From: Herbaspirillum sp. WKF16
GTDB lineage: Bacteria; Pseudomonadota; Gammaproteobacteria; Burkholderiales; Burkholderiaceae_D
Direction of reading: 5' to 3'
Assembly: GCF_028993615.1 (NCBI RefSeq)
Contig: NZ_CP118632.1
Coordinates: 3,472,001-3,536,000, forward strand
DNA: 64,000 nucleotides
The notes under the pieces were generated by a model. The model searched no databases. It was not told where the DNA came from and was given only the letters and a program-made list of their open reading frames with translations. A program made the position numbers and the translations under genes. Positions 1 to 64,000 of this stretch are shown in pieces; position 1 is the stretch's first letter; every line of letters starts with the position of its first letter.

Positions 1-505
1 CAACTGTCCTATGCACCCACCGATCCATAAAGCCATCGCCCGAATAATCTTGCCCCGTGTTTAGCAGTCCATGAATCCACGGTGTGTTCTCCTGCGGATA
101 ACTCACCTGATCTCGATGTCCACCAGGGCTATCTGCTCCTCCCATATCTGGATAGCGCACCTTAAAGCTAAACCCGCGTAATTTCGATTGATGATCACGT
201 AACGGTCTCGAACTACTCATCCTCTCCCCCCATCCTGGATCTCCATCGTATTCAACGTAGTGCGCGAAGTGTGGAGGAATCGTGACCGGCATGCCACCCA
301 GATTGCCTATCACTTCGCCTTTAGCGTATTTGGCCGCCGCCATTTCAGGCGATTGGAATCCAACCATGGGCTGATCATCTGACAGCTCACTTAGGGCCAC
401 TATAAGGATCGTCAGCATGACAACGAATACCAGCACCAAGCCACACGCGACGATGCGACCGGGAAGACGGGACTTGCGGACGCTTTGTTCGTCAGGATTT
501 TTCAT
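1..505 (-). CDS. Partial small membrane-anchored protein, possibly a T6SS immunity-type protein
   Basis: This reading frame starts at the ATG at 505 behind an AGAGGG ribosome binding site and is still open at the left edge, so 168 codons are visible. A basic N-terminus (residues 1-17) is followed by one membrane segment at about residues 18-38, and the rest should be periplasmic. The soluble part has short motifs such as NLGGMPVTIP, HYVEYDGDPGW and FKVRYPDM. From memory, such motifs occur in proteins encoded beside type VI secretion lipase effectors (Tli-type immunity proteins), but I cannot confirm this without a search and the neighbouring effector would lie outside the window. Base composition is clearly more AT-rich than the rest of the window, which suggests transferred DNA. 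Confidence 0.6.
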   Translation of the reverse strand, partial: MKNPDEQSVRKSRLPGRIVACGLVLVFVVMLTILIVALSELSDDQPMVGFQSPEMAAAKYAKGEVIGNLGGMPVTIPPHFAHYVEYDGDPGWGERMSSSRPLRDHQSKLRGFSFKVRYPDMGGADSPGGHRDQVSYPQENTPWIHGLLNTGQDYSGDGFMDRWVHRTV

Positions 506-720
506 CTTTTCCCTCTGCAAATGAACTGCTCCTGCGACCTAAAAAAAACTCTCCCTCAGAAGGCGATATGCACTAAAAAATAAGATGCTTTTCGTGGTCA
601 GATAAATCCGTCCCTAACAAACAGGAATAATCAAAGTCTTTTCGCAGGTTTCATTGATAATCTTTGTCGCGTATGTATAGCGAGGCTGTCGTCACCAATT
701 TATTTGATCGGCATTTCTCA

Positions 721-2145
721 CTATCTCTCTCGCCCCGCCTGCTGAGCCACCCTTTGCACGGGCGATAGCAGGTACTCAAGCACGGTGCGCTTTCCTTGCT
801 GGATCTCTACGGTCACCTGCATACCTGGCGTCAGTGACAGAGACTTGCCAAACGGATCCCGCAGCGCCTGGCCGTTCAAGCGGACCCTTGCCTTGTATTT
901 GGAAACTGAGGCATTGAACGGGTCGTCGCTGCCCTTTACGGAGTCGGCTTGATCTTGCCGACGGATGTCAGTAGCGTCGGGGCCGATGTGGGTTACGACG
1001 CCGCCAAGCATCCCGTATTTCTGAAACGGATAGGCCGCCACCTTGATCTGCGCGCTCTGTCCCGCTGCGACGAATCCCACATCCTCGTTCCTGATGCTGA
1101 CGTCGGCAAAGAGCGGCTCAGCTTGTGGAACCAGTGTCATGACCACGTTGCCAGGCTGGACCACAAAACCCAGGCCGGTGGTAGCGAGGTCTTTCACGAT
1201 CGCGTCCTGGGGCGCTTTCAGTTCCATCAGGCCCTCTCGATAGACAGCCTTGTCGATACTGGGCTGCAGCTGCGCGATCCTGGCGCGGATATCGGCATGC
1301 TCCTTTTCCAGTTCACTACGGTAAGAGCTTTGAATCTGGCCGATGCGCCGTTCCTGAGCCCGAATCGCAGCGTCGAGAGCCGCCACCGCGGAGCGTTGCG
1401 CGTCCAGGTCGTGCGCTTTTTCAGTAGCCTCGCGCCGTTTGTCCGCAGTCGCCAGCGGGCTAAAGAATCCTTCTCCTTCCAGCTTGGTGTAGGCGTCGGC
1501 GGCGCGCTCATATGTGGGCAAGGCCTGCTCCAGCTTGGACAGGATTTGCAGGGCCCCGCGACGCTCGTGCTCGGCCTTGTTCAACAGGGCGCGCTCCTGC
1601 GCCAGGCTGTCCAGATAAGCTTGGCGATGCGCGCGGTACTGACCTGACACCTGTGCAAACACGGTCGGGTCTTCACCGACCGAGGGCAGCATCGGCTGAT
1701 CCGACAGTTCGGCCTTGATCCGCCGCTCCTGCATGCGCTGATGTGCCAGGTCGCCGACGACGACGGCGCTGTCCGCATGCGCGAGGGTGGTGTCCAGTCG
1801 CGCCAGTACTTGCCCTGCCTTGACCTTGTCTCCTTCGTTGACCAGGATCTGCCGGACGACGCCGGCTTCGGCCGGCTGCACGATCTTGAGCAGGGTCTGC
1901 GGCACCAGCTTGCCTTCGGCGCTGACAATGATGTCCAGCTTGCCCACGCCTGCCCAGAGGACGATCGCCAGGGTCAGGATGCTGATCGTCCAAAGCACCA
2001 GGCGGCCGTTTTGCGCCGGCGGCGTGCCTTGCATCAGGCCGAGGGGATCGTCCCAGCGACGGGCCGTCGGGAGCGGGATGATGTCTGCGCCCGCCGCTCG
2101 CCCCTGCGTAGAGGCCGGCGAGTGCGGCCCAGTCGTGAAGGACAT
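721..2145 (-). CDS. HlyD-family type I secretion periplasmic adaptor
   Basis: This 474-residue membrane fusion protein bridges an inner-membrane ABC exporter to an outer-membrane TolC-like channel in type I secretion. A cytoplasmic tail of about 48 residues precedes one membrane segment (about 49-67). A lipoyl/barrel half follows (GVVRQILVNEGDKVKAGQ region), then a long coiled-coil hairpin (about 130-300) and a second barrel half with the family signature near the C-terminus (SLTPGMQVTVEI). The start ATG at 2145 lies 2 nt after the stop of the ABC transporter gene, so the two are co-transcribed. No TolC homolog or secreted substrate gene is visible nearby. The family call is firm; the cargo is unknown. 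Confidence 0.93.
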   Translation of the reverse strand: MSFTTGPHSPASTQGRAAGADIIPLPTARRWDDPLGLMQGTPPAQNGRLVLWTISILTLAIVLWAGVGKLDIIVSAEGKLVPQTLLKIVQPAEAGVVRQILVNEGDKVKAGQVLARLDTTLAHADSAVVVGDLAHQRMQERRIKAELSDQPMLPSVGEDPTVFAQVSGQYRAHRQAYLDSLAQERALLNKAEHERRGALQILSKLEQALPTYERAADAYTKLEGEGFFSPLATADKRREATEKAHDLDAQRSAVAALDAAIRAQERRIGQIQSSYRSELEKEHADIRARIAQLQPSIDKAVYREGLMELKAPQDAIVKDLATTGLGFVVQPGNVVMTLVPQAEPLFADVSIRNEDVGFVAAGQSAQIKVAAYPFQKYGMLGGVVTHIGPDATDIRRQDQADSVKGSDDPFNASVSKYKARVRLNGQALRDPFGKSLSLTPGMQVTVEIQQGKRTVLEYLLSPVQRVAQQAGRER

Positions 2146-2147
2146 GC

Positions 2148-4313
2148 CTACTCCCCTTGGGCGTTGCCCTGACCGGCGGTGGCCATGGAGGCCGGCGCAG
2201 CGGAAGGCATTGCCACCGCTTGCGCGCCGCCGGGGCCGATCCTGTAGATGGCATCGAGCTTGAGGCCGCGCGGTAGCCCATGCGTGATGAACAGCATGGT
2301 CACCTTTCCCTTCAGGTTGTTGACGGTTCGGGCAAACAACTCCGCGGTCACGCTGTCGAGCGCGCTGGTGGCTTCATCGAAGATGAGGATATCGGGCCGC
2401 TTGAGCAAGGCGCGGGCGATCGCGATGCGTTGCTTCTGGCCACCCGACAAGCCGGCGCCGCGTTCGCCGATTTCGGTTTGATAGCCTTGCGGCAAGGCTT
2501 CTATCGCCTGATGTATCTCGGCCATCTTGCAGGCCATGCTTACCTGTTCAAAAGTGGCCTGTGGGCTGGCCATGAGCAAGTTGTCATAGAGGGTGCCGGA
2601 AAACAAGATGGTCTCCTGGGGCACTACGCCGAAGTGGCGCCGTAACTGATTGGCCGCCAGATAGCGGATGTCGATACCGTCGATGCGTATGGCGCCGGCC
2701 TCCGGCTGGTAGAAGCCTTGCAGCAGTTTGGCCAGCGTGCTCTTGCCGCAGCCTGACGGCCCCATGATCGCCACGGCCTGCCCCGGTTGCACGGACAGGG
2801 AGAGGTTTTCATAGAGCAAACCCTGTTGCAGGTGATACCGGAAGGAGATCTGCTCGATCTGTATCGCCCCCTTGGCACGATGATCGCGCGCAGGCATCAC
2901 CGAGTAAGGCTCCGTGGGCGCGTTCATGATGTCGCCAAGCCGGGCGACGGAGAGTCTGGCCTGCTGAAATTGCTGCCACAGCCCCACCAGCCGCAACATG
3001 GGTTGGGAGAGCTTGCCGGCGAACATCTGGAAGGCCACCAGCATGCCGATGGTGAACTCGGCCGACTGCATCACCGCATAAGCGCCGACGCCGAGGATGA
3101 GCAGGCTCATGCATTGCTCGAGCAGATTGGCCAGGGTGTTGTAGCTGTTGCCAAGCTGCCGGCTGGCGAAACCGGCCTGTAGATAGTCGGCCAGGAAACC
3201 GCGATAACGCGCGTGGAGCTGGGGCTCGAGCTGGAGCGACTTCACCGTTTCCATGCCGGCGATGTACTCCGTCAGGAAGGCCTGGTTGCGCGCGCCCAGC
3301 CGAAATTGCTCCTGCAGGCGCGTCTGGAACAACGGCGCGGTCATGAGGCTCAGGCCGACAATCAGGGCCAACACCGCAAGCACGATCAGCGTCAGGGGTA
3401 CGCTGTAATACAGCATGACGCCGACGAATATCAGGAGGAACGGCAGGTCCAGCACCAATGACACCGCCGCGCTGGCGATGAAGTCGCGGATGGTCTCGAC
3501 GCCATGGAGCCGGGCCGCCACCACCCCGGTTGGGCGGTTCTGGAAATACAGGGGCGGGAGCTTGAGCAGGCGCTCGAAGACGGCGCAGCCCAATACGGCA
3601 TCGACGCGGTTGCCCGTGTGCAGGATCAGGTATTGCCTCAGCCAGGACAACAGCGCCGAGAACGCCATGAACAGGATCATGCAGATGACGATCACAAACA
3701 GCGTGCTTTGCGTGCGGTGGACCACCACCTTATCGATGATGGCCTGCGTGAACAGCGGCGTAGCCAGCGCCATTAACTGAATGGCGAACGACGCCAGCAA
3801 GACTTCTTCCCATATCCCCCGATGCTTGAGCAGCTCCGGAATGAACCATCGGAAGCCGAATCGGGGCCTGGATGAGATGGCTTCGTCCACGTCTGCATCG
3901 TTGGCCGCTGCGGTCGGCTGCTGGATATGAACGATCTGGCCAGAAAGGCGTCCGGCGAATGCGGCAAGCGCCATGGTGCACGGAGAAAGATCTCCCGGCC
4001 GCAGCAGGGAAACCTGCTCGGCGTCCATCTGCAACACCAGCGCGGGCGATGGTTGCTCCCGGCCTGCTGCCGCGCTCTCTCGCTTCAGGAACGCCAGAAA
4101 TGGCAAAGGCTGCCGGAGCGGCTTGCGTGCGGGGCAAGCCGCAACGGATGTGTGCAACCCATAATGCCACAGGGCCTCCTGCAGCGAGGCCAGGTCATGA
4201 GGTGACGGGAAATGCTGTTGCGCAAGAGGAAGGGAAAACGGCTTGCGAAAAAGCAAGCAGACGCTTTGGAGTATCCACAGGAAATCCGTTTGCCCGATCT
4301 CGATTCGTCTCAT
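2148..4313 (-). CDS. Type I secretion ABC transporter with C39-like domain
   Basis: This 721-residue HlyB/LapB-type exporter energises one-step secretion of a protein substrate across both membranes. The first ~130 residues correspond to a C39-like domain, but the catalytic-cysteine context of true C39 peptidases is not seen. It is therefore probably a non-proteolytic docking domain, as in HlyB. A six-helix membrane domain covers about 170-440. The ATPase domain has Walker A GPSGCGKST (about residue 517), signature LSGGQKQR (about 621) and Walker B ILIFDEATSALD (about 645). The HlyD-type adaptor follows after 2 nt. Neither an RTX-type substrate nor an outer-membrane partner is encoded alongside. 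Confidence 0.92.
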   Translation of the reverse strand: MRRIEIGQTDFLWILQSVCLLFRKPFSLPLAQQHFPSPHDLASLQEALWHYGLHTSVAACPARKPLRQPLPFLAFLKRESAAAGREQPSPALVLQMDAEQVSLLRPGDLSPCTMALAAFAGRLSGQIVHIQQPTAAANDADVDEAISSRPRFGFRWFIPELLKHRGIWEEVLLASFAIQLMALATPLFTQAIIDKVVVHRTQSTLFVIVICMILFMAFSALLSWLRQYLILHTGNRVDAVLGCAVFERLLKLPPLYFQNRPTGVVAARLHGVETIRDFIASAAVSLVLDLPFLLIFVGVMLYYSVPLTLIVLAVLALIVGLSLMTAPLFQTRLQEQFRLGARNQAFLTEYIAGMETVKSLQLEPQLHARYRGFLADYLQAGFASRQLGNSYNTLANLLEQCMSLLILGVGAYAVMQSAEFTIGMLVAFQMFAGKLSQPMLRLVGLWQQFQQARLSVARLGDIMNAPTEPYSVMPARDHRAKGAIQIEQISFRYHLQQGLLYENLSLSVQPGQAVAIMGPSGCGKSTLAKLLQGFYQPEAGAIRIDGIDIRYLAANQLRRHFGVVPQETILFSGTLYDNLLMASPQATFEQVSMACKMAEIHQAIEALPQGYQTEIGERGAGLSGGQKQRIAIARALLKRPDILIFDEATSALDSVTAELFARTVNNLKGKVTMLFITHGLPRGLKLDAIYRIGPGGAQAVAMPSAAPASMATAGQGNAQGE

Positions 4314-4500
4314 TCATGCCCCTGTGCCAGCCAAGTATCTCTGTCCTTTCTGAAACCAAGGAACAGAGGGAAGCTGCGGAACATGCCATGAAGGAACTGC
4401 GATTCCCGGAATGGCGAAGACAATGCCGATAAAAATCAAAACATTTCAGAACCTGCACAGAAAAAGCAATCTGGCATGCAACATCGCTTCATCTGCACAT

Positions 4501-4544
4501 AAAAAACAAGCCACGCATGCTTTCGCAGCGCGGCTTGCTTTTTG
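4501..4544 (-). terminator. Rho-independent terminator downstream of pyrF
   Basis: On the minus strand an imperfect GC-rich hairpin (arms about 4507-4516 and 4528-4537, outer arm CAAGCC/GGCTTG) is followed by six T (4506-4501). It lies 43 nt beyond the pyrF stop. A T-run on the plus side as well suggests it may act in both directions. Confidence 0.75.
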
Positions 4545-4586
4545 GGAGTGTATCGCCTCCGCCGCAGCGGGAACGACGCTCACTCA

Positions 4587-5405
4587 CTATCGATATTGGT
4601 TGATCGCGTCTCGCGTCTCAATGGCCACGCGGCGCGCGGCGGCCTTGAAGTCTTCGCCGGCTTCGCGCTTGGCGTAGAGGATGGCGCGCGAGGAGTTGAT
4701 CATCATGCCGGCGCCGGCGGCGGTCTTGCCGGATTTCACGGTGGCTTCGACGTCGCCGCCCTGGGCGCCCACGCCGGGCACCAAGAGCGGCATGTCGCCG
4801 ATGATGGAGCGCACCTGCGCCAGCTCGTGCGGGAAGGTGGCGCCGACCACCAGGCCGCATTGGCCGTTGGTGTTCCACTTCTCGGCCACGAGGCGCGCCA
4901 CGTGCTGGTACAGCGGCTTGCCGTCGACTTCCAGGAATTGCAGGTCGGAACCGCCGGCGTTGGAGGTGCGGCACAGCACGATCACGCCGCGGTCCTTCCA
5001 CTCCAGGTAGGGCGAGACCGAGTCCCAGCCCATGTAGGGGCTGACGGTGACGACGTCGGCGTTGTAGCGCTCGAAGGCTTCGCGCGCGTATTGCTCGGCG
5101 GTGGCGCCGATGTCGCCGCGCTTGGCGTCCAGCACCAGGGGAATGTCGGGATAATTGGTGCGCAGGTAGGCGCAGATGCGCTCGAGCTGCTCTTCCGCGC
5201 CCAGCGCGGCGAAATAGGCGATCTGCGGCTTGAAGGCGCAGGCGGTGTCGGCGGTGGCGTCGATGATGGCGCGGCAGAATTCATAGATCGCGTCCGGCTT
5301 GCCCTGCAGCTCCTCGGGGAATTTCTTGACGTCGGGATCCAGGCCGACGCAGAGCAGGGAATTGCGCGAAGTCCACGCGGCGTTTAATTTCTCGATGAAT
5401 GTCAC
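4587..5405 (-). CDS. pyrF: Orotidine 5'-phosphate decarboxylase
   Basis: This cytosolic enzyme of 272 residues decarboxylates OMP to UMP, the last step of de novo pyrimidine synthesis. The catalytic DxKxxD motif is visible as LDAKRGDIG (about residues 94-102), and LCVGLDPD lies at the N-terminus (about 18-25). Length and sequence match the longer 'type 2' OMP decarboxylases. The start is GTG at 5405 behind an AAGG element. The gene stands alone, with a terminator downstream. Identification is secure. Confidence 0.96.
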
Positions 5406-5574
5406 GGTGATGCCTTAAGCTTGAAGATGCGCTATTGTATCGCGCCGGCATGCCCAAACCCGATTTTTACCGTCTTTTCGGTGCATTTCGGGCGAAAATC
5501 GGGTACTTGACGGCGCGCCGCCGATCCAAGGCGTTCGCGCTGGAACGCATTCATTTCTGACAAGGAACAACACC

Positions 5575-6168
5575 ATGAAAAAACCGTTCGCATGGCTGGC
5601 CATCGCGCTGCTGGCGCTGACGCTCTCCGGCTGCGGCTATAACGACTTCCAGGCCAAGGATGAGGCCACCAAGGCGGCCTGGGGCGAAGTGGTGAACCAG
5701 TACCAGCGCCGCGCCGACCTGATCCCCAACCTCGTCAACACCGTCAAGGGCTATGCCGCCCACGAGAAGGACACGCTGGAAGCCGTGACCCAGGCGCGCG
5801 CCGCGGCCACCAGCTTCCAGATCACGCCGGAAGTGCTGAACAACCCGGAAGCCTTCGCCAGGTTCCAGCAGGTGCAGGGCCAGCTGTCGTCGGCGCTGTC
5901 GCGCCTGATGGCGGTGTCGGAGAACTATCCGCAGCTCAAGGCCGACACCGGCTTCCGCGACCTGCAGTCGCAACTGGAAGGCACCGAGAACCGCATCACC
6001 GTGGCGCGCCAGCGCTACATCGCCTCGGTCCAGGAGTACAACGTCCTGGCGCGCAGCTTCCCCAGCAACATCACCGCCAAGATCTTCGGCTATCCGGTCA
6101 AGCCCTCCTTCACCGTGGAAAACGAGAAGGCGATCTCGACCGCGCCCACCGTCAACTTCGGCAAATAA
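5575..6168 (+). CDS. lemA: LemA family protein
   Basis: This 197-residue protein starts with a lipoprotein-type signal (hydrophobic stretch ending LTLSGC, Cys at about residue 20), followed by the LemA helical-bundle domain. The characteristic motif AWGEVVNQYQRRADLIPNLV is visible. LemA proteins are membrane-attached helical proteins of uncertain function, often encoded with TPM-domain proteins as here. The start ATG at 5575 follows AAGGA. The next gene begins 9 nt after the stop, so this is the first gene of a three-gene operon (lemA-TPM-TPM) ending at the terminator at 7617-7653. Confidence 0.95.
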   Translation: MKKPFAWLAIALLALTLSGCGYNDFQAKDEATKAAWGEVVNQYQRRADLIPNLVNTVKGYAAHEKDTLEAVTQARAAATSFQITPEVLNNPEAFARFQQVQGQLSSALSRLMAVSENYPQLKADTGFRDLQSQLEGTENRITVARQRYIASVQEYNVLARSFPSNITAKIFGYPVKPSFTVENEKAISTAPTVNFGK

Positions 6169-6177
6169 GCGCAGGCG

Positions 6178-7074
6178 ATGCGCCAGTTCCTCCTGCGCCT
6201 GCTGCTGCCGGCCCTGCTCTGCCTGGCGGCGGGCATGGCTGCGGCTGACGATTTCGTCGCCGTCCCGCCCTTGTCGGGCCACGTGATCGACCAGGCCGGC
6301 TTGCTGGACAGCCGGCAGCGCGCCGCGCTGGACGGCGTGCTGACCGAGTACGAGAGCCGCACCGGCAGCCAGATCGCAGTGCTGCTGATGGCGTCCACCG
6401 CGCCGGAGGCCATCGAGCAATATGGCATCCGCGTGGCCGAGGCCTGGAAGCTGGGGCGCAAGGGGGTCGACGACGGCGTGATCCTGATCGTCGCGCGCGA
6501 CAATCCCAAGGCGCTGCGGCGCCTGCGCATCGAGGCCGGGCGCGGCGTGCAGGGCAGCCTGACCGATGCGCAATCCAAACGCATCCTGGAGGACGTGATC
6601 GCCCCGCACTTCCGCCAGAACGATTTCTATGGCGGCCTGGCGGCCGGCGTCTCGGCCATCGCCGGGCTGCTGGACAAGGAAGGCCTGCCGGCCGCGCAGC
6701 GCCCTGCCGCGCCGCCCCAGGATGACGATGGCGGCTGGATGACGCTGGTCGTGGTGCTGGTGTTCTTGGCGGTGTTCTTCCTGGTGCTGATGAAATCGCG
6801 CCGACGGGCGCGCAACAACCTCAACAGCAACGACTGGGGCCGCGGCGCCGGCGTGATCATCGGCAGCATCCTCGACCAGGCGGCGCGCGGCGCCTCCTCC
6901 AGCCGCTCGGGCGGATTCGGCAGTTCGGGCGGATTCACCGGCGGCTCCTCGGGCGGCTTCTCTTCAGGCGGCGGCTCGTTCTCGGGCGGCGGCGGCACAT
7001 TCGACGGCGGCGGCGGCACATTCGACGGCGGCGGCGGCACATTCGACGGCGGCGGCGCCTCTGGGGATTGGTGA
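6178..7074 (+). CDS. TPM-domain membrane protein (YgcG-like) with Gly-rich tail
   Basis: The 298-residue product has a signal peptide (about 1-22), a periplasmic TPM (TLP18.3/Psb32/MOLO-1) domain (about 35-160, containing the GRGVQG motif), one membrane segment (about 188-205) and a Gly/Ser-rich C-terminal tail. The tail ends in three exact copies of GGGGTFD encoded by 21-bp tandem repeats. TPM proteins are linked to membrane-protein maintenance or phosphatase-like activities, but the biochemical role in bacteria is unclear. The gene sits between lemA and a second TPM gene, the usual context of the family. Tail length may vary between strains by repeat slippage. Confidence 0.9.
   Translation: MRQFLLRLLLPALLCLAAGMAAADDFVAVPPLSGHVIDQAGLLDSRQRAALDGVLTEYESRTGSQIAVLLMASTAPEAIEQYGIRVAEAWKLGRKGVDDGVILIVARDNPKALRRLRIEAGRGVQGSLTDAQSKRILEDVIAPHFRQNDFYGGLAAGVSAIAGLLDKEGLPAAQRPAAPPQDDDGGWMTLVVVLVFLAVFFLVLMKSRRRARNNLNSNDWGRGAGVIIGSILDQAARGASSSRSGGFGSSGGFTGGSSGGFSSGGGSFSGGGGTFDGGGGTFDGGGGTFDGGGASGDW
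6985..7047 (+). repeat. Three in-frame 21-bp tandem repeats
   Basis: Three consecutive copies of a 21-bp unit encode GGGGTFD at 6985-7005, 7006-7026 and 7027-7047, followed by a partial fourth (GGCGGCGGCG). They form the C-terminus of the TPM-domain protein. Confidence 0.9.
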
Positions 7075-7075
7075 C

Positions 7076-7603
7076 ATGGAACATCGCAAGCAACCCAGCT
7101 CCCGGGCCGCGCGCCTGTTCAATCACCTGCGCAGCACGCGCGCGGCGGCGCGGCAGGCATTTCCCTCGGCGCTGCTCAAGGCCATCCAGGCCAGCATCGC
7201 CGAAGGCGAACAGCGCCATCGCGCCCAGGTCAAGCTGATCGTCGAGGCCGCCTTGTCGGCCGGCGCGGTGTGGCGCGGCGAAGGCGCGCGCCAGCGCGCG
7301 CACGAACTGTTCGCGCGCTACCGCATCTGGGATACCGAAGAAAACTGCGGCGTGCTGGTCTACATCAACCTGGCCGACCACAAGGTGGAGATCGTCGCCG
7401 ACCGCGGCGCCGCGCGCGCGGTCACGCGCGAGCAATGGCAGGAAGTCTGCCGCACCATGACTGCCGGCTATGCGCGCGGCGACTATCGCGACAGCACGCT
7501 CGCGGCGCTGGAGCGGCTGCATGCCCTCCTGGCCGAGGCCATGCCGCGCCACGATGGCGGCCCCGATCACAACGAGCTCTCCGATAAACCGGTCGTGCTC
7601 TGA
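7076..7603 (+). CDS. Second TPM-domain protein
   Basis: This 175-residue protein has no signal peptide. It carries a TPM-like domain with FARYRIWDTEENCGVLVYINLADHK and VEIVADRG-type strands typical of the shorter cytoplasmic TPM paralogs that follow LemA and the exported TPM protein. It begins 1 nt after the previous stop and is the last gene of the lemA operon. The molecular function is unknown; a role together with LemA at the membrane is inferred from the conserved three-gene arrangement. Confidence 0.88.
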   Translation: MEHRKQPSSRAARLFNHLRSTRAAARQAFPSALLKAIQASIAEGEQRHRAQVKLIVEAALSAGAVWRGEGARQRAHELFARYRIWDTEENCGVLVYINLADHKVEIVADRGAARAVTREQWQEVCRTMTAGYARGDYRDSTLAALERLHALLAEAMPRHDGGPDHNELSDKPVVL

Positions 7604-7616
7604 TCGCGGAAAACAA

Positions 7617-7653
7617 AACGCCGCCGACGGCCATGCCGCGGCGGCGTTTTTTT
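7617..7653 (+). terminator. Rho-independent terminator of the lemA operon
   Basis: A perfect 10-bp stem (AACGCCGCCG 7617-7626 with CGGCGGCGTT 7639-7648) with a 12-nt loop is followed by seven T (7647-7653). It lies 14 nt after the last TPM gene. Confidence 0.9.
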
Positions 7654-7680
7654 ATGCCGACCCAGACCGGCAAGGCGGCC

Positions 7681-9135
7681 TCAGCCGTTCTCGTACACCC
7701 ATTGCAACAGCGCGTCCTGCGCCTTCTGCCCGGCCGGCGCATTGGGGTGGTTGATCAGGAACACCACCACATAGGACTTGCCCGAGGCCGCCTGCACGAA
7801 GCCGGCAATCGCGCGCACATCGTTGAGCGTGCCGGTCTTGATGTGCGCCTGCCCGGCCACGCTTTGCGTCTTCAGGCGGCGGCGCATGGTGCCGTCGTAG
7901 CCGACCAGCGGCAGCGAGGAGACGAACTCGGGCATCAGCGGCGAGCGGTAGGCCTGCGCCAGCATGCCGCCCAGCAGCGCCGGGGTGACCCGCTCGATGC
8001 GCGAGAGGCCGGCGCCGTTTTCGATAGCCAGGCCGCCGGTGTCGAGCCCCTTGTCGGCCAGCCAGGAGCGCACCACGCGCGCGCCGTTGACGGTGTCGCC
8101 GGGTTGGCCGCTCATCTCGGCGGCCAGGGTCAGCAGCACCTGGCGCGCCATCACGTTGTTGCTGTACTTGTTGATGTCGCGGATCACCTCGGGCAGCGTG
8201 GGCGACTGCGCCTCGGCCATCAGCCGCGCCGACGGCGTCACCGGTCCCGACAGCACGCGGCCGGAGAAGCTGCCGCCCAGCTCGGCCCACATCTGCGCGA
8301 ACATGGCGCCGGCATACTGCACGCTGTTCATGCGCCAGGGATGCACGTACCAGACCTTGGGGCCGCAGTCGGCGGGGTAACTGCCGGCGAAGCTCGCCGA
8401 GCCCGCGTCATTGGACATCATCAGCTTGCCCTGCCAGTCGCCGCACGGCTCCTGCGACAGGCGCGGCGGCGTCACCGCATAGCCGGCCATGGGCGGCTCC
8501 ATGCTCACGGCCACCGTGCCGGCGGCGGCATTGGGCTCGAAGCGGAAAGCCAGCGTCTTGTAGTTGAGCAGCAGCGCATCCGGCCCGGCGTTGTAGGGCT
8601 TTTGCGGGTCGCCGTCGAACTGCGACGGGTCGTAGGTCGATTCGGCGAAGAAGCTGCGGTCGATCACCAGGTTGCCGCGGATATCCTTCACGCCGCGCGC
8701 GCGCAGCTGGCGCAGGAACAGCCAGAAATTCTCCAGCACCAGCTTGGGGTCGCCGCCGCCCTTGATGATCAGGTCGCCGTTGAGCACGCCCTGGTCGAGC
8801 GCGCCGTCGATGTAGGCCTGGGTCTTCCACGAGTAAGTCGGCCCCAGCAGCTCCAGCGCGGCATCGGTGGTCACCAGCTTCATCACCGAGGCCGGATTGA
8901 AGGGCTGGGCGATGTTGGCAGCCACCAGCGCGCGCTTGCCGGTCTCGGCGTCCAGCACCAGCACGCCCACGTTCTGCTGCGCGATGTGCGCCACGCGCAA
9001 GGCGCCGACCACCGGCGGCGGCAAGGCCTGCGCCGCGGCAATGGCGGGCGCCAGCAGGAAGATGGAGAAGGACAGTGAACGCGCGCACGGCAGGCGCAGG
9101 CAATGCAGGGAAAACCCCGATAGGAAACGCAGCAT
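7681..9135 (-). CDS. dacB: D-alanyl-D-alanine carboxypeptidase/endopeptidase (PBP4 family)
   Basis: This periplasmic class C low-molecular-mass penicillin-binding protein trims and opens D-Ala-containing peptidoglycan cross-links. All three active-site motifs are visible: SxxK as SVMK in FNPASVMKLVTT, SxN as YSNN, and KTG in HIKTGTLND. A signal peptide ends near APAIAAAQA. I prefer the ATG at 9135 (484 residues) over the in-frame GTG at 9159, because a TATAAT box lies at 9164-9169 just upstream, which would put the GTG at the transcription start. The gene is monocistronic. Confidence 0.93.
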   Translation of the reverse strand: MLRFLSGFSLHCLRLPCARSLSFSIFLLAPAIAAAQALPPPVVGALRVAHIAQQNVGVLVLDAETGKRALVAANIAQPFNPASVMKLVTTDAALELLGPTYSWKTQAYIDGALDQGVLNGDLIIKGGGDPKLVLENFWLFLRQLRARGVKDIRGNLVIDRSFFAESTYDPSQFDGDPQKPYNAGPDALLLNYKTLAFRFEPNAAAGTVAVSMEPPMAGYAVTPPRLSQEPCGDWQGKLMMSNDAGSASFAGSYPADCGPKVWYVHPWRMNSVQYAGAMFAQMWAELGGSFSGRVLSGPVTPSARLMAEAQSPTLPEVIRDINKYSNNVMARQVLLTLAAEMSGQPGDTVNGARVVRSWLADKGLDTGGLAIENGAGLSRIERVTPALLGGMLAQAYRSPLMPEFVSSLPLVGYDGTMRRRLKTQSVAGQAHIKTGTLNDVRAIAGFVQAASGKSYVVVFLINHPNAPAGQKAQDALLQWVYENG

Positions 9136-9402
9136 GATTGGACCGACAATGAAGATCACGCATTATAGGGTCAAGCCGCCGGCGAATCCGGCGCGGCCCC
9201 GGCATACGCGCGCGGTCGGCGACACGAAGGCGTCATGGCGGCGTGCGAGAATGCGGCAATCGATGGCTTGCCGAAACGGCAGCTCCGCACGGGGCGGCGG
9301 ATTGCGGCCGGGGCTGGCGCGACAGGTTACGTGGAATTAAACTACAACGTGCATTTTCGGTACGCGGGGGCGTCCGGTGCGGCGAGAAAGAAGAGCGGCG
9401 AC

Positions 9403-10629
9403 ATGTCATCCAGCACCAGCAGCAGGCGACGCAGCGGGACCGGCGGCAAGCGGCGATGGGCCGCGCTGCTGGATTTGCTCAATCCGCTGTCGCTGTATCG
9501 CCAGCGTCCGGCGCGCCCCGAAGACCCGCCGCCGGAAGAGCTGATCGGCAAGGGCATGCGCTTCGTCAACCGCATCTACATGCTGCGCGCCATCGGCCTG
9601 GGCATCGGCTTTTTCTGCGTGGCGGCCGGCTTCGTGCAGAACCCGGTCGGCTGGCCGCTGTGGGCGCTGCTGGTATTGCACGGCTTCATCTGGCCGCACC
9701 TGGCGCGCCACTGGGCCCTGCGCTGCGAAATCCCCTATCGCGCCGAACGGCGCAACCTGGTGATCGACGCCGGCTTCGGCGGCTTCTGGATCGCCGCCAT
9801 GCACGGCAACCTGGTGCCCAGCGTGGTGATCATCTCCATGCTCTCGATGGACAACATCGCCGCCGGCGGCGTGCGCCTGTTCATGCGCGGCGTGTACGCC
9901 AGCCTGGCCTGCTTCGCGCTGGGCTGGCTGGCGCTGGATTTCCGCTTCATGCCGCAATCCGACCTGGCCACCATCGCGGCCTGCGTGCCGATGATGGTGC
10001 TCTACCCGCTGGCGCTGGGCAAGTCGACCTACGACATCTCCAAGAAGCTGGCCGACCGTTCCCGCGAATTCGAAATCGTCAGCCAGACCGACGGCTTGAC
10101 CCGGCTGTTCAACCGCCGCTACTGGGAAAGCCTGCTGATCGAGGAGTTCGGCCGCTGCCGGCGCAATCTCGGGCGCAGCGGCAACGAGGCTTGCCTGCTG
10201 TTGCTCGACATCGACCACTTCAAGCGCATCAACGATACCCACGGCCACCTGGTGGGCGACGAGGTGCTGCGCAATTTCGCGGGGCTGCTGCGCGCCAGCC
10301 TGCGCGAGGACGACCTGATCGGGCGCTACGGCGGCGAGGAGTTCGTGATCATCCTGCCCGCCACGCCGGTGGCCGACGCCCGCCTGCTGGCGCAGCGCCT
10401 GATCGACGACGTGCGCCGCCAGCCGCACGGCTCCGCCGGCCTGTGGGGTTGCACGCTGAGCATCGGGCTGGTGCCGTTCACTCCCGACATGGACGCCCAC
10501 TACGTCTGGCTGCAACGCGCCGACCACGCCATGTACTGCGCCAAGGAAAGAGGACGCGACCGCCTGGTCGAGTGGGATGCCGGCATGCGCCGCGCGCAAC
10601 AGGAGGCCGGCAGCGCACAGCCCGCTTGA
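9403..10629 (+). CDS. MASE2-GGDEF diguanylate cyclase
   Basis: This 408-residue inner-membrane enzyme makes cyclic di-GMP from two GTP. The N-terminal half contains a MASE2 membrane sensor (about 55-190, beginning NRIYMLRAIGLGIGF), the type found in E. coli DgcC/AdrA, which stimulates cellulose synthesis. The C-terminal GGDEF domain has the active form GGEEF, and an intact inhibitory I-site RxxD (REDD) lies five residues upstream, so product inhibition is expected. Start: ATG at 9403 behind AAGAG. An upstream in-frame extension to 9235 looks non-coding. No cellulose genes are visible in the window, so the target pathway is unknown. Confidence 0.9.
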   Translation: MSSSTSSRRRSGTGGKRRWAALLDLLNPLSLYRQRPARPEDPPPEELIGKGMRFVNRIYMLRAIGLGIGFFCVAAGFVQNPVGWPLWALLVLHGFIWPHLARHWALRCEIPYRAERRNLVIDAGFGGFWIAAMHGNLVPSVVIISMLSMDNIAAGGVRLFMRGVYASLACFALGWLALDFRFMPQSDLATIAACVPMMVLYPLALGKSTYDISKKLADRSREFEIVSQTDGLTRLFNRRYWESLLIEEFGRCRRNLGRSGNEACLLLLDIDHFKRINDTHGHLVGDEVLRNFAGLLRASLREDDLIGRYGGEEFVIILPATPVADARLLAQRLIDDVRRQPHGSAGLWGCTLSIGLVPFTPDMDAHYVWLQRADHAMYCAKERGRDRLVEWDAGMRRAQQEAGSAQPA

Positions 10630-10697
10630 AGTGAATCGGGACGAAGGCTGCGCGCGCAGCCGAGGATGGGAGCCGGGACGACGAAACCGGTGGACGC

Positions 10698-10751
10698 AAA
10701 AAAGGCCGATGTTTTCGGGGCCGCCACGAGACCACTGTGAAAACATCGACC
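10698..10751 (-). terminator. Rho-independent terminator for the small membrane protein gene
   Basis: Read on the minus strand, a 13-bp stem (10751-10739 pairing with 10716-10704, one G-T wobble) encloses a GC-rich 22-nt loop and is followed by six T (10703-10698). It lies about 120 nt beyond the stop codon at 10875. It supports a discrete minus-strand transcript from this locus. Confidence 0.75.
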
Positions 10752-10874
10752 TAGGGAAATCAAGGGCGGAGCGATCGGCGGTCAGTGATAGGGCTTTTCC
10801 CACCAGGAAAAAGTCCCCCCGCCGATGCCCCTGCCACTGCCGCAACGAGCGGCAAAGCGGGCCGCAGAAGCCCG

Positions 10875-11057
10875 CTAAATTAGTACTGGCAGAGCCTCCA
10901 GTACTAAAAGCGCGAGCAGTGCGCCGAACACCGCGCCCACTGCCCTCATGCTGGTCCTGACGATGCGCGAGGCCACCGGCACCTCGCCGCAGAGCAGTAG
11001 CCCCGCCAGCGTCATCGGGATGAAGAACATCAGGTTGTTCATGATGATGTTAGGCAT
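10875..11057 (-). CDS. 60-residue hydrophobic membrane protein divergent from mgtA
   Basis: A short reading frame starts at the ATG at 11057 with GAGGAG placed 7 nt upstream, one of the best ribosome binding sites in the window, and a minus-strand terminator follows at 10698-10751. The product has two hydrophobic segments (about residues 6-22, ending LAGLLLCG, and about 38-58, VGAVFGALLALLVLEALPV) joined by a short basic loop. I recognise no family. It is transcribed away from the Mg2+-ATPase gene and shares its upstream region. A role in Mg2+ homeostasis, as with the small regulators MgtS or MgtR of enterobacteria, is only a guess from position; there is no clear sequence likeness. Confidence 0.6.
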   Translation of the reverse strand: MPNIIMNNLMFFIPMTLAGLLLCGEVPVASRIVRTSMRAVGAVFGALLALLVLEALPVLI

Positions 11058-11305
11058 GACGCGTCTCCTCATTCAGCCTTCTCATTCAAATTATTTACGG
11101 CCGGCCGCTGACTGGAAACTGCGCTGCCAGCCTTGCCCGGCGTGCTTTTTCTGGTTTGAGTATAGGCCGTGCCCCGCATAAGACAAGCATGCATTTCCGA
11201 CTATCGTTGCTGCATAGCAGCGTGATTTTTCCATGCGGCCACTATCCGCCCGCCGCAAGCCTGTGTTGCGGATGCACAAATTTTCGGCAACGCGGGCGAT
11301 TTGCC

Positions 11306-11335
11306 TTGACCCTGTTTTGAGCGCGAGCGTAGAAT
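11306..11335 (+). promoter_or_regulatory. Sigma-70 promoter for the mgtA leader
   Basis: TTGACC (11306-11311) and TAGAAT (11330-11335) are separated by 18 nt, close to consensus. Transcription would start near 11342, giving a leader of about 610 nt before the mgtA start codon. It lies 25-30 nt upstream of the first leader-peptide ATG. Confidence 0.65.
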
Positions 11336-11366
11336 TCGCCCGTTCTCATTTTTTGGAGTCCCTCTC

Positions 11367-11414
11367 ATGGGCACTTGTTCGGGTGACAGTTGTTGCCGGT
11401 CTATGACCGGTTAA
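11367..11414 (+). CDS. Candidate 15-residue cysteine-rich leader peptide
   Basis: The short frame reads MGTCSGDSCCRSMTG and stops at 11412-11414. GGAG (11355-11358) lies 8 nt before the ATG, and a good promoter lies just upstream. Three of 15 residues are cysteine, including a CC pair. A perfect hairpin (11396-11401 with 11405-11410) overlaps its last codons, and a second hairpin (11433-11438 with 11443-11448) follows directly, as expected if ribosome progress influences RNA folding. Leader peptides controlling Mg2+ transporters are known (MgtL in Salmonella, proline-rich), but this one is unlike them. Translation is not proven. Confidence 0.5.
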   Translation: MGTCSGDSCCRSMTG

Positions 11415-11775
11415 GCCTCGGCAAGCATTTCAGCAGGACTCCTCCTGCCGTCATCTTGCACCAGGCAGATGGCGGCATCCCGATGCCGGCAGCGCGGCCC
11501 AGTGACCTGGGCTTGTTTCTCCAGCGCCGCCGTTCAGGCATCGACATTCCCCACAACGACAGATCGACGATCGACCGCCGCAGACACGCCGTCACGGCGC
11601 CACGGCTCAATGTTTCGCTTGCCCTCCCGCGCTGCGCGCTGGAGGGCGATCCGGCTTGCGCCGTCGCAACCTGACGATACGCTGACAAGCAAGGCCACAG
11701 GTCTTGCCGGCCAGCGTCTGCCCGCGCCATCAGGCGCCGATGACAGGGGTTCCGCCCAACCGAGCGGAGGCTGCC

Positions 11776-11793
11776 ATGCAGGAAGATTTATGA
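11776..11793 (+). CDS. Candidate five-codon upstream ORF in the mgtA leader
   Basis: GGAGG (11766-11770) lies 5 nt before an ATG that encodes MQEDL and then stops. The stop overlaps the ATG of a second leader frame (ATGA at 11790-11793). So short a frame could only act through the act of translation, for example by coupling or by ribosome stalling. Confidence 0.3.
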   Translation: MQEDL

Positions 11794-11858
11794 AGACCCG
11801 ATGTTTGTCATCGATCCGTCAAGCACGCCCGTTACAGTCCCTGACGCGCGCGACCTGA
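11790..11858 (+). CDS. Candidate 22-residue second leader peptide upstream of mgtA
   Basis: The frame starts at the ATG at 11790, overlapping the previous five-codon frame by 4 nt and preceded by AGGAAG (11780-11785). It encodes a basic peptide beginning MKTRCLSSIRQ and ends at 11858, 97 nt before mgtA. Nothing similar is known to me. The overlap suggests translational coupling, so it may sense translation efficiency near the ATPase gene. Confidence 0.35.
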   Translation: MKTRCLSSIRQARPLQSLTRAT

Positions 11859-11955
11859 CGACGCCACGGCGATGCCCCGCTCCAACGCGGCGCCTCGAAC
11901 CAACAGCCGCTTCGCCCGACAGCATGGCGAAGCACACAAAGAAAAGAAGTACGCC

Positions 11956-14718
11956 ATGAATCTGAACCTGCTGAAAGAAACCTTCGTCAGCTTCATCCGC
12001 GCCCGCGGAATGGACCGCCACTTCCGGCGCCTCGGCATGGACATGTTCCGCAGCGCCCCGGTGACCAAGGAAGTGTCCCAGTCGCTGGCGCGCCAGCTGA
12101 CCGATGCCTCGCGCCATGAAGCGCACCAGCTGCTGCAAAGCCTGAACTCGCGCCAGGACGGCCTGACCGAGGCCGAAGCCGACGCCATCCGCGCCGAGAT
12201 CGGCCCCAACGAGGTCGAGCACGAGAAGCCGCTGACCTGGCCGGTGCACCTGTGGCACTGCTACAAAAACCCGTTCAACCTGCTGCTGACGCTGCTGGCC
12301 GCCGTCTCCTTCTACACCGAGGACATGAAGGCCGCCATCGTGATCGGCACCATGGTGGTGGTTTCCACCCTGCTGCGCTTCGTGCAGGAGGCGCGTTCCA
12401 ACACCGCCGCCGACAAGTTGAAGGCCATGGTCAGCAACACCGCCACGGTGATGCGCCACGACATGGTCGAGGAGATCGCCGCCGAGGCCCAGCGCTACTT
12501 CGACGTCACGCTGCATCCCAAGGGCGCGCGCCGCGTCGAGGTGCCGATCCGCAACCTGGTGCCGGGCGACATCGTGCTGCTCTCGGCCGGCGACATGATC
12601 CCGGCCGACATGCGCCTGCTGGCCGCCAAGGACCTGTTCGTGAGCCAGGCCGCGATGACCGGCGAATCGCTGCCGGTGGAGAAGTTCGTCACCCCCACCA
12701 ACATCGACGCCAGCAGCCCGCTGGAGCTGGACAACCTGTGCTTCATGGGCACCAACGTGGTCAGCGGCTCGGCCACCGGCGTGGTGCTGACCACCGGCAA
12801 GCGCACCTACTTCGGCGCCCTGGCCGAGCGCGTGACCGCCACCGACCGCTCGCCCACCGCCTTCCAGGCCGGCGTGAACAAGGTCAGCTGGCTGTTGATC
12901 CGCTTCATGCTGGTGATGACCCCGGTGGTGTTCTTCCTGAACGGCTTCACCAAGGGCGACTGGGTCGAGGCCTTCCTGTTCGGACTCTCGGTCGCGGTCG
13001 GCCTGACGCCGGAAATGCTGCCGATGATCGTCACCTCGACGCTGGCCAAGGGCGCCGTGGCGCTGTCGCGCAAGAAGGTGATCGTCAAGCGCCTGGACGC
13101 GATCCAGAACTTCGGCGCCATGGACGTGCTGTGCACCGACAAGACCGGCACCCTGACCCAGGACAAGATCTTCCTCGAACGCCATACCGACGTGCGCGGC
13201 GAACTCGACGATGAAGTGCTGCAATACGCCTACCTCAACAGCTACTACCAGACCGGCCTGAAGAACCTGCTGGACGTGGCGGTGCTGGAGCACGCCGAGC
13301 TGCAGCGCGAGATGTCGATCGCCCAGGCCTACCGCAAGGTCGACGAGATCCCCTTCGATTTCCAGCGCCGCCGGATGTCGGTGGTGGTGTCCGAACGCGA
13401 GGATCACCATGAGCTGATCTGCAAGGGCGCGGTCGAAGAGATCCTCTCGGTCTGCACCCGCGCCCGCCTGGACGGCCAGGTCGTACCGCTCACGCCGGAG
13501 CTGCTGGCCGAGATCCGCGAGACCACCGGCAGCCTCAACGCCGAAGGCCTGCGCGTGGTGGGCGTGGCGGCCAAGGACCTGCCGCCGACCAAGGAGGTCT
13601 ACAGCCTGGCCGACGAGTCGGACCTGGTGCTGATCGGCTACATCGCCTTCCTCGACCCGCCGAAGGAATCGACCGCGCCGGCCCTGGCCGCGCTGCGCTC
13701 GCACGGCGTCACGGTCAAGATCCTGACCGGCGACAATGAGCTGGTGACCGCCAAGATCTGCCGCGAGGTCGGCCTGGAAGTGGACGGCATGCTGCTCGGT
13801 TCGCACGTCGAGAAGATGAGCGACGAGGAACTGGCGCAGGCGGCCGAACGCGTCACCGTGTTCGCCAAGCTCTCGCCGGCGCACAAGGAACGCATCGTGC
13901 GCGTGCTGCACGACAAGGGCCACGTGGTCGGCTTCATGGGCGACGGCATCAACGACGCCCCGGCGCTGCGCGCGGCCGACATCGGCATCTCGGTGGACAC
14001 CGCGGTCGACATCGCCAAGGAGGCGGCCGACCTGATCCTGCTGGAAAAGAGCCTGATGGTGCTGGAAGAAGGCGTGCTGGAAGGCCGCAAGACCTTCGCC
14101 AACATGCTCAAGTACATCAAGATGACGGCCAGCTCGAACTTCGGCAACGTGTTCTCGGTCCTGATCGCCAGCGCCTTCCTGCCCTTCCTGCCGATGCTGC
14201 CGCTGCATCTGCTGGTGCAGAACCTGCTGTACGACGTGTCGCAGATCTCCATCCCCTTCGACAACGTCGACAAGGAGTTCCTGGAAAAGCCGCAGCGCTG
14301 GGACGCGGAAGACATCGGCCGCTTCATGGTGTTCTTCGGTCCGATCAGCTCGATCTTCGACGTCTCGACCTTCGCCCTGATGTGGTACATCTTCGGCGCC
14401 AGCTCGCCGGAACACCAGACGCTGTTCCAGTCCGGCTGGTTCATCGAGGGCCTGCTGTCGCAGACGCTGATCGTGCACATGATCCGCACCAAGCGCATCC
14501 CGTTCTTCCAGAGCCGCGCCTCGTGGCCGCTCCTGGGCATGACGCTGGTGATCATGGCCATCGGCATCATCATCCCGATGTCGCCGCTGGCGCATTACTT
14601 CAAGCTGGAGGCGCTGCCGCTGTCCTACTTCCCGTGGCTGGCCGTGATCCTGCTGGCTTACGCGGTGCTGATCCAGGGCATGAAGAGCTGGTACGCCAAG
14701 CGCTACGGCTGGCAGTAA
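11956..14718 (+). CDS. mgtA: Magnesium-translocating P-type ATPase
   Basis: This 920-residue P3B-type ATPase imports Mg2+ across the inner membrane. Visible motifs are TGES in the actuator domain (about residues 235-238), the phosphorylation site CTDKTGT (about 394-400), TGDN (about 592-595) and the hinge GDGINDAP (about 661-668). Membrane segments lie around 100-140, 315-385 and six more at the C-terminus. The N-terminal cytoplasmic region matches MgtA/MgtB proteins, and the length is usual. Start: ATG at 11956; an upstream extension to 11872 lacks support. Expression is probably controlled through the long leader that precedes it. A terminator follows at 14743. Confidence 0.93.
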   Translation: MNLNLLKETFVSFIRARGMDRHFRRLGMDMFRSAPVTKEVSQSLARQLTDASRHEAHQLLQSLNSRQDGLTEAEADAIRAEIGPNEVEHEKPLTWPVHLWHCYKNPFNLLLTLLAAVSFYTEDMKAAIVIGTMVVVSTLLRFVQEARSNTAADKLKAMVSNTATVMRHDMVEEIAAEAQRYFDVTLHPKGARRVEVPIRNLVPGDIVLLSAGDMIPADMRLLAAKDLFVSQAAMTGESLPVEKFVTPTNIDASSPLELDNLCFMGTNVVSGSATGVVLTTGKRTYFGALAERVTATDRSPTAFQAGVNKVSWLLIRFMLVMTPVVFFLNGFTKGDWVEAFLFGLSVAVGLTPEMLPMIVTSTLAKGAVALSRKKVIVKRLDAIQNFGAMDVLCTDKTGTLTQDKIFLERHTDVRGELDDEVLQYAYLNSYYQTGLKNLLDVAVLEHAELQREMSIAQAYRKVDEIPFDFQRRRMSVVVSEREDHHELICKGAVEEILSVCTRARLDGQVVPLTPELLAEIRETTGSLNAEGLRVVGVAAKDLPPTKEVYSLADESDLVLIGYIAFLDPPKESTAPALAALRSHGVTVKILTGDNELVTAKICREVGLEVDGMLLGSHVEKMSDEELAQAAERVTVFAKLSPAHKERIVRVLHDKGHVVGFMGDGINDAPALRAADIGISVDTAVDIAKEAADLILLEKSLMVLEEGVLEGRKTFANMLKYIKMTASSNFGNVFSVLIASAFLPFLPMLPLHLLVQNLLYDVSQISIPFDNVDKEFLEKPQRWDAEDIGRFMVFFGPISSIFDVSTFALMWYIFGASSPEHQTLFQSGWFIEGLLSQTLIVHMIRTKRIPFFQSRASWPLLGMTLVIMAIGIIIPMSPLAHYFKLEALPLSYFPWLAVILLAYAVLIQGMKSWYAKRYGWQ

Positions 14719-14742
14719 GACCGCCGCCGCAGGCTGCAAGGC

Positions 14743-14777
14743 AAAAAAGGGTTGCCCCGATGGGCAACCCTTTTTTT
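14743..14777 (+). terminator. Rho-independent terminator of mgtA
   Basis: A stem GGGTTGCCC/GGGCAACCC with a CGAT loop is flanked by six A and seven T, so it should act in both directions. It lies 24 nt after the mgtA stop. Confidence 0.92.
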
Positions 14778-14921
14778 CATTCCGGGAAGCAATTCATTCC
14801 GGTTCAGGCCTGAGGCGCGCCGGCCGCTCAGGGATTTCCCGATGGTGCGGCGCGCCAGACGATTCTAAGCTGCGCACGCTGGCAAAACATCGAACGAACA
14901 AACTTGAACACGGGAAACGTC

Positions 14922-15173
14922 ATGCACAACAGCGGCAGTTGCGAGGGCACCTACAGGAGCGTGTCCGACGGCAAGATCTACCAGTACAAGGCGAGCTACC
15001 ACGGCGACGAATCGATCGCCTGGACCGCCAGCGTCAGCTGGGGCCAAACCCAGGCGCTGTCGCGCGTGGGGTCGATCTCGCACAACATCCTCTGCGGCCA
15101 TTCGCTGCAGGAACTGGTGCGCGCCCACGTCGTCGCCGCCATCCAGAACGCGCTCGGCGAGAACGCCGCCTGA
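14922..15173 (+). CDS. Conserved small hypothetical protein
   Basis: This is an 83-residue soluble protein with no signal peptide or membrane segment. It shows alternating strand-like patterns (YRSVSDGKIYQYKASYHGDE, then WTASVSWG) and a C-terminal helix (LQELVRAHVVAAIQNAL). Codon use matches neighbouring genes, which supports a real gene. I chose ATG 14922, preceded by GGGAA, over the in-frame TTG at 14904. It is convergent with the kinase gene that ends at 15200. I do not recognise the family. Confidence 0.65.
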   Translation: MHNSGSCEGTYRSVSDGKIYQYKASYHGDESIAWTASVSWGQTQALSRVGSISHNILCGHSLQELVRAHVVAAIQNALGENAA

Positions 15174-15199
15174 GCGGCGCGCCTGGTTCTTGCGCCGGT

Positions 15200-16324
15200 T
15201 CAGCGGCGCGGAATCCGGACCGTAAACACCGTCTGCGCCTCGCCGTCCGACCTCACCCCAATCTCGCCGCCATGCGCGGCAACCACCTGCTGGGCGATGT
15301 ACAGCCCCAGCCCCAGGCCCTCGTTGCGACCATAGACGCGCTCGCCGCCGCGGAAGGGATCGAAGATGTTGGGCAGCACCTGCGCCGGAATCACGCCCTC
15401 GTTGGCCACCGTCAGCGCCAGCCATTGCTCGTCGCGGCCATCGATGCCGATGCGCACCGGCCGGCCCGGCGTGCCGTGCTGCAGGGCGTTGCCCAGCAGG
15501 TTGGCGGCCACCTGGCCGAGACGGTCGGCGTCCCAGTGGCCGGCGTCCTCGCCCTGGATCTTGCGTTCGATCACGCAGTCGGGATAGGTCGCCTGGTACT
15601 CCTGCACCACCCGCTCGACCACCTCGCCCAGGCGCGCGCTCTCGCGCGTGAGCCCAATGCCGCCGGCCAGCCGCGCGCGCGCCAGGTCGAGCATGTTCTC
15701 GATCAGCTTGGCCATGCGCTTGCTGCTGTTGATGATCTGCTGCGAGGCCTTCTGCGCCACTTCCTCGCGATAGGTCCGCTGCAGCAGCGTGGCCGCCATC
15801 AGCACCGCGCCCAGCGGGTTGCGCAGGTCGTGGCCGAGAATGGCGACGAACATCTCGTTCAGGCGCAGCGTCTCGGTGCGCTCGCGCAGCTCCAGCGCCA
15901 GCTGCTGCTTCTGGCGGTACAGCTGGAAGAACACCTCGGCCTTGTTGCGCAGGATATGCGGTTCGATCGGCTTGTAGAGAAAATCCACCGCGCCGGTTTC
16001 GTAGCCCTTGAACATGCGGCGCTCGTCGCGCATGCCGGCCGTCACGAAGATCAGCGGAATATTGCGGGTGCGCTCGCTGCCGCGGATCAGTTCGGCCAGC
16101 TCGAAACCGTCCATGACCGGCATCTGCACGTCGATGAAGGCCAGCGCCACCTCATGCACCAGCAACAGCTCCAGCGCCTCGAAACCCGAACGCGCCACCA
16201 GCAGCTCGACGTCGTCGCGCTGCAGCAGCGCCGACAGCGCCAGCAGATTTTCCTCGAGATCGTCCACCAGCAGGAATTTGACCCGCGGCAGTTCCATCCC
16301 CTTGTCGTTGTTACTCACCTGCAT
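15200..16324 (-). CDS. Response regulator-histidine kinase hybrid (REC-HisKA-HATPase)
   Basis: This 374-residue cytoplasmic protein has an N-terminal receiver domain (about 14-130; phospho-acceptor Asp in FIDVQMPVMDG) fused to a histidine kinase with H-box ILGHDLRNPLG (about residue 163), N-box NLLGNALQHG and G-box GLGLGLY. No membrane segment is seen. It is the last gene of a four-gene operon (hybrid kinase, cheR, cheB, this kinase), and its start overlaps the cheB stop by 14 nt. It probably receives phosphate through its receiver domain from the large hybrid kinase; the output is unknown. Confidence 0.9.
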   Translation of the reverse strand: MQVSNNDKGMELPRVKFLLVDDLEENLLALSALLQRDDVELLVARSGFEALELLLVHEVALAFIDVQMPVMDGFELAELIRGSERTRNIPLIFVTAGMRDERRMFKGYETGAVDFLYKPIEPHILRNKAEVFFQLYRQKQQLALELRERTETLRLNEMFVAILGHDLRNPLGAVLMAATLLQRTYREEVAQKASQQIINSSKRMAKLIENMLDLARARLAGGIGLTRESARLGEVVERVVQEYQATYPDCVIERKIQGEDAGHWDADRLGQVAANLLGNALQHGTPGRPVRIGIDGRDEQWLALTVANEGVIPAQVLPNIFDPFRGGERVYGRNEGLGLGLYIAQQVVAAHGGEIGVRSDGEAQTVFTVRIPRR

Positions 16325-16955
16325 TCCTTTCTCCCTGTACGCCCGTCGCGCCCAATGTTCCCAATGAACGCAGCAGATCGGCGATCTGTCCGAGCGTCAG
16401 TACGTAATCGATATTGCCAAGCGCGAGCGCCTGTTCCGGCATGTAGGGGACTTGCGCCTCCTGCGGATCCTGCACCACCGCCACGCCGCCGGCGCGACGG
16501 ATGGCCTGCAGCCCGGCCGCGCCGTCCTGGTTGCCGCCGGTCAGCAGCACACCCAGCAGGCGTTCGCCGTAGATGTCGGCGGCGGACTCGAACAGCACGT
16601 CGATCGCCGGGCGCGAGAAATTCACCGCCTCGTCGTTCGACATCGCCAGGATGGGCTCGCCCGGCGCGCCATCCACCAGCAGGTGGTAGTCCGGCGGCGC
16701 GAAATAGATGACCCCGGCCAGCGCCGGCTCCTTGTCCTGCGCCTCGCGCACCGGCTGGGCGCACTTGGCGGCGAAGATCTGCGGCAGCAGGCTGGGCCGC
16801 TCGCGCGGGATGTGCAGCACCACCATGGTCGCCGCCGCGGCGCCGGAGCGCAGCGCCGGCAGGATTTCCGACAGCGCCTCGACGCCGCCGGCGGAGGCGC
16901 CGATCACGACCGCCGCGATATCGCGGCCGGCCAGGGAAGGGGCAGGCGCAATCAC
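16311..16955 (-). CDS. CheB-type protein-glutamate methylesterase, catalytic domain only
   Basis: This 214-residue protein corresponds to the CheB methylesterase/deamidase domain without the usual receiver domain. The Ser-His-Asp triad is visible in GASAGG, LHIPRE and GGNQDGA. Start: GTG at 16955, overlapping the cheR stop codon (GTGA), which implies translational coupling. Without a receiver domain it cannot be phospho-activated in cis. In this kinase-CheR-CheB-kinase setting its substrate is probably not a classical chemoreceptor, since none is encoded nearby. Confidence 0.88.
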   Translation of the reverse strand: MIAPAPSLAGRDIAAVVIGASAGGVEALSEILPALRSGAAAATMVVLHIPRERPSLLPQIFAAKCAQPVREAQDKEPALAGVIYFAPPDYHLLVDGAPGEPILAMSNDEAVNFSRPAIDVLFESAADIYGERLLGVLLTGGNQDGAAGLQAIRRAGGVAVVQDPQEAQVPYMPEQALALGNIDYVLTLGQIADLLRSLGTLGATGVQGERNAGE

Positions 16956-17776
16956 AGCGGCCCCTTCTTCTGGAAAATACGGTCCTCGCGCACCACCTCG
17001 TTGAAGGCGCCGGCATGGGAGGAGAAGCGCAGCGACTCCTTCGAACCCAGCCCGAGGAAGCCCTTGCGGCACAGCGAATCGCGGAACAAGCCCAGCGCAC
17101 GCTCCTGCAGCTGGCGGTTGAAATAGATCAGCACGTTGCGGCACGACACCAGGTGCATCTCGGCGAAGACGCTGTCGGTGGCCAGGCTGTGGTCCGAGAA
17201 CACCACATGCTTGCGCAGCGACTTGTCGAACACGGCCGCGCCGTAGGCTGCCGTATAGTAATCGGAAAGCGAGGTCGTGGCGCCGGACTTTTGGTGATTG
17301 CTGGTGAAGCCGGCGATGCGCTCCAGGTCGTACACCCCGGCCTCGGCCTTCTTCAAGGCCGCCTGGTTGATGTCGGTGGCGTAGATCAGGCTGCGTTCCA
17401 GCAAGCCTTCCTCGCGCAGCAGGATCGCCAGCGAATACACCTCTTCGCCGCCGCTGCAGCCGGCGACCCAGATCTTCAGCGAGGGATAGGTGCGCAGCAG
17501 CGGCACCACCTTCTCGCGCAGCGAGAGGAAGTAGCTCGGATCGCGGAACATCTCGCTGACCTGCACCGTCAGGTAATCCATCAGCGCCGGGAACACCGTG
17601 GGATCGTGCAGCACCTTGTCCTGCAGCTGCGACAGCGTGGCGCAGCCGAAGCGGCCCAGCGCCGTGCCCAGGCGGCGCTTGAGGGAGGCGCCGGCGTAGC
17701 CGCGGAAGTCGCAGTGGTACTTGAGATAGATCGCATCCAGCAACAGCTGCATCTCGATGTCGAAGTGCTTGCTCAT
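16952..17776 (-). CDS. CheR-type protein-glutamate methyltransferase
   Basis: This 274-residue SAM-dependent methyltransferase has the CheR N-terminal helical domain (about 1-70) and a catalytic domain. The SAM-binding motif is IWVAGCSGGEE (about residues 107-117), and ATDIN and the CRNVLIYF motif follow. The conserved TxxxS/T-E-F-R substrate-loop region appears as VQVSEMFRDP. It lies 8 nt after the large hybrid kinase and overlaps cheB by 4 nt. The pair resembles stress-signalling CheR/CheB modules rather than the flagellar cluster. Confidence 0.9.
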   Translation of the reverse strand: MSKHFDIEMQLLLDAIYLKYHCDFRGYAGASLKRRLGTALGRFGCATLSQLQDKVLHDPTVFPALMDYLTVQVSEMFRDPSYFLSLREKVVPLLRTYPSLKIWVAGCSGGEEVYSLAILLREEGLLERSLIYATDINQAALKKAEAGVYDLERIAGFTSNHQKSGATTSLSDYYTAAYGAAVFDKSLRKHVVFSDHSLATDSVFAEMHLVSCRNVLIYFNRQLQERALGLFRDSLCRKGFLGLGSKESLRFSSHAGAFNEVVREDRIFQKKGPL

Positions 17777-17784
17777 GCTTTCCC

Positions 17785-21297
<3,513 letters not shown>

Positions 21298-21492
21298 GGC
21301 GCGCTCCGTTCTTGGAATCGTAATGGCTGAGCTGTGGGGGCTGCGGCTCCCCCTCCCCTGGGCATTGCTGTCCAGCAAAAATCACTGATTATACTTTGGC
21401 ATCACTATCGCCGGAGCCCCCGTTCGCGGCGCCCGGACCCGGCTTGTGACAGGAAAGCCGGGCGCCGGTTCACCCCGGCCCTGCTGCCCCGC

Positions 21493-22143
21493 TCAGTTGC
21501 CCGCCAGGCCGGCGGCGACGTTGATCGACAAGCCGATGATGGCGGCGTTGAAGACGAAGCAGATCAGCGAGTGCGCCAGCACCGCCTTGCGCATCGCGCG
21601 GGTGGCCACGCCGACGTCCGAGGTCTGCACGGCGACGCTGATGGTGAAGGCGAAATACAGGAAGTCCCAGTAGTCGGGCGTAGTCTGGCCGTCGGCGAAG
21701 CGCAGCGGCAGGGCCTTGGGATCGTCGTCATCGGCGTAGAACAGGCGGGCGTAGTGCAGCGTGAAGATGGTGCCGATCAGCAGCCATGAACCGAACACCG
21801 TGGCCGCGGTGCAGGCGTAGCGCCACAGGCGGCCGCCGTCGTCATGGCCGGCCAGTTCCAGCAGGATCGCCACCAGGCTGGCGATGGCCGCCACGCACAC
21901 CATGCCCAGCACCAGTTGCGCGCTCTCGTCCTCGGTTTCCGCCAGCCGCTTGGCGTCCTGCGCGTCGGCGCTGTACATCATCAGCCAGATGCTCAGCAGG
22001 TAAGTCCAGACCCCGGCGTTCCAGCCGACCAGGCACTGGGTCACCCACGACCCGACAGGAATGAAGAGACCGGCGGCAATGCCGACGGCAATGGCGATCA
22101 ACAGGCGCGGATGAACCTGGACGATGTGGCGGGCGACGGACAT
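21493..22143 (-). CDS. DUF1345 membrane protein
   Basis: This 216-residue integral membrane protein has about five or six hydrophobic segments (near residues 14-32, 42-56, 78-97, 110-130, 155-172 and 190-212). The family hallmark [19 protein letters not shown] is visible near residues 160-178. DUF1345 proteins have no known function, although the loop resembles ion-channel pore regions. The gene stands alone. Confidence 0.88.
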
Positions 22144-22223
22144 GTTCTATTTATATGGATGGATGACGCGCGCGGCGGGAATGCCGAAACATAGCATGCT
22201 TCGGCGCCCCCGCCGCGCGGCGT

Positions 22224-22688
22224 TCACTTGCCCGAAGAGATGCGGTGCGCCACGCGGGTCGCCTCATCGAAGCTGGCGAAGCCGGTCAGCGCCATGGTGT
22301 TGATGGTCATCGGTTCCTGCACGGTGGCCATGTTGGTCACCCGCCCCTCCACCACCGCCGCCAGCTGGCGCCCGCGCAGCTCGCGCGTGCCGGCGGCCAG
22401 CTTGGCGCTGCCGGCCGGCGAGAACTGCACGATCAGGATGGCGCGGCCGGCGGCGTCCTTCTGGGCGCTGGCGCGCTGCACGTCGGCGGCGTTCACCAGC
22501 GCGCGCGGCGCCAGGTAGACCACGCTGCCGGGAATGTCGCTGTTCTCGGCCCTGGTCCAGCCCTCGGCCGGCGCCGTGCTGGCGCCGCGCAGCTCAAAGG
22601 CCTGCGATGGCGCCGGCGCGCCGGTGCCGGCGCAACCGGCCAGCGCAACCAGGGCCGCCGCTGCCGCCAGCAGGGTGCGGGCGTTCAA
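22224..22688 (-). CDS. Small lipoprotein with SecD P1-head-like domain
   Basis: The 154-residue product has a lipoprotein signal ending VALAGC (lipobox Cys at about 19). The C-terminal part (about 68-150) reads like the P1 head subdomain of SecD: DVQRASA, then ILIVQFSPAGSAKLA, RQLAAVVEGRV, VQEPMT and ALTGFASFDEA. SecD itself has many more membrane parts, so this is a stand-alone relative, probably anchored in an envelope membrane. Start: TTG at 22688, overlapping the stop of the upstream gene (TTGA). Its role is unknown. Confidence 0.72.
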   Translation of the reverse strand: MNARTLLAAAAALVALAGCAGTGAPAPSQAFELRGASTAPAEGWTRAENSDIPGSVVYLAPRALVNAADVQRASAQKDAAGRAILIVQFSPAGSAKLAAGTRELRGRQLAAVVEGRVTNMATVQEPMTINTMALTGFASFDEATRVAHRISSGK

Positions 22689-22903
22689 AATTCATGCTCC
22701 TTCAAGGCCCGCTGCGCCCGTTCGCGCGCGCCCTCCAGCGCTTCCTGCTCGGTTGGGAAGATCCCGGCCGGGATATAGGTCTCGGCGATCTCGGGCTCGC
22801 GCGCCAGGCGCACGAAGACCTGGGCCTCGAAACTGTCGTCCGGTTGTTGAACCGCGTCGAAACGGGCGATGTGGGTGCCGCTTTGCAAAACCTTGTCCGT
22901 CAT
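22685..22903 (-). CDS. Small hypothetical protein
   Basis: This 72-residue soluble protein is translated from ATG 22903 (preceded by GGAGGC) and overlaps the following lipoprotein gene by 4 nt. The sequence suggests a compact alpha/beta fold (FEAQVFVRL strand, then TEQEALEGARERAQRALKEHEF helix). I recognise no family. Co-expression with the SecD-head-like lipoprotein is likely. Confidence 0.68.
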   Translation of the reverse strand: MTDKVLQSGTHIARFDAVQQPDDSFEAQVFVRLAREPEIAETYIPAGIFPTEQEALEGARERAQRALKEHEF

Positions 22904-23023
22904 GCTGCCTCCGGTGTCGTGGTCACGATCGAGCCGGTTGGACACTGCCCTGCGCACGAGGTTCGTGGCGTGAAAGGGAAGAAATTTTTCCCGGCGGAAA
23001 TCTGCCGGGGAGGTCGAAGTCGC

Positions 23024-24394
23024 TCAGGCCGCCAGCGGGAAGCGCACGGTGAAGACCGTGCCCTGCCCTTCGCGGCCGCAGTCCAGGCTGATCACGCCGC
23101 CGTGGTCATGGGCGATCTCGCGCACGATGGCCAGTCCCAGGCCGCTGCCGGCCACCTTGTCGTTGGCGCGGTAGAAGCGGTCGAAGATCAGCTCGCGGTG
23201 CTCCGGCGCGATGCCCGGCCCCGAGTCCTCGACCGCCAGCAGGGTGGCGTCCGCCTCTTCCTGGCAGCGCACGGTGACGGTGCTGTGCGGCGGCGAGTAG
23301 CGCACCGCGTTGTCGATCAGGTTGTCGATCAGATCGCGCAGCAGGAAACGGTCGCCGCGCATGCGCCCGCTGCGCAGGTCGAAGCCGAGGTCGATCTGCT
23401 TCTTGTCGGCCTCCTCGATGAAGTGCTGCACCGATTCGCTGACCAGCTCGTCCAGCGACAGGTCTTCCAGCTTGCGCTGCTCGAACAGGCCCGGCTCGGA
23501 ACGCGCCAGCGCCAGCAGCTGACGGCTCTGGCGGATCATGCGTTCGACCGAGGAATTCATCATCGCCAGCGAGCGCGCGGTGTCGGGCTGGCCCTGGTGC
23601 TTGTCGTGCAGCAGCTCCAGCTGCAGCTTCAGGCCGGTCAACGGCGTGCGCAACTGGTGCGCGACGTCGGCCAGGAAATTCTGCTGCGCCTGCTCGCCCT
23701 TGCTGATGCGCGCCATCAGCTCGTTCATGGCCACGATCAGCGGCTGCAGCTCCACCGAGGAGCCGGCGCTGTCGATGGCGCCCAGCTTGCCGTGGCCGCG
23801 CTGCTCCAGGTTGCGCTGCAGCGTCTTCAACGGACGCAGGCCGCGCCGCACCGCCACCAGCACCGCGCTGATGGAGACGAAGGTGATGATGCCGTCCAGC
23901 GCCAGGAAGGACAGCAGGATGGTGTAGTGCGCGCGGTCGCGCTTGCGCACCGTCTCGGCCACTGCGACCGAGATGACGCCGTTCTTGACCTGCACCTGCA
24001 GCGCGGCGATGCGCACCGGCTCCCCGCGCATCTCGGCGTCATAGTTGATGGGACGTTCGAAGACATCGCTCTCGGGCAGCGGCGGGAAACCGCGGTCGCC
24101 CACCACGATCTGGCCGCTGGTGTCGCGCACGGCGAAGAAAGTGGTGTCGGAATGGTTGCTGCGCAGGATCTGCTCGGCCTGCTGGGTCAGCTCGGCGGTG
24201 GTGCGCTCCTGGCGGTGGCGAACCTGGGCGTACAGGCCCCAGGTGGAATCCATCAGGTTCTGGTCGAAGGCGTGCTGGGCCGGCAGCCACGCCAGCCAGT
24301 AGGTCAGGCCGGCGCCGATCAGGTTGATCAGCAGCAGCGGCGCGATCAGCCACTTGAGCAGGTCGCGCCGGATGCTGGAATGCGAGACGGGCAT
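23024..24394 (-). CDS. Sensor histidine kinase, TctE/QseC type
   Basis: This 456-residue inner-membrane kinase has membrane segments at about 14-34 and about 160-182. They flank a periplasmic 2CSK_N-type domain (DSTWGLYAQVRHR... INYDAEMRGEPVRIAAL). A HAMP-like linker follows, then H-box DVAHQLRTPLTGL (about residue 240), NLIDNAVRYSP and GSGLGLAIV. It lies 14 nt after its response regulator gene. TctE-like kinases often sense carboxylates, but the ligand here cannot be read from sequence. Confidence 0.92.
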   Translation of the reverse strand: MPVSHSSIRRDLLKWLIAPLLLINLIGAGLTYWLAWLPAQHAFDQNLMDSTWGLYAQVRHRQERTTAELTQQAEQILRSNHSDTTFFAVRDTSGQIVVGDRGFPPLPESDVFERPINYDAEMRGEPVRIAALQVQVKNGVISVAVAETVRKRDRAHYTILLSFLALDGIITFVSISAVLVAVRRGLRPLKTLQRNLEQRGHGKLGAIDSAGSSVELQPLIVAMNELMARISKGEQAQQNFLADVAHQLRTPLTGLKLQLELLHDKHQGQPDTARSLAMMNSSVERMIRQSRQLLALARSEPGLFEQRKLEDLSLDELVSESVQHFIEEADKKQIDLGFDLRSGRMRGDRFLLRDLIDNLIDNAVRYSPPHSTVTVRCQEEADATLLAVEDSGPGIAPEHRELIFDRFYRANDKVAGSGLGLAIVREIAHDHGGVISLDCGREGQGTVFTVRFPLAA

Positions 24395-24408
24395 GCGGGC
24401 CGGCCGGA

Positions 24409-25083
24409 TCAGCTGTCGCTCTTCTCGAGCATGTAGCCGAAGCCGCGGATGGTGCGGATGGCGACGCCGGAATCGGCGATCTTCAGACGGATGCGGGAGA
24501 CATACACTTCCACCGCGTTGATGGTGAAGTCCTCGCCCCAGGGCAGCACGGCGTCGATGATCTGCTGCTTGGAGACCACGCGCGAAGCGTGCTGCATCAG
24601 GTATTCCAGCACCGTCCATTCGCGCAGCGAGAGCTCGATCTTGCGGCCGTCGATCTCGGCGCGCTTGGTGGCGTTGTCCAGCGACAGCCCGCCCACGGTC
24701 AGTTGCGCCGGCTGCGGCGCGCTGCGGCGGATCAGGGCCTTGATGCGCGCCACCAGCTCCGGCGTGGCGAAGGGCTTGACCAGGTAGTCGTCGGCGCCCA
24801 GCTCCAGGCCGTGCACGCGGTCGGGAATGGTGTCGCGCGCGGTCAGCAGCAGCACCGGGGTATTGTTGCCGGTGGCGCGCATGCGGCGCAACACCTCGAA
24901 GCCGTCGATGCCGGGCAGGCCGATGTCGAGCACCAGCACCGAGGCGTTGAAACGCTGCAGCATCGGCTGCGAGAGCGCGTCGAGCCCGTTGTTGACGGTG
25001 TGCACGGTGAACCCGTGGGAGTTGAGGACGCGCGAAAGACCGTCGGTGAGCACCGGGTCGTCTTCGACCAGCAGAACGTTCAT
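24409..25083 (-). CDS. OmpR/PhoB-type response regulator
   Basis: This 224-residue DNA-binding regulator has a receiver domain (acidic pair EDD at 7-9, acceptor Asp in VLDIGLPGIDG, Lys in DDYLVKPF) and a winged-helix output domain ending GFGYMLEKSDS. It is co-transcribed with the kinase that follows. Start: ATG 25083. Its targets are not evident. It is divergent from the siderophore receptor gene across a 353-bp region, so regulation of that gene is possible but unproven. Confidence 0.93.
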   Translation of the reverse strand: MNVLLVEDDPVLTDGLSRVLNSHGFTVHTVNNGLDALSQPMLQRFNASVLVLDIGLPGIDGFEVLRRMRATGNNTPVLLLTARDTIPDRVHGLELGADDYLVKPFATPELVARIKALIRRSAPQPAQLTVGGLSLDNATKRAEIDGRKIELSLREWTVLEYLMQHASRVVSKQQIIDAVLPWGEDFTINAVEVYVSRIRLKIADSGVAIRTIRGFGYMLEKSDS

Positions 25084-25283
25084 AGGGACTTCATCAGAGA
25101 AAAACGGCGCAAAAAAATCTGCGAACCGAAGCATCGTATTGCAGCGCCGGGATTGCTGCAAATCGGGGCTTGCCCGAGGAGCATCGGGCGCCTTGCAAAG
25201 CGTTTCATTTTTGTCACAGTCAGCCCTTTGTCAGCACTCCGACAGGACTTCGTCAGCCGGCGATTTTACTCTGTCGGGGTTGC

Positions 25284-25302
25284 GAGAATGAGAATCCACC
25301 TC
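25284..25302 (+). promoter_or_regulatory. Candidate Fur box upstream of the siderophore receptor
   Basis: The sequence GAGAATGAGAATCCACCTC matches the left half of the Fur consensus (GATAATGATAATCATTATC) well and the right half poorly. It lies 135-150 nt upstream of a TonB-dependent receptor gene, where iron control is expected. The rest of the 353-bp region 25084-25436 holds no gene that I can support. Confidence 0.55.
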
Positions 25303-25436
25303 ATTACGAACAGCCGCAGTAGAACCGCTTACGCCAGCCACACGGTCAGAACACGGACGGATAGCCAGCCAAAGGATTTCCCGCTCCCGCAGCGGGTTTC
25401 CCCTTCCGCGCCAACTCCATATAAAAGACCTTAAAA

Positions 25437-27665
25437 ATGAACCGTCTCACTCCGATTGCCGCTGCGCTGGTCGCAGCGTTCGCCGCGCCTTTGCCGCTGC
25501 ATGCGCAACAGGCCAATTCCAACAATGCCGACGCCGCCGGCCAGCTGGCGCCCGTCACGGTCGAAGGCCGGCGCGACGATTTCGCATCCGGCCCCACCGC
25601 GCTCACCAAGCTCCCCGCCGACCTGCACGACGTGCCGCAATCGATTACGGTGGTCAACAAGGCGCAGATGCAGTCGCAAGGCGTGGCCTCGCTGTCGGAC
25701 GCCCTGCGCAACGTCTCCGGCATCACGCTGGGCGGCGCCGAGGGCGGCCAGATCGGCAACAACATCAACCTGAACGGCTTCTCGGCCCGCACCGACATCT
25801 ACCTGGACGGCTTCCGCGACCGCGGCCAGTACTACCGCGACACCTTCGCCATGGATGAGATCGAAGTGCTGATGGGGCCGTCGTCGATGCTGTTCGGCCG
25901 CGGTTCGACCGGCGGCATCATCAACCAGGTCAGCAAGAAGGCCAACCTGAAGGACGCCACCGAGGTCTCGGCCTCGGTCACCAGCAACGGCCTGGTGCGC
26001 ACCACTGCCGACTACAACCACAAGCTGTCGGATACCTCGGCCATGCGCATCGAGGCGATGGTGCAGGACGGCGCCGCCAGCACCCGCAACCAGACCAATG
26101 TGCAGGACTTCGGCCTGGCCGGCTCCTACGTGCACGGCATCGGCACCCCGACCGAGATCACGCTGTCGGCCCTGATCCAGCACAACCACGACCAGCCCGA
26201 CTACGGCCTGCCGCCGCTCAACGGCCATCCCGTCGGCGTCGACCGCGACACCGCCTATGGCCTGAACAGCGACCGCACCGACCAGGATGTGTTCTCGCTC
26301 AACGCCGGCATCAAGCACAAGATCGCGCCGGACGTGACGCTGCGCAACCAGACCCAGTTCAACTACGTCCACACCAACGCCATCGAGACCGCGCCCAATA
26401 CCATCGGCACCGTCTCCGGCGCCGGCTTCACGGCGCTGACCAACGCCAGCAGCAACCTGCCGCTGTCGAGCCTGTTCGTGCGCACGCAAAGCCACGACCG
26501 CGACATCCACGACTACTCGATCTACAACCAGACCGAGCTGTCGGCCAAGTTCAGCACCGGCGGCATCAAGCATGACTTCCTGGTCGGGCTGGAAGTCGGC
26601 CACGACGGCTACGACAACCAGACCTACTACCGCAACGGCAGCTGCAACGGCGTCGCCCTGACCGGCGCGGCCACGCCCACCAGCGGCTTCAACGACTGCA
26701 TCCCGGTGCTGAACCCGACCTACAGCGCCGCCGGCGCCAGCGTGCCCGACGTCGCCGGCAACCGCCAGGGCGGCAGCGCCAACACCATCGCCACCTATTT
26801 CGGCGATACGCTGGAGTTGAGCAAGCAGTTCAAGGCGGTGGCCGGCCTGCGCTTCGATCGCTACATCGCCAGCATCACCAACTCGCTGAACTCGGGCAAC
26901 ACGCCCGCTGTGGCCAAGAACACCAACCTGGCCTCGGCCAACCAGACGGTGAACTTCCTGTCGGTGCGCTCGGGCCTGATCTGGGAGCCGAGCTCGGCGC
27001 AATCCTATTACGTCTCCTACGGCACCTCGTTCAATCCCTCGCTGGAGCAGTTGACCGGCACCGCCGGCCAGCAGAACCTCGATCCGGAAAAGAACCGCTC
27101 CTATGAAGTCGGCGGCAAGTGGGACGTGGCGCAAGGCCTGGCCCTGAACGCCGCCGCCTTCCAGATCACCAAGGAGAATGCGCGCAGCCAGGTCAGCGCC
27201 GGCGTCTACGAGCTGCAGGGCACGGTGCGGGTCAACGGCGCGCGCGCCGGCGCCACCGGCCGCATCACCCGCGACTGGCAAGTGGCCGCCAACTACACCT
27301 ACCTGGACGCCAAGGTGATCGGCGGCGCCGCCGGCGACACCACGGTCGGCATGATCCCCAGCAACACGCCCAAGCACACCCTGACCACCTGGACCACCTA
27401 CGACTTCATGCCGCACTGGCAGGTCGGCGGCGGCGCCACCTACATGTCGCAGCGCTTCGTCAACCAGACCAACACCATCCAGGTCGGCGGCTACACCCGC
27501 TGGGATGCCACGGTGGCCTACACCCAGAAGGCCTACGACATCCGCCTGAACCTGTTCAACCTGACCAACAAGATGTATTACGATGCGCTGATCCAGTCGG
27601 ACGGCGGCCGGTCGGTGCCAGGCACGGGCCGCACCGCGATGCTGTCGGTCAACTACCGCATGTAA
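25437..27665 (+). CDS. fiu: TonB-dependent catecholate siderophore receptor (Fiu-like)
   Basis: This 742-residue outer-membrane beta-barrel imports ferric catecholates with energy from TonB. A signal peptide (about 1-24, ending PLHAQ) is followed by a plug domain (about 55-165: LHDVPQSITVV, LSDALRNVSGI, YLDGFRDRGQYYRD, GPSSMLFGRGSTGG). A barrel of about 550 residues ends in an aromatic-rich terminal strand (TAMLSVNYRM). The downstream piuC/ybiX partner gives the same order as E. coli fiu-ybiX, which supports the Fiu subgroup over other receptors. Iron repression through the upstream Fur box is likely. Confidence 0.9.
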   Translation: MNRLTPIAAALVAAFAAPLPLHAQQANSNNADAAGQLAPVTVEGRRDDFASGPTALTKLPADLHDVPQSITVVNKAQMQSQGVASLSDALRNVSGITLGGAEGGQIGNNINLNGFSARTDIYLDGFRDRGQYYRDTFAMDEIEVLMGPSSMLFGRGSTGGIINQVSKKANLKDATEVSASVTSNGLVRTTADYNHKLSDTSAMRIEAMVQDGAASTRNQTNVQDFGLAGSYVHGIGTPTEITLSALIQHNHDQPDYGLPPLNGHPVGVDRDTAYGLNSDRTDQDVFSLNAGIKHKIAPDVTLRNQTQFNYVHTNAIETAPNTIGTVSGAGFTALTNASSNLPLSSLFVRTQSHDRDIHDYSIYNQTELSAKFSTGGIKHDFLVGLEVGHDGYDNQTYYRNGSCNGVALTGAATPTSGFNDCIPVLNPTYSAAGASVPDVAGNRQGGSANTIATYFGDTLELSKQFKAVAGLRFDRYIASITNSLNSGNTPAVAKNTNLASANQTVNFLSVRSGLIWEPSSAQSYYVSYGTSFNPSLEQLTGTAGQQNLDPEKNRSYEVGGKWDVAQGLALNAAAFQITKENARSQVSAGVYELQGTVRVNGARAGATGRITRDWQVAANYTYLDAKVIGGAAGDTTVGMIPSNTPKHTLTTWTTYDFMPHWQVGGGATYMSQRFVNQTNTIQVGGYTRWDATVAYTQKAYDIRLNLFNLTNKMYYDALIQSDGGRSVPGTGRTAMLSVNYRM

Positions 27666-27697
27666 GCGACAACCAGGCTTAACGAGGACGTCCACCC

Positions 27698-28384
27698 ATG
27701 CTCATCACCATTCCCAGACTGCTCGACGGCGAACAGGTCAAGGCCGTGCGCCGGCTGCTGGACGGGGCGGGAGAAGCCTGGGTGGACGGCCGCGTGAGCG
27801 CCGGCTACCAGGGCGCGCCGGTGAAGTTCAACCAGCAGATCGACGAACGTTCCGAGGTGGCGCTGCAATGCCAGCGCATCATCGTCGGCGCGCTGGAACG
27901 CCATCCGCGCTTCATCAGCGCCGCCCTGCCCAACCTGATCTATCCGCCCATGTTCAATCGCTACGGCGAGGGCATGACCTTCGGCGCCCATGTCGACGGC
28001 AGCGTGCGCATCCACCCGCACAATGGCCGCAAGCTGCGCACCGATGTCTCGGGCACCCTGTTCCTGGCGGATGCGTCGGACTACGACGGCGGAGAATTGC
28101 AGATAGACGACACTTACGGCTCGCATAAGGTCAAGCTCGACGCCGGCGACCTGGTGCTGTACCCGGCCACCAGCCTGCACACCGTCACGCCGGTGACGCG
28201 CGGCGTGCGCGTGGGTTGCTTCTTCTGGATACAAAGCCTGGTGCGCGACGACGGCCGGCGCAGCATGCTGTTCGACATGGACAACGCCATCCAGCGCCTG
28301 AACCAGACCGATGCCGACGCCGTGGCGCGACGCACGCTGGTGGGCTGCTACCACAACCTGCTGCGGCAATGGAGCGACACCTGA
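27698..28384 (+). CDS. piuC: PKHD-type Fe(II)/2-oxoglutarate dioxygenase (PiuC/YbiX)
   Basis: This 228-residue protein of the PiuC/YbiX family is encoded 32 nt after the siderophore receptor. The metal-binding triad is visible as HVD in FGAHVDGSVR (about residues 96-98) and the distal His in SLHTVTPV (about 159), with a 2-oxoglutarate-binding Arg in RGVRVG (about 169). Members are iron-starvation proteins linked to catecholate uptake; the substrate is not established. A terminator follows. Confidence 0.93.
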   Translation: MLITIPRLLDGEQVKAVRRLLDGAGEAWVDGRVSAGYQGAPVKFNQQIDERSEVALQCQRIIVGALERHPRFISAALPNLIYPPMFNRYGEGMTFGAHVDGSVRIHPHNGRKLRTDVSGTLFLADASDYDGGELQIDDTYGSHKVKLDAGDLVLYPATSLHTVTPVTRGVRVGCFFWIQSLVRDDGRRSMLFDMDNAIQRLNQTDADAVARRTLVGCYHNLLRQWSDT

Positions 28385-28402
28385 GCCGGCCGGCACCGAC
28401 AC

Positions 28403-28431
28403 AAGCCGCTTCCCTGGAAGCGGCTTTTTTT
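28403..28431 (+). terminator. Rho-independent terminator after piuC
   Basis: AAGCCGCTTCC (28403-28413) and GGAAGCGGCTT (28416-28426) form the stem, followed by a T-run to 28431. It separates piuC from the convergent MFS gene. Confidence 0.88.
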
Positions 28432-28438
28432 ACGGCCC

Positions 28439-29845
28439 TTACTTGAAGTAGCGCGGATCCATCTTGCGAAACACCCAGGCCGAGACCAGCGTGATCACAC
28501 CCACGATCGCGAAGGTCACCTGGAAGCTGAAGCTGGTGGCCGCGCCCGCGTCATCCTTGAACAGGTTCACCAGCGTGCCGCCGATGGTCACGCCCAGGCC
28601 GATGGCCAGCATCTGCACCATCGAGAACAGGCTGTTGCCGCTGCCGGCATCGCTCTTGTCCAGGCCCTTCAGGGTGACGCTGTTCATCGCCGCGAACTGC
28701 ATCGAATTGGCCGCGCCGAACACCGACAGCTGGACGATGCCTGCCGCGATCGGCCAGTCAGGCGTGATCAGCGCGAAGGAGACGATGGAACCGCCCACCA
28801 GGATGGTGTTGACCAGCAGGAAATTATCGTAGCCGTAGCGCTTGACCAGCGGCGCGATCCACGGCTTGGCGATGGTGCCGGAGATGGCCGCCGGCAGCAG
28901 CACCAGGCCGGCGTGCAGCGGCGAGTATCCCAGCCGCACCTGCAACAGCAACGGCAGCAGGAAGGGCACGGCCGAGGAGCCGATGCGGCACACCAGGTTG
29001 CCGGCCAGGCCGATGCTGAAGTTGGGTTCCTTGAAAAGGCCCAGGCGAAACAGCGGCCGCTCGTGGCGGCGCGCATGCAGCCAGTACAGCCACACCGCCA
29101 GCGCCGCCAGCGCGAACAGCGCCGCGCTCCAGGCGCCGCGGCGCTCATCGACAGGCACATCCAGCGCCAGCGAGAAAGCCACCATGCAGCCCGACAGCAA
29201 GGCGCAGCCCAGCACGTCGAACCTGGGCGCGGCCGGCAGCAGGTCGTTGGACAGGTAGCGCAGCACGGCCAGCATGCCGACCGTGCCGATGGGCACGTTG
29301 ATCAGGAAGATCCAGTGCCACGACAGGCTCTCCACCAGCCAGCCGCCCAGCACCGGCCCGACCACCGGCCCCAGCTGTCCGGCAATCGAGATCGAGGCCA
29401 GCGCCGCGATGTACTGCGCGCCGGGCACGCTGCGCAGCACGGCCAGCCGTCCCACCGGCAGCAGCATGGAGCCGCCGATGCCCTGCACCACGCGCGCCGC
29501 CAGCAGCTGCGGCAGCGTGTGCGCCGTGGCGCACAGGATGGAGCCGATCACGAACACCAGGATGGTGGCGAAGTACATCTTGCGCGTGCCGAAGCGGTCG
29601 GCCAGCCAGCCCGAGGCCGGCGTGAGCGAAGCCATGGTCAGGGTATAGGCCACCACCACCGGGTGCATGTTCAGGACCGGCTCGCCCAGGCTGTGCGCCA
29701 TCGCCGGCAGCGCGGTGTTGACGATGGTGGTGTCCAGCGTCTGCATGAAGAAGCCTGAGGCGACGATCCAAAGCAGCGCGCGCTGCGAGAGATCGGAAGG
29801 CTTGGCGGAAGGTTCTGAGAGCTGGTCGGGGCGTTGGGCGGACAT
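28439..29845 (-). CDS. DHA2-family MFS exporter, MdtD-like
   Basis: This 468-residue proton-driven multidrug-type exporter closely follows E. coli MdtD: FFMQTLDTTIVNTALPAMA in helix 1, the motif-A region GWLADRFGTRKMYF, the antiporter motif C region GPVVGPVLGGWLVE, and SWHWIFLINVPIGTVG. Hydrophobic segments span the whole length. It stands alone rather than in an mdtABC operon. The substrate is unknown; MdtD in E. coli has been linked to citrate/iron-citrate export. Confidence 0.88.
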   Translation of the reverse strand: MSAQRPDQLSEPSAKPSDLSQRALLWIVASGFFMQTLDTTIVNTALPAMAHSLGEPVLNMHPVVVAYTLTMASLTPASGWLADRFGTRKMYFATILVFVIGSILCATAHTLPQLLAARVVQGIGGSMLLPVGRLAVLRSVPGAQYIAALASISIAGQLGPVVGPVLGGWLVESLSWHWIFLINVPIGTVGMLAVLRYLSNDLLPAAPRFDVLGCALLSGCMVAFSLALDVPVDERRGAWSAALFALAALAVWLYWLHARRHERPLFRLGLFKEPNFSIGLAGNLVCRIGSSAVPFLLPLLLQVRLGYSPLHAGLVLLPAAISGTIAKPWIAPLVKRYGYDNFLLVNTILVGGSIVSFALITPDWPIAAGIVQLSVFGAANSMQFAAMNSVTLKGLDKSDAGSGNSLFSMVQMLAIGLGVTIGGTLVNLFKDDAGAATSFSFQVTFAIVGVITLVSAWVFRKMDPRYFK

Positions 29846-29973
29846 GGACTGGAAAGATTCGGGCGCGGAAAAAGCGGCGGGGACACAAAAGCCTGTTGCC
29901 TCTGTGTCCCCGCGTATGGTGTTGCTTTCTTCGAAGCAGTAGCCGTTATTCTAAAGCGTTTGGCCGGCGCGCA

Positions 29974-30828
29974 TCAGAACGCCTGCGGACGCCACTTCAG
30001 CAGGCGGCGCTCCAGCGCGTGCAGCAGCCAGTCCGCCGCCAGCGCCACCACCGCCAGCACGATCATCGCAGCGAACACGCCGCTGGCGTTGAACGCACCC
30101 TGCGCGGTCGAGATCAGCAGGCCGATGCCTTGCTTGGACCCCAGGAACTCGCCCACCACCGCGCCCACCAGCGCAAAGCCGAAGCTCACGTGCAGGCTGG
30201 CCAGGATCCACGACAGCGCCGACGGGATCACCACCGCGGTGGTCACCTGGCGGCGCGAGGCGCCCAGGATCTGGGCGTTGGCGATCATGTAGCGGTCGGC
30301 TTCGCGCACACCCTGGAAGGCGTTGGCGAACACCACGAAGAACACCATCACCACCGCCAACGCGACCTTGGAAGCCATGCCCAGGCCGAAGGCGATCACG
30401 AAGATCGAGCCCAGCACCACGCGCGGGATCGAGTTGGCGATCTGAATGTAGAGGCTGAAGACGTCGGAGAGCAGCTTGTTGCGGCCCAGCACGATGCCGG
30501 CGATCACGCCCGCCACCGAGCCGATCAGGAAGCCCAGCACGGTCTCTTCCAGCGTCACCAGCACCTGGGTCCAGAGCGGCCCCTGCGAGGTGCCTTCGAC
30601 CATCCAGTCATAGATCTGGATCACGATCAGCGAGGGCTGCGAGAAGAAGAAGGGATCGATCCAGCCGATGCGGGAAAACAGTTCCCAGCCGCCCAGCACC
30701 ACCACCAGGATGGCGATGCGCAGGCCGATGACCAGGTTGCGCCGTCCGCGGATCTTGCGTTGCGCCTCGGCTTCTACTGCGGCGATGTCCATCGTCGCGG
30801 CGGATTGTGTGATGTTTGCTTGTGTCAT
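29974..30828 (-). CDS. ABC transporter permease, TauC/SsuC type
   Basis: This 284-residue inner-membrane permease has about six membrane segments and the ATPase-contact EAA-like loop around AMIANAQILGASRRQVTTAVV. The family imports sulfonates, nitrate, taurine, pyrimidine precursors and similar small anions. The matching ATPase gene lies 162 nt upstream and the two binding proteins lie further upstream, all on the same strand. The substrate cannot be read from the sequence. Confidence 0.9.
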   Translation of the reverse strand: MTQANITQSAATMDIAAVEAEAQRKIRGRRNLVIGLRIAILVVVLGGWELFSRIGWIDPFFFSQPSLIVIQIYDWMVEGTSQGPLWTQVLVTLEETVLGFLIGSVAGVIAGIVLGRNKLLSDVFSLYIQIANSIPRVVLGSIFVIAFGLGMASKVALAVVMVFFVVFANAFQGVREADRYMIANAQILGASRRQVTTAVVIPSALSWILASLHVSFGFALVGAVVGEFLGSKQGIGLLISTAQGAFNASGVFAAMIVLAVVALAADWLLHALERRLLKWRPQAF

Positions 30829-30874
30829 TTCTTCACCTGTTTCTGGGTGTGTGGTTTTCTGCCTGCGCGCTGCC

Positions 30875-30972
30875 CTCGATGCGCCGCGATGCGGCTACTC
30901 AGGGTGAACGGGTCTGATAGCGCAATCCATGAACCCGTTCGGACTGAGTAGCGGCGCAGCCGCGTATCGAAG
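30875..30972. repeat. Inverted pair of REP-like elements (family 2)
   Basis: Two related copies face each other: 30875-30912 (with GCGGCTACTCAGGGTGAACGG) and 30931-30972 (with CCGTTCGGACTGAGTAGCGG). Together they form a long imperfect palindrome between the permease and ATPase genes. This resembles dispersed extragenic palindromes common in beta-proteobacteria. Confidence 0.65.
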
Positions 30973-30990
30973 TCAGCGCAGGGATTGTTC

Positions 30991-31818
30991 TCACGCAATA
31001 TGCACTTCTTCGCGCAGATCGCTCCAGATCTTGCGCGAGATGTCGATGAAGCGCTGCTCGTAGCGCACCTCTTCCATGACGCGCGGACGCGGCAGGTCGA
31101 TCGGGTAGACGCTCTTCAAGGTGGCCGGACGCGCGGTCAGCACGTAGACCTTATCGGCCAGCGCAATCGCTTCTTCCAGGTCGTGGGTGACGAACACCAC
31201 CGAACCGGAATGGGCCGACCACAGCTGCAGCAGCTCGTCCTGCATCAGCGTGCGGGTCTGCATGTCCAGCGCCGAGAACGGCTCGTCCATCAGCAGGATC
31301 TCGGGGCTGTTGATGAAGGTCTGGGCCAGCGCCACGCGCTTGCGCATACCGCCCGACAACTGGTGCGGATAATGGTCGCCGAACTTGTCGAGGCCGACGC
31401 GGCGGATCCACTCATCGGCCAGCTGGTGCGCCTGCTCCTTGGGCTTGCCGCGGAACATGGGACCGGCGGCGACGTTCTCGCGCACGCTGCGCCACGGGAA
31501 CACGGCATCGTTCTGGAACACGAAACCGATGCGCGGGTCGATGCCGTTGACCGGCTGGCCCATCACGCGCACCTCGCCCATGGTCGGCTTCAGCAAGCCG
31601 GTGATCAGCGACAGCGTGGTCGACTTGCCGCAACCGGTGGGGCCGACCACGGCCACGAACTCGCCGCGTCCCACGCTCATGGAAAAGTCGCGCAGCGCCA
31701 CGGTGGCCTTTCCGTCGGCGGTGATGAAGCGGCAAGTGACATTGCGCAGTTCGATGGCGGGGGTTTCTTGCGCGCCGCCGGCCGGTTTGGCGAAGGCGTT
31801 TTGGTTGATCGCATTCAT
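30991..31818 (-). CDS. ABC transporter ATP-binding protein, TauB/SsuB type
   Basis: This 275-residue ATPase has Walker A GPTGCGKST (about residues 63-71), Q-loop FVFQNDAVFPWRS, signature LSGGMRKR, Walker B ILLMDEPFSALD and H-loop FVTHD. It powers the NMT1-type importer formed with the permease and one of the two upstream binding proteins. Start: ATG 31818. An upstream extension to 31920 is unlikely. Confidence 0.92.
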   Translation of the reverse strand: MNAINQNAFAKPAGGAQETPAIELRNVTCRFITADGKATVALRDFSMSVGRGEFVAVVGPTGCGKSTTLSLITGLLKPTMGEVRVMGQPVNGIDPRIGFVFQNDAVFPWRSVRENVAAGPMFRGKPKEQAHQLADEWIRRVGLDKFGDHYPHQLSGGMRKRVALAQTFINSPEILLMDEPFSALDMQTRTLMQDELLQLWSAHSGSVVFVTHDLEEAIALADKVYVLTARPATLKSVYPIDLPRPRVMEEVRYEQRFIDISRKIWSDLREEVHIA

Positions 31819-31920
31819 CGTGTTGGTCTTTCCTGGGCTGAGTGATCCCCTGACGCGAGAAATCGCATCATGGCTGGTAAATATCCTGGTAATGAAACTG
31901 ACTACTTTTGACTTGAGCAC

Positions 31921-32012
31921 CGTCTCCCCTGCGAAAGCAGGGGCCCAGTGTCGTTCGGCCTGGGTGGCGCCGCCAACGACGCTGGATCCCTGCTTTCGCA
32001 GGGATGACAGCC
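31921..32012. repeat. Inverted pair of BIME-like palindromes (family 1)
   Basis: Two copies of a CCCTGCGAAAGCAGGG hairpin lie in opposite orientation (cores 31926-31943 and 31988-32003), with shared flanks (CCCAGTGTCGTTCG in one, CGACGCTGGAT in the other). They lie between a binding protein gene and the ATPase gene. The same unit occurs four times at 38.76-38.99 kb. Confidence 0.85.
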
Positions 32013-32051
32013 GCTTTGGAACGGCCTTGCAATGCCGCCCCGATCGAAAAC

Positions 32052-33068
32052 TTATTTAACCTGGTTCACAAACTCGTCGGTGTAGGTCTTCGACAAATCC
32101 ACATGCTTGCCCTTGACGTTGGGATTGAATCCCGACAGCACGGCCAGCACGGTTTCAGGTCCGCCCTTGGGCATCTTGCCGTCCGGCGAATACATCGGCA
32201 GCGAATTGTTCAGGGCCTGCACGTACAGCGGCTTGTTGTTGCCGTAGTAGTCCTTGGGCATCTTGTCGGCGATCTGTTCGGCGCTGTGGGTGTTGATGAA
32301 CTTGAGCGTCTTGACGAAAGCGCGCGCCAGCTTTTGCGCGTCGTCCTTGTGACCGTTGAGCCAGCTGCGCTGCACGTACACGCTGGACGCCGGATACAGG
32401 CCGCCCAGCGCCTTGACTGTGCCTTCCACGGTGCGCATGTCGATCAGCACCTGAGCGTCGCCGGTCTTGAGGAGCTGCGAAGCGGTCGGCTCGGTGGTCA
32501 TGCCGGCATCGATGCGGCCCTGCTTCATGGCGGCGATGAAGGTATTGTCGGCGCCCACCGGCAGCACCGAGAATTCCTTGGAGGTGATGCCGTGACGCGA
32601 GGCCAGGTATTGCGTCAGGAAATTGGTGGACGAACCCAGGCCGGTCACGCCCAGGGTCTTGCCGCGGGCGTCGGCCATGCTCTTGAAGTTGGCGGCGGCC
32701 TTGGTGCCCACCAGCTCGACCTCGCCCGGCACCTGGCCGAGGATGGTGATGGCGGTGATTTCCTTGCCCTTGGTCTGCAGGTCGATGGAGTGGTCGTAGA
32801 AGCCCACCACCGCCTGCACGGCGCCGGCCAGCAGTTCGTTCTCGGCGTCCACGCCGGCCGGCTGCGACTGCAGCTCGACGTTGAGGCCTTCTTCCTTGAA
32901 GTAGCCCAGCTGCTCGGCCAGCTTGGCCGGCAGGTACACCATCTTGTTGATGCCGCCCACCATGATGGTGATCTTGCTGTCGGCGGCGAAAGCCTGGCCC
33001 GGCAGCGTCGCCAGCGCGGCGGCGGCCACGGCCAGCGAAAGGACGGTACGGCGCATGTTGTTGGTCAT
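32052..33068 (-). CDS. ABC transporter periplasmic binding protein (NMT1/TauA type), copy 2
   Basis: This 338-residue periplasmic binding protein has a signal peptide ending PGQAFAADS and an NMT1/SsuA fold starting KITIMVGGINKMVYLPAKLA. It captures an unknown small anion for the importer encoded downstream. It is an obvious tandem duplicate of the gene at 33154-34200, identical by eye at most positions outside the signal peptide. Start ATG 33068 follows a good AGGAGA. A pair of palindromic repeats separates it from the ATPase gene. Confidence 0.9.
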   Translation of the reverse strand: MTNNMRRTVLSLAVAAAALATLPGQAFAADSKITIMVGGINKMVYLPAKLAEQLGYFKEEGLNVELQSQPAGVDAENELLAGAVQAVVGFYDHSIDLQTKGKEITAITILGQVPGEVELVGTKAAANFKSMADARGKTLGVTGLGSSTNFLTQYLASRHGITSKEFSVLPVGADNTFIAAMKQGRIDAGMTTEPTASQLLKTGDAQVLIDMRTVEGTVKALGGLYPASSVYVQRSWLNGHKDDAQKLARAFVKTLKFINTHSAEQIADKMPKDYYGNNKPLYVQALNNSLPMYSPDGKMPKGGPETVLAVLSGFNPNVKGKHVDLSKTYTDEFVNQVK

Positions 33069-33153
33069 TCTTGTCTCCTGAGGGTTGATGCCGGTGCAGG
33101 CCAAGCCTGCGGATTTTATGTCTTCTTCGACAGGCTTGCCTGTCCCCGGATGC

Positions 33154-34200
33154 TTACTTGACCTGGTCCGCGAACTCGTTGGTGTAAGTCTTGGAGAGGT
33201 CGATGTTCTTGCCCTTGATGTTGGGGTTGAAGCCGGCCATCACCTTGAGCACCTGCTCCGGGCCGCCGGCCGGCATCTTGCCGTCGGGCGAATACATCGG
33301 CATGGAGGCCTTGAGCGCCTGTACGTAGATGGCCTTGTTGCCGCCGTAGTAGTCCTTGGGCATCTTGTCAGCGATCTCGTCGGCCGAATGGGTCTGGATG
33401 TACTTCAGGGTCTTGACGAAGGCGCGCGCCAGCTTCTGCGACTCGGCCTTGTGGCTGTTCATCCAGGCGCGGTTCACGTACAGGCTGGAGGCCGGATACA
33501 GCCCGCCCAGCGCGCTGCGCGTGCCTTCCACGCTGCTCATGTCGACCAGCACCTTGGCGTCGCCCGAGGCCAGCAGGATGGAGGTGGTCGGCTCGGTGGT
33601 CCAGGCCACGTCGATGCGCTTTTGCTTGAAGGCGGCGATCAGCGTATTGCCCGCCCCCACCGGCAGCATCGAGTAGTCGCCCGACTTCAGGCCGGCGCGG
33701 CTGGCCAGGTATTGCGCGATGAAGCTGGAGGACGAACCCAGGCCGGTCACGCCCAGCGTCTTGCCCTTGAGGTCGGCCATGCTCCTGACGCTGCCGGCGA
33801 GGTCGGCGCGCACCATTTCCATGCCGCCCGGCACCAGCAGCAGCTGGGTGATCGAGGTGATTTCCTTGCCCTTGCTCTGCAGGTCGATGGAGTGATCGTA
33901 GTAGCCGACCACGGCCTGCACGGCGCCGGCCAGCAGCTCGTTCTCGGCGTCCACGCCGGCCGGCTGCGACTGCAGTTCGACCTCCAGGCCTTCTTCCTTG
34001 AAGTAGCCGAGGTTCTCCGCCAGCTTGGGCGGCAGGTAGATCAGCTTGTTGATGCCGCCCACCATGATGGTGATCTTGTCGGCGGCGCGCGCCTGCGGCG
34101 CGGCCAGGCACAGGGCGGCGGCGGTGACGGCGGTGGCGCCCAGGACCAGCAGGGAACGGCGAAGGGGGAAAGCGTGGAACACACGAGCGTCGCGACGCAT
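33154..34200 (-). CDS. ABC transporter periplasmic binding protein (NMT1/TauA type), copy 1
   Basis: This 348-residue periplasmic binding protein has a signal peptide ending PQARAADK and mature sequence starting KITIMVGGINKLIYLPPKLA. It shares blocks such as QSQPAGVDAENELLAGAVQA and LGVTGLGSS with the next gene. Differences cluster in segments likely to line the binding cleft (for example NTLIAAFKQKRIDVAWTTEPTT versus NTFIAAMKQGRIDAGMTTEPTA), so the two may differ in substrate. Start ATG 34200 follows GGAGACAATC. It heads the transporter operon and is divergent from a TctDE-type regulator pair. Confidence 0.9.
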   Translation of the reverse strand: MRRDARVFHAFPLRRSLLVLGATAVTAAALCLAAPQARAADKITIMVGGINKLIYLPPKLAENLGYFKEEGLEVELQSQPAGVDAENELLAGAVQAVVGYYDHSIDLQSKGKEITSITQLLLVPGGMEMVRADLAGSVRSMADLKGKTLGVTGLGSSSSFIAQYLASRAGLKSGDYSMLPVGAGNTLIAAFKQKRIDVAWTTEPTTSILLASGDAKVLVDMSSVEGTRSALGGLYPASSLYVNRAWMNSHKAESQKLARAFVKTLKYIQTHSADEIADKMPKDYYGGNKAIYVQALKASMPMYSPDGKMPAGGPEQVLKVMAGFNPNIKGKNIDLSKTYTNEFADQVK

Positions 34201-34347
34201 TATGATTGTCTCCTTTGGTGGGATGGTCTGGCGCCATCTTCACTTTTCTGGTTTGTGGGGGCCATTCTAAGAAACCGAAACCTTCATCCAGCTTTCCAAA
34301 AACCGGCTATTTTATTTGCAGCGCAACAAAATAATTGAAACTTTGGC

Positions 34348-35019
34348 ATGAAACTGCTCCTCATCGAAGACAACCCGCAGCTCGCCCATTGGCTGGAGCA
34401 GATCCTCAAGGAACACAAGTTCAGCGTCGACATCGCCGCCGACGGCGAGATCGCCGACCAGGTGCTGCGCGATGAAAACTACGACGTCGTGCTGCTGGAC
34501 CTGATGCTGCCCAAACTGGGCGGCAAGCACGTGCTGCGCCGCCTGCGCGAGCGCCACAACGGCGTGCCGGTGATGATCCTGACGGCCAGCGGCTCGATCG
34601 ACGAGAAGGTCGAATGCCTGGGCGCCGGCGCCGACGACTACCTGGTCAAGCCCTTCGAGGTGCGCGAGCTGGTGGCCCGCATCAAGGTGCTGATCCGCCG
34701 CCAGACGCCCGACAAGGCGGCCGAGATCCACTGCGGCGACCTGGTCTACGACAGCAACACGCGCCAGTTCGCGGTGGCCGGCAACCTGCTGGCGCTGCCC
34801 GCGCGCGAGCACGACGTGCTGGAGATCCTGATGCTCAAGCAAGGCAAGACGGTGTCCAAGACGGCGCTGATGAAGGGCATCTTCAGCCTCTCCGAAGAAC
34901 CGAGCGCGGACGCCATCGAGATCTACATCTCGCGCCTGCGCAAGAAGCTCGAACCCTCCAGCGCCGCCATCATGACCCTGCGCGGCCTGGGCTACCTGCT
35001 CAAGCAGAAAGATGATTGA
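34348..35019 (+). CDS. OmpR-type response regulator, TctD-like
   Basis: This 223-residue regulator has receiver motifs EDN at 7-9, acceptor in VLLDLMLPKLGG and DDYLVKPFE, followed by a winged-helix domain ending GLGYLLKQKDD. The N-terminus LLIEDNPQLAHWLEQIL is typical of TctD, which controls tricarboxylate uptake. It overlaps its kinase gene by 8 nt and is divergent from the binding-protein operon, 147 bp away, so that operon is its most likely target. Confidence 0.92.
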   Translation: MKLLLIEDNPQLAHWLEQILKEHKFSVDIAADGEIADQVLRDENYDVVLLDLMLPKLGGKHVLRRLRERHNGVPVMILTASGSIDEKVECLGAGADDYLVKPFEVRELVARIKVLIRRQTPDKAAEIHCGDLVYDSNTRQFAVAGNLLALPAREHDVLEILMLKQGKTVSKTALMKGIFSLSEEPSADAIEIYISRLRKKLEPSSAAIMTLRGLGYLLKQKDD

Positions 35020-36406
35020 CAGCCTGCGCCTGCGGCTGCTGCTGTGGCTGCTGATCCCGATGACGGTCTATGTCGGCCTCTCGGCCAGCGACGCCTACGA
35101 CAACGCGGTCTCCAGCGCCACCCTGATCCAGGATCGCGCCCTGCTCGCCTCGGCGCGCATGATCGCCGGCCAGGTCACCTGGCAGGACGGCGCGCCGGTG
35201 GTCTCGATACCGCCGGCGGCGCTGGAGATGTTCGCTTCGCCGGCGCAGGACGCGGTCTACTACCAGGTATTGATGGACGACGAGACCTTGCTGGCCGGCC
35301 GTCCCGACTTCCCCGCCGAACCTGACTTCGCCGCCCTCCATCCGGCCTACGCCACTACCGATTTCGACGGCCGCCCGTTGCGCGTGGTCAGCTATATCCG
35401 CGCGCTCTACGACGAAGGCACGCTGCGCATGGTGGCGGTCTCGGTGGGCCAGACCATGCAGGGCCACCAGCAAATGCTGGAAGAACTCTGGCAACCCTCG
35501 CTGCGGCGCCAGCTGGTGCTGCTGCTGTTGGCGGTGGCGCTGGTGGTGCTGGGCCTGACCATCGAACTGCGCCCCATCCTGGCGGTGAAGGACGAACTCG
35601 CCGCGCGCGACCCCAACTCGCTCTCGCCGCTGCGCGCCGGCCAGTTGCAGCTGGAGCTGCGCCCCATCGTCGAGGCGATCAACCAGTACATCCAGCGCTT
35701 GAACGCCCAGGTGACGGTGCAAAAGCGCTTCGTCGCCGACGCCGCCCACCAGCTGCGCACGCCCCTCACCGTGATCGATTCGCAGATCCAGTTCGCGCGC
35801 CAGCTGGACGACCCGGCGCGCCTGCCGCAGGTGCTGGCGGCGCTGCACGACGGTAGCCGCAACATGACCGACCTCACCAACAAGCTGCTGCTGCTGTCGC
35901 AGGCTGAAGCCTCCAACAGCAGCGCCTTCCCGCGCGGGCCGGTGGACCTGTTCGCGGTGGCCGCCACGGTGCTGGAGGAGCTGGCCGGGCTGGCCCTGAA
36001 AAAAGGCATCGACCTCGGCATGGAGAGCGAGCTGGAGCGCGCCATGGTCAACGGCAACGAGGCGCAGCTGGCCGGCATGCTGATGAACCTGATCGACAAT
36101 GCGCTGCGCTACACGCCGGAGGGCGGCAAGGTGACGGTGGGACTGGCGCGCGCAAGCGCGGACGACGGCAGTGCCCAGTTCCTCGTCACCGTCAGCGACA
36201 ACGGCCCCGGCATCCCGGCCGAGGTGCGCGAGCGCGTGTTCGAGCGTTTCTACCGCAACGCCGCGCCGGACCAGCCGGGCTCCGGCCTGGGCCTGGCCAT
36301 CGTGCGCGAGATCGTGCAGGCCTCGCAAGGCAGCATCGCGCTGGCGGCGCCGGCCGAAGGCAGCGGCCTGGTGGCGACCGTGAGGCTGCCCGCCCTGCCG
36401 GGTTAA
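35012..36406 (+). CDS. Sensor histidine kinase, TctE-like
   Basis: This 464-residue kinase has a membrane segment at about 6-24, a periplasmic 2CSK_N-type sensor (about 25-165) and a second membrane segment (about 167-186). H-box DAAHQLRTPLTVI (about residue 245), NLIDNALRYTP and GSGLGLAIV follow. It is translated from within the end of the regulator gene (8-nt overlap). A TctE-like kinase next to a divergent importer suggests sensing of the imported solute; this is inference from layout. Confidence 0.92.
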   Translation: MIDSLRLRLLLWLLIPMTVYVGLSASDAYDNAVSSATLIQDRALLASARMIAGQVTWQDGAPVVSIPPAALEMFASPAQDAVYYQVLMDDETLLAGRPDFPAEPDFAALHPAYATTDFDGRPLRVVSYIRALYDEGTLRMVAVSVGQTMQGHQQMLEELWQPSLRRQLVLLLLAVALVVLGLTIELRPILAVKDELAARDPNSLSPLRAGQLQLELRPIVEAINQYIQRLNAQVTVQKRFVADAAHQLRTPLTVIDSQIQFARQLDDPARLPQVLAALHDGSRNMTDLTNKLLLLSQAEASNSSAFPRGPVDLFAVAATVLEELAGLALKKGIDLGMESELERAMVNGNEAQLAGMLMNLIDNALRYTPEGGKVTVGLARASADDGSAQFLVTVSDNGPGIPAEVRERVFERFYRNAAPDQPGSGLGLAIVREIVQASQGSIALAAPAEGSGLVATVRLPALPG

Positions 36407-36470
36407 ACTGGCGACAACAAGCACAAGAACATCCGAACCACGCCACGCCGTAGGCATTCAGGGAGACAAA

Positions 36471-37403
36471 TTGGACGTCAAGCAACTGCGGGCCCTCCTG
36501 GCCATCGCCGAGACCGGCAGCGTCACGCGCGCGGCCGAACTGCTGCATATCGTGCAACCGGCCGTATCGCGCCAGCTGCGCCTGCTGGAAGAAGACGTGG
36601 GCACGCCGCTGTTTGAACGCGGCCGGCGCGGCATGGACCTGACCGAGGCGGGCAAGATCCTGGCCAACCACGCGCGCCGCGCGCTGCACGAACTGGACCA
36701 GGCCAAGGCCGAGATCGCCCCTTCGCCCGATGTCGTCAGCGGCGCGGTGACCATCGGCCTCCTGCCCAGCACCAGCGACCTGCTGGCGGCGTCCCTGGTG
36801 CTGCATTTGCGCGAACTGTATCCGCGCCTGGCGGTCAACATCTCGGTAGGCTTCGGCGGTTACCTGCAGCAATGGCTGGAAGACGGCGAGGTCGACCTGG
36901 CGCTGATGTACGAACCCAAACCCTCGGCCCTGCTGGAGACCGTGCCGCTGGTCGACGAGACCCTCTACGTGCTGGGCCTGCCCGACAAGCACCTGTCGCT
37001 GGGCGGCGAGCTGGCCTTGTCGGCGGTGGCCGAGCTGCCGCTGGTGCTGCCGGCGCTGCCGCACGGCGTGCGCTCGCTGCTGGACCGCGCCTGTTCGCTG
37101 GCCGACCTGCACTTGAACGTGATCGCCGAGACCAATGCGATGAACGTGCAAAAGAGCCTGGTGCAATCCGGCATCGGCTACACCATCCTGCCCGGGGTGG
37201 CGGTGTTCGACGACGTCGCCGCCGGCCGCTTCGCCGCCGCGCCGATTTCCAAGCAGGCGGTGCACCGCAAGATCGTGCTGGCCCAGGCGCTCACCCGCCG
37301 CGCCTCGATCGCGGTGCGCTGCGCGGCCACCGAGCTGCGCGCGCTGATCAAGCTCAAGCTGGCCCAGGGCGCGTGGCCCGGCGCCACCTGGCTGGACGAC
37401 TAG
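36471..37403 (+). CDS. LysR-type transcriptional regulator
   Basis: This 310-residue regulator has an N-terminal winged helix (about 1-60: VKQLRALLAIAETGSVTRAAELLHIVQPAVSRQLRLLEE, read in two parts) and a type 2 periplasmic-fold effector domain. Start: TTG at 36471 behind GGGAG. It lies immediately upstream of, and in the same direction as, the two decarboxylase-subunit genes. It is the obvious candidate regulator for the catabolic cluster that extends to 44.5 kb. Confidence 0.92.
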   Translation: MDVKQLRALLAIAETGSVTRAAELLHIVQPAVSRQLRLLEEDVGTPLFERGRRGMDLTEAGKILANHARRALHELDQAKAEIAPSPDVVSGAVTIGLLPSTSDLLAASLVLHLRELYPRLAVNISVGFGGYLQQWLEDGEVDLALMYEPKPSALLETVPLVDETLYVLGLPDKHLSLGGELALSAVAELPLVLPALPHGVRSLLDRACSLADLHLNVIAETNAMNVQKSLVQSGIGYTILPGVAVFDDVAAGRFAAAPISKQAVHRKIVLAQALTRRASIAVRCAATELRALIKLKLAQGAWPGATWLDD

Positions 37404-37479
37404 CTCCCTCCCTGCCCTCGCCGCGCGCATGGCGTTTTCCTGCCATGCCGAAAACTGATTGTCCGAACAGATTTCTGTA

Positions 37480-37509
37480 TTGGACGGCCCCGCGCGCCGC
37501 CCCTACGAT
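37480..37509 (+). promoter_or_regulatory. Promoter of the decarboxylase-subunit genes
   Basis: TTGGAC (37480-37485) and TACGAT (37504-37509) are separated by 18 nt. The -35 element sits in GTATTGGACG (37477-37486), which recurs in front of the first aldehyde dehydrogenase gene. GTCC and GGAC arms flank 37461-37485, a possible LysR site. Confidence 0.5.
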
Positions 37510-37545
37510 GGGCGCTCCAGTACAGAGACCGGGGATAACCATTCC

Positions 37546-38097
37546 ATGAATACCAAGACAGGCATCGCGCCGGATGCATCGGAAGACTGGCGCGAAGAGA
37601 TCTTTTCCATCCTCAAGCAAGGCGGCGTCAAGCAGGTCGCCTACGTGCCCGACGCCGGCCACTCGCACGTGATCCGCCGCGTGCACGCCGATCCCGAGAT
37701 GCGCGGCATCGTGCTTACCACCGAAGAGGAAGGCGTGGCCACCGTCTGCGGCGCCTGGCTGGGCGGCCAGCGCGCGGCGCTGCTGATGCAGAGCAGCGGC
37801 GTGGGCAATTGCATCAACATGTTCTCGCTGATCGCCAACTGCCGCTTTCCCTTCCTCTCCATCGTCACCATGCGCGGCGAATGGGCCGAGTTCAACCAGT
37901 GGCAGTCGCCCATGGGCAAGGCCACCCAACAGGCCATCGAGCTGATGGGCATCACCGTGCTGCGCGCCGACCGTCCGGAAGACGTAGCCGCCACGGTGGA
38001 GGCCGGCTTCGCGGCCGCCTTCGAAGGCGGCGAGGCGGTGTGCGTTCTGCTTGGGCAGAAATTGATCGGCAAGAAGAAATGGGAGGCAGGCAAATGA
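37546..38097 (+). CDS. ThDP-dependent decarboxylase alpha subunit, ComD/sulfopyruvate decarboxylase-like
   Basis: This 183-residue protein matches the pyrimidine-binding (alpha) half of a ThDP decarboxylase. The conserved Glu that activates the cofactor is likely in TTEEEGVATVCGAWLGG (about residue 63). MQSSGVGNCIN and the CRFPFLSIVTMRGE strand follow. A two-gene enzyme of about 180 plus 200 residues fits sulfopyruvate decarboxylase ComDE, which converts sulfopyruvate to sulfoacetaldehyde. Phosphonopyruvate decarboxylases are usually one fused chain. The gene overlaps the beta-subunit gene by 4 nt (ATGA). Substrate assignment is inference. Confidence 0.78.
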   Translation: MNTKTGIAPDASEDWREEIFSILKQGGVKQVAYVPDAGHSHVIRRVHADPEMRGIVLTTEEEGVATVCGAWLGGQRAALLMQSSGVGNCINMFSLIANCRFPFLSIVTMRGEWAEFNQWQSPMGKATQQAIELMGITVLRADRPEDVAATVEAGFAAAFEGGEAVCVLLGQKLIGKKKWEAGK

Positions 38098-38687
38098 GCT
38101 CGGCACAACACAACGGCATCGACCGCCGCGCCTTCGTGCGCCAACTGGTGGAGGCGTTCCCCAAGGCGCTGGTGGTGACCGGCCTGGGCTCTTCCTCCTA
38201 CGACCTGTACGCCGCCGGCGACCGCGACGAGAACTTCTACCTGTGGGGCGCCATGGGCGGCGCCGCCGCGGTCGGCCTGGGCATCGCCATCGCCCAGCCC
38301 GACCGCACCGTGATCGTGGTGACCGGCGACGGCGAGCAGTTGATGGGCATCGGCGCGCTGGCCACCATCGGCGCGCAGCAGCCCGCCAACCTGAACGTGG
38401 TGGTGCTGGACAACGGCCACTTCGGCGAGACCGGCATGCAGCGCAGCCACACCAGCCTGGGCACCGACCTGGCGACGGTGGCCGCCGGCTGCGGCATCGG
38501 CCAGACCGTGCGCGTGGGCTCGACCGAAGACGCCGGCGCCTTGTTCCAGAAGATCGCCGCCGCCTCGGGCCCGCTGCTGGCCACCGTCAAGGTGCTGCCG
38601 GACGAACTGCCGCGCGCACTGCCGCCGCGCGATGGCGTGTATGTGAAGAATCGCTTTCGTGCTGTGCTGGGACTGGCGCCCATGTAA
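38094..38687 (+). CDS. ThDP-dependent decarboxylase beta subunit, ComE-like
   Basis: This 197-residue protein is the ThDP diphosphate-binding half: the GDG-x(n)-N motif is visible from VTGDGEQLMG (about residue 79) to VVVLDN (about residue 104). GSSSYDLYAAGDRDENFYLW near the N-terminus and WGAMGGAAAVGLGIA resemble ComE and phosphonopyruvate decarboxylases. It completes the active site with the alpha subunit. No PEP mutase gene is seen nearby, which argues against a phosphonate pathway. A terminator follows. Confidence 0.8.
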   Translation: MSSAQHNGIDRRAFVRQLVEAFPKALVVTGLGSSSYDLYAAGDRDENFYLWGAMGGAAAVGLGIAIAQPDRTVIVVTGDGEQLMGIGALATIGAQQPANLNVVVLDNGHFGETGMQRSHTSLGTDLATVAAGCGIGQTVRVGSTEDAGALFQKIAAASGPLLATVKVLPDELPRALPPRDGVYVKNRFRAVLGLAPM

Positions 38688-38704
38688 GCCCGCCCGGCCT
38701 TTCG

Positions 38705-38730
38705 AGCCCGCCTTCCGGCGGGCTTTTTTT
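38705..38730 (+). terminator. Rho-independent terminator after the decarboxylase genes
   Basis: AGCCCGCC and GGCGGGCT pair around a TTCC loop, followed by a T-run to 38730. It lies 17 nt after the beta-subunit stop. Confidence 0.9.
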
Positions 38731-38756
38731 GTTCTGCGGATGGATGGCGAACGGCG

Positions 38757-38990
38757 ACGACACTGGATCCCCGCTTTCGCGGGGACGACAGGAAGGAGAA
38801 AACCGTAACCCTCGCTTGTTCGAGTCCCTCCCCTACGCTTCGCCCCTGCGAAAGCAGGGACCCGGTGACATTTGTTGTGCTGCGATGTCCGCTGAACGAC
38901 GCTGGGCTCCTGCTTCCGCAGGAGCGACGGAGGTGGAAATGGAGGAAATCTGTCGTCCCTGCGAAAGCAGGGACCCGGTGACGTTCGTCG
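38757..38990. repeat. Cluster of four BIME-like palindromes (family 1)
   Basis: Four copies of the CCTGCGAAAGCAGG-type hairpin alternate in orientation: about 38762-38790 (GGATCCCCGCTTTCGCGGGG), 38843-38870, 38896-38930 and 38952-38990. Flanks such as ACCCGGTGAC are shared by forward copies. The cluster fills the gap between the convergent decarboxylase and binding-protein genes; the rest of 38688-39075 is two terminators. Confidence 0.88.
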
Positions 38991-39022
38991 CGCCTCATTG
39001 GCCTGGGCCCTACGCAGCAAAC

Positions 39023-39053
39023 GAAAAAGCCCGCATCCTTCCGGAATGCGGGC
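39023..39053 (-). terminator. Rho-independent terminator after the orphan binding protein gene
   Basis: On the minus strand GCCCGCAT and ATGCGGGC form a stem followed by five T (39028-39024). It lies just beyond the stop at 39076. Confidence 0.85.
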
Positions 39054-39075
39054 GGCTCGCCGGCAAGGATTCAGC

Positions 39076-40281
39076 TCACTTCCAATACTGGCACTTCGAC
39101 TCCGCCTTGCTCATGTAAGCCTGATCGCCCGGAATCGTCTGCACGATGCGCGCGTAGTCCCAGGGATACTTGGAGTCGGCCGGCGCCTTCACCTGCATCA
39201 GGTACATGTCGTGCACCATGCGCCCGTCCGGGCGGATCACGCCGTTGGTGGCGAAGAAGTCGTTGATCTTGTTGGCCCGCAGGTAGTCCATCACGCGGTC
39301 GGCGTCGGTGCCGCCGGTGGCCTTCACCGCCGCCAGCCAGGTCGCGGTGACCGAGGCGTCGCCGGCCTGCAGCGAGCTGGGCATGCGCTTGGTCTTGGCG
39401 AAGAAGCGCTTGGAGAAGGCGCGCGACTCCTCCGTGCGGTCCCAGTAGAAACCGTCGGTGAAGTACAGGCCTTGCGAGAGCTGCAGGCCCAGCGCGTGGA
39501 TGTCGTTGATGAACATCAGGATGCCGGCCAGCTTCATGTTCTTGGTGACGTTGAACTCGGCCGCGCCCTTGATGGCGTTGACCAGGTCGGTGCCGCCGGT
39601 GGACAACCCCAGCACCTGCGCCTTGGACGACTGCGCCTGCAGCAGGAAGGACGAGAAGTCGGACGCGCCCAGCGGATGCTTGACCGCGCCCAGCACGGTG
39701 CCGCCGTTGGCCTTGACGGTGTCGGCGGTGTCCTTCTCCAGCGAGTTGCCGAAGGCCACATCCGCGGTCAGGAAGTACCAGCTCTTGTAGCCCTGCTTGA
39801 CCATCGCCGTGCCGGTGCCGCGCGCCACCGACAGGGTGTCGTAGCTGTACTGCACGGTGTAGGGATTGCACTCCTCGTTGGTCAGGCGGGTGGTGCCGCT
39901 GCCCGGTGAGAGGAACACCCGCTTCTTCTCGGCGGCGATCTTGGCGATGGCCAGCGCCGCCGACGAATTGGTGCCGCCGATCACCACGTCGTAGCCGGCG
40001 TCGTACCACTCGCGCGCCCGGCTGGCGGCGATGTCGGCCTTGTTCTGGTGGTCCACCACGGTCAGCTCGATCTTCTTGCCGTTGACGCTGCCGCCGGCGT
40101 CGGCAATCGCCATCTTGATGGCCTCCACGCCGCCGGGGCCGTCGAGGTCGGCGTAGACGCCGGACATGTCGGTGATGAAGCCGATGCGGATGGTGTCGCC
40201 GGCGGCGGCAGCCGGTCCGGGTGCGGCCAGCGACAGCGCGGCCGCGAGCGCGCCGGCCAGGGTGGTCAGTCTCAGGTTCAT
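39076..40281 (-). CDS. Orphan periplasmic binding protein, branched-chain amino acid (LivJ/UrtA) type
   Basis: This 401-residue protein has a signal peptide ending GPAAAAGD and a type 1 periplasmic binding fold: IRIGFITDMSGVYADLDGPG, then VIGGTNSSAALAI and VFLSPGSGTTRLT. The family binds amino acids, amides, urea or aromatic acids. No permease or ATPase genes accompany it, so it must use a transporter encoded elsewhere. Start ATG 40281 follows GGAGACGAC. It is divergent from the aldehyde dehydrogenase gene. Its position inside the catabolic cluster suggests that it delivers the pathway substrate. Confidence 0.9.
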   Translation of the reverse strand: MNLRLTTLAGALAAALSLAAPGPAAAAGDTIRIGFITDMSGVYADLDGPGGVEAIKMAIADAGGSVNGKKIELTVVDHQNKADIAASRAREWYDAGYDVVIGGTNSSAALAIAKIAAEKKRVFLSPGSGTTRLTNEECNPYTVQYSYDTLSVARGTGTAMVKQGYKSWYFLTADVAFGNSLEKDTADTVKANGGTVLGAVKHPLGASDFSSFLLQAQSSKAQVLGLSTGGTDLVNAIKGAAEFNVTKNMKLAGILMFINDIHALGLQLSQGLYFTDGFYWDRTEESRAFSKRFFAKTKRMPSSLQAGDASVTATWLAAVKATGGTDADRVMDYLRANKINDFFATNGVIRPDGRMVHDMYLMQVKAPADSKYPWDYARIVQTIPGDQAYMSKAESKCQYWK

Positions 40282-40524
40282 GTCGTCTCCGTTGATTTTT
40301 GTGGTCTGGTGCCGCCTGAGCCGTCGCGCCTGCCGAAATCCCCAATCCGTCGACGGTCCGATTGCGGTCGAGACAGACCTTAGCCCGCGGCCGTCCGGAG
40401 CGTCCAATGTTAGCTTGTGATGACGCCATTGCACTTTGCTATGGATGTGTTTGCGTCGCAGCAAACCCAGGCCGCAACAGGCCTGCGCTGGCATGCGCAA
40501 ACGTGATGGCCTGATCAGAAAGCG

Positions 40525-40557
40525 GTATTGGACGCTGCCGCCGGCCGCATGCAATGC
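40525..40557 (+). promoter_or_regulatory. Candidate promoter/operator of the aldehyde dehydrogenase operon
   Basis: GTATTGGACG (40525-40534) is identical to the element at 37477-37486 and supplies a TTGGAC -35 box; a weak -10 (GCAATG or CAATGC) lies 17-18 nt on. CTGATCAG just upstream (40511-40518) is a palindrome. The rest of the 311-bp gap 40282-40592 shows no gene. Confidence 0.42.
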
Positions 40558-40592
40558 TGCGGTTCCGTCTTCACACTGTGCAAGGAATCCCG

Positions 40593-42023
40593 ATGACGCA
40601 ATACAAGAACCTGATCGCCGGCGAATGGGTAGCCGGCGTCAGCGAGGCAGACAACATCAATCCTTCCGACACCGGCGACATCATCGGCCAGGCCAGCCAC
40701 GCCAGCGCGCGGCAGGTGGCCGACGCCGTCGCCGCGGCGCGCGCGGCGCTGCCCAAGTGGAACGCCGGCACCTCGCAGCTGCGCTCGGACCTGCTCTCGG
40801 CGATCGCCAACGAGCTGTTCGCCCGCAAGGATGAACTGGGCGAGCTGCTGGCGCGCGAGGAAGGCAAGACCCGCGCCGAGGCGGTCGGCGAGGTCGGCCG
40901 CGCGGCCAACATCTTCCGCTTCTTCGCCAGCGAAGTGGTGCGCATCCGCGGCGAGAAGCTGGCCTCGGTGCGCCCCGGCATCGACGTCGAGGTCACGCGC
41001 GATCCGGTGGGCGTGATCGGCATCATCACGCCGTGGAATTTCCCGATCGCCATTCCCGCCTGGAAGATCGCCCCGGCGCTGGCCTTCGGCAACACGGTGG
41101 TGTTCAAGCCCTCGGAGCTGACGCCCGGCACCGCGCATGCGCTGGCCGACATCATCCACCGCGCCGGCGTGCCGGCCGGCGTGTTCAACCTGGTGCACGG
41201 CGCCGGCGCGGTGGTGGGCGATGCCCTGCTGGCCGGCGTGGACGCGGTCACCTTCACCGGCTCGGTCAAGACCGGCCGCCAGATCGTGCAGCGCGCCACC
41301 GAACGCATGATCCGCGTGCAGGCCGAGATGGGCGGCAAGAACCCGCTGGTGGTGCTGGACGACGCCAACCTGGACGTGGCAGTGGCCTGCGCGCTGGACG
41401 GTTCCTTCTTCCAGACCGGCCAGCGCTGCACAGCCTCCAGCCGGCTGGTGGTGACCGAGGGCATCCACGACCGCTTCGTCGATGCGCTGGCCGCCAGGCT
41501 GGGCCAGATCAACATCGGCCCGGCGCTCAAGGCCGGCACCCAGGTCGGCCCGGTGGTGGATCGCCGCCAGCTGGACCAGGATCTGCGCTACGTCGACATC
41601 GCCATCAACGAAGGCGCGCAGGTGCGCGTGAAGGGCGAGCTGCTCAAGCGCGAGACGCCGGGGCATTTCCTCTCCTCCACGCTGTTCACCGAGACCCACA
41701 ACCAGATGCGCATCAACCGCGAGGAGGTGTTCGGCCCGGTGGCATCCGTGATCCGCGTGAAGGACTACGACCAGGCGCTGGCGGTGGCCAACGACACCGA
41801 CTTCGGCCTTTCCGCCGGCATCTGCACCACCTCGCAGAAGCACGCGCGCCATTTCCAGCAGCATGCCGAAGCCGGCCTGACCATGCTCAACCTGGCCACC
41901 GCCGGGCTGGACTACCACGTCCCCTTCGGCGGCCGCAAGGGGTCGAGCTACGGGCCGCGCGAGCAAGGCACCTACGCCATCGACTTCTACACCATCGTGA
42001 AGACGTCCTACCTCAGCGTGTGA
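40593..42023 (+). CDS. NAD(P)-dependent aldehyde dehydrogenase
   Basis: This 476-residue cytosolic ALDH-superfamily enzyme oxidises an aldehyde to a carboxylate. The catalytic Cys lies in GQRCTASSR (about residue 283) and the general-base Glu in AEMGGKNP (about 249). The oxyanion Asn lies in TPWNFP, with FTGS in the coenzyme site. By eye it is closest to alpha-ketoglutaric semialdehyde dehydrogenases, a group that also includes enzymes for other acid semialdehydes. Neighbouring genes suggest sulfoacetaldehyde, sulfolactaldehyde or a C3 semialdehyde as alternatives. Start ATG 40593 follows AAGGA. Confidence 0.9.
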   Translation: MTQYKNLIAGEWVAGVSEADNINPSDTGDIIGQASHASARQVADAVAAARAALPKWNAGTSQLRSDLLSAIANELFARKDELGELLAREEGKTRAEAVGEVGRAANIFRFFASEVVRIRGEKLASVRPGIDVEVTRDPVGVIGIITPWNFPIAIPAWKIAPALAFGNTVVFKPSELTPGTAHALADIIHRAGVPAGVFNLVHGAGAVVGDALLAGVDAVTFTGSVKTGRQIVQRATERMIRVQAEMGGKNPLVVLDDANLDVAVACALDGSFFQTGQRCTASSRLVVTEGIHDRFVDALAARLGQINIGPALKAGTQVGPVVDRRQLDQDLRYVDIAINEGAQVRVKGELLKRETPGHFLSSTLFTETHNQMRINREEVFGPVASVIRVKDYDQALAVANDTDFGLSAGICTTSQKHARHFQQHAEAGLTMLNLATAGLDYHVPFGGRKGSSYGPREQGTYAIDFYTIVKTSYLSV

Positions 42024-42122
42024 GCGCCGGGGAGAGCCGCCGCGCGCCGGCAAGGACAGCGCGACTGTGACATAGTCGGCACGCGGCGGCCGCGCCGGAC
42101 AAGACAACAATATTCAGGAGAC

Positions 42123-43043
42123 ATGAACATGAATCAGCAATCTTCCCCCAAGATCGGTTTCATCGGACTGGGCCGCATGGGCCTGGGCATGGCGTCCAAC
42201 CTGCAGCGCAAAGGCTTCGCGCTGGTGGTCCACGACCTCAACAAGGAGGCCGTGGCGGCGCTGGTCAAGCTGGGCGCGCAGCCGGCCTCCAGCGTGGCCG
42301 AGGCCGCGCGCCGCTGCGACATCGTAGTCACCATGCTGCCCAACTCGGCCATCGTCGACGCGGTGGTGGGCGGCGCCGACGGCGTGCTGGCCAATATCGC
42401 CCGCGGCGCGCTGGTGATGGACATGAGCACGGTGGAACCGGAAGTGACCGACCGCCTGGCGGCCGCCGCGCTGGCGCAGGGCAAGTCCTTCGTCGACGCG
42501 CCGGTGGGCCGCCTGGCCAGCCACGCCGACCGCGGCGAGTCGCTGTTCATGGTGGGCGGCGCCGAGGCCGATTTCCAGCGCGTGCTGCCGCTGCTGCAGG
42601 CCATGGGCTCGACCATCCATCACTGCGGCGAGGTCGGCGCCGGCACCCGCACCAAGCTGGTCAACAATTACCTGGCGGTGGTGTCCTGCCAGCTCAACGC
42701 CGAGGCGCTGACGCTGTCGCAGCGCTTCGGCCTGTCGCTGGAGAAGACGCTGGAAGTGCTGTACGGCACCACTGCCACCAACGGCCAGCTCAAGATCGCA
42801 TGGCCGGACAAGGTCTTGAAGGGCGACATCGCCCCCGGCTTCACCATCGACCTGGCGCACAAGGACCTGACCCTGATCGTCAACGCCGCCAACACCGCCA
42901 AGTCGCCCATGCCGATCGGAGCGGCCGCCAAGGAGGCCTTCAGCACCGCGCGTGCGCGCGGCTTCGGCGGCAACGATTTCTCGGCGATGGTGGACGTGCT
43001 GTGCGACCTCTCCAACACCGAGAAGCCGCGCCTGAAGCAATAA
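42123..43043 (+). CDS. Beta-hydroxyacid dehydrogenase, YihU (3-sulfolactaldehyde reductase)-like
   Basis: This 306-residue NAD(P)-dependent reductase has a Rossmann motif GFIGLGRMGLGMA (about residues 12-24) and a catalytic Lys in TKLVNNYLA (about 180). By recall it aligns along its whole length with E. coli YihU: DAPVGR for DVPVGR, KLVNNY for KLINNY, and WPDKVLKGDIAPGFTIDLAHKDL for the equivalent block. YihU reduces 3-sulfolactaldehyde to DHPS in sulfoquinovose breakdown. The Ser reported to help bind the sulfonate in YihU is Ala here, so 3-hydroxyisobutyrate- or tartronate-semialdehyde-like substrates remain possible. It lies between two aldehyde dehydrogenase genes. Confidence 0.85.
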   Translation: MNMNQQSSPKIGFIGLGRMGLGMASNLQRKGFALVVHDLNKEAVAALVKLGAQPASSVAEAARRCDIVVTMLPNSAIVDAVVGGADGVLANIARGALVMDMSTVEPEVTDRLAAAALAQGKSFVDAPVGRLASHADRGESLFMVGGAEADFQRVLPLLQAMGSTIHHCGEVGAGTRTKLVNNYLAVVSCQLNAEALTLSQRFGLSLEKTLEVLYGTTATNGQLKIAWPDKVLKGDIAPGFTIDLAHKDLTLIVNAANTAKSPMPIGAAAKEAFSTARARGFGGNDFSAMVDVLCDLSNTEKPRLKQ

Positions 43044-43066
43044 GCCAATAGCGCAAGGAGAACAGC

Positions 43067-44545
43067 GTGCAGCGTTACCAACTCTTCATCGACGGCCGCT
43101 TCAGCGACGCCGCCGGCGGCCACTGGTTCGATACCTGGAACCCCTTCACCGGCGAGGTGTGGGCCCAGGTCGCCGCCGGCACGGCCGAGGACGTCGAGCG
43201 CGCGGTGCAGGCCGCGCACCGCGCCTTCACCAGCGGCCCGTGGCCGGCGCTGAGCCACAGCCAGCGCGGCGCCCTGCTGCGCCGGCTGGGCGACCTGATC
43301 GCGCGCGACGCCGGGAAACTGGCCGAGACCGAAGTGCGCGACAACGGCAAGCTGATCGCCGAGATGCGCGGCCAGCTCAACTACATCCCGCAGTGGTTCC
43401 ACTACTTCGGCGGCCTGGCCGACAAGATCCAGGGCGCGGTGATCCCGCTGGACAAGCAGGACTACTTCAACTTCACGCGCCATGAACCGCTGGGCGTGGT
43501 GGCGGCCATCACGCCGTGGAACTCGCCGCTGCTGCTGACCGCCTGGAAGATCGCGCCGGCGCTGGCGGCCGGCTGCACGGTGGTGCTGAAGCCGTCGGAA
43601 TTCACCTCGGCCTCGACGCTGGAGTTCGTCAGGCTGTTCGAGGAGGCGGGCTTCCCGCCGGGTGTGGTGAACGTCGTCACCGGCCTGGGCCGTGACGTCG
43701 GCACGCCGCTGGTGGAGCATCCGCTGGTGCGCAAGATCAGCTTCACCGGCAGCGACGCCACCGGGCGCGCCATCAACCGCGCCGCCGCCGGCCAGTTCAA
43801 GCGCGTGAGCCTGGAGCTGGGCGGCAAGTCGCCCAACATCGTGTTCGCCGACGCCAACCTGGACGACGCGGTCAACGGCGCGGTCTCGGGCATCTTCGCG
43901 GCCACCGGCCAGACCTGCATCGCCGGCTCGCGCCTGCTGCTGCAGGACGAGATCCACGACGCCTTCCTGGAGAAACTGACGGCCCTGGCCCGCACCGCGC
44001 GCATGGGCGATCCGCTGGACGCCGGCACCCAGGTCGGCCCGGTTACCACGCGCCAGCAGTACGACAAGGTGCTGGGCTACATCGACGTCGCCAAACAGGA
44101 CGGCGCGCGCCTGGTGATGGGCGGCGCCCCGGCCCAGCGTCCCGAGTGCGGCCGCGGCTGGTTCATCGAGCCGACCATCTTCGCCGACGTGGACAACAAG
44201 ATGCGCATCGCGCAGGAAGAAGTCTTCGGCCCGGTGCTGTCGGTGATCAGGTTCAAGGACGAGGACGAGGCGGTGGCCATCGCCAACGACTCGCCCTACG
44301 GCCTGGGCGCAGGCGTCTGGACCGGCGACATCGGCCGCGCCTTCCGCATGCCGGCGCGCATCCAGTCCGGCACGGTCTGGGTCAACACCTACCGCGCGGT
44401 GAGCTACATGTCGCCCTTCGGCGGCTACAAGGATTCGGGACTGGGGCGGGAAAACGGCATGGACGCGATCCACGAGTACCTGCAGGTGAAGAGCGTGTGG
44501 ATCAATACGGGGGCCAAGACGGGGAATCCATTTACGATGCGGTGA
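43067..44545 (+). CDS. Second NAD(P)-dependent aldehyde dehydrogenase
   Basis: This 492-residue ALDH starts at GTG 43067 behind AAGGAG, 23 nt after the reductase gene. Catalytic Cys: GQTCIAGSR (about residue 285); Glu: LELGGKSP (about 251); Asn: TPWNSP. It is only distantly related to the first ALDH of the operon and resembles betaine/gamma-aminobutyraldehyde-type enzymes. Two different aldehyde dehydrogenases in one operon suggest two aldehyde intermediates or two entry substrates. Confidence 0.9.
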   Translation: MQRYQLFIDGRFSDAAGGHWFDTWNPFTGEVWAQVAAGTAEDVERAVQAAHRAFTSGPWPALSHSQRGALLRRLGDLIARDAGKLAETEVRDNGKLIAEMRGQLNYIPQWFHYFGGLADKIQGAVIPLDKQDYFNFTRHEPLGVVAAITPWNSPLLLTAWKIAPALAAGCTVVLKPSEFTSASTLEFVRLFEEAGFPPGVVNVVTGLGRDVGTPLVEHPLVRKISFTGSDATGRAINRAAAGQFKRVSLELGGKSPNIVFADANLDDAVNGAVSGIFAATGQTCIAGSRLLLQDEIHDAFLEKLTALARTARMGDPLDAGTQVGPVTTRQQYDKVLGYIDVAKQDGARLVMGGAPAQRPECGRGWFIEPTIFADVDNKMRIAQEEVFGPVLSVIRFKDEDEAVAIANDSPYGLGAGVWTGDIGRAFRMPARIQSGTVWVNTYRAVSYMSPFGGYKDSGLGRENGMDAIHEYLQVKSVWINTGAKTGNPFTMR

Positions 44546-44576
44546 GGTTCCGCGGTGGCGACTTGCGTATCGGAGA

Positions 44577-45245
44577 TCAGGCGTCGCCGCTCTTCCGTTC
44601 CAGATCGGCAAAGCGCTGCAGCCGCTCCAGCACCAGTCGGCGCGCATGGTCGAAGCTGGGCGAATAGTCCAGCCTGTCGATGGCGTCGAACTGCTCCCGC
44701 ACGATGGGCGCGTCATCGGACAAGCGCAGGCATATCGCATCGAAATGTCGCAGCAGGAACGGCGCGGCCGCTTCAAGCTGCTCCGGTTCGCGCTCGGCGA
44801 CCAGGGCAAAATCGAATACGTCGCGCGCCGCGAGCCTGTGTCCCCGATGAAAGAATTTCTTGGCGATGATTTCGGCCGAGGTTTCCACCTTGACTATCCG
44901 ACCTTCGATTTCCTCTTCCACGTAGGGCGTCGCGGTCAGGTTGGGCGATGCGACGAAGTCGATCTCCCCTTCCGGCAAGTACAGCTTGACGTAGTCATTG
45001 GATTCTTCGTATTGGCCCGTGATCCCTTCAGCCACATCGCTGAGGCGCGGATTGATGTAGTTGAGTGCCTGGGGATCGGGCACGAAGATATCGATGTCCT
45101 TGCTGAAACGGTGTGAGTGGCGGCGCATCAGTACCGTGCCCCCGCCGAAGGTCCAATGCAGGTGGCGCGTGCCGTGGGTCTCGATTTCGCCCACCAGCCG
45201 CAGCGCTTGCCGGAACAAGCGTTCCCATATTTTCAGGTCGCGCAT
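44577..45245 (-). CDS. AbiEii/AbiGii-type nucleotidyltransferase toxin
   Basis: This 222-residue protein has the nucleotidyltransferase signature GGGTVLMRRHSHRFSKDIDIFV (split: GGGT..., then SKDIDIF with the two metal-binding Asp, about residues 49-51) and the downstream Asp in EIDFVAS. AbiEii/MenT-family toxins transfer nucleotides to tRNA acceptor ends and act in type IV toxin-antitoxin and phage-defence modules. It follows the antitoxin-type gene, with the start codon touching the antitoxin stop. Presence on an otherwise housekeeping stretch suggests a small acquired insertion. Confidence 0.82.
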   Translation of the reverse strand: MRDLKIWERLFRQALRLVGEIETHGTRHLHWTFGGGTVLMRRHSHRFSKDIDIFVPDPQALNYINPRLSDVAEGITGQYEESNDYVKLYLPEGEIDFVASPNLTATPYVEEEIEGRIVKVETSAEIIAKKFFHRGHRLAARDVFDFALVAEREPEQLEAAAPFLLRHFDAICLRLSDDAPIVREQFDAIDRLDYSPSFDHARRLVLERLQRFADLERKSGDA

Positions 45246-45763
45246 TACCAGACCTCTCGCTGCACCTGCAGCTGCCGCGCCAGATCCGCCACATGCCCCA
45301 TGACCTGCTGCATGGGCATGCCGCTGTCGACCGAGGCTTCACGGATGGCCCTGATGACCAGCGGCAGCGGCGCTTCGTCCAGCAGGGTGGCGATGTGAGG
45401 CCGGAACTCCGGCGGTGCGACGCCTGAACCGAAGATCTTCTTCAATGCGAGAGCCGACATGGCCTGACCATAGCTTGTCCCGGCGCTGCGCGCGGCGATC
45501 TCCAGAGCCTTGCCGCCACGGGTTTCGGAGCGCGGCAAGGCATCGAGCCGCATGCCCAGCAGCGCCAGCAGCGCGATCAGCTTGGCGCTGCCGAGATCTT
45601 TCAGGACGCCGTTTTCCAGATGATTGATGGTGGTCCGCGATAGCCCCGAAAGGCGTGCCAGCTGCCCCTGGGTCAACTCCAGCGCCTGCCTTGCCGCCTT
45701 GGCTTGCGAGCCGATTTCGATGAGGTTCACGATGGCCGCCGTGTTAAATATGTTTAACACCAT
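45245..45763 (-). CDS. XRE-family antitoxin/transcriptional regulator
   Basis: This protein has an N-terminal helix-turn-helix of the XRE type (RQALELTQGQLARLSGLSRTTINHLENG, read in two parts) and a C-terminal alpha-helical region likely to contact the toxin. It overlaps the toxin gene by 1 nt. The start is uncertain: the frame opens at a TTG (45775), with ATG at 45763 and GTG at 45730. The perfect palindrome at 45741-45760 and a -35/-10 pair (TTGAAT and CATAAT) just upstream would make the GTG at 45730 the natural start (161 residues). Autorepression through the palindrome is likely. Confidence 0.78.
   Translation of the reverse strand: MVLNIFNTAAIVNLIEIGSQAKAARQALELTQGQLARLSGLSRTTINHLENGVLKDLGSAKLIALLALLGMRLDALPRSETRGGKALEIAARSAGTSYGQAMSALALKKIFGSGVAPPEFRPHIATLLDEAPLPLVIRAIREASVDSGMPMQQVMGHVADLARQLQVQREVW
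45741..45760. promoter_or_regulatory. Operator palindrome of the toxin-antitoxin module
   Basis: GTGTTAAA and TTTAACAC form a perfect 8-bp inverted repeat separated by TATG. It lies directly downstream of a minus-strand -10-like CATAAT, at the expected transcription start, a typical position for autorepression by an XRE antitoxin. Confidence 0.7.
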
Positions 45764-45838
45764 TATGGCGGACAAGAAGCAAAATTCAAGTCGCCGGCGG
45801 AAAATTGGCGAATTAAAAAGGTTCTTGCGGGGGAAATG

Positions 45839-45867
45839 AAAAAAGCCGACTTGAAGTCGGCTTTTTT
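45839..45867. terminator. Bidirectional terminator between tRNA-Val and the TA module
   Basis: The sequence AAAAAAGCCGACT, TGA loop, AGTCGGCTTTTTT is symmetrical with A- and T-runs on both sides. On the minus strand it ends the tRNA transcript 9 nt downstream of the CCA. Confidence 0.9.
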
Positions 45868-45875
45868 CTTGAATC

Positions 45876-45950
45876 TGGTGGAAAGTGCAAGGTTTGAACT
45901 TGCGACCCCTGCAGTGTGAATGCAGTGCTCTACCACTGAGCTAACCTTCC
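45876..45950 (-). tRNA. tRNA-Val (anticodon CAC)
   Basis: The 75-nt minus-strand sequence folds as a cloverleaf: acceptor GGAAGGT/ACTTTCC, D-arm AGCTCAGTGGTAGAGC, anticodon stem CTGCA/TGCAG with loop TTCACAC (anticodon CAC), T-arm with GGTTCAAACC-like core (GTTCAAAC), and encoded CCA end. It has its own promoter at 45993-46021 and a terminator. Confidence 0.95.
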
Positions 45951-45992
45951 ATTTGACCGGCGTTTTTTGTTGCTTGCCAATCGAGAAGCGAG

Positions 45993-46021
45993 ATTATGCC
46001 AATAAATTTCGACTTCGGCAA
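45993..46021 (-). promoter_or_regulatory. Promoter of tRNA-Val
   Basis: On the minus strand TTGCCG (46021-46016) and CATAAT (45998-45993) are separated by exactly 17 nt, about 45 nt upstream of the tRNA 5' end. Confidence 0.75.
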
Positions 46022-46080
46022 GCCCGGTATAAATAATTGCTGATTTTTTTATCCGGCACGCGGCTGGCCGGCCACAAGGA

Positions 46081-46827
46081 TCAGGCCGGCGGCGCTGCCG
46101 CGGCCGCGTCGGCTTCCGGCGGCGGCGGTTCGAAGCGCCATACGCAGCTGCCGCGCACTTCCTTGTCGAGCTGGTTGAGCACGTCCTCGTGCAGGGCGAT
46201 ATCGTCTTCGCCGGCGGCCACCACGATCACCTCGGCCAGCGGCGCCAGTTCCATCGCGCCGCCGCCGGCATTGTCGTCTTCGGCGCCGGCCAGGTCCATG
46301 GTCAGCGAGTTCTGGCCGCGCGTCATGGCGAGGTAGACCTCGGCCAGCAGCGCCGCATCCAGCAAGCCGCCGTGCAGGGTGCGGTGGGCGTTGGAGATGC
46401 CGTAGCGGTCGCACAGGGCGTCCAGCGAGTTGCGGCGGCCGGGGTGGATTTCCTTGGCCATCTGCAGCGAGTCGACCACTTCCTCGACGTGCTCCCTGAA
46501 CGGCGGCAGGCCCAAGAGCGCCAGCTCGGCGTCGAGGAAGCCGACGTCGAAGGGGGCGTTGTGGATGATGATCTGCGCACCGCGCACGTAGTCGAGGAAC
46601 TCCGGTGCGATCTTGGAGAAGACCGGCTTGTCGGCCAGGAACTCGGTGGTCAGGCCGTGCACCGCCAGCGCGCCCTCTTCGGACTCGCGCTCGGGGTTGA
46701 TGTAGAAGTGCAGGTTATTGCCCGAGAGCTGGCGGTTCAGCATTTCGACGCAGCCGATTTCCAGGATGCGGTTGCCGGCGCGCGGCGACAGGCCGGTGGT
46801 TTCGGTATCGAGAATGATCTGGCGCAT
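46081..46827 (-). CDS. dnaQ: DNA polymerase III subunit epsilon (proofreading exonuclease)
   Basis: This 248-residue 3'-5' exonuclease of the replicative polymerase belongs to the DEDDh family: ILDTETTGL (Exo I), HNAPFDVGFLD (Exo II) and HGGLLDAALLAEVYL (Exo III with His). The C-terminal tail, rich in Ala and acidic residues, should contact the alpha subunit. It follows rnhA on the same strand, 17 nt apart, as in many proteobacteria. Identification is secure. Confidence 0.96.
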   Translation of the reverse strand: MRQIILDTETTGLSPRAGNRILEIGCVEMLNRQLSGNNLHFYINPERESEEGALAVHGLTTEFLADKPVFSKIAPEFLDYVRGAQIIIHNAPFDVGFLDAELALLGLPPFREHVEEVVDSLQMAKEIHPGRRNSLDALCDRYGISNAHRTLHGGLLDAALLAEVYLAMTRGQNSLTMDLAGAEDDNAGGGAMELAPLAEVIVVAAGEDDIALHEDVLNQLDKEVRGSCVWRFEPPPPEADAAAAAPPA

Positions 46828-46844
46828 TGCGGCTCCTGGTTACG

Positions 46845-47279
46845 TTACTTGATGCTGTCCACGCCGCGGTTGGCCAGTTGGTCGGCGCGTTCGTTGCCGG
46901 GATGGCCGTTGTGGCCGCGCACCCAGCGCCATTCCACGGTGTGCTGCTGCTGGGCGGCGTCCAGCGCCTGCCACAGGTCGGCGTTCTTGACCGGCTCCTT
47001 GCTGGCGGTCTTCCAGCCGCGCGCCTTCCAGCCGTGGATCCACTCGCTGATGCCCTTCTGCACATATTGGCTGTCGGTGTGGACCACCACGTCGCAGGGG
47101 CGCTTCAGGGCATTGAGCGCCTGGATCACCGCCATCAGCTCCATGCGGTTGTTGGTGGTGTTGCGCTCGCCGCCGAAGATTTCCTTCTCCTGGCCGCCGG
47201 CCACCATCAGTGCGCCCCAGCCGCCGAGGCCGGGATTGCCCTTGCAGGCGCCGTCCGAATAAATCTCTACTTTGTCCAT
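46845..47279 (-). CDS. rnhA: Ribonuclease HI
   Basis: This 144-residue enzyme cleaves RNA in RNA-DNA hybrids. The catalytic carboxylates are visible in [11 protein letters not shown] (Asp, about residue 9), [11 protein letters not shown] (Glu, about 47) and VVHTDSQYV (Asp, about 69), with the flexible-loop His in [13 protein letters not shown]. Length and context between a methyltransferase gene and dnaQ match the usual proteobacterial order. Confidence 0.97.
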
Positions 47280-47350
47280 GCTCTCTTGTCTCTTGCCCGA
47301 TGCGGGATTGTTTCGGGGCCGCGATCATAACCGATCCGGCCGCCGGTCGT

Positions 47351-48118
47351 TCATTCCGACTTGTGGATGCGGTTGGTGGCCGGCACGCCGCGCGGCGCCT
47401 TGACCTTCTGCCGGGCCAGCGCCGGGCCGATCAGGCGCATGCCGGGCACGCGCTTGATCGCCTGCACGATGTAGACCGCGCCGAAGTAAGGCCACCAGCG
47501 GTCGCCGGCCTTTTCCATGAAGCCGAAGCGCTCCAGCCACTGCTCGGTCTGGCAGGGCGGCGCATAGCAGCCGAAGTGGCCGCGGTTGACCTCCATGTTG
47601 AGCAGCTTGAGCCAGTCCTTGAGGCGCGGCAGGCGGATGAACTCGCCGTCGCGCGGCAGGAAGTGCGCGCCGGTCAGGCGGCCGGCGGCCTGGCGCATGC
47701 CCCACAGGCTGCTGGGATTGAAGCCGCAGATGATGACCTGCCCTTCCGGGATCAGCACGCGCTCGACCTCGCGCAGCACCTGGTGCGGCTCGGCGGCGAA
47801 CTCCAGCACGTGCGGCAGCACCACCAGGTCCAGGCTCTGGCTGGCGAAGGGCAGCTCGCAGAAGTCGTGCGTGACCACCTGCGGGATCTCCAGCTCGGAC
47901 TGGCTCTCGGCCGGCATCGCGTTGTCGGTCAGCCAGCGGTAGGGCATGCGGTTGGCGGCCAGCGCGTGGATCTGCGGCGAGCCGATCTGCACGGCGTTGA
48001 AGCCGAAGATATCGGCCGTGAGCGCATTGAGGTGGCGCTGCTCCCAGGCGCGCAGGTAAGCGCCGGTCGGCGTCTGCAACCAGGCGGCGAGGTCTATAAT
48101 TTCCGCAGTTTCAACCAT
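47351..48118 (-). CDS. Class I SAM-dependent methyltransferase (YafS-like)
   Basis: This 255-residue protein has a Rossmann methyltransferase fold with LPFASQSLDLVVLPHVLEF at motif post-I/II and LREVERVLIPEGQVIICGFNPSSLWG after it. The SAM-binding glycine motif near the N-terminus is poorly defined. It lies between gloB and rnhA like E. coli yafS, whose substrate is unknown. Only 16 nt separate its start codon from the divergent gloB start. Confidence 0.88.
   Translation of the reverse strand: MVETAEIIDLAAWLQTPTGAYLRAWEQRHLNALTADIFGFNAVQIGSPQIHALAANRMPYRWLTDNAMPAESQSELEIPQVVTHDFCELPFASQSLDLVVLPHVLEFAAEPHQVLREVERVLIPEGQVIICGFNPSSLWGMRQAAGRLTGAHFLPRDGEFIRLPRLKDWLKLLNMEVNRGHFGCYAPPCQTEQWLERFGFMEKAGDRWWPYFGAVYIVQAIKRVPGMRLIGPALARQKVKAPRGVPATNRIHKSE
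48095..48100 (+). promoter_or_regulatory. Probable -10 box of gloB inside the methyltransferase gene
   Basis: A perfect TATAAT lies 35 nt before the gloB ATG, within the first codons of the divergent methyltransferase gene. The -35 region is weak (TCTGCA around 48073). It is the best candidate, because the gap between the genes is only 16 nt. Confidence 0.45.
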
Positions 48119-48134
48119 CTATTCTTTCTAGCCC

Positions 48135-48977
48135 ATGACCGAACAGCCAGCCGCGCCAGCCACACCGGATCAAACGACTTCATTGGAGGTCCTGGCCGTT
48201 CCGGCCTTCAGCGACAATTATCTCTGGCTGATCCACAACGGCCGCCATGCGGCCGTGGTCGATCCGGGCGACGCCGCGCCGGTGTTGGCGGCGCTGCAAG
48301 CGAACGGCCTTGCGCTGGCCGCTATTCTACTGACTCATCACCATGCTGACCATGTCGGCGGCGTGGTGGAACTGGCGTCGCGCGCGGCGAGCGCGCAGTT
48401 TCCGTCCATTCCGGTCTACGGCCCGGCGCGCGAGCAGGACAAGATCGCCGGCATGACCCGGCCGCTGCGCGAGGGCGAGCAGGTCGAACTGCCGCAGCTG
48501 GGGTTGAGCCTGTCGGTCATCGAGGTGCCCGGGCATACGCTGGGGCATATCGCCTATCACGCGCCCGCAGAGTCGCTGCTGTTCTGCGGCGACACACTGT
48601 TCGCCGGCGGCTGCGGCCGGGTGTTCGAGGGAACGCCGGCGCAGATGGTGGCGTCGCTTGCCAAACTGGCAAGCCTGCCCGGCGCCACCCGGGTCTACTG
48701 CGCCCATGAATACACCATGTCCAACCTGAAATTCGCCGCCGCCGTCGAGCCCGGCAATGCCGAGCTGCTTATCCGCATCCGGCAGGAACAGGCCAAGCGC
48801 GACGCCGGCCGACCGACCGTGCCGTCCACCATCGCGCTGGAGCGCGACACCAATCCTTTCCTGCGCGCGACCGAAAAAGAAATCGTGCAATCGCTGCAGA
48901 AAGCCGGCCGTTTGACACAGTTAGGAGAAGTTGAGAGCTTCGCGGCGCTGCGCGAATGGAAAAATACCTACAAATAG
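48135..48977 (+). CDS. gloB: Hydroxyacylglutathione hydrolase (glyoxalase II)
   Basis: This 280-residue enzyme hydrolyses S-lactoylglutathione to lactate and glutathione in methylglyoxal detoxification. The metallo-beta-lactamase metal site THHHADH (about residues 68-74) is present, as are [27 protein letters not shown] and the second-metal His in [14 protein letters not shown]. The C-terminal HAGH domain with NPFLRA is complete. About 20 residues longer than E. coli GloB at the N-terminus. Confidence 0.96.
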
Positions 48978-49054
48978 CGCGAAGATCGCGCCGGTTTGGC
49001 GGCAATTTCCAAACAAATCAAGGACTTGGCTTTGTAACAGGGGCCACTTTTTAC

Positions 49055-49084
49055 TTGACTGCGGAAAAGGGTCTTCCGTACACT
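49055..49084 (+). promoter_or_regulatory. Promoter of mltD
   Basis: TTGACT (49055-49060) and TACACT (49079-49084) are separated by 18 nt. Transcription would start near 49091, leaving a 5' leader of about 225 nt. Nothing else is seen in the 340-bp gap 48978-49317. Confidence 0.65.
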
Positions 49085-49317
49085 CGCTCAATTCCCCAGT
49101 TTGAAGCGCCGCTTTTACGTATTTTTACCCGCCGGCGTTCACAGCAATACGTGCTCCCGGGGAACACCGCAGCTTCCGACCTTGCATTGCCGCCATGACT
49201 GCCGAACGGTGCCATCCCTGCGATGACAGCGCACTCCGGCGGGAGGCTTCGAGCTTACTGCACAGCTCTGCGACGGAAGCGCCGACAGCAAACTTTCTGG
49301 CACAGGATATCGCCCTC

Positions 49318-50853
49318 ATGCAGCGAACATTGAAGAAACTCGCTATTGCCGCTCTGTTTTGCGCCGGCACCCCGCTGCTCTCCCAAGCCAACGACATCTC
49401 GATCTACCCCGCTCCCTTCAATGCGATCAATCCCGAACTGGCCGGCAATGCGCTGCCCGGGATGAACGACATCGACATCTGGACGCGCATCCGCAAGGGC
49501 TTCGGCATTCCGGACCTGGACAATGCGCTGGTGGAGAGCCAGACCCAGTGGTACAGCTCGCGCCCCGACTATATCCAGCGCACCACCGCGCGCGCCTCGC
49601 GCTACCTGTTCCACGTGGTGCAGGAGCTGGAGAAGCGCGGCATGCCGACCGAGCTGGCGCTGCTGCCCTTCATCGAATCGGCCTTCAATCCTGAGGCGCT
49701 GTCCACCGCCAAGGCGGCCGGCATGTGGCAGTTCATCCCCTCCACCGGGCGCGACTACAACCTCAAGCAGAACATGTTCACCGACGAGCGCCGCGACGTG
49801 CTGGCCTCGACCGATGCGGCGCTGACCTACCTGCAGAAGCTGTACGGCATGTTCGGCGACTGGCAGCTGGCGCTGGCGGCCTACAACTGGGGCGAAGGCT
49901 CGGTGCAGCGCGCGGTGAACCGCAACCTGGCGGCCGGCCTGCCGATCGACTTCAACACGCTGTCGGCGCAGATGCCCAACGAGACGCGCAACTACGTGCC
50001 CAAGCTGCAGGCGGTCAAGAACATCATCGCCAGCCCGTCGACCTTCGACATCGCCCTGCCCAAGGTCGACAACCAGCCCTACTTCGTCACCATCGGCAAG
50101 ACCCGCAACATCGACGTCAAGGTGGCCGCGCAGCTGGCCGAGTTGTCGCTGGATGAATTCCGCGCGCTCAACCCGCAGTTCAACCGCCCGGTGATCATCG
50201 GCGGCGAGGACACCAAGATCCTGCTGCCGGAATCGAACGCCGAGAAGTTCAAGACCAACATGACCAAGTGGACCCAGGCCTTCTCGACCTGGACCGCGCA
50301 CACCGTCTCCAGCGCGCGCGAGCGCATCGAGACCATCGCCAGCAAGTTCGGCACCACGCCCGAGGTGATCCGCAGCGTCAACCAGATCCCGCCGCGCATG
50401 GTGCTGCGCGCGGGCTCGACCATCCTGGTGCCCAAGAGCGAGGAAACCGCCTCGCTGGATACCGACCTGACGCCCGAGATCGCAGACAACGCCCGCCTGG
50501 CCATCGCGCCGGACGTACCGGAAAGCCGCCGCATCTTCGTCAAGGCCGGCAAGCGCGACACCCTGGCCGGCATCGCCAGCCGCTATCGCGTGAGCGTGGC
50601 GCAGATCAAGGAGTGGAATGGCCTGAAGCGCGACACCCTGGCCGCCGGCCAGAACCTGCAATTGAACGTGCCCAATGTCGTGCACGCTGCGGCGCCGACC
50701 CGCGTGGCCGCCGTGCACCATGCCGCGCCGGCGCGGCGCCAGGTGGCTGCCGCCAAGGCGCCGGTGCGCAAGGCGGCGCCGGCCCCGGCCCGCAAGGTCG
50801 CCGCCGGCAAGCCGATCACGCTGGCCTCGGGCAACGGCGCCCGCAAGCAATAG
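49318..50853 (+). CDS. mltD: Membrane-bound lytic murein transglycosylase D
   Basis: This 511-residue cell-wall enzyme cleaves the glycan strand of peptidoglycan. A signal peptide (ending LSQAND) lacks a lipobox Cys, unlike E. coli MltD. The SLT domain (about 95-230) has catalytic Glu in LLPFIESAFNPEA, then AAGMWQFIPSTGR and AAYNWGEG. Three LysM-like segments follow (about 262-305, 325-380 and 405-450), then an Ala/Pro/Lys-rich tail, probably wall-associated. Start ATG 49318 follows AGGA. It follows gloB as in E. coli. Confidence 0.93.
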   Translation: MQRTLKKLAIAALFCAGTPLLSQANDISIYPAPFNAINPELAGNALPGMNDIDIWTRIRKGFGIPDLDNALVESQTQWYSSRPDYIQRTTARASRYLFHVVQELEKRGMPTELALLPFIESAFNPEALSTAKAAGMWQFIPSTGRDYNLKQNMFTDERRDVLASTDAALTYLQKLYGMFGDWQLALAAYNWGEGSVQRAVNRNLAAGLPIDFNTLSAQMPNETRNYVPKLQAVKNIIASPSTFDIALPKVDNQPYFVTIGKTRNIDVKVAAQLAELSLDEFRALNPQFNRPVIIGGEDTKILLPESNAEKFKTNMTKWTQAFSTWTAHTVSSARERIETIASKFGTTPEVIRSVNQIPPRMVLRAGSTILVPKSEETASLDTDLTPEIADNARLAIAPDVPESRRIFVKAGKRDTLAGIASRYRVSVAQIKEWNGLKRDTLAAGQNLQLNVPNVVHAAAPTRVAAVHHAAPARRQVAAAKAPVRKAAPAPARKVAAGKPITLASGNGARKQ

Positions 50854-50918
50854 CGAACGGCCCGCAAGGAAATCCGGAGGACCGGAGGAGACCAGAGCAG
50901 CCCGACTGCCGCAAAACG

Positions 50919-50947
50919 AAAAAGCCCCGCACTTTGCGGGGCTTTTT
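50919..50947. terminator. Bidirectional terminator between mltD and yejF
   Basis: AAAAAGCCCCGC and GCGGGGCTTTTT pair around an ACTTT-type loop, with A- and T-runs on both sides, between two convergent genes. Confidence 0.92.
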
Positions 50948-50966
50948 CATGGGTGCGCCGGATGCA

Positions 50967-52592
50967 TCAGGGCTCGCCGGCGCCGGCCACGCCCTCCACG
51001 GCGGCCGCATAGGACGCCGCCGCCAGCAGGCGCTGCGTATAGGCATGCTGCGGCCGCTGCATCACTTCGTCGGCGGCGCCGCTTTCCAGCACCTTGCCAT
51101 CCTTCATCACCAGCACCTGGTGCGCCATGGCGCGCACCACGGCCAGGTCGTGCGTGATGAAAAGATAGGCCAGGCCATGGCGGCGCTGCAGCTCGGACAA
51201 CAGCTGCAGCACCTGCTGCTGCACGGTGACGTCGAGCGCCGAGGTCGGCTCGTCCAGCAGCAGCAGTTCCGGCTGCAGCACCAGCGCGCGGGCAATCGCG
51301 ATGCGCTGGCGCTGGCCGCCCGAGAATTCGTGCGGATAGCGGCCCAGCACCGAGTCCGGCAGGCCGACTTCGGCCAGCGCATCGGCAATGGCGCGGCGCT
51401 GCTGCTCCACGCTCATCTCCGGATGATGCAACGCCAACCCCTCGCCGACGATCTGCTCCACCGTGCGGCGCGGCGACAGCGAGGCGAAGGGATCCTGGAA
51501 CACCACCTGCATGCGCGAACGCAGCGGCCGCAGCTCACGGCTGGCGCGCTGCGAGATGGGCACGCCGTCGAAACGGATCGCGCCCTCCACCCTGGCCCCC
51601 GACAGGCGCAACAAGGCCATGCCCAGCGTGGACTTGCCGGACCCCGACTCGCCCACGATGCCCAGGGTCTCGCCGCGTCTCAGCTGCAGGTCGACGCCGT
51701 CGACGGCGTGGAACAGGCGCTTCCTGAACCAGCCCTGCTTGATCTGGTAAGTGCAGCGCAGCCCTTCGGCCTGCAGCACCACCGGCGCCTGCGGCGCCAC
51801 CTGCTCCACGCTGCGCTGGGGGCGGCTTTGCAGCAGCTTCCTGGTGTAAGGCTCGCGCGGGTGGGCGAACAGCTCCTCGGTGGCGGCGGCCTCGACCAGC
51901 TTGCCTTTCTCCATCACGCCGACGCGGTCGGCAAAGTGGCGCACCAGGTTGAGGTCGTGCGAGATGATCAGCACCGCCATGTTCTCGTCACGCTGCAGCT
52001 GGTTGAGCAGCTCCAGGATCTGCACCTGGATGGTGACGTCGAGCGCGGTGGTCGGCTCGTCGGCGATCAGCAGCCTGGGCTTGCAGGCCAGCGCCATGGC
52101 GATCATGGCGCGCTGGCGCTGGCCGCCGGAGAGCTCGTGCGGATAGGCCTGCGCGCGCCGCGCCGGCTCGGGGATGCCGGTCTTGGCCAGCAGCTCCACG
52201 GTGCGCAGCGCCGCCTGCCTGGCGTTGATGCCTTCGTGGCGCATCAGCACCTCGGCGATCTGGTTGCCGATGGTGAAGAGCGGGTTCAAGGCCGTCATCG
52301 GTTCCTGGAAGATCATCGCGACGTCGTTGCCGCGCACCTGCTGCATCCGGCGCTCGCTCTTTTGCAGGATGTCCTCGCCGTCGAGCAGGATGCTGCCGCC
52401 GTATTGGGCGTCCTGGTTGAGCTTGAGCACGGCCAGCGAACTGACCGACTTTCCCGAGCCGGACTCGCCCACCAGCGCGAACTTCTCGCCGGGGGCGATC
52501 GAGAAGCTGATGTCGTCGACCACCGTGGCGGCGCCGAAGCGGATCGTGAGGTTGCGCACCTCCAGCAGCGGCGTGCCGTTCTGCGCGCTCAT
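50967..52592 (-). CDS. yejF: Microcin C/peptide ABC transporter ATPase, double-domain
   Basis: This 541-residue protein fuses two ABC ATPase domains. Each has its Walker A (GESGSGKS at about residues 41-48 and 325-332), signature [16 protein letters not shown] and Walker B ([24 protein letters not shown]). Together with YejA, YejB and YejE it imports oligopeptides, and in E. coli microcin C. Start ATG 52592 overlaps the yejE stop (ATGA). It is the last gene of the operon. Confidence 0.95.
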
Positions 52593-53653
52593 GCTTTCCT
52601 CCGCACGTCCAGGGCGTTGCGCAGGGCATTGCCGATATTGGTCAGCAGCAGCAGGGTCACGGTCAGCACCACGAAGGTCGACAGCGCGATCCACCACGCA
52701 TCCAGGTTGTTCTTGCCTTGCGCCAGCAGCTCGCCCAGGCTGGGCGTGGACGGCGGCACGCCCAGGCCGAGGAAGTCCAGGCTGGTCAGCGCCAGCACCG
52801 CGGCGCTCATGCGGAACGGCAGGAAGGTCACCACCGTGGTCATGCTGTTGGGCAGGATGTGGCGCCAGATGATCAGGCGGTCGGGCAGGCCCAGCGCGCG
52901 CGCTGCCTGCACGTATTCGAGGTTGCGGTTGCGCAGGAAATCGGCGCGTACGTAGTCCGACAAACCCATCCAGCCGAACAGCGACAGCAGCACCAGCAGC
53001 AGGCCCAGGCTGGGCTGGAAGATGGAGGAGAAGATGATCAGCAGGTACAGCTCCGGCATCGAGCCCCAGATCTCCAGCAGGCGCTGCGTGATCAGGTCGG
53101 TGCGCCCGGCGAAGTAGCCCTGCACGGCGCCGGCAGCGATGCCCAGCACCACGCCGATGGCGGTCAGCGCCAGCCCGAACAGCACCGAGACGCGAAAGCC
53201 GTACAGCAGGCGCGCGAAGACGTCGCGGCCGCGGTCGTCCGTGCCCAGCCAGTTGTCGGCCGAAGGCGGGGCCGGATTGGGTTCCCTGGCGAAGTAGTTC
53301 AGCGTGTCGTAGCCGTAGCGGTTGGGCGGGTAGACGGCCCAGTTGCCGTCCTTCCCGAACTGGTCCCGGATGAAGGGATCGAGGTAGTCGGCCGGGGAAT
53401 CGAAATCGCCGCCGAAGCTCTTGTCGGAGTAGTCGCGCAGCATGGGGAAGATCAGCTGTCCCTTATAGCTGGCCACCAGCGGCTCATCGTTGGAGACCAG
53501 CTCGGCGCCCAGGCTCAGCACGAACAGGATGGAAAAGACCACCAGGCTCCAGAAGCCCTGCCGGTCGGCGCGGAAGCGCAGCCAGATGCGCCGGCCCGGC
53601 GATACGGAGGGCGCGACGGCGGCCGGCGCGGCGGATGTTGGCAGGGTGCTCAT
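52589..53653 (-). CDS. yejE: Peptide ABC transporter permease YejE
   Basis: This 354-residue permease has an N-terminal membrane segment (about 33-53), a periplasmic loop with the family motif NWLGTDDRGRDVFARLLYGFR (around 133-153, in two parts), and five further segments. The EAA loop is ARALGLPDRLIIWRHILPNS. It overlaps yejB and yejF by 4 nt each, so translation of the operon is coupled. Confidence 0.95.
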   Translation of the reverse strand: MSTLPTSAAPAAVAPSVSPGRRIWLRFRADRQGFWSLVVFSILFVLSLGAELVSNDEPLVASYKGQLIFPMLRDYSDKSFGGDFDSPADYLDPFIRDQFGKDGNWAVYPPNRYGYDTLNYFAREPNPAPPSADNWLGTDDRGRDVFARLLYGFRVSVLFGLALTAIGVVLGIAAGAVQGYFAGRTDLITQRLLEIWGSMPELYLLIIFSSIFQPSLGLLLVLLSLFGWMGLSDYVRADFLRNRNLEYVQAARALGLPDRLIIWRHILPNSMTTVVTFLPFRMSAAVLALTSLDFLGLGVPPSTPSLGELLAQGKNNLDAWWIALSTFVVLTVTLLLLTNIGNALRNALDVRRKA

Positions 53654-54720
53654 TGGTCCAGGCTTTCGAATTGGACGCGCGGGTCGGCCCACACGTAGCA
53701 GAGGTCGCCCAGCAGCTTCACCACCAGACCGATCAGGGTAAAGAGATACAGCGTGCCCATCACCACCGGATAGTCGCGCCGGATCGCCGACTCGTAGGCC
53801 AACAGGCCCATGCCGTCCAGCGAGAACAGCGTCTCGATCAGCAGGCTGCCGGCGAAGAAGGAGGCGATGAAGGCGGCCGGGAAGCCGGTCACCAGCGGGA
53901 TCAACGCGTTGCGGAACACATGCTTGTACAGCACCTTGCGCTCCGACAGGCCCTTGGCGCGCGCGGTCAGCACGTACTGCTTGCGGATCTCTTCGAGGAA
54001 GGTATTGCGGGTCAGCATGGTGATGACGGCGAAGGCGCCGATCACCGAGGCCGCAACAGGCAGCGTGATGTGCCACAGGTAGTCGGTCACCTTGCCCGCC
54101 AGCGACAGGCTGGCCCAGTTGTCCGAGGTCAGCCCGCGCAGCGGGAACCATTGCAGGAAGCTGCCGCCGGCGAACACCACCAGCAGGAACACGCCCAGCA
54201 CGAAGCCGGGAATCGAATACCCCACCAGCACCAGCGCCGAGGTGAAGCCGTCGAAGCGGCTGCCCTCGCGCACCGCCTTGGCGATGCCCAGGGGCACCGA
54301 TATCAGGTAGCTCAGGAAGAAGGTCCACAGGCCGATGCTGATCGACACCGGCAGCTTGGACTTCACCAGCTCCCAGACGTCGCCGTGATGGTAGAAGCTC
54401 TTGCCGAGGTCGAAGGTGAGGAAGCCCTTCAACATGCCCCAGAATCGTTCGGCCGGCGGCTTGTCGAAGCCGTACAGCTTCCTGATCTCCTCGATGCGCT
54501 GCTCGTCGATGCCCTGGCGCCCGCGATAGGCCGAGGCGCCCGTGGCGGCGCCGCCGCCGGAGGCTTCACCGCCGCCGCCGCGCCCCTTCATCTCCAGCAT
54601 GGCCTGCTCCACCGGCCCGCCGGGCACGAACTGGATCACGGCAAAGGTGATGGCGATGACGCCGAACAGCGTGGGCGCCATCAGCAGCACCCGCTTCAGT
54701 ATGTAGGTCCAGATGTTCAT
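53650..54720 (-). CDS. yejB: Peptide ABC transporter permease YejB
   Basis: This 356-residue permease starts at ATG 54720 (MNIWTYILKR). It has six membrane segments and a Gly/Ala-rich periplasmic loop (about 43-66) before the conserved QRIEEIRKLYGFDKP. The EAA loop is TARAKGLSERKVLYKHVFRNALIPL (in two parts). It partners with YejE to form the channel. Overlap with yejE is 4 nt. Confidence 0.95.
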   Translation of the reverse strand: MNIWTYILKRVLLMAPTLFGVIAITFAVIQFVPGGPVEQAMLEMKGRGGGGEASGGGAATGASAYRGRQGIDEQRIEEIRKLYGFDKPPAERFWGMLKGFLTFDLGKSFYHHGDVWELVKSKLPVSISIGLWTFFLSYLISVPLGIAKAVREGSRFDGFTSALVLVGYSIPGFVLGVFLLVVFAGGSFLQWFPLRGLTSDNWASLSLAGKVTDYLWHITLPVAASVIGAFAVITMLTRNTFLEEIRKQYVLTARAKGLSERKVLYKHVFRNALIPLVTGFPAAFIASFFAGSLLIETLFSLDGMGLLAYESAIRRDYPVVMGTLYLFTLIGLVVKLLGDLCYVWADPRVQFESLDQ

Positions 54721-54781
54721 GCCTGCGGCCATCCTCGTTCAAGCCCGGCGCGGCCGGGGTGTTGCCTGCGGTTGTCGGTTC

Positions 54782-56590
54782 TCATCGCGCCTTCTCTTCC
54801 CACCAGGAGGCGATCACGTACGGGTCGGCCTGGTAATACAGCGGCGCCACCGGGGGAATGCCGAAGCGGTTCTGGTAGGCGATGCGGTGGGTCGACGAAT
54901 ACCAGTGCGGCACCACGATGTACTTGTGCAGCAGCACCCGGTCCAGCGCGCGCGCCGCGGCGGTCAGCCGGGCGCGGGTGTCGGCCGCAACCACGGTCTG
55001 GACCAGTTGGTCGACCACCGGATCCTTCAGCCCCCAGACGTTGTTGGAGCCCTTCTCGTCGGCCGCCTTGGAGCCGAACATGTCGAACAGCTCGTTGCCG
55101 GGACTGCTGGTGTCGGGGAAGCGGATGCTGGTCATGTCGAAGTCGAAGTCCTCCATGCGCTTGGCCACCAGCGCGAAGTCGGCGGTGCGCTGGACCACGT
55201 CGATGCCCAGCGTGCGCAGGTTGCGCGCGAACACGCTGATGACGCGCGACATCGCGCTCTGGTCGTCGAGGATTTCGAACGACAGCGCCACGCCCTGCGC
55301 ATTGCGCACCGCGCCGTCGCGGTAGACCCAGCCGGCCTGGGCCAGCAGCTCGCGCGCCTTCCTCAGGTTGGCGCGCAGCGGACCGGGCGGATTGGTATTG
55401 GGCGGCACCGGCGCGGGGCCGAAGACCGCCGCATCCAGCTTGCCGCCCTTGGCCTGGATGGACTTGAGCAGCGCCAGCTCATCGCCTTCGGGCGCGCCGG
55501 TGGCGGCCAGCTGGCTGTTGTTGAAATAGGAGTAGATGCGCGTGTACTGGCTGTAGAACAGCTGGCGGTTCATCCATTCGTAGTCCAGCGCCAGACCGAT
55601 CGCCTGGCGCACGCGGGCATCCTTGAACTGGTCGCGCCGCAGGTTCATCACGAAGCCCTGCATGCCGGCGCCGTTGGAGTGCCTGAACTCCTTCTTGATG
55701 ATGCGGCCGTCGCGGAACTGCGGGCCGGTGTAGCTGCGCGCCCAGTTCTTGGCGCTGTACTCCACCACCACGTCGAACTCGCCGGCCTTGAAGGCCTCCA
55801 GGCGGGCCAGGTCGTCCTTGTAGAAGCGGTAGACGATGCGCTGGAAGTTGAACATGCCGCGGCGCGCCGGCACGTCCCGCCCCCAGTAGTCGGGATTGCG
55901 CTTGTAGGTGATGCTGCGGCCGGTGTCGTAGCTCTCGATCACGTAGGGGCCGGTGCTGATGGGCGGCGTCAGCTGGATCTGGTCGAACGGCGTGCCCTGC
56001 GCCCACTTCTTCGAGAACACCGGCACGCTGCCCACGATCAGCGGCAGCTCATGGTTCAGGCTGGCGAAGTCGAAGCGCACGGTGGCGTCGTCGACCACGA
56101 CGCAGCCCTTGACGTCGGCGAACACCGAGCGGAACTGCGGCGCGCCCTTGGCCATGATGGTGTCGAAGGAATACTTCACGTCTTCGGCCGTAACGCGGTC
56201 GCCGTTGTTGAAGCGCGCCTTGGGATTGATGTGGAAGGTCATCGACATGCGGTCGGCCGCCAGCTTCATGTCGTCGGCCAGCAGGCCGTAGACGGTGGCC
56301 ACCTCATCCGAGGACGACACCGCCAGCGTCTCGAACATCAGCGCGTCGATGCCGGCGGCCGAGACGCCCTTCATCGACAGCGGGTTGAACTTGTCGAAGC
56401 TGGTGCGGCGATCCGGGTTGGCGAGGTAGAGCGTGCCGCGCTTGGGCGCGTCCGGATTGACATAGTCGAAATGGCTGAAACCGGCGGGATACTTGGGCGT
56501 GTCGTACAGCGAGAAGGCGTGCTCGGCGGCGGCGGGGACGGCGTGCGCCAGGATGGCGGCCAGCAGGCAGGAAGTTAGGGTTTTGACCAT
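54782..56590 (-). CDS. yejA: Peptide ABC transporter periplasmic binding protein YejA
   Basis: This 602-residue extracellular solute-binding protein (family 5) has a signal peptide ending VPAAAEHA. The mature sequence begins with SLYDTPKYPAGFSHFDYVNP, typical of YejA. It delivers peptides to YejBEF. It is the first gene of the operon, 61 nt before yejB. Start ATG 56590. Confidence 0.95.
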   Translation of the reverse strand: MVKTLTSCLLAAILAHAVPAAAEHAFSLYDTPKYPAGFSHFDYVNPDAPKRGTLYLANPDRRTSFDKFNPLSMKGVSAAGIDALMFETLAVSSSDEVATVYGLLADDMKLAADRMSMTFHINPKARFNNGDRVTAEDVKYSFDTIMAKGAPQFRSVFADVKGCVVVDDATVRFDFASLNHELPLIVGSVPVFSKKWAQGTPFDQIQLTPPISTGPYVIESYDTGRSITYKRNPDYWGRDVPARRGMFNFQRIVYRFYKDDLARLEAFKAGEFDVVVEYSAKNWARSYTGPQFRDGRIIKKEFRHSNGAGMQGFVMNLRRDQFKDARVRQAIGLALDYEWMNRQLFYSQYTRIYSYFNNSQLAATGAPEGDELALLKSIQAKGGKLDAAVFGPAPVPPNTNPPGPLRANLRKARELLAQAGWVYRDGAVRNAQGVALSFEILDDQSAMSRVISVFARNLRTLGIDVVQRTADFALVAKRMEDFDFDMTSIRFPDTSSPGNELFDMFGSKAADEKGSNNVWGLKDPVVDQLVQTVVAADTRARLTAAARALDRVLLHKYIVVPHWYSSTHRIAYQNRFGIPPVAPLYYQADPYVIASWWEEKAR

Positions 56591-56793
56591 GCGGTGATTG
56601 TCTGCGCTCTCGGTGGCTTGGTTTCGTCTGCGGCGCCGCCTGTCTGGCGGCAGGTACGTCCCGCGCCGGCCGGACTGGAAACGATTTTGTTCGGGGCATT
56701 GTAAATAGATGGACGATTACAGGGAAGCAATTAAAACAAGTAAGAAAACCGGGAAAGCAAAGCCGGACCGGGGCCGCCCCCGCAGCGCAAAGG

Positions 56794-56822
56794 TTGCCGC
56801 GCCCGGCGCTAGCCCCTACAAT
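56794..56822 (+). promoter_or_regulatory. Promoter of fabI
   Basis: TTGCCG (56794-56799) and TACAAT (56817-56822) are separated by 17 nt, 75 nt upstream of the fabI ATG. The remainder of the 307-bp gap 56591-56897 shows no gene; a longer in-frame start at 56709 lies upstream of this promoter and is unlikely. Confidence 0.7.
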
Positions 56823-56897
56823 CTTGGCCTGTTCCAGCCAGGCGCCGGCGCGGGTCGGCAGACCCGCCTGCGGCGCCGCTACCCATACGGAGTCAAC

Positions 56898-57680
56898 ATG
56901 GCATTTCTGCAAGGCAAAAAAATCCTGATCACCGGCTTGCTGTCCAACCGCTCCATCGCCTACGGCATCGCCGAGGCATGCAAGCGCGAAGGCGCCGAAC
57001 TGGCCTTCACCTACGTCGGCGAGCGCTTCAAGGATCGCATCACCAAGTTCGCTGAAGAGTTCGGCAGCAAGCTGATCTTCGATTGCGACGTCGGCAGCGA
57101 CGAGCAGATCAATGCCCTGTTCGCCGACCTCGGCAAGTCCTGGAGCCAGCTCGACGGCCTGGTGCACGCCATCGGCTTCGCCCCCAGCGAGGCGATCGCC
57201 GGCGATTTCCTGGAAGGCTTCTCGCGCGAAGGCTTCAAGATCGCCCACGACATCTCGGCCTACAGCTTCCCGGCCATGGCCAAGGCCGCCGTGCCGCTGC
57301 TGTCGCCCAACGCCGCCCTGCTGACCCTGACCTACCTGGGTTCGGAGCGCGTGGTGCCCAACTACAACACCATGGGCCTGGCCAAGGCCTCGCTGGAAGC
57401 TTCGGTGCGCTACCTGGCCGAAGCGCTGGGCCCCAAGGGCGTGCGCGTAAACGGCGTGTCGGCCGGCCCGATCAAGACCCTGGCCGCCAGCGGCATCAAG
57501 GGCTTCGGCAAGATCCTGGGCGCCGTCGCCGCTACCGCGCCGCTGCGCCGCAATGTGACCATCGAAGATGTCGGCAACGCCTCGGCCTTCCTGCTCTCGG
57601 ACCTGGCCTCGGGCATCACCGGCGAAATCACCTATGTGGATGGCGGTTTCTCGCGCGTAGTGGGCGGCATTGCCGAGTAA
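56898..57680 (+). CDS. fabI: Enoyl-[acyl-carrier-protein] reductase (NADH)
   Basis: This 260-residue enzyme reduces the enoyl-ACP intermediate in each round of fatty-acid elongation and is the target of triclosan. The cofactor motif [15 protein letters not shown] (about 11-25) is present, as is the catalytic Tyr-x6-Lys in [13 protein letters not shown] (Tyr about 156, Lys about 163). [14 protein letters not shown], the substrate loop, follows. Start ATG 56898. It is monocistronic. Confidence 0.96.
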
Positions 57681-57754
57681 GCAGTTCCGTCAAAACACAA
57701 ATAAGCCACAGATTGTCGAATTGGCATGATGCTTAATTCGATGTTTTGCTGTAT

Positions 57755-57797
57755 GATTCGCTTTGTGCATTGCAATAACCGATGTACAAAGCGAATC
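57755..57797 (+). promoter_or_regulatory. 12-bp perfect inverted repeat in the RNA helicase leader
   Basis: GATTCGCTTTGT (57755-57766) and ACAAAGCGAATC (57786-57797) are perfect complements separated by 19 nt, 275-315 nt upstream of the RhlE-type helicase gene and 75 nt after fabI. No T-run follows, so it is not an ordinary terminator. Apart from this, the 390-bp gap 57681-58070 shows only an AT-rich stretch and a T-run near 57988-57994. Confidence 0.6.
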
Positions 57798-58070
57798 GGG
57801 CGTGAAAGACGCATCTTTCCAGCCGAGCTCGCTCAAGCAGCTTCGCAAGCCTTACCTGTCACCAAGACAAGTTTTCAGTAAAAGCCCCCCGCCCCTGGCA
57901 TCGTTCGATGATGCCGTCCCGGCGCAAAGCTTTTGTGCCGAAATTTCTTTGTATTTTTCATAGTCATTTCGTCGGTTGGCGTTGCTTTTTTTCGCTCAGG
58001 CCCTTGATGCCCGACGTGCTCGCGCTCGTCTGCGGGATCGTGTCTGACGTTCACATTCACGAAAGAGATT

Positions 58071-59624
58071 ATGACTTTTGAAGCACTTGGCCTGAACCCT
58101 TCGATCATCAAAGCACTGACCGAAGCAGGCTACACCGTCCCGACCCCGGTCCAGGAACAAGCCATCCCCGCCGCCATCGGCGGCCAGGATCTGCTGGTGT
58201 CCTCGCAGACCGGCTCGGGCAAGACCGCCGCCTTCATGCTGCCGTCGCTGCACAAGCTGGCAGAACTGCCGCAAGCGCCGCAAGCAGCACGCACCCCGAA
58301 CCAGGAACGCCAGGCCAACCGCGCCCGCGGCGAACGTCCGCGCTTCACCCCGGCCCAGCCGAAGATGCTGGTGCTGACCCCGACCCGCGAACTGGCACTG
58401 CAAGTGACCACCGCCACCGACAAGTACGGCTCCTACATGCGCCGCGTGCGCGTGGTGTCGATCCTGGGCGGCATGCCTTACCCGAAGCAGATGCAACTGC
58501 TGTCGAAGAACCCTGAAATCCTGGTCGCAACCCCGGGCCGCCTGATCGACCACATGGAATCGGGCAAGATCGATTTCTCGCAACTGCAGATCCTGGTGCT
58601 GGACGAAGCCGACCGCATGCTGGACATGGGCTTCATCGACGACATCGAGAAGATCGTCGCCGCCACCCCGGCCACGCGCCAGACCATGCTGTTCTCGGCC
58701 ACGCTGGACGGCGTCGTCGGCAACATGGCCAAGCGCATCACCAACAATCCGCTGACCATCCAGATCGCCAGCTCGTCGACCCGCAATGAAAACATCATGC
58801 AGCGCGTGCACTTCGTCGACGACCTGTCGCACAAGAACCGCCTGCTGGATCACCTGCTGCGCGACACCACCATCGACCAGGCCGTGATCTTCACCGCCAC
58901 CAAGCGCGACGCCGACACCATCGCCGACCGCCTGAACATCGCCGGTTTCGCCGCCGCGGCACTGCACGGCGACATGCACCAGGGCGCGCGCAACCGCACC
59001 CTGAACAGCCTGCGCCGCGGCCAGGTCCGCATGCTGGTGGCCACCGACGTCGCCGCGCGCGGCATCGACGTGCCGGGCATCACCCACGTGTTCAACTACG
59101 ACCTGCCCAAGTTCGCCGAAGACTATGTGCACCGTATCGGCCGTACCGGCCGCGCCGGCCGCAAGGGCATCGCGATCTCGCTGGTGAACCACGCGGAAGG
59201 CATGCACGTCAAGCGCATCGAGCGCTTCACCAAGCAAAGCATTCCGGTCGACGTGGTCGAAGGCTACGAACCGAAGAAGGCGGCAGCGCCGCGCGGTCCG
59301 CGCAAGCCCAACAACTGGCGTCCGGGCGACGGCCGCAGCAACAGCGGCCCGCGCTTCGGCAACCGCGAAGGCGGCCATGGCCATCGTGAAGGCGGCTTCG
59401 GCGGCAACCGCGAAGGCGGTTTCGGCCAACGCGAAGGCGGTCACCGTGAAGGCGGCGGCCAGCGCGAAGGCGGCGGCTATGCGGGCAACCGCGACGGCCG
59501 CAGCTTCGGCGGCAACAAGCCGGCCGGCAGCGGCCCGCGTCGTGAAGGCGGCGGCGGCTACAAGGGCAACAACGGCGGCGGTTTCCGCGCCGACGGCCCG
59601 CGCCGCTCCTACGGCGATCGCTGA
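58071..59624 (+). CDS. DEAD-box ATP-dependent RNA helicase, RhlE-like
   Basis: This 517-residue RNA helicase has the full motif set: Q motif [19 protein letters not shown], Ia [14 protein letters not shown] in [35 protein letters not shown] and [13 protein letters not shown]. The C-terminal ~100 residues are a basic, Gly-rich tail of repeated REGG units that should bind RNA non-specifically. Insertions between motifs I and Ia ([18 protein letters not shown]) are typical of the RhlE group in beta-proteobacteria. Such helicases help ribosome assembly and RNA decay, often in the cold. Start ATG 58071 follows AAAGAGATT. Confidence 0.93.
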
Positions 59625-59644
59625 TCTCCGGTTTCAGGCATCCC

Positions 59645-59672
59645 CAAAACGCTCCGAAAGGGGCGTTTTTTT
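59645..59672 (+). terminator. Rho-independent terminator of the helicase gene
   Basis: AAAACGCTCC and GGGGCGTTTT pair around GAAA and are followed by a T-run to 59672, about 20 nt after the stop codon. Confidence 0.9.
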
Positions 59673-59697
59673 CATGGCGATGCGCAAGGCCGCAAAC

Positions 59698-59727
59698 AAA
59701 AAGCCGCTTCCGGGGAAGCGGCTTTTT
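59698..59727 (-). terminator. Terminator of the pqi operon
   Basis: AAAAAGCCGCTTCC and GGAAGCGGCTTTTT form an almost loop-less palindrome, with A- and T-runs on both sides. On the minus strand it lies 28 nt after the pqiC stop. Confidence 0.88.
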
Positions 59728-59754
59728 CATGGGCGACGGCTTTACGTCAAGACA

Positions 59755-60387
59755 TCAGCCGGCGCACTTGGCGCCCTGCCCCGCCTGCAAGGCCCGCACA
59801 TTGGCGGCGATGGCGTCGGCCACATCGGCCACCGCCTTTTGCATGGCCAGCACCACATCGCCTACGGCCGCGCCGGTCACCGGGGTGACCACCGTCATGC
59901 GGCAGACGGCGCTCTTGCGGTCGTCCGAACGCGTCACGGTCCAGCCGAAGCTGGCCTGGACCTGGCCGCCGCGCACCGCGTCCAGATCGCGCAACTCGGC
60001 CGCGATGCGGTAGCTGACCTGGTCGGCCGGGCGGCCGCTGCGGGAAATGTCGATGGCGCCGAGACGGCTGGCCACGCCCGCCGCCAGCGCGTCACGCAGC
60101 TCGCTGTTGAAGGGCGAGGACCAGCGCTCCTGCTCCAGCACGTCGACCCGTGCGGCATCGCTGCGCACCACCAGCTGCGGCCGCGCCAGGCGGTCCGGCA
60201 CCGCCACCGGCATGACTTCGATGAAGGTCTGCGGCCCTTGCGCGGCTTGCGCGCCGGCGCCGGCCGGCGGCGCCGCCAGCGTGTAGAACTGGGCCGGCGG
60301 CGAGCTGCCGCAGGCGGCCAGCAGCGCCGAGGCCAGCGCGGCGACGGCCAGTGATGTCAGACGTGTTCTTTTGTTGATAGGCATCAT
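59755..60387 (-). CDS. pqiC: PqiC-type outer-membrane lipoprotein
   Basis: This 210-residue ABC-type transport auxiliary lipoprotein (PqiC/DUF330) has a signal ending LLAACGSS (lipobox Cys about residue 26), then the family start SPPAQFYTLA. It is thought to sit in the outer membrane at the end of the PqiB tube. Its start overlaps the pqiB stop (ATGA at 60387-60384). Last gene of the operon. Confidence 0.92.
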   Translation of the reverse strand: MMPINKRTRLTSLAVAALASALLAACGSSPPAQFYTLAAPPAGAGAQAAQGPQTFIEVMPVAVPDRLARPQLVVRSDAARVDVLEQERWSSPFNSELRDALAAGVASRLGAIDISRSGRPADQVSYRIAAELRDLDAVRGGQVQASFGWTVTRSDDRKSAVCRMTVVTPVTGAAVGDVVLAMQKAVADVADAIAANVRALQAGQGAKCAG

Positions 60388-62006
60388 GGCTCCTGTTTGC
60401 CGCGGATCAGCGATTCCGGGTGCTGCTGCAGATAATCGGTCAGGACGCGGATCGAGGCCGCCGCGCGCGACAGCTCCTGCATGGTCTGGCGGATGTCCTG
60501 CTGCAGCGGGGCGTCGTCGGACAGCGTGCGCTCGGCGGCGTTCAAGGTCTTGCGCGCATCCTTCATGGCCGCGCTCATCTCCGGCGCGATGTCGTTGTTG
60601 ATGCGCGCGGCGGTCTGCTCGGCCGTGCTGAGGGTCTGGTTGAGCTGCTTGACGGTGGTCTGCAGGTCGCGGCCGATCTCGTCGAACGGCACCTTGGACA
60701 GCTTGCCGGCGATCTCCGAGAGCTGGGTCTGAAGCTCATCCAGGCTGCCCGGGATGGTCGGCAGCTCCAGCGGCGTCTTGGCGACATCAATCTGCACCGG
60801 CTTGGCCTTGGGGAAGAAGTCGATCGCCACGTACAACTGGCCGGTCAGCAGGTTGCCGTTGCGCAGCTGGGCGCGCAGGCCCCGCTTGACCAGGAACTTC
60901 AGCCGCTCGGCATGCGAATAGCGCGGCGTCGCCACTTCCTGGCTGAAGCGCCGGCCCAGGCGATCCGGATAGATCTGCACCGTGACCGGCATGCGGAACT
61001 CGCCCTTGGCGCGGTCGTACTCGATGCCGATGGTCTTCACCTCGCCCAGCACCACGCCGCGGAAGTCGACCGTGGCGCCCGGCTGCAGGCCGCGCAATGA
61101 CTGGTCGAAGTACAGCAGCACGGTCTGCGGCGCGCCGTCGGGGTCCTTCATGGCCGAGGTCTCGTCTTCGGCCAGCTGGTATTCGGTGCCTTCCTTGGCC
61201 GGCGCGCTCTTCTCGTCCTCATCGCGGTCGCGGAAAGCGATGCCGCCCAGCACCACGGTCGACAGCGCCTGCGTATGCAGCTTGAAGCCGCTGGCGTTGA
61301 GTTCCATGTCGAACCCGCTGGCGTGCCAGAAGCGCGAGTTCAGCGTGATGAACTTGTCGTAGGGCGCATTGACGAAGACGCGCAGCGTCACCCCGCGGCC
61401 ATCGGCATCGAGGTCGTAGGCCATCACCTGGCCGACCTTGATGCGGCGGTAGAACACCGGGGTGCCGATGTCGAGCGAACCGAGGTCGTCGGTGTGCAGC
61501 ACGAACTGGCGACCGGAAGCGTCGCGCGTGACGATGGGCGGCTGCTCCAGGCCGACGAAGTCTTTCTTGGTCTCGCCGGAGGCGCCGGCGTCCACGCCGA
61601 TATAGGCGCCCGAGAGCAGCGTGCCCAGGCCGGAAATGCCGGAGGCGGCGATGCGCGGACGCACCACCCAGTAGCGCGTATCCTCGGCGTCGAAGCCCGA
61701 GGCTTCTTTCGTCAGCTGGATCGACACCAGCACGTGCGAGCGGTCTTCGGCCAGCTTGATGGATTGCACCTGGCCGATGTCCACATCCTTGTACTTGACC
61801 TTGGTCTTGCCCGCCTCCAGGCCCTCGGCCGAACGGAAGCTGACGGTGACGATGGGGCCGCGGTCGACCAGGATCTTGGCCACCAGCGTCAGGCCGACCA
61901 CGGCCGCGATGATGGGAATGAGCCAGACCAGCGAAGGCAGCCAGTTGCGCCGGCGCTCGCGCCTGGGCTGCAGCAGCGCCGGTTTTTCGTCGTGCGGATC
62001 AGTCAT
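60384..62006 (-). CDS. pqiB: MCE-domain intermembrane lipid transport protein PqiB
   Basis: This 540-residue protein has a cytoplasmic N-terminus, one membrane segment (about 23-43) and three MCE/MlaD domains (beginning near PIVTVSFRSAEGLEAGKTKV, then FVLHTDDLGSLDIGTPVFYR, then LLYFDQSLRGLQPGATVDFRG). A long coiled-coil C-terminus (about 415-530) follows. In E. coli, PqiB hexamers form a tube across the periplasm for lipid traffic. It overlaps pqiA (second half) and pqiC by 4 nt each. Confidence 0.95.
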   Translation of the reverse strand: MTDPHDEKPALLQPRRERRRNWLPSLVWLIPIIAAVVGLTLVAKILVDRGPIVTVSFRSAEGLEAGKTKVKYKDVDIGQVQSIKLAEDRSHVLVSIQLTKEASGFDAEDTRYWVVRPRIAASGISGLGTLLSGAYIGVDAGASGETKKDFVGLEQPPIVTRDASGRQFVLHTDDLGSLDIGTPVFYRRIKVGQVMAYDLDADGRGVTLRVFVNAPYDKFITLNSRFWHASGFDMELNASGFKLHTQALSTVVLGGIAFRDRDEDEKSAPAKEGTEYQLAEDETSAMKDPDGAPQTVLLYFDQSLRGLQPGATVDFRGVVLGEVKTIGIEYDRAKGEFRMPVTVQIYPDRLGRRFSQEVATPRYSHAERLKFLVKRGLRAQLRNGNLLTGQLYVAIDFFPKAKPVQIDVAKTPLELPTIPGSLDELQTQLSEIAGKLSKVPFDEIGRDLQTTVKQLNQTLSTAEQTAARINNDIAPEMSAAMKDARKTLNAAERTLSDDAPLQQDIRQTMQELSRAAASIRVLTDYLQQHPESLIRGKQEP

Positions 62007-62737
62007 TGGGTTCCTTCAGGTTTTTCATTGTCTTGCGCATCGGCCGGCGTCCCGGCGCGGTGCGTGCGGTCTTGGTCGTCCCAGATCAGGCGCGGATCGA
62101 AGGACAGCGAGGCCAGCATGGTCAGCACCACCACCGCGCCGAAGGCGGCGATGCCGATGCCGGCGTGGACGTCGGCGAAGCCGTGGATCTTCACCAGCCC
62201 GGTCAGCACCGAGACCACGAATACGTCCAGCATGGACCAGCGCCCGATCACCTCGATCACGCGGTACAGCTTGGCGCGCTGCGGCCGCTGCCAGCTGCTG
62301 CGCCGGCGCGCCGACAGCACCAGGACGGTCAGCGCGGCCAGCTTGAACAGCGGCACCAGGAAGCTCGCCACGAACACCACCAGCGCCAGCCCCCACTCGC
62401 CGGAAGTCCAGAAATAGATGACGCCGGAGAGGATGGTGTCGCGCTGCTCGTCGAACAGCGTGCGGGTGATCATCACCGGCATCAGGTTGGCCGGGATGTA
62501 CATGATGCAGGCCGCGATCAGCAGCGCCCAGGTGCGGTTCAGGCTGTCGATCTTGCGCACGTGCAGCGGCGCGTCGCACACGCCGCAGCGCTCGTTGGGA
62601 CGCGCATCCTCCCAGACGCTGCCGCAATGATGGCAGCCGATCACGTTCAGGTCGGCCGCATCCCGCACCTGCGCCTGCTCCGGCGCGGCCGCGCCGGCAT
62701 GGCCGCGCAGGGCGTCCGTGTGCGCGTGGGCGCTCAT
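62003..62737 (-). CDS. pqiA: PqiA-type membrane protein, C-terminal-half equivalent
   Basis: This 244-residue inner-membrane protein has a zinc-ribbon-like N-terminal part (CHHCGSVWEDARPNERCGVCDAPL, two CxxC pairs at about 35-56) and four membrane segments. E. coli PqiA is one chain of about 417 residues with two such halves; here they are two genes. It overlaps its neighbours by 4 nt on both sides. PqiA works with PqiB in envelope lipid transport. Confidence 0.93.
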   Translation of the reverse strand: MSAHAHTDALRGHAGAAAPEQAQVRDAADLNVIGCHHCGSVWEDARPNERCGVCDAPLHVRKIDSLNRTWALLIAACIMYIPANLMPVMITRTLFDEQRDTILSGVIYFWTSGEWGLALVVFVASFLVPLFKLAALTVLVLSARRRSSWQRPQRAKLYRVIEVIGRWSMLDVFVVSVLTGLVKIHGFADVHAGIGIAAFGAVVVLTMLASLSFDPRLIWDDQDRTHRAGTPADAQDNEKPEGTQ

Positions 62738-63375
62738 GCCGAGTGCTCCCTGACTTCATCGCGCAGCGCCTGCTTCTGCTCGCAGATATGCCAGATGTAG
62801 CGCGGGTTGAACGAAACCACCACCGTCAGCAGCACGGTCAGCGCGCCGAACGACCAGAGCGCCGGACCGGGAATCACCTCGGCCATGTTGGACAGCTTGA
62901 TCAGCGCCACCAGGATGCCCAGCATGAATACTTCGATCATGCCCCACGGCCGCGCCGCCTGCATCAGCCGCAGCAGCAGCACGAAGCCGGGCGGCCGCTC
63001 CAGCCGGGACGACGGCAGCAGCAGGTAGAACAGCACCAGCATCTGGATCAGCGGGAACAGCAAGGTGGTGGCCGTGACCAGCAGCGCCACCTCCGACATG
63101 CCGTCGCGCGCCAGCGCCATCACCGCACCGATCAGCGTGGTGTCGCTGGAGAGGCCCTGCAGTTCGATGGTGACGATGGGGAACACGTTGGCGATCACGA
63201 ACAGCACCAGCGCGCCGACCGTCAGCGGCAGCAGGCGTTCCAGGCGGTTGCCGGTGTCGCGGTCGAGCTCGGCATTGCAGCGCTGGCAGCGCGCGATCTC
63301 ACAGCGCCCCAGCCGGGGGCGGTGATATACGGCATCGCATTCTTCGCAAACGATGAGGTCCGGGCGTTTCTGCAT
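62734..63375 (-). CDS. pqiA: PqiA-type membrane protein, N-terminal-half equivalent
   Basis: This 213-residue protein begins with a CxxC zinc-ribbon pair (CEECDAVYHRP...CQRCNAEL, about 9-36), followed by four membrane segments and the family block around PWGMIEVFMLGILVALIKL. It is the first gene of the operon pqiA-pqiA-pqiB-pqiC. Start ATG 63375. The split form is common in beta-proteobacteria and is not a recent frameshift, because both genes have intact starts and 4-nt overlaps. Confidence 0.93.
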   Translation of the reverse strand: MQKRPDLIVCEECDAVYHRPRLGRCEIARCQRCNAELDRDTGNRLERLLPLTVGALVLFVIANVFPIVTIELQGLSSDTTLIGAVMALARDGMSEVALLVTATTLLFPLIQMLVLFYLLLPSSRLERPPGFVLLLRLMQAARPWGMIEVFMLGILVALIKLSNMAEVIPGPALWSFGALTVLLTVVVSFNPRYIWHICEQKQALRDEVREHSA

Positions 63376-64000
63376 GGATGAACGGTTCTGCTTTCCGGCT
63401 ATTGTTATTGGCGCCGAAGCGGCCAGGCCGCGCGGGCGATATTGCAGCGCTTCATTTTGAGCGAAATCGGCGCATCGCGTTCAATGATTGCAAGGATTCC
63501 GGCCAATTGGCGCCAATGAAGGGCCGGGAATTAATGACTGAACGGTAAATTAGCTGACGATTCTAACAACAAACATATTGCAGGACGGAACGCATTTGCG
63601 CTTGTAAAGAAGATAGCGCTTGACAAGCCAAGCGGCAATCTTCTAAAGTCATCGAATGACTTCCGCAGCACAATTCTTCCTACTACTGAACAGCGCCGGC
63701 GCCCTGCTAGCGTTGCTACCAGTGTCGCTACTACCCGCCTCGCGTTAATCGACGTCGTGGCCGGTTTGCCGAAAGTCCGCTGAATCCACGCGCGCCGGCA
63801 AGCAAAAAAATATCCGCAGTCCCCTGGCAGTACCAATCCCGCAGCGACGCGCACATACGCCGTCGCAGCAAGAACAAGCGAAACCCGCGAAGCCATCATG
63901 CACTCCAAGCCGATGACAATCCGCAGACAGCACGCCCCGCGCGGCGCGCAGGGAGACCTCCCGCTTCTGGCTCTATGACGGGTTGCCTGGCCACGCGCAC
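63376..64000. other. Right-end stretch without a convincing gene
   Basis: Beyond the pqi promoter region I see no coding sequence that I can support. A 125-codon minus-strand frame (63531-63908) has low-complexity, protein-unlike composition and no ribosome binding site. A 12-bp palindrome ATTGGCGCCAAT lies at 63506-63517. The stretch may be a degraded gene or the control region of a gene starting beyond the window. Confidence 0.5.

What the first reader, a model, noticed from the sequence alone, without database searches (positions are those of the whole stretch)
11306..11955. Long mgtA leader with a cysteine-rich leader peptide
A near-consensus promoter (11306-11335) starts a leader of about 610 nt before an MgtA-type Mg2+-ATPase. 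A 15-codon frame with GGAG 8 nt upstream (11367-11414, three Cys including a CC pair) is the first thing translated. A perfect hairpin overlaps its end (11396-11410), a second follows (11433-11448), and a GC-rich hairpin lies at 11621-11647. Known: Salmonella mgtA is controlled by a leader peptide (MgtL, proline codons) plus RNA folding. Inference: this is an independent, Cys-codon-based leader control of a Mg2+ transporter, possibly responding to Cys-tRNA, redox or metal state.
Basis: partly seen in the sequence, partly recalled or inferred. Interest (0 to 1): 0.75.

Follow-up and report, generated by a model that had tools for sequence, protein, structure and literature searches.

The report
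Leader RNA switch of magnesium transporters
A tiny gene followed by an RNA that can fold in two mutually exclusive ways sits in front of magnesium-transporter genes in many beta-proteobacteria, and probably lets the translating ribosome decide whether the transporter is made; it looks like an undescribed family, not the cysteine sensor first proposed.

Summary
The leader is real and belongs to a widespread, apparently undescribed family. Promoter, Shine-Dalgarno, a 13-22 codon upstream ORF (uORF) and downstream helices recur in 30 of 34 genus genomes and 36 of 399 sampled genomes of the order (one of these judged spurious); named carriers include Achromobacter, Bordetella, Janthinobacterium and Chromobacterium. 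It precedes MgtA in 25 of 36 examined non-genus placements, otherwise CorA, an NRMT-like Nramp, MgtC-C-terminal-like, OprB or ABC genes, and one unidentified. Both covary (0 of 20000 permutations as good) and exclude each other. The uORF stop lies in or just before P2, so a terminating ribosome would block P2 and free SL3: attenuator logic. Cysteine is absent from 6 of 53 uORFs, so the Cys-codon idea is not supported. Mg2+ as the signal, high Mg2+ as OFF, and the read-out (Rho or SL4) are inferred. No Rfam match at E<=10; no paper found in seven search listings.

The parts
11306..11335 (+). Sigma-70-type promoter, TTGACC-18 nt-TAGAAT
   Evidence: A TANANT hexamer lies 20-62 nt upstream of the uORF start in 27 of 43 non-redundant family members against 4.9 expected in base shuffles; the listed one is 34-41 nt upstream in 26 of the 27.
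11355..11358 (+). Shine-Dalgarno GGAG of uORF1
   Evidence: Invariant in the 20 aligned leaders of A1; a few members found later have other SD-like sequences.
11367..11414 (+). uORF1, MGTCSGDSCCRSMTG plus TAA, with many rare codons
   Evidence: All 53 family members examined have an SD-like sequence, a start and a frame of 13-22 codons; control.
11396..11410 (+). SL1 hairpin overlapping the end of uORF1
   Evidence: the stem sequence changes with pairing kept (CCGGGA/TCCCGG, CCGGAA/TTCCGG, CCAAAC/GTTTGG), read directly; not tested statistically.
11421..11428 (+). P2 5' strand (GCAAG-c-AT), just after the uORF1 stop here and containing the stop in many relatives
11433..11448 (+). SL2 hairpin inside P2
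   Evidence: 3 of 4 counted pairs have double changes.
11453..11459 (+). P2 3' strand (ATCTTGC), shared with the SL3 5' arm
11448..11475 (+). SL3 hairpin (CCGTCATCT ... AGATGGCGG), excludes P2
   Evidence: 94.1% of cells paired, 8 of 9 pairs with double changes, 0 of 500 shuffles reach the covariation score.
11496..11523 (+). SL4 hairpin plus U/C-rich tract, terminator-like
   Evidence: The 45 nt after SL3 fold better than base shuffles: mean z -2.48, z below -1 in 40 of 45 and below -2 in 28 of 45; positions 28-48 after SL3 are 66% pyrimidine, 15% G.
11750..11769 (+). Second conserved hairpin of the distal leader; its 3' arm holds GGAG
   Evidence: seen in the genus only.
11776..11793 (+). 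uORF2, MQEDL (SD GGAGG 11766-11770)
   Evidence: A 4-7 codon ORF behind GGAG in 27 of 29 genus leaders; no chance control was run.
11956..14718 (+). mgtA, Mg2+-translocating P-type ATPase
   Evidence: TIGR01524 1387.1 bits against a cut-off of 610.75.

Best explanation
This is a ribosome-read attenuator of Mg2+-uptake genes. Shown by sequence: a sigma-70-like promoter, a conserved uORF1, and an RNA that can form either P2 (with SL2 inside) or SL3, not both, with the uORF stop in or just before the 5' strand of P2. Inferred: during transcription P2 forms first. A ribosome that translates uORF1 to its stop (enough Mg2+) covers the 5' strand of P2, so SL3 forms and, with SL4 and the pyrimidine tract behind it, ends transcription early, by Rho or by SL4 as an intrinsic terminator. 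When Mg2+ is low the ribosome stalls or drops off before the stop, or never initiates; P2 stays, SL3 is prevented, and mgtA is transcribed. The sensor is therefore elongation on uORF1, a Ser-rich peptide in rare codons with SL1 in its path, and not Cys-tRNA.
For: Conservation in the genus peaks at promoter, uORF1 and P2/SL2/SL3. P2 native pairing is -13.3 against -9.4 kcal/mol for permuted partners (z -10.2, 0 of 20000) and SL3 -18.4 against -13.9 (z -9.9, 0 of 20000), while three control pairings give z 0.4, -1.8 and -0.8. On 38 aligned rows P2+SL2 and SL3 each exceed all 500 shuffles and all slid versions in covariation score. For the window's own RNA at 11415-11482 the MFE is P2 (-26.5) and the centroid is SL3; the RNA cut at 11462 folds as P2. 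Over 46 members the two states differ by a median of 2.3 kcal/mol, within 5 in 38 of 46. A 13-22 codon frame follows the start in 43 of 43 against 7.7 expected. Targets include MgtA, CorA and an NRMT-like carrier. The leader is found in 28 of 136 mgtA-bearing and 8 of 263 mgtA-less sampled genomes (p 2e-8). In the genus it is in 30 of the 31 genomes with an MgtA match at E<=1e-200 and in 0 of the 3 without.
Against: No expression data. Nothing here measures Mg2+ or the direction of the response. The peptide lacks the Pro/acidic character tied to Mg2+ sensing in mgtL: 41 of 43 have an acidic residue among residues 2-8, but only one has two adjacent or one apart, and Pro is 3.9%. For P2+SL2 one of the five covariation measures (further pair types) does not exceed its shuffles (204 of 500), one slid version equals it in pairs with double changes, and two P2 positions are unpaired in 12 and 11 of 38 rows. 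SL3 has no U-tract in the window. A pairing that would link SL3 to the pyrimidine tract was tested and not supported (z 0.5). In the window P2 is the weakest of 47 by duplex energy (-6.3), and under constrained folding SL3 is favoured by 6.5 kcal/mol. Some carriers (OprB, ABC, NicO) are not known to me as Mg2+ transporters. 35 of 40 other MgtA upstream regions (about 1.1 kb each) had no convincing leader.
Confidence: 0.68

Rival explanations
1. Cys-codon attenuator: ribosome stalling on Cys codons when Cys-tRNA is scarce, or thiol/metal sensing by the Cys pair.
For: Cys in 47 of 53 uORFs and a CC pair in the genus; TGT is a rare codon here (0 of 23 Cys codons in six window genes) but 35 of 61 Cys codons in 43 uORFs. 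CruR, a Bordetella uORF, senses copper through CXXC (PMC9426467, passages).
Against: 6 of 53 uORFs have no Cys although the RNA is kept. The identified targets are mostly Mg2+-transport genes. No fixed Cys spacing such as CXXC.
Confidence: 0.07
2. A Mg2+ riboswitch proper: the RNA binds Mg2+ directly and chooses P2 or SL3, and uORF1 is only a by-product or a helper.
For: Two covarying folds of similar energy; Mg2+-transport targets. Mg2+-dependent RNA folding alone is reported to modulate Salmonella mgtA (PMC11552253, passages).
Against: uORF1 is the most conserved piece in the genus (0.98), its frame is kept through length changes (control), and its stop sits beside or in P2. The folds are simple stems without an evident aptamer core.
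Confidence: 0.13
3. Same anatomy, opposite sign: the ribosome at the uORF stop makes SL3, which protects the transcript, and P2 promotes termination.
For: SL3 without a U-tract is not itself an intrinsic terminator; nothing here fixes the direction.
Against: In mgtL and corL, uORF translation lowers expression of the transporter (PMC11282234 and PMC11552253, passages). P2 carries no U-tract either.
Confidence: 0.12

Closest known systems
Enterobacterial mgtA leader with MgtL (and corA leader with CorL)
   Same: Promoter-proximal short uORF, two mutually exclusive RNA folds, a Mg2+ transporter downstream (passages of PMC11552253 and PMC11282234).
   Different: Different peptide (Ser-rich, Pro-poor; MgtL has EPDP), different RNA, no Rfam match; here the uORF stop lies in or beside the alternative helix; found in Burkholderiales and at least one Neisseriales genus; the same element also heads CorA, NRMT-like and other genes.
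Salmonella mgtCBR leader (MgtM and MgtP; peptide names recalled)
   Same: Two short ORFs in one leader (start of the abstract of PMC3641672, listing); the Herbaspirillum-type leader also has two.
   Different: Here uORF2 is a 4-7 codon frame found only in the genus, with no conserved peptide.
M-box riboswitch
   Same: Precedes MgtA, CorA, MgtE and Nramp-related Mg2+ transporters alike (PMC4072509, passages).
   Different: No Rfam match; carries a uORF; no evident aptamer.
CruR (DUF2946) copper uORF of Bordetella
   Same: A uORF in the same bacterial order that controls metal uptake after transcription starts (PMC9426467, passages).
   Different: CruR is a 145-residue protein, predicted to be exported, with CXXC and RAPP; here a 13-22 residue peptide and a bistable RNA.
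trp-type amino-acid attenuators (recalled)
   Same: Ribosome position in a leader ORF chooses between overlapping helices.
   Different: No run of codons for the product of a pathway; the targets are ion transporters; the last helix of the switch lacks a U-tract in the window.

Membership tests
Enterobacterial mgtL-type mgtA leader | uORF rich in Pro and acidic residues near the N terminus | tested here: not met
   Pro 3.9%, Ser 25.7% of residues in 43 uORFs; two close acidic residues in 1 of 43, though 41 of 43 have one acidic residue early.
Enterobacterial mgtL-type mgtA leader | Mutually exclusive stem-loops upstream of mgtA | tested here: met
   P2 and SL3.
Enterobacterial mgtL-type mgtA leader | Sequence/structure match to a known RNA family in Rfam | tested here: not met
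   No match of any of 4227 Rfam families at E<=10 in 11300-11960.
Enterobacterial mgtL-type mgtA leader | Mg2+-dependent read-through; Rho-dependent termination | not testable with these tools
   Needs expression or in vitro transcription.
M-box riboswitch | Match to the M-box covariance model | tested here: not met
   the whole window at gathering threshold gives only a tRNA.
Cys-codon attenuator | Cys codons in every member of the leader peptide family | tested here: not met
   6 of 53 have none.
Cys-codon attenuator | Downstream genes of cysteine or sulfur metabolism | tested here: not met
   MgtA in 25 of 36 non-genus placements; none of the identified downstream genes is of cysteine metabolism as far as named; one placement (G320, second copy) was not identified and the ABC substrate is unknown.
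Ribosome-mediated attenuator (mode of action) | Leader ORF under coding constraint | tested here: met
   53 of 53 have start, SD-like sequence, frame and stop; 43 of 43 against 7.7 expected.
Ribosome-mediated attenuator (mode of action) | Overlapping helices, one of which the terminating ribosome would cover | tested here: met
   Stop codon in P2 or within about 7 nt before it in the members read directly.
Ribosome-mediated attenuator (mode of action) | Intrinsic terminator as the last helix | tested here: inconclusive
   SL3 lacks a U-tract; SL4 has U-rich tails in some members only.
NRMT (for the gene behind the G035 copy) | DxxG in helix 1 and TxxA/T in helix 6 (PMC8806188, passages) | tested here: inconclusive
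   DPSG present; TTIS (Ser at the last position) by eye in the Nramp-family protein of G035.

The most novel reading that the evidence does not exclude
A new, order-wide class of ribosome-read Mg2+ sensor: Mg2+ status is read as elongation through a Ser-rich, rare-codon micro-peptide against hairpin SL1, a chemistry different from the Pro/acidic ribosome destabilisation of MgtL, and transmitted by a P2/SL3 switch. The element marks a Mg2+ regulon in which the unassigned ABC permease/ATPase pair, the OprB porins and the NicO protein are new Mg2+-linked transport proteins. It arose independently of the enterobacterial and M-box solutions.
Probability: 0.4. Interest if true: 0.85.

Novelty: new variant of a known kind. 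Interest (0 to 1): 0.72.

Why it matters
How a cell reads free Mg2+ through the ribosome is known, as far as I am aware, mainly from enterobacterial mgtL. An unrelated leader with the same logic in many beta-proteobacterial genera, including Bordetella, Achromobacter and Janthinobacterium, gives an independent case in which to ask what feature of nascent peptide, codons or mRNA makes elongation Mg2+-sensitive. The element could also serve as a bioinformatic marker: it predicts Mg2+ roles for an ABC pair, OprB porins and an Nramp-like carrier, as the M-box once did for NrmT (PMC4072509, passages).

Tried and rejected
Cys-codon attenuation: not supported, 6 of 53 uORFs are Cys-free. Known Rfam family: no match at E<=10. 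SL3 3' arm pairing with the pyrimidine tract behind SL4 (a rut-hiding helix as described for corA): seen by eye in several members but native partners are no better than permuted ones (z 0.5), so dropped. An anti-SL4 hairpin (GGCATC/GATGCC at about 11475-11487): seen by eye in some genus members, not general; not pursued. An internal hairpin in the 5' half of uORF1: by eye not general; not claimed. The 11621-11647 GC hairpin: real but in a poorly conserved stretch (0.46). uORF2 outside the genus: a loose scan of 16 leaders found scattered short frames in four and no consistent counterpart.

Spurious model hits set aside: G173 and G450 (no uORF by eye), L099 and L100 (not examined further), second weak hits in L051, L057, L062. 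Pattern-scan loci L156, L193, L197 were judged spurious by eye.

Rows dropped before counts: the pairing tests used 47 of 55 R2 matches (six near-identical Herbaspirillum-type rows and two L129 rows, which repeat the G056 copies, left out). (SL4 part) used 45 of those 47; one search used 46. Alignment A5 used 38 of those 47, leaving out L059, L082, L093, L094, L096, L123, L148, L149 and the borderline L071:1618 element, mostly divergent rows. Codon, composition, promoter and frame counts used 43 of 53 (ten near-identical genus rows left out). The start codons of L083 and L091 were first called wrongly by my script and corrected by hand. Downstream genes were examined for 36 non-genus placements; G326 (contig end) and the second G056 copy were not. 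Upstream regions of 40 MgtA genes without an R2 hit were taken from the higher-scoring part of the MgtA list, not all, and reached only about 1.1 kb upstream.

Literature: nine paper-search calls, of which 47 failed on input. The listings of 27, 45, 46, 49, 50, 81 and 82 (each cut at 10-15 rows where longer) showed no paper on this element; one search was about NRMT. The library holds open-licence PubMed Central papers only. Papers were seen as passages only; none was read whole. One search looked in a survey of new RNA motifs (PMC11109978) and found no mention of mgtA or Burkholderi-; its supplements were not seen.

Full report
OBSERVATION. The leader gives one match in its own genome, by DNA and by model R2.

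CONSERVATION IN THE GENUS. A 211-base query (11290-11500) matches in 30 of 34 genus genomes, the window's own included. MgtA is found at E<=1e-200 in 31 of the 34. The one MgtA genome without a leader match, G008, holds MgtA on a 4.1 kb contig; the three genomes without such an MgtA (one of them 63% complete) have no leader match. Across 29 aligned genus leaders the identity to the window is 0.79 in the promoter stretch, 0.98 over the first 11 codons, 0.61 over the last codons of the ORF, 0.83 over 11415-11480, then 0.41-0.57 in most stretches up to mgtA (0.88), apart from a short block at 11551-11590 (0.75) and the uORF2 hairpin.

BEYOND THE GENUS. A covariance model from 20 leaders (R1) and a second from 39 (R2) were searched against 399 genomes sampled from the order: 27 and 36 genomes match at E<=0.01, the latter in 27 of 158 genera. 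These counts include the window's own genome and one more of the genus; the weakest R2 genome (G173) I judge spurious, as I set aside two R1 hits (G309, G410). With this many genomes the tool uses strict filters, so the counts are likely low. In 274 genomes sampled from the class only the window's own genome and one weak, unconvincing place (G450) match. A pattern scan of named genomes (48 loci; 45 kept, three judged spurious by eye) finds it in Achromobacter, Bordetella, Janthinobacterium, Undibacterium, Paralcaligenes and Chromobacterium and in assemblies labelled Polaromonas, Candidimonas and Rhodocyclaceae; Chromobacterium belongs to Neisseriales in the NCBI taxonomy. The two sets overlap (several contig lengths coincide), so they are not independent.

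TARGET GENES. Of 36 non-genus placements whose downstream 3-5 kb I examined, 25 have MgtA in the same direction, sometimes behind an OprB porin or another gene. The others are: CorA (PF01544) in G398; an Nramp-family protein with the DxxG motif of Mg2+-transporting NRMTs in G035; a small protein resembling the MgtC/SapB C-terminal domain (PF21770, 19 bits, below its cut-off of 27) in G134 and a relative of it in G360; an ABC permease with an AAA_assoc_C ATPase in G092, G133, G274 and G362; OprB alone in G189 and G196 (second copy); and one unidentified (G320, second copy). Two genus genomes have a paralogous leader in front of a NicO-family protein (L070, L071). Among the 45 named loci kept, 31 have MgtA in the available sequence, 11 only the MgtC-C-terminal-like gene, one the ABC pair, and two nothing recognisable; many stretches are cut short, but two Bordetella loci (L181, L194) show the MgtC-C-terminal-like gene and no MgtA in a full 5 kb. 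In the sampled order the leader is in 28 of 136 genomes with MgtA and 8 of 263 without (Fisher p 2e-8, not corrected for kinship). It is not universal: of 40 further MgtA upstream regions (about 1.1 kb) scanned with filters off, 4 gave clear matches, 1 was borderline, 35 had none that convinces.

THE uORF. All 53 elements (55 R2 matches less two duplicate rows) have an SD-like sequence and a start codon (33 GTG, 17 ATG, 3 TTG) followed by a frame of 13-22 codons. With the start kept and the bases behind it shuffled, 7.7 of 43 would be expected to have such a frame; 43 of 43 do. The distance from the start to the Arg codon at SL1, where there is one, is 7, 8, 10 or 11 codons in the listing, so length changes are whole codons. 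Six of 53 have no Cys. In 43 non-redundant members Ser is 25.7%, Arg 10.1%, Asp 8.6%, Cys 8.4%, Pro 3.9% of residues. A Ser-rich core ending in S/C-(x)-R/Q, by a loose pattern, is in 37 of 43. AGT is 96 of 186 Ser codons, while in six window ORFs it is 3 of 153. TGT, ACT, CGA, AGA and AGG, also rare in those window ORFs, recur too. I cannot say whether slow decoding or an RNA constraint explains this.

THE SWITCH. Aligning distant members shows that GGCAAGAU just after or over the uORF stop pairs with AUCUUGCC behind SL2 (helix P2), and that this 3' strand is at the same time the 5' arm of SL3. In L095 P2 is UGACAGGAU/AUCCUGUCA, in L087 CGGCGAACUG/CAGCUCGCCG (one mismatch), in L089 GGCAAGGC/GCCUUGCC. 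In a permutation test, native P2 partners pair at -13.26 kcal/mol against -9.43 for permuted partners (z -10.2) and SL3 at -18.39 against about -13.9 (z -9.9); none of 20000 permutations is as good in either. Three controls with reversed or neighbouring strands give z 0.4, -1.8 and -0.8. On 38 aligned rows P2+SL2 has 85.0% of cells paired and 7 of 11 pairs with double changes; SL3 has 94.1% and 8 of 9; both covariation scores exceed all 500 shuffles and every slid version. For P2+SL2 the number of further pair types is not above its shuffles (204 of 500), and two positions of P2 are unpaired in 12 and 11 of 38 rows, so P2 often carries a mismatch. The shuffles do not remove relatedness, so I rest on the two tests together and on the direct examples. 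P2 and SL3 differ by a median of 2.3 kcal/mol over 46 members, in favour of SL3. For the window, the MFE of 11415-11482 is P2 (-26.5) and the centroid is SL3; the truncated RNA 11415-11462 is P2. P2 in the window is, however, the weakest of the 47 by duplex energy, and under constrained folding SL3 is favoured by 6.5 kcal/mol.

WHAT FOLLOWS SL3. Most members show a stable hairpin soon after SL3 (SL4): the 45 nt behind SL3 fold better than base shuffles with z below -1 in 40 of 45 and below -2 in 28 of 45, and positions 28-48 are 66% pyrimidine and 15% G. In the window this is GGCCCAGTGACCTGGGCT then TGTTTCTCC, flagged as terminator-like; in some Herbaspirillum-type leaders the tail is UUUUUCC, in many other genera it is C-rich. 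I tested whether the SL3 3' arm, freed in the P2 state, pairs with that tract; it does not do so better than permuted partners. How the switch is read out is therefore open: Rho or SL4.

MECHANISM. The order of elements (uORF with stop beside or in strand 2, strand 3 shared, strand 4 in SL3) is that of a ribosome-mediated attenuator. Shown: uORF, both helices, exclusivity, target genes. Inferred: signal (Mg2+), sign (completed uORF translation lowers expression, as for mgtL and corL in passages of PMC11282234 and PMC11552253), and termination. uORF2 at 11776-11793, with its SD in a conserved hairpin, has a counterpart in 27 of 29 genus leaders and may add a second translational control; it is a suggestion only.

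NOVELTY. Not in Rfam even at E<=10. Paper searches list no description of it; the library is limited to open-licence papers. It works like the mgtL leader but does not belong to it by peptide or RNA. I call it a new variant of a known kind.

Noticed in passing
window 11750-11793: A second conserved hairpin whose 3' arm holds GGAG, followed by a 4-7 codon ORF (MQEDL here; MRQKTT, MPDISRT, MSKEKP elsewhere) in 27 of 29 genus leaders.
   Followed up: partly
L070 2278-2407 (-), L071 2290-2419 (+): Paralogous copies of the leader in two genus genomes in front of a NicO-family (nickel/cobalt transport annotation) protein, with peptide VDTGPDCCSCRQSRPML or VGTNSDCCSCWKSLLML.
   Followed up: partly
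L071 1618-1741 (+): A weak further match (25 bits) with an in-frame Ser-containing short ORF, about 550 nt upstream of the NicO leader; possibly a tandem leader.
   Followed up: no
L143 489-3629; also L104, L121, L146, L196: A two-domain ABC permease plus an ATPase with an AAA_assoc_C domain carries this leader in several genera; the substrate is unknown to me and the leader suggests a link to Mg2+.
   Followed up: partly
L161 and L173 (Chromobacterium): The leader heads a run of small proteins, at least one resembling the MgtC/SapB C-terminal domain (20.8 bits, cut-off 27), with mgtA further downstream.
   Followed up: partly
L148, between leader and mgtA (G320): Another frame starts MNSDDSSRLPLAG there, echoing the D-S-S-R core of uORF1 (read).
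   Followed up: no
window 45879-45950 (-): A tRNA gene, the only Rfam match in the window at gathering threshold.
   Followed up: no
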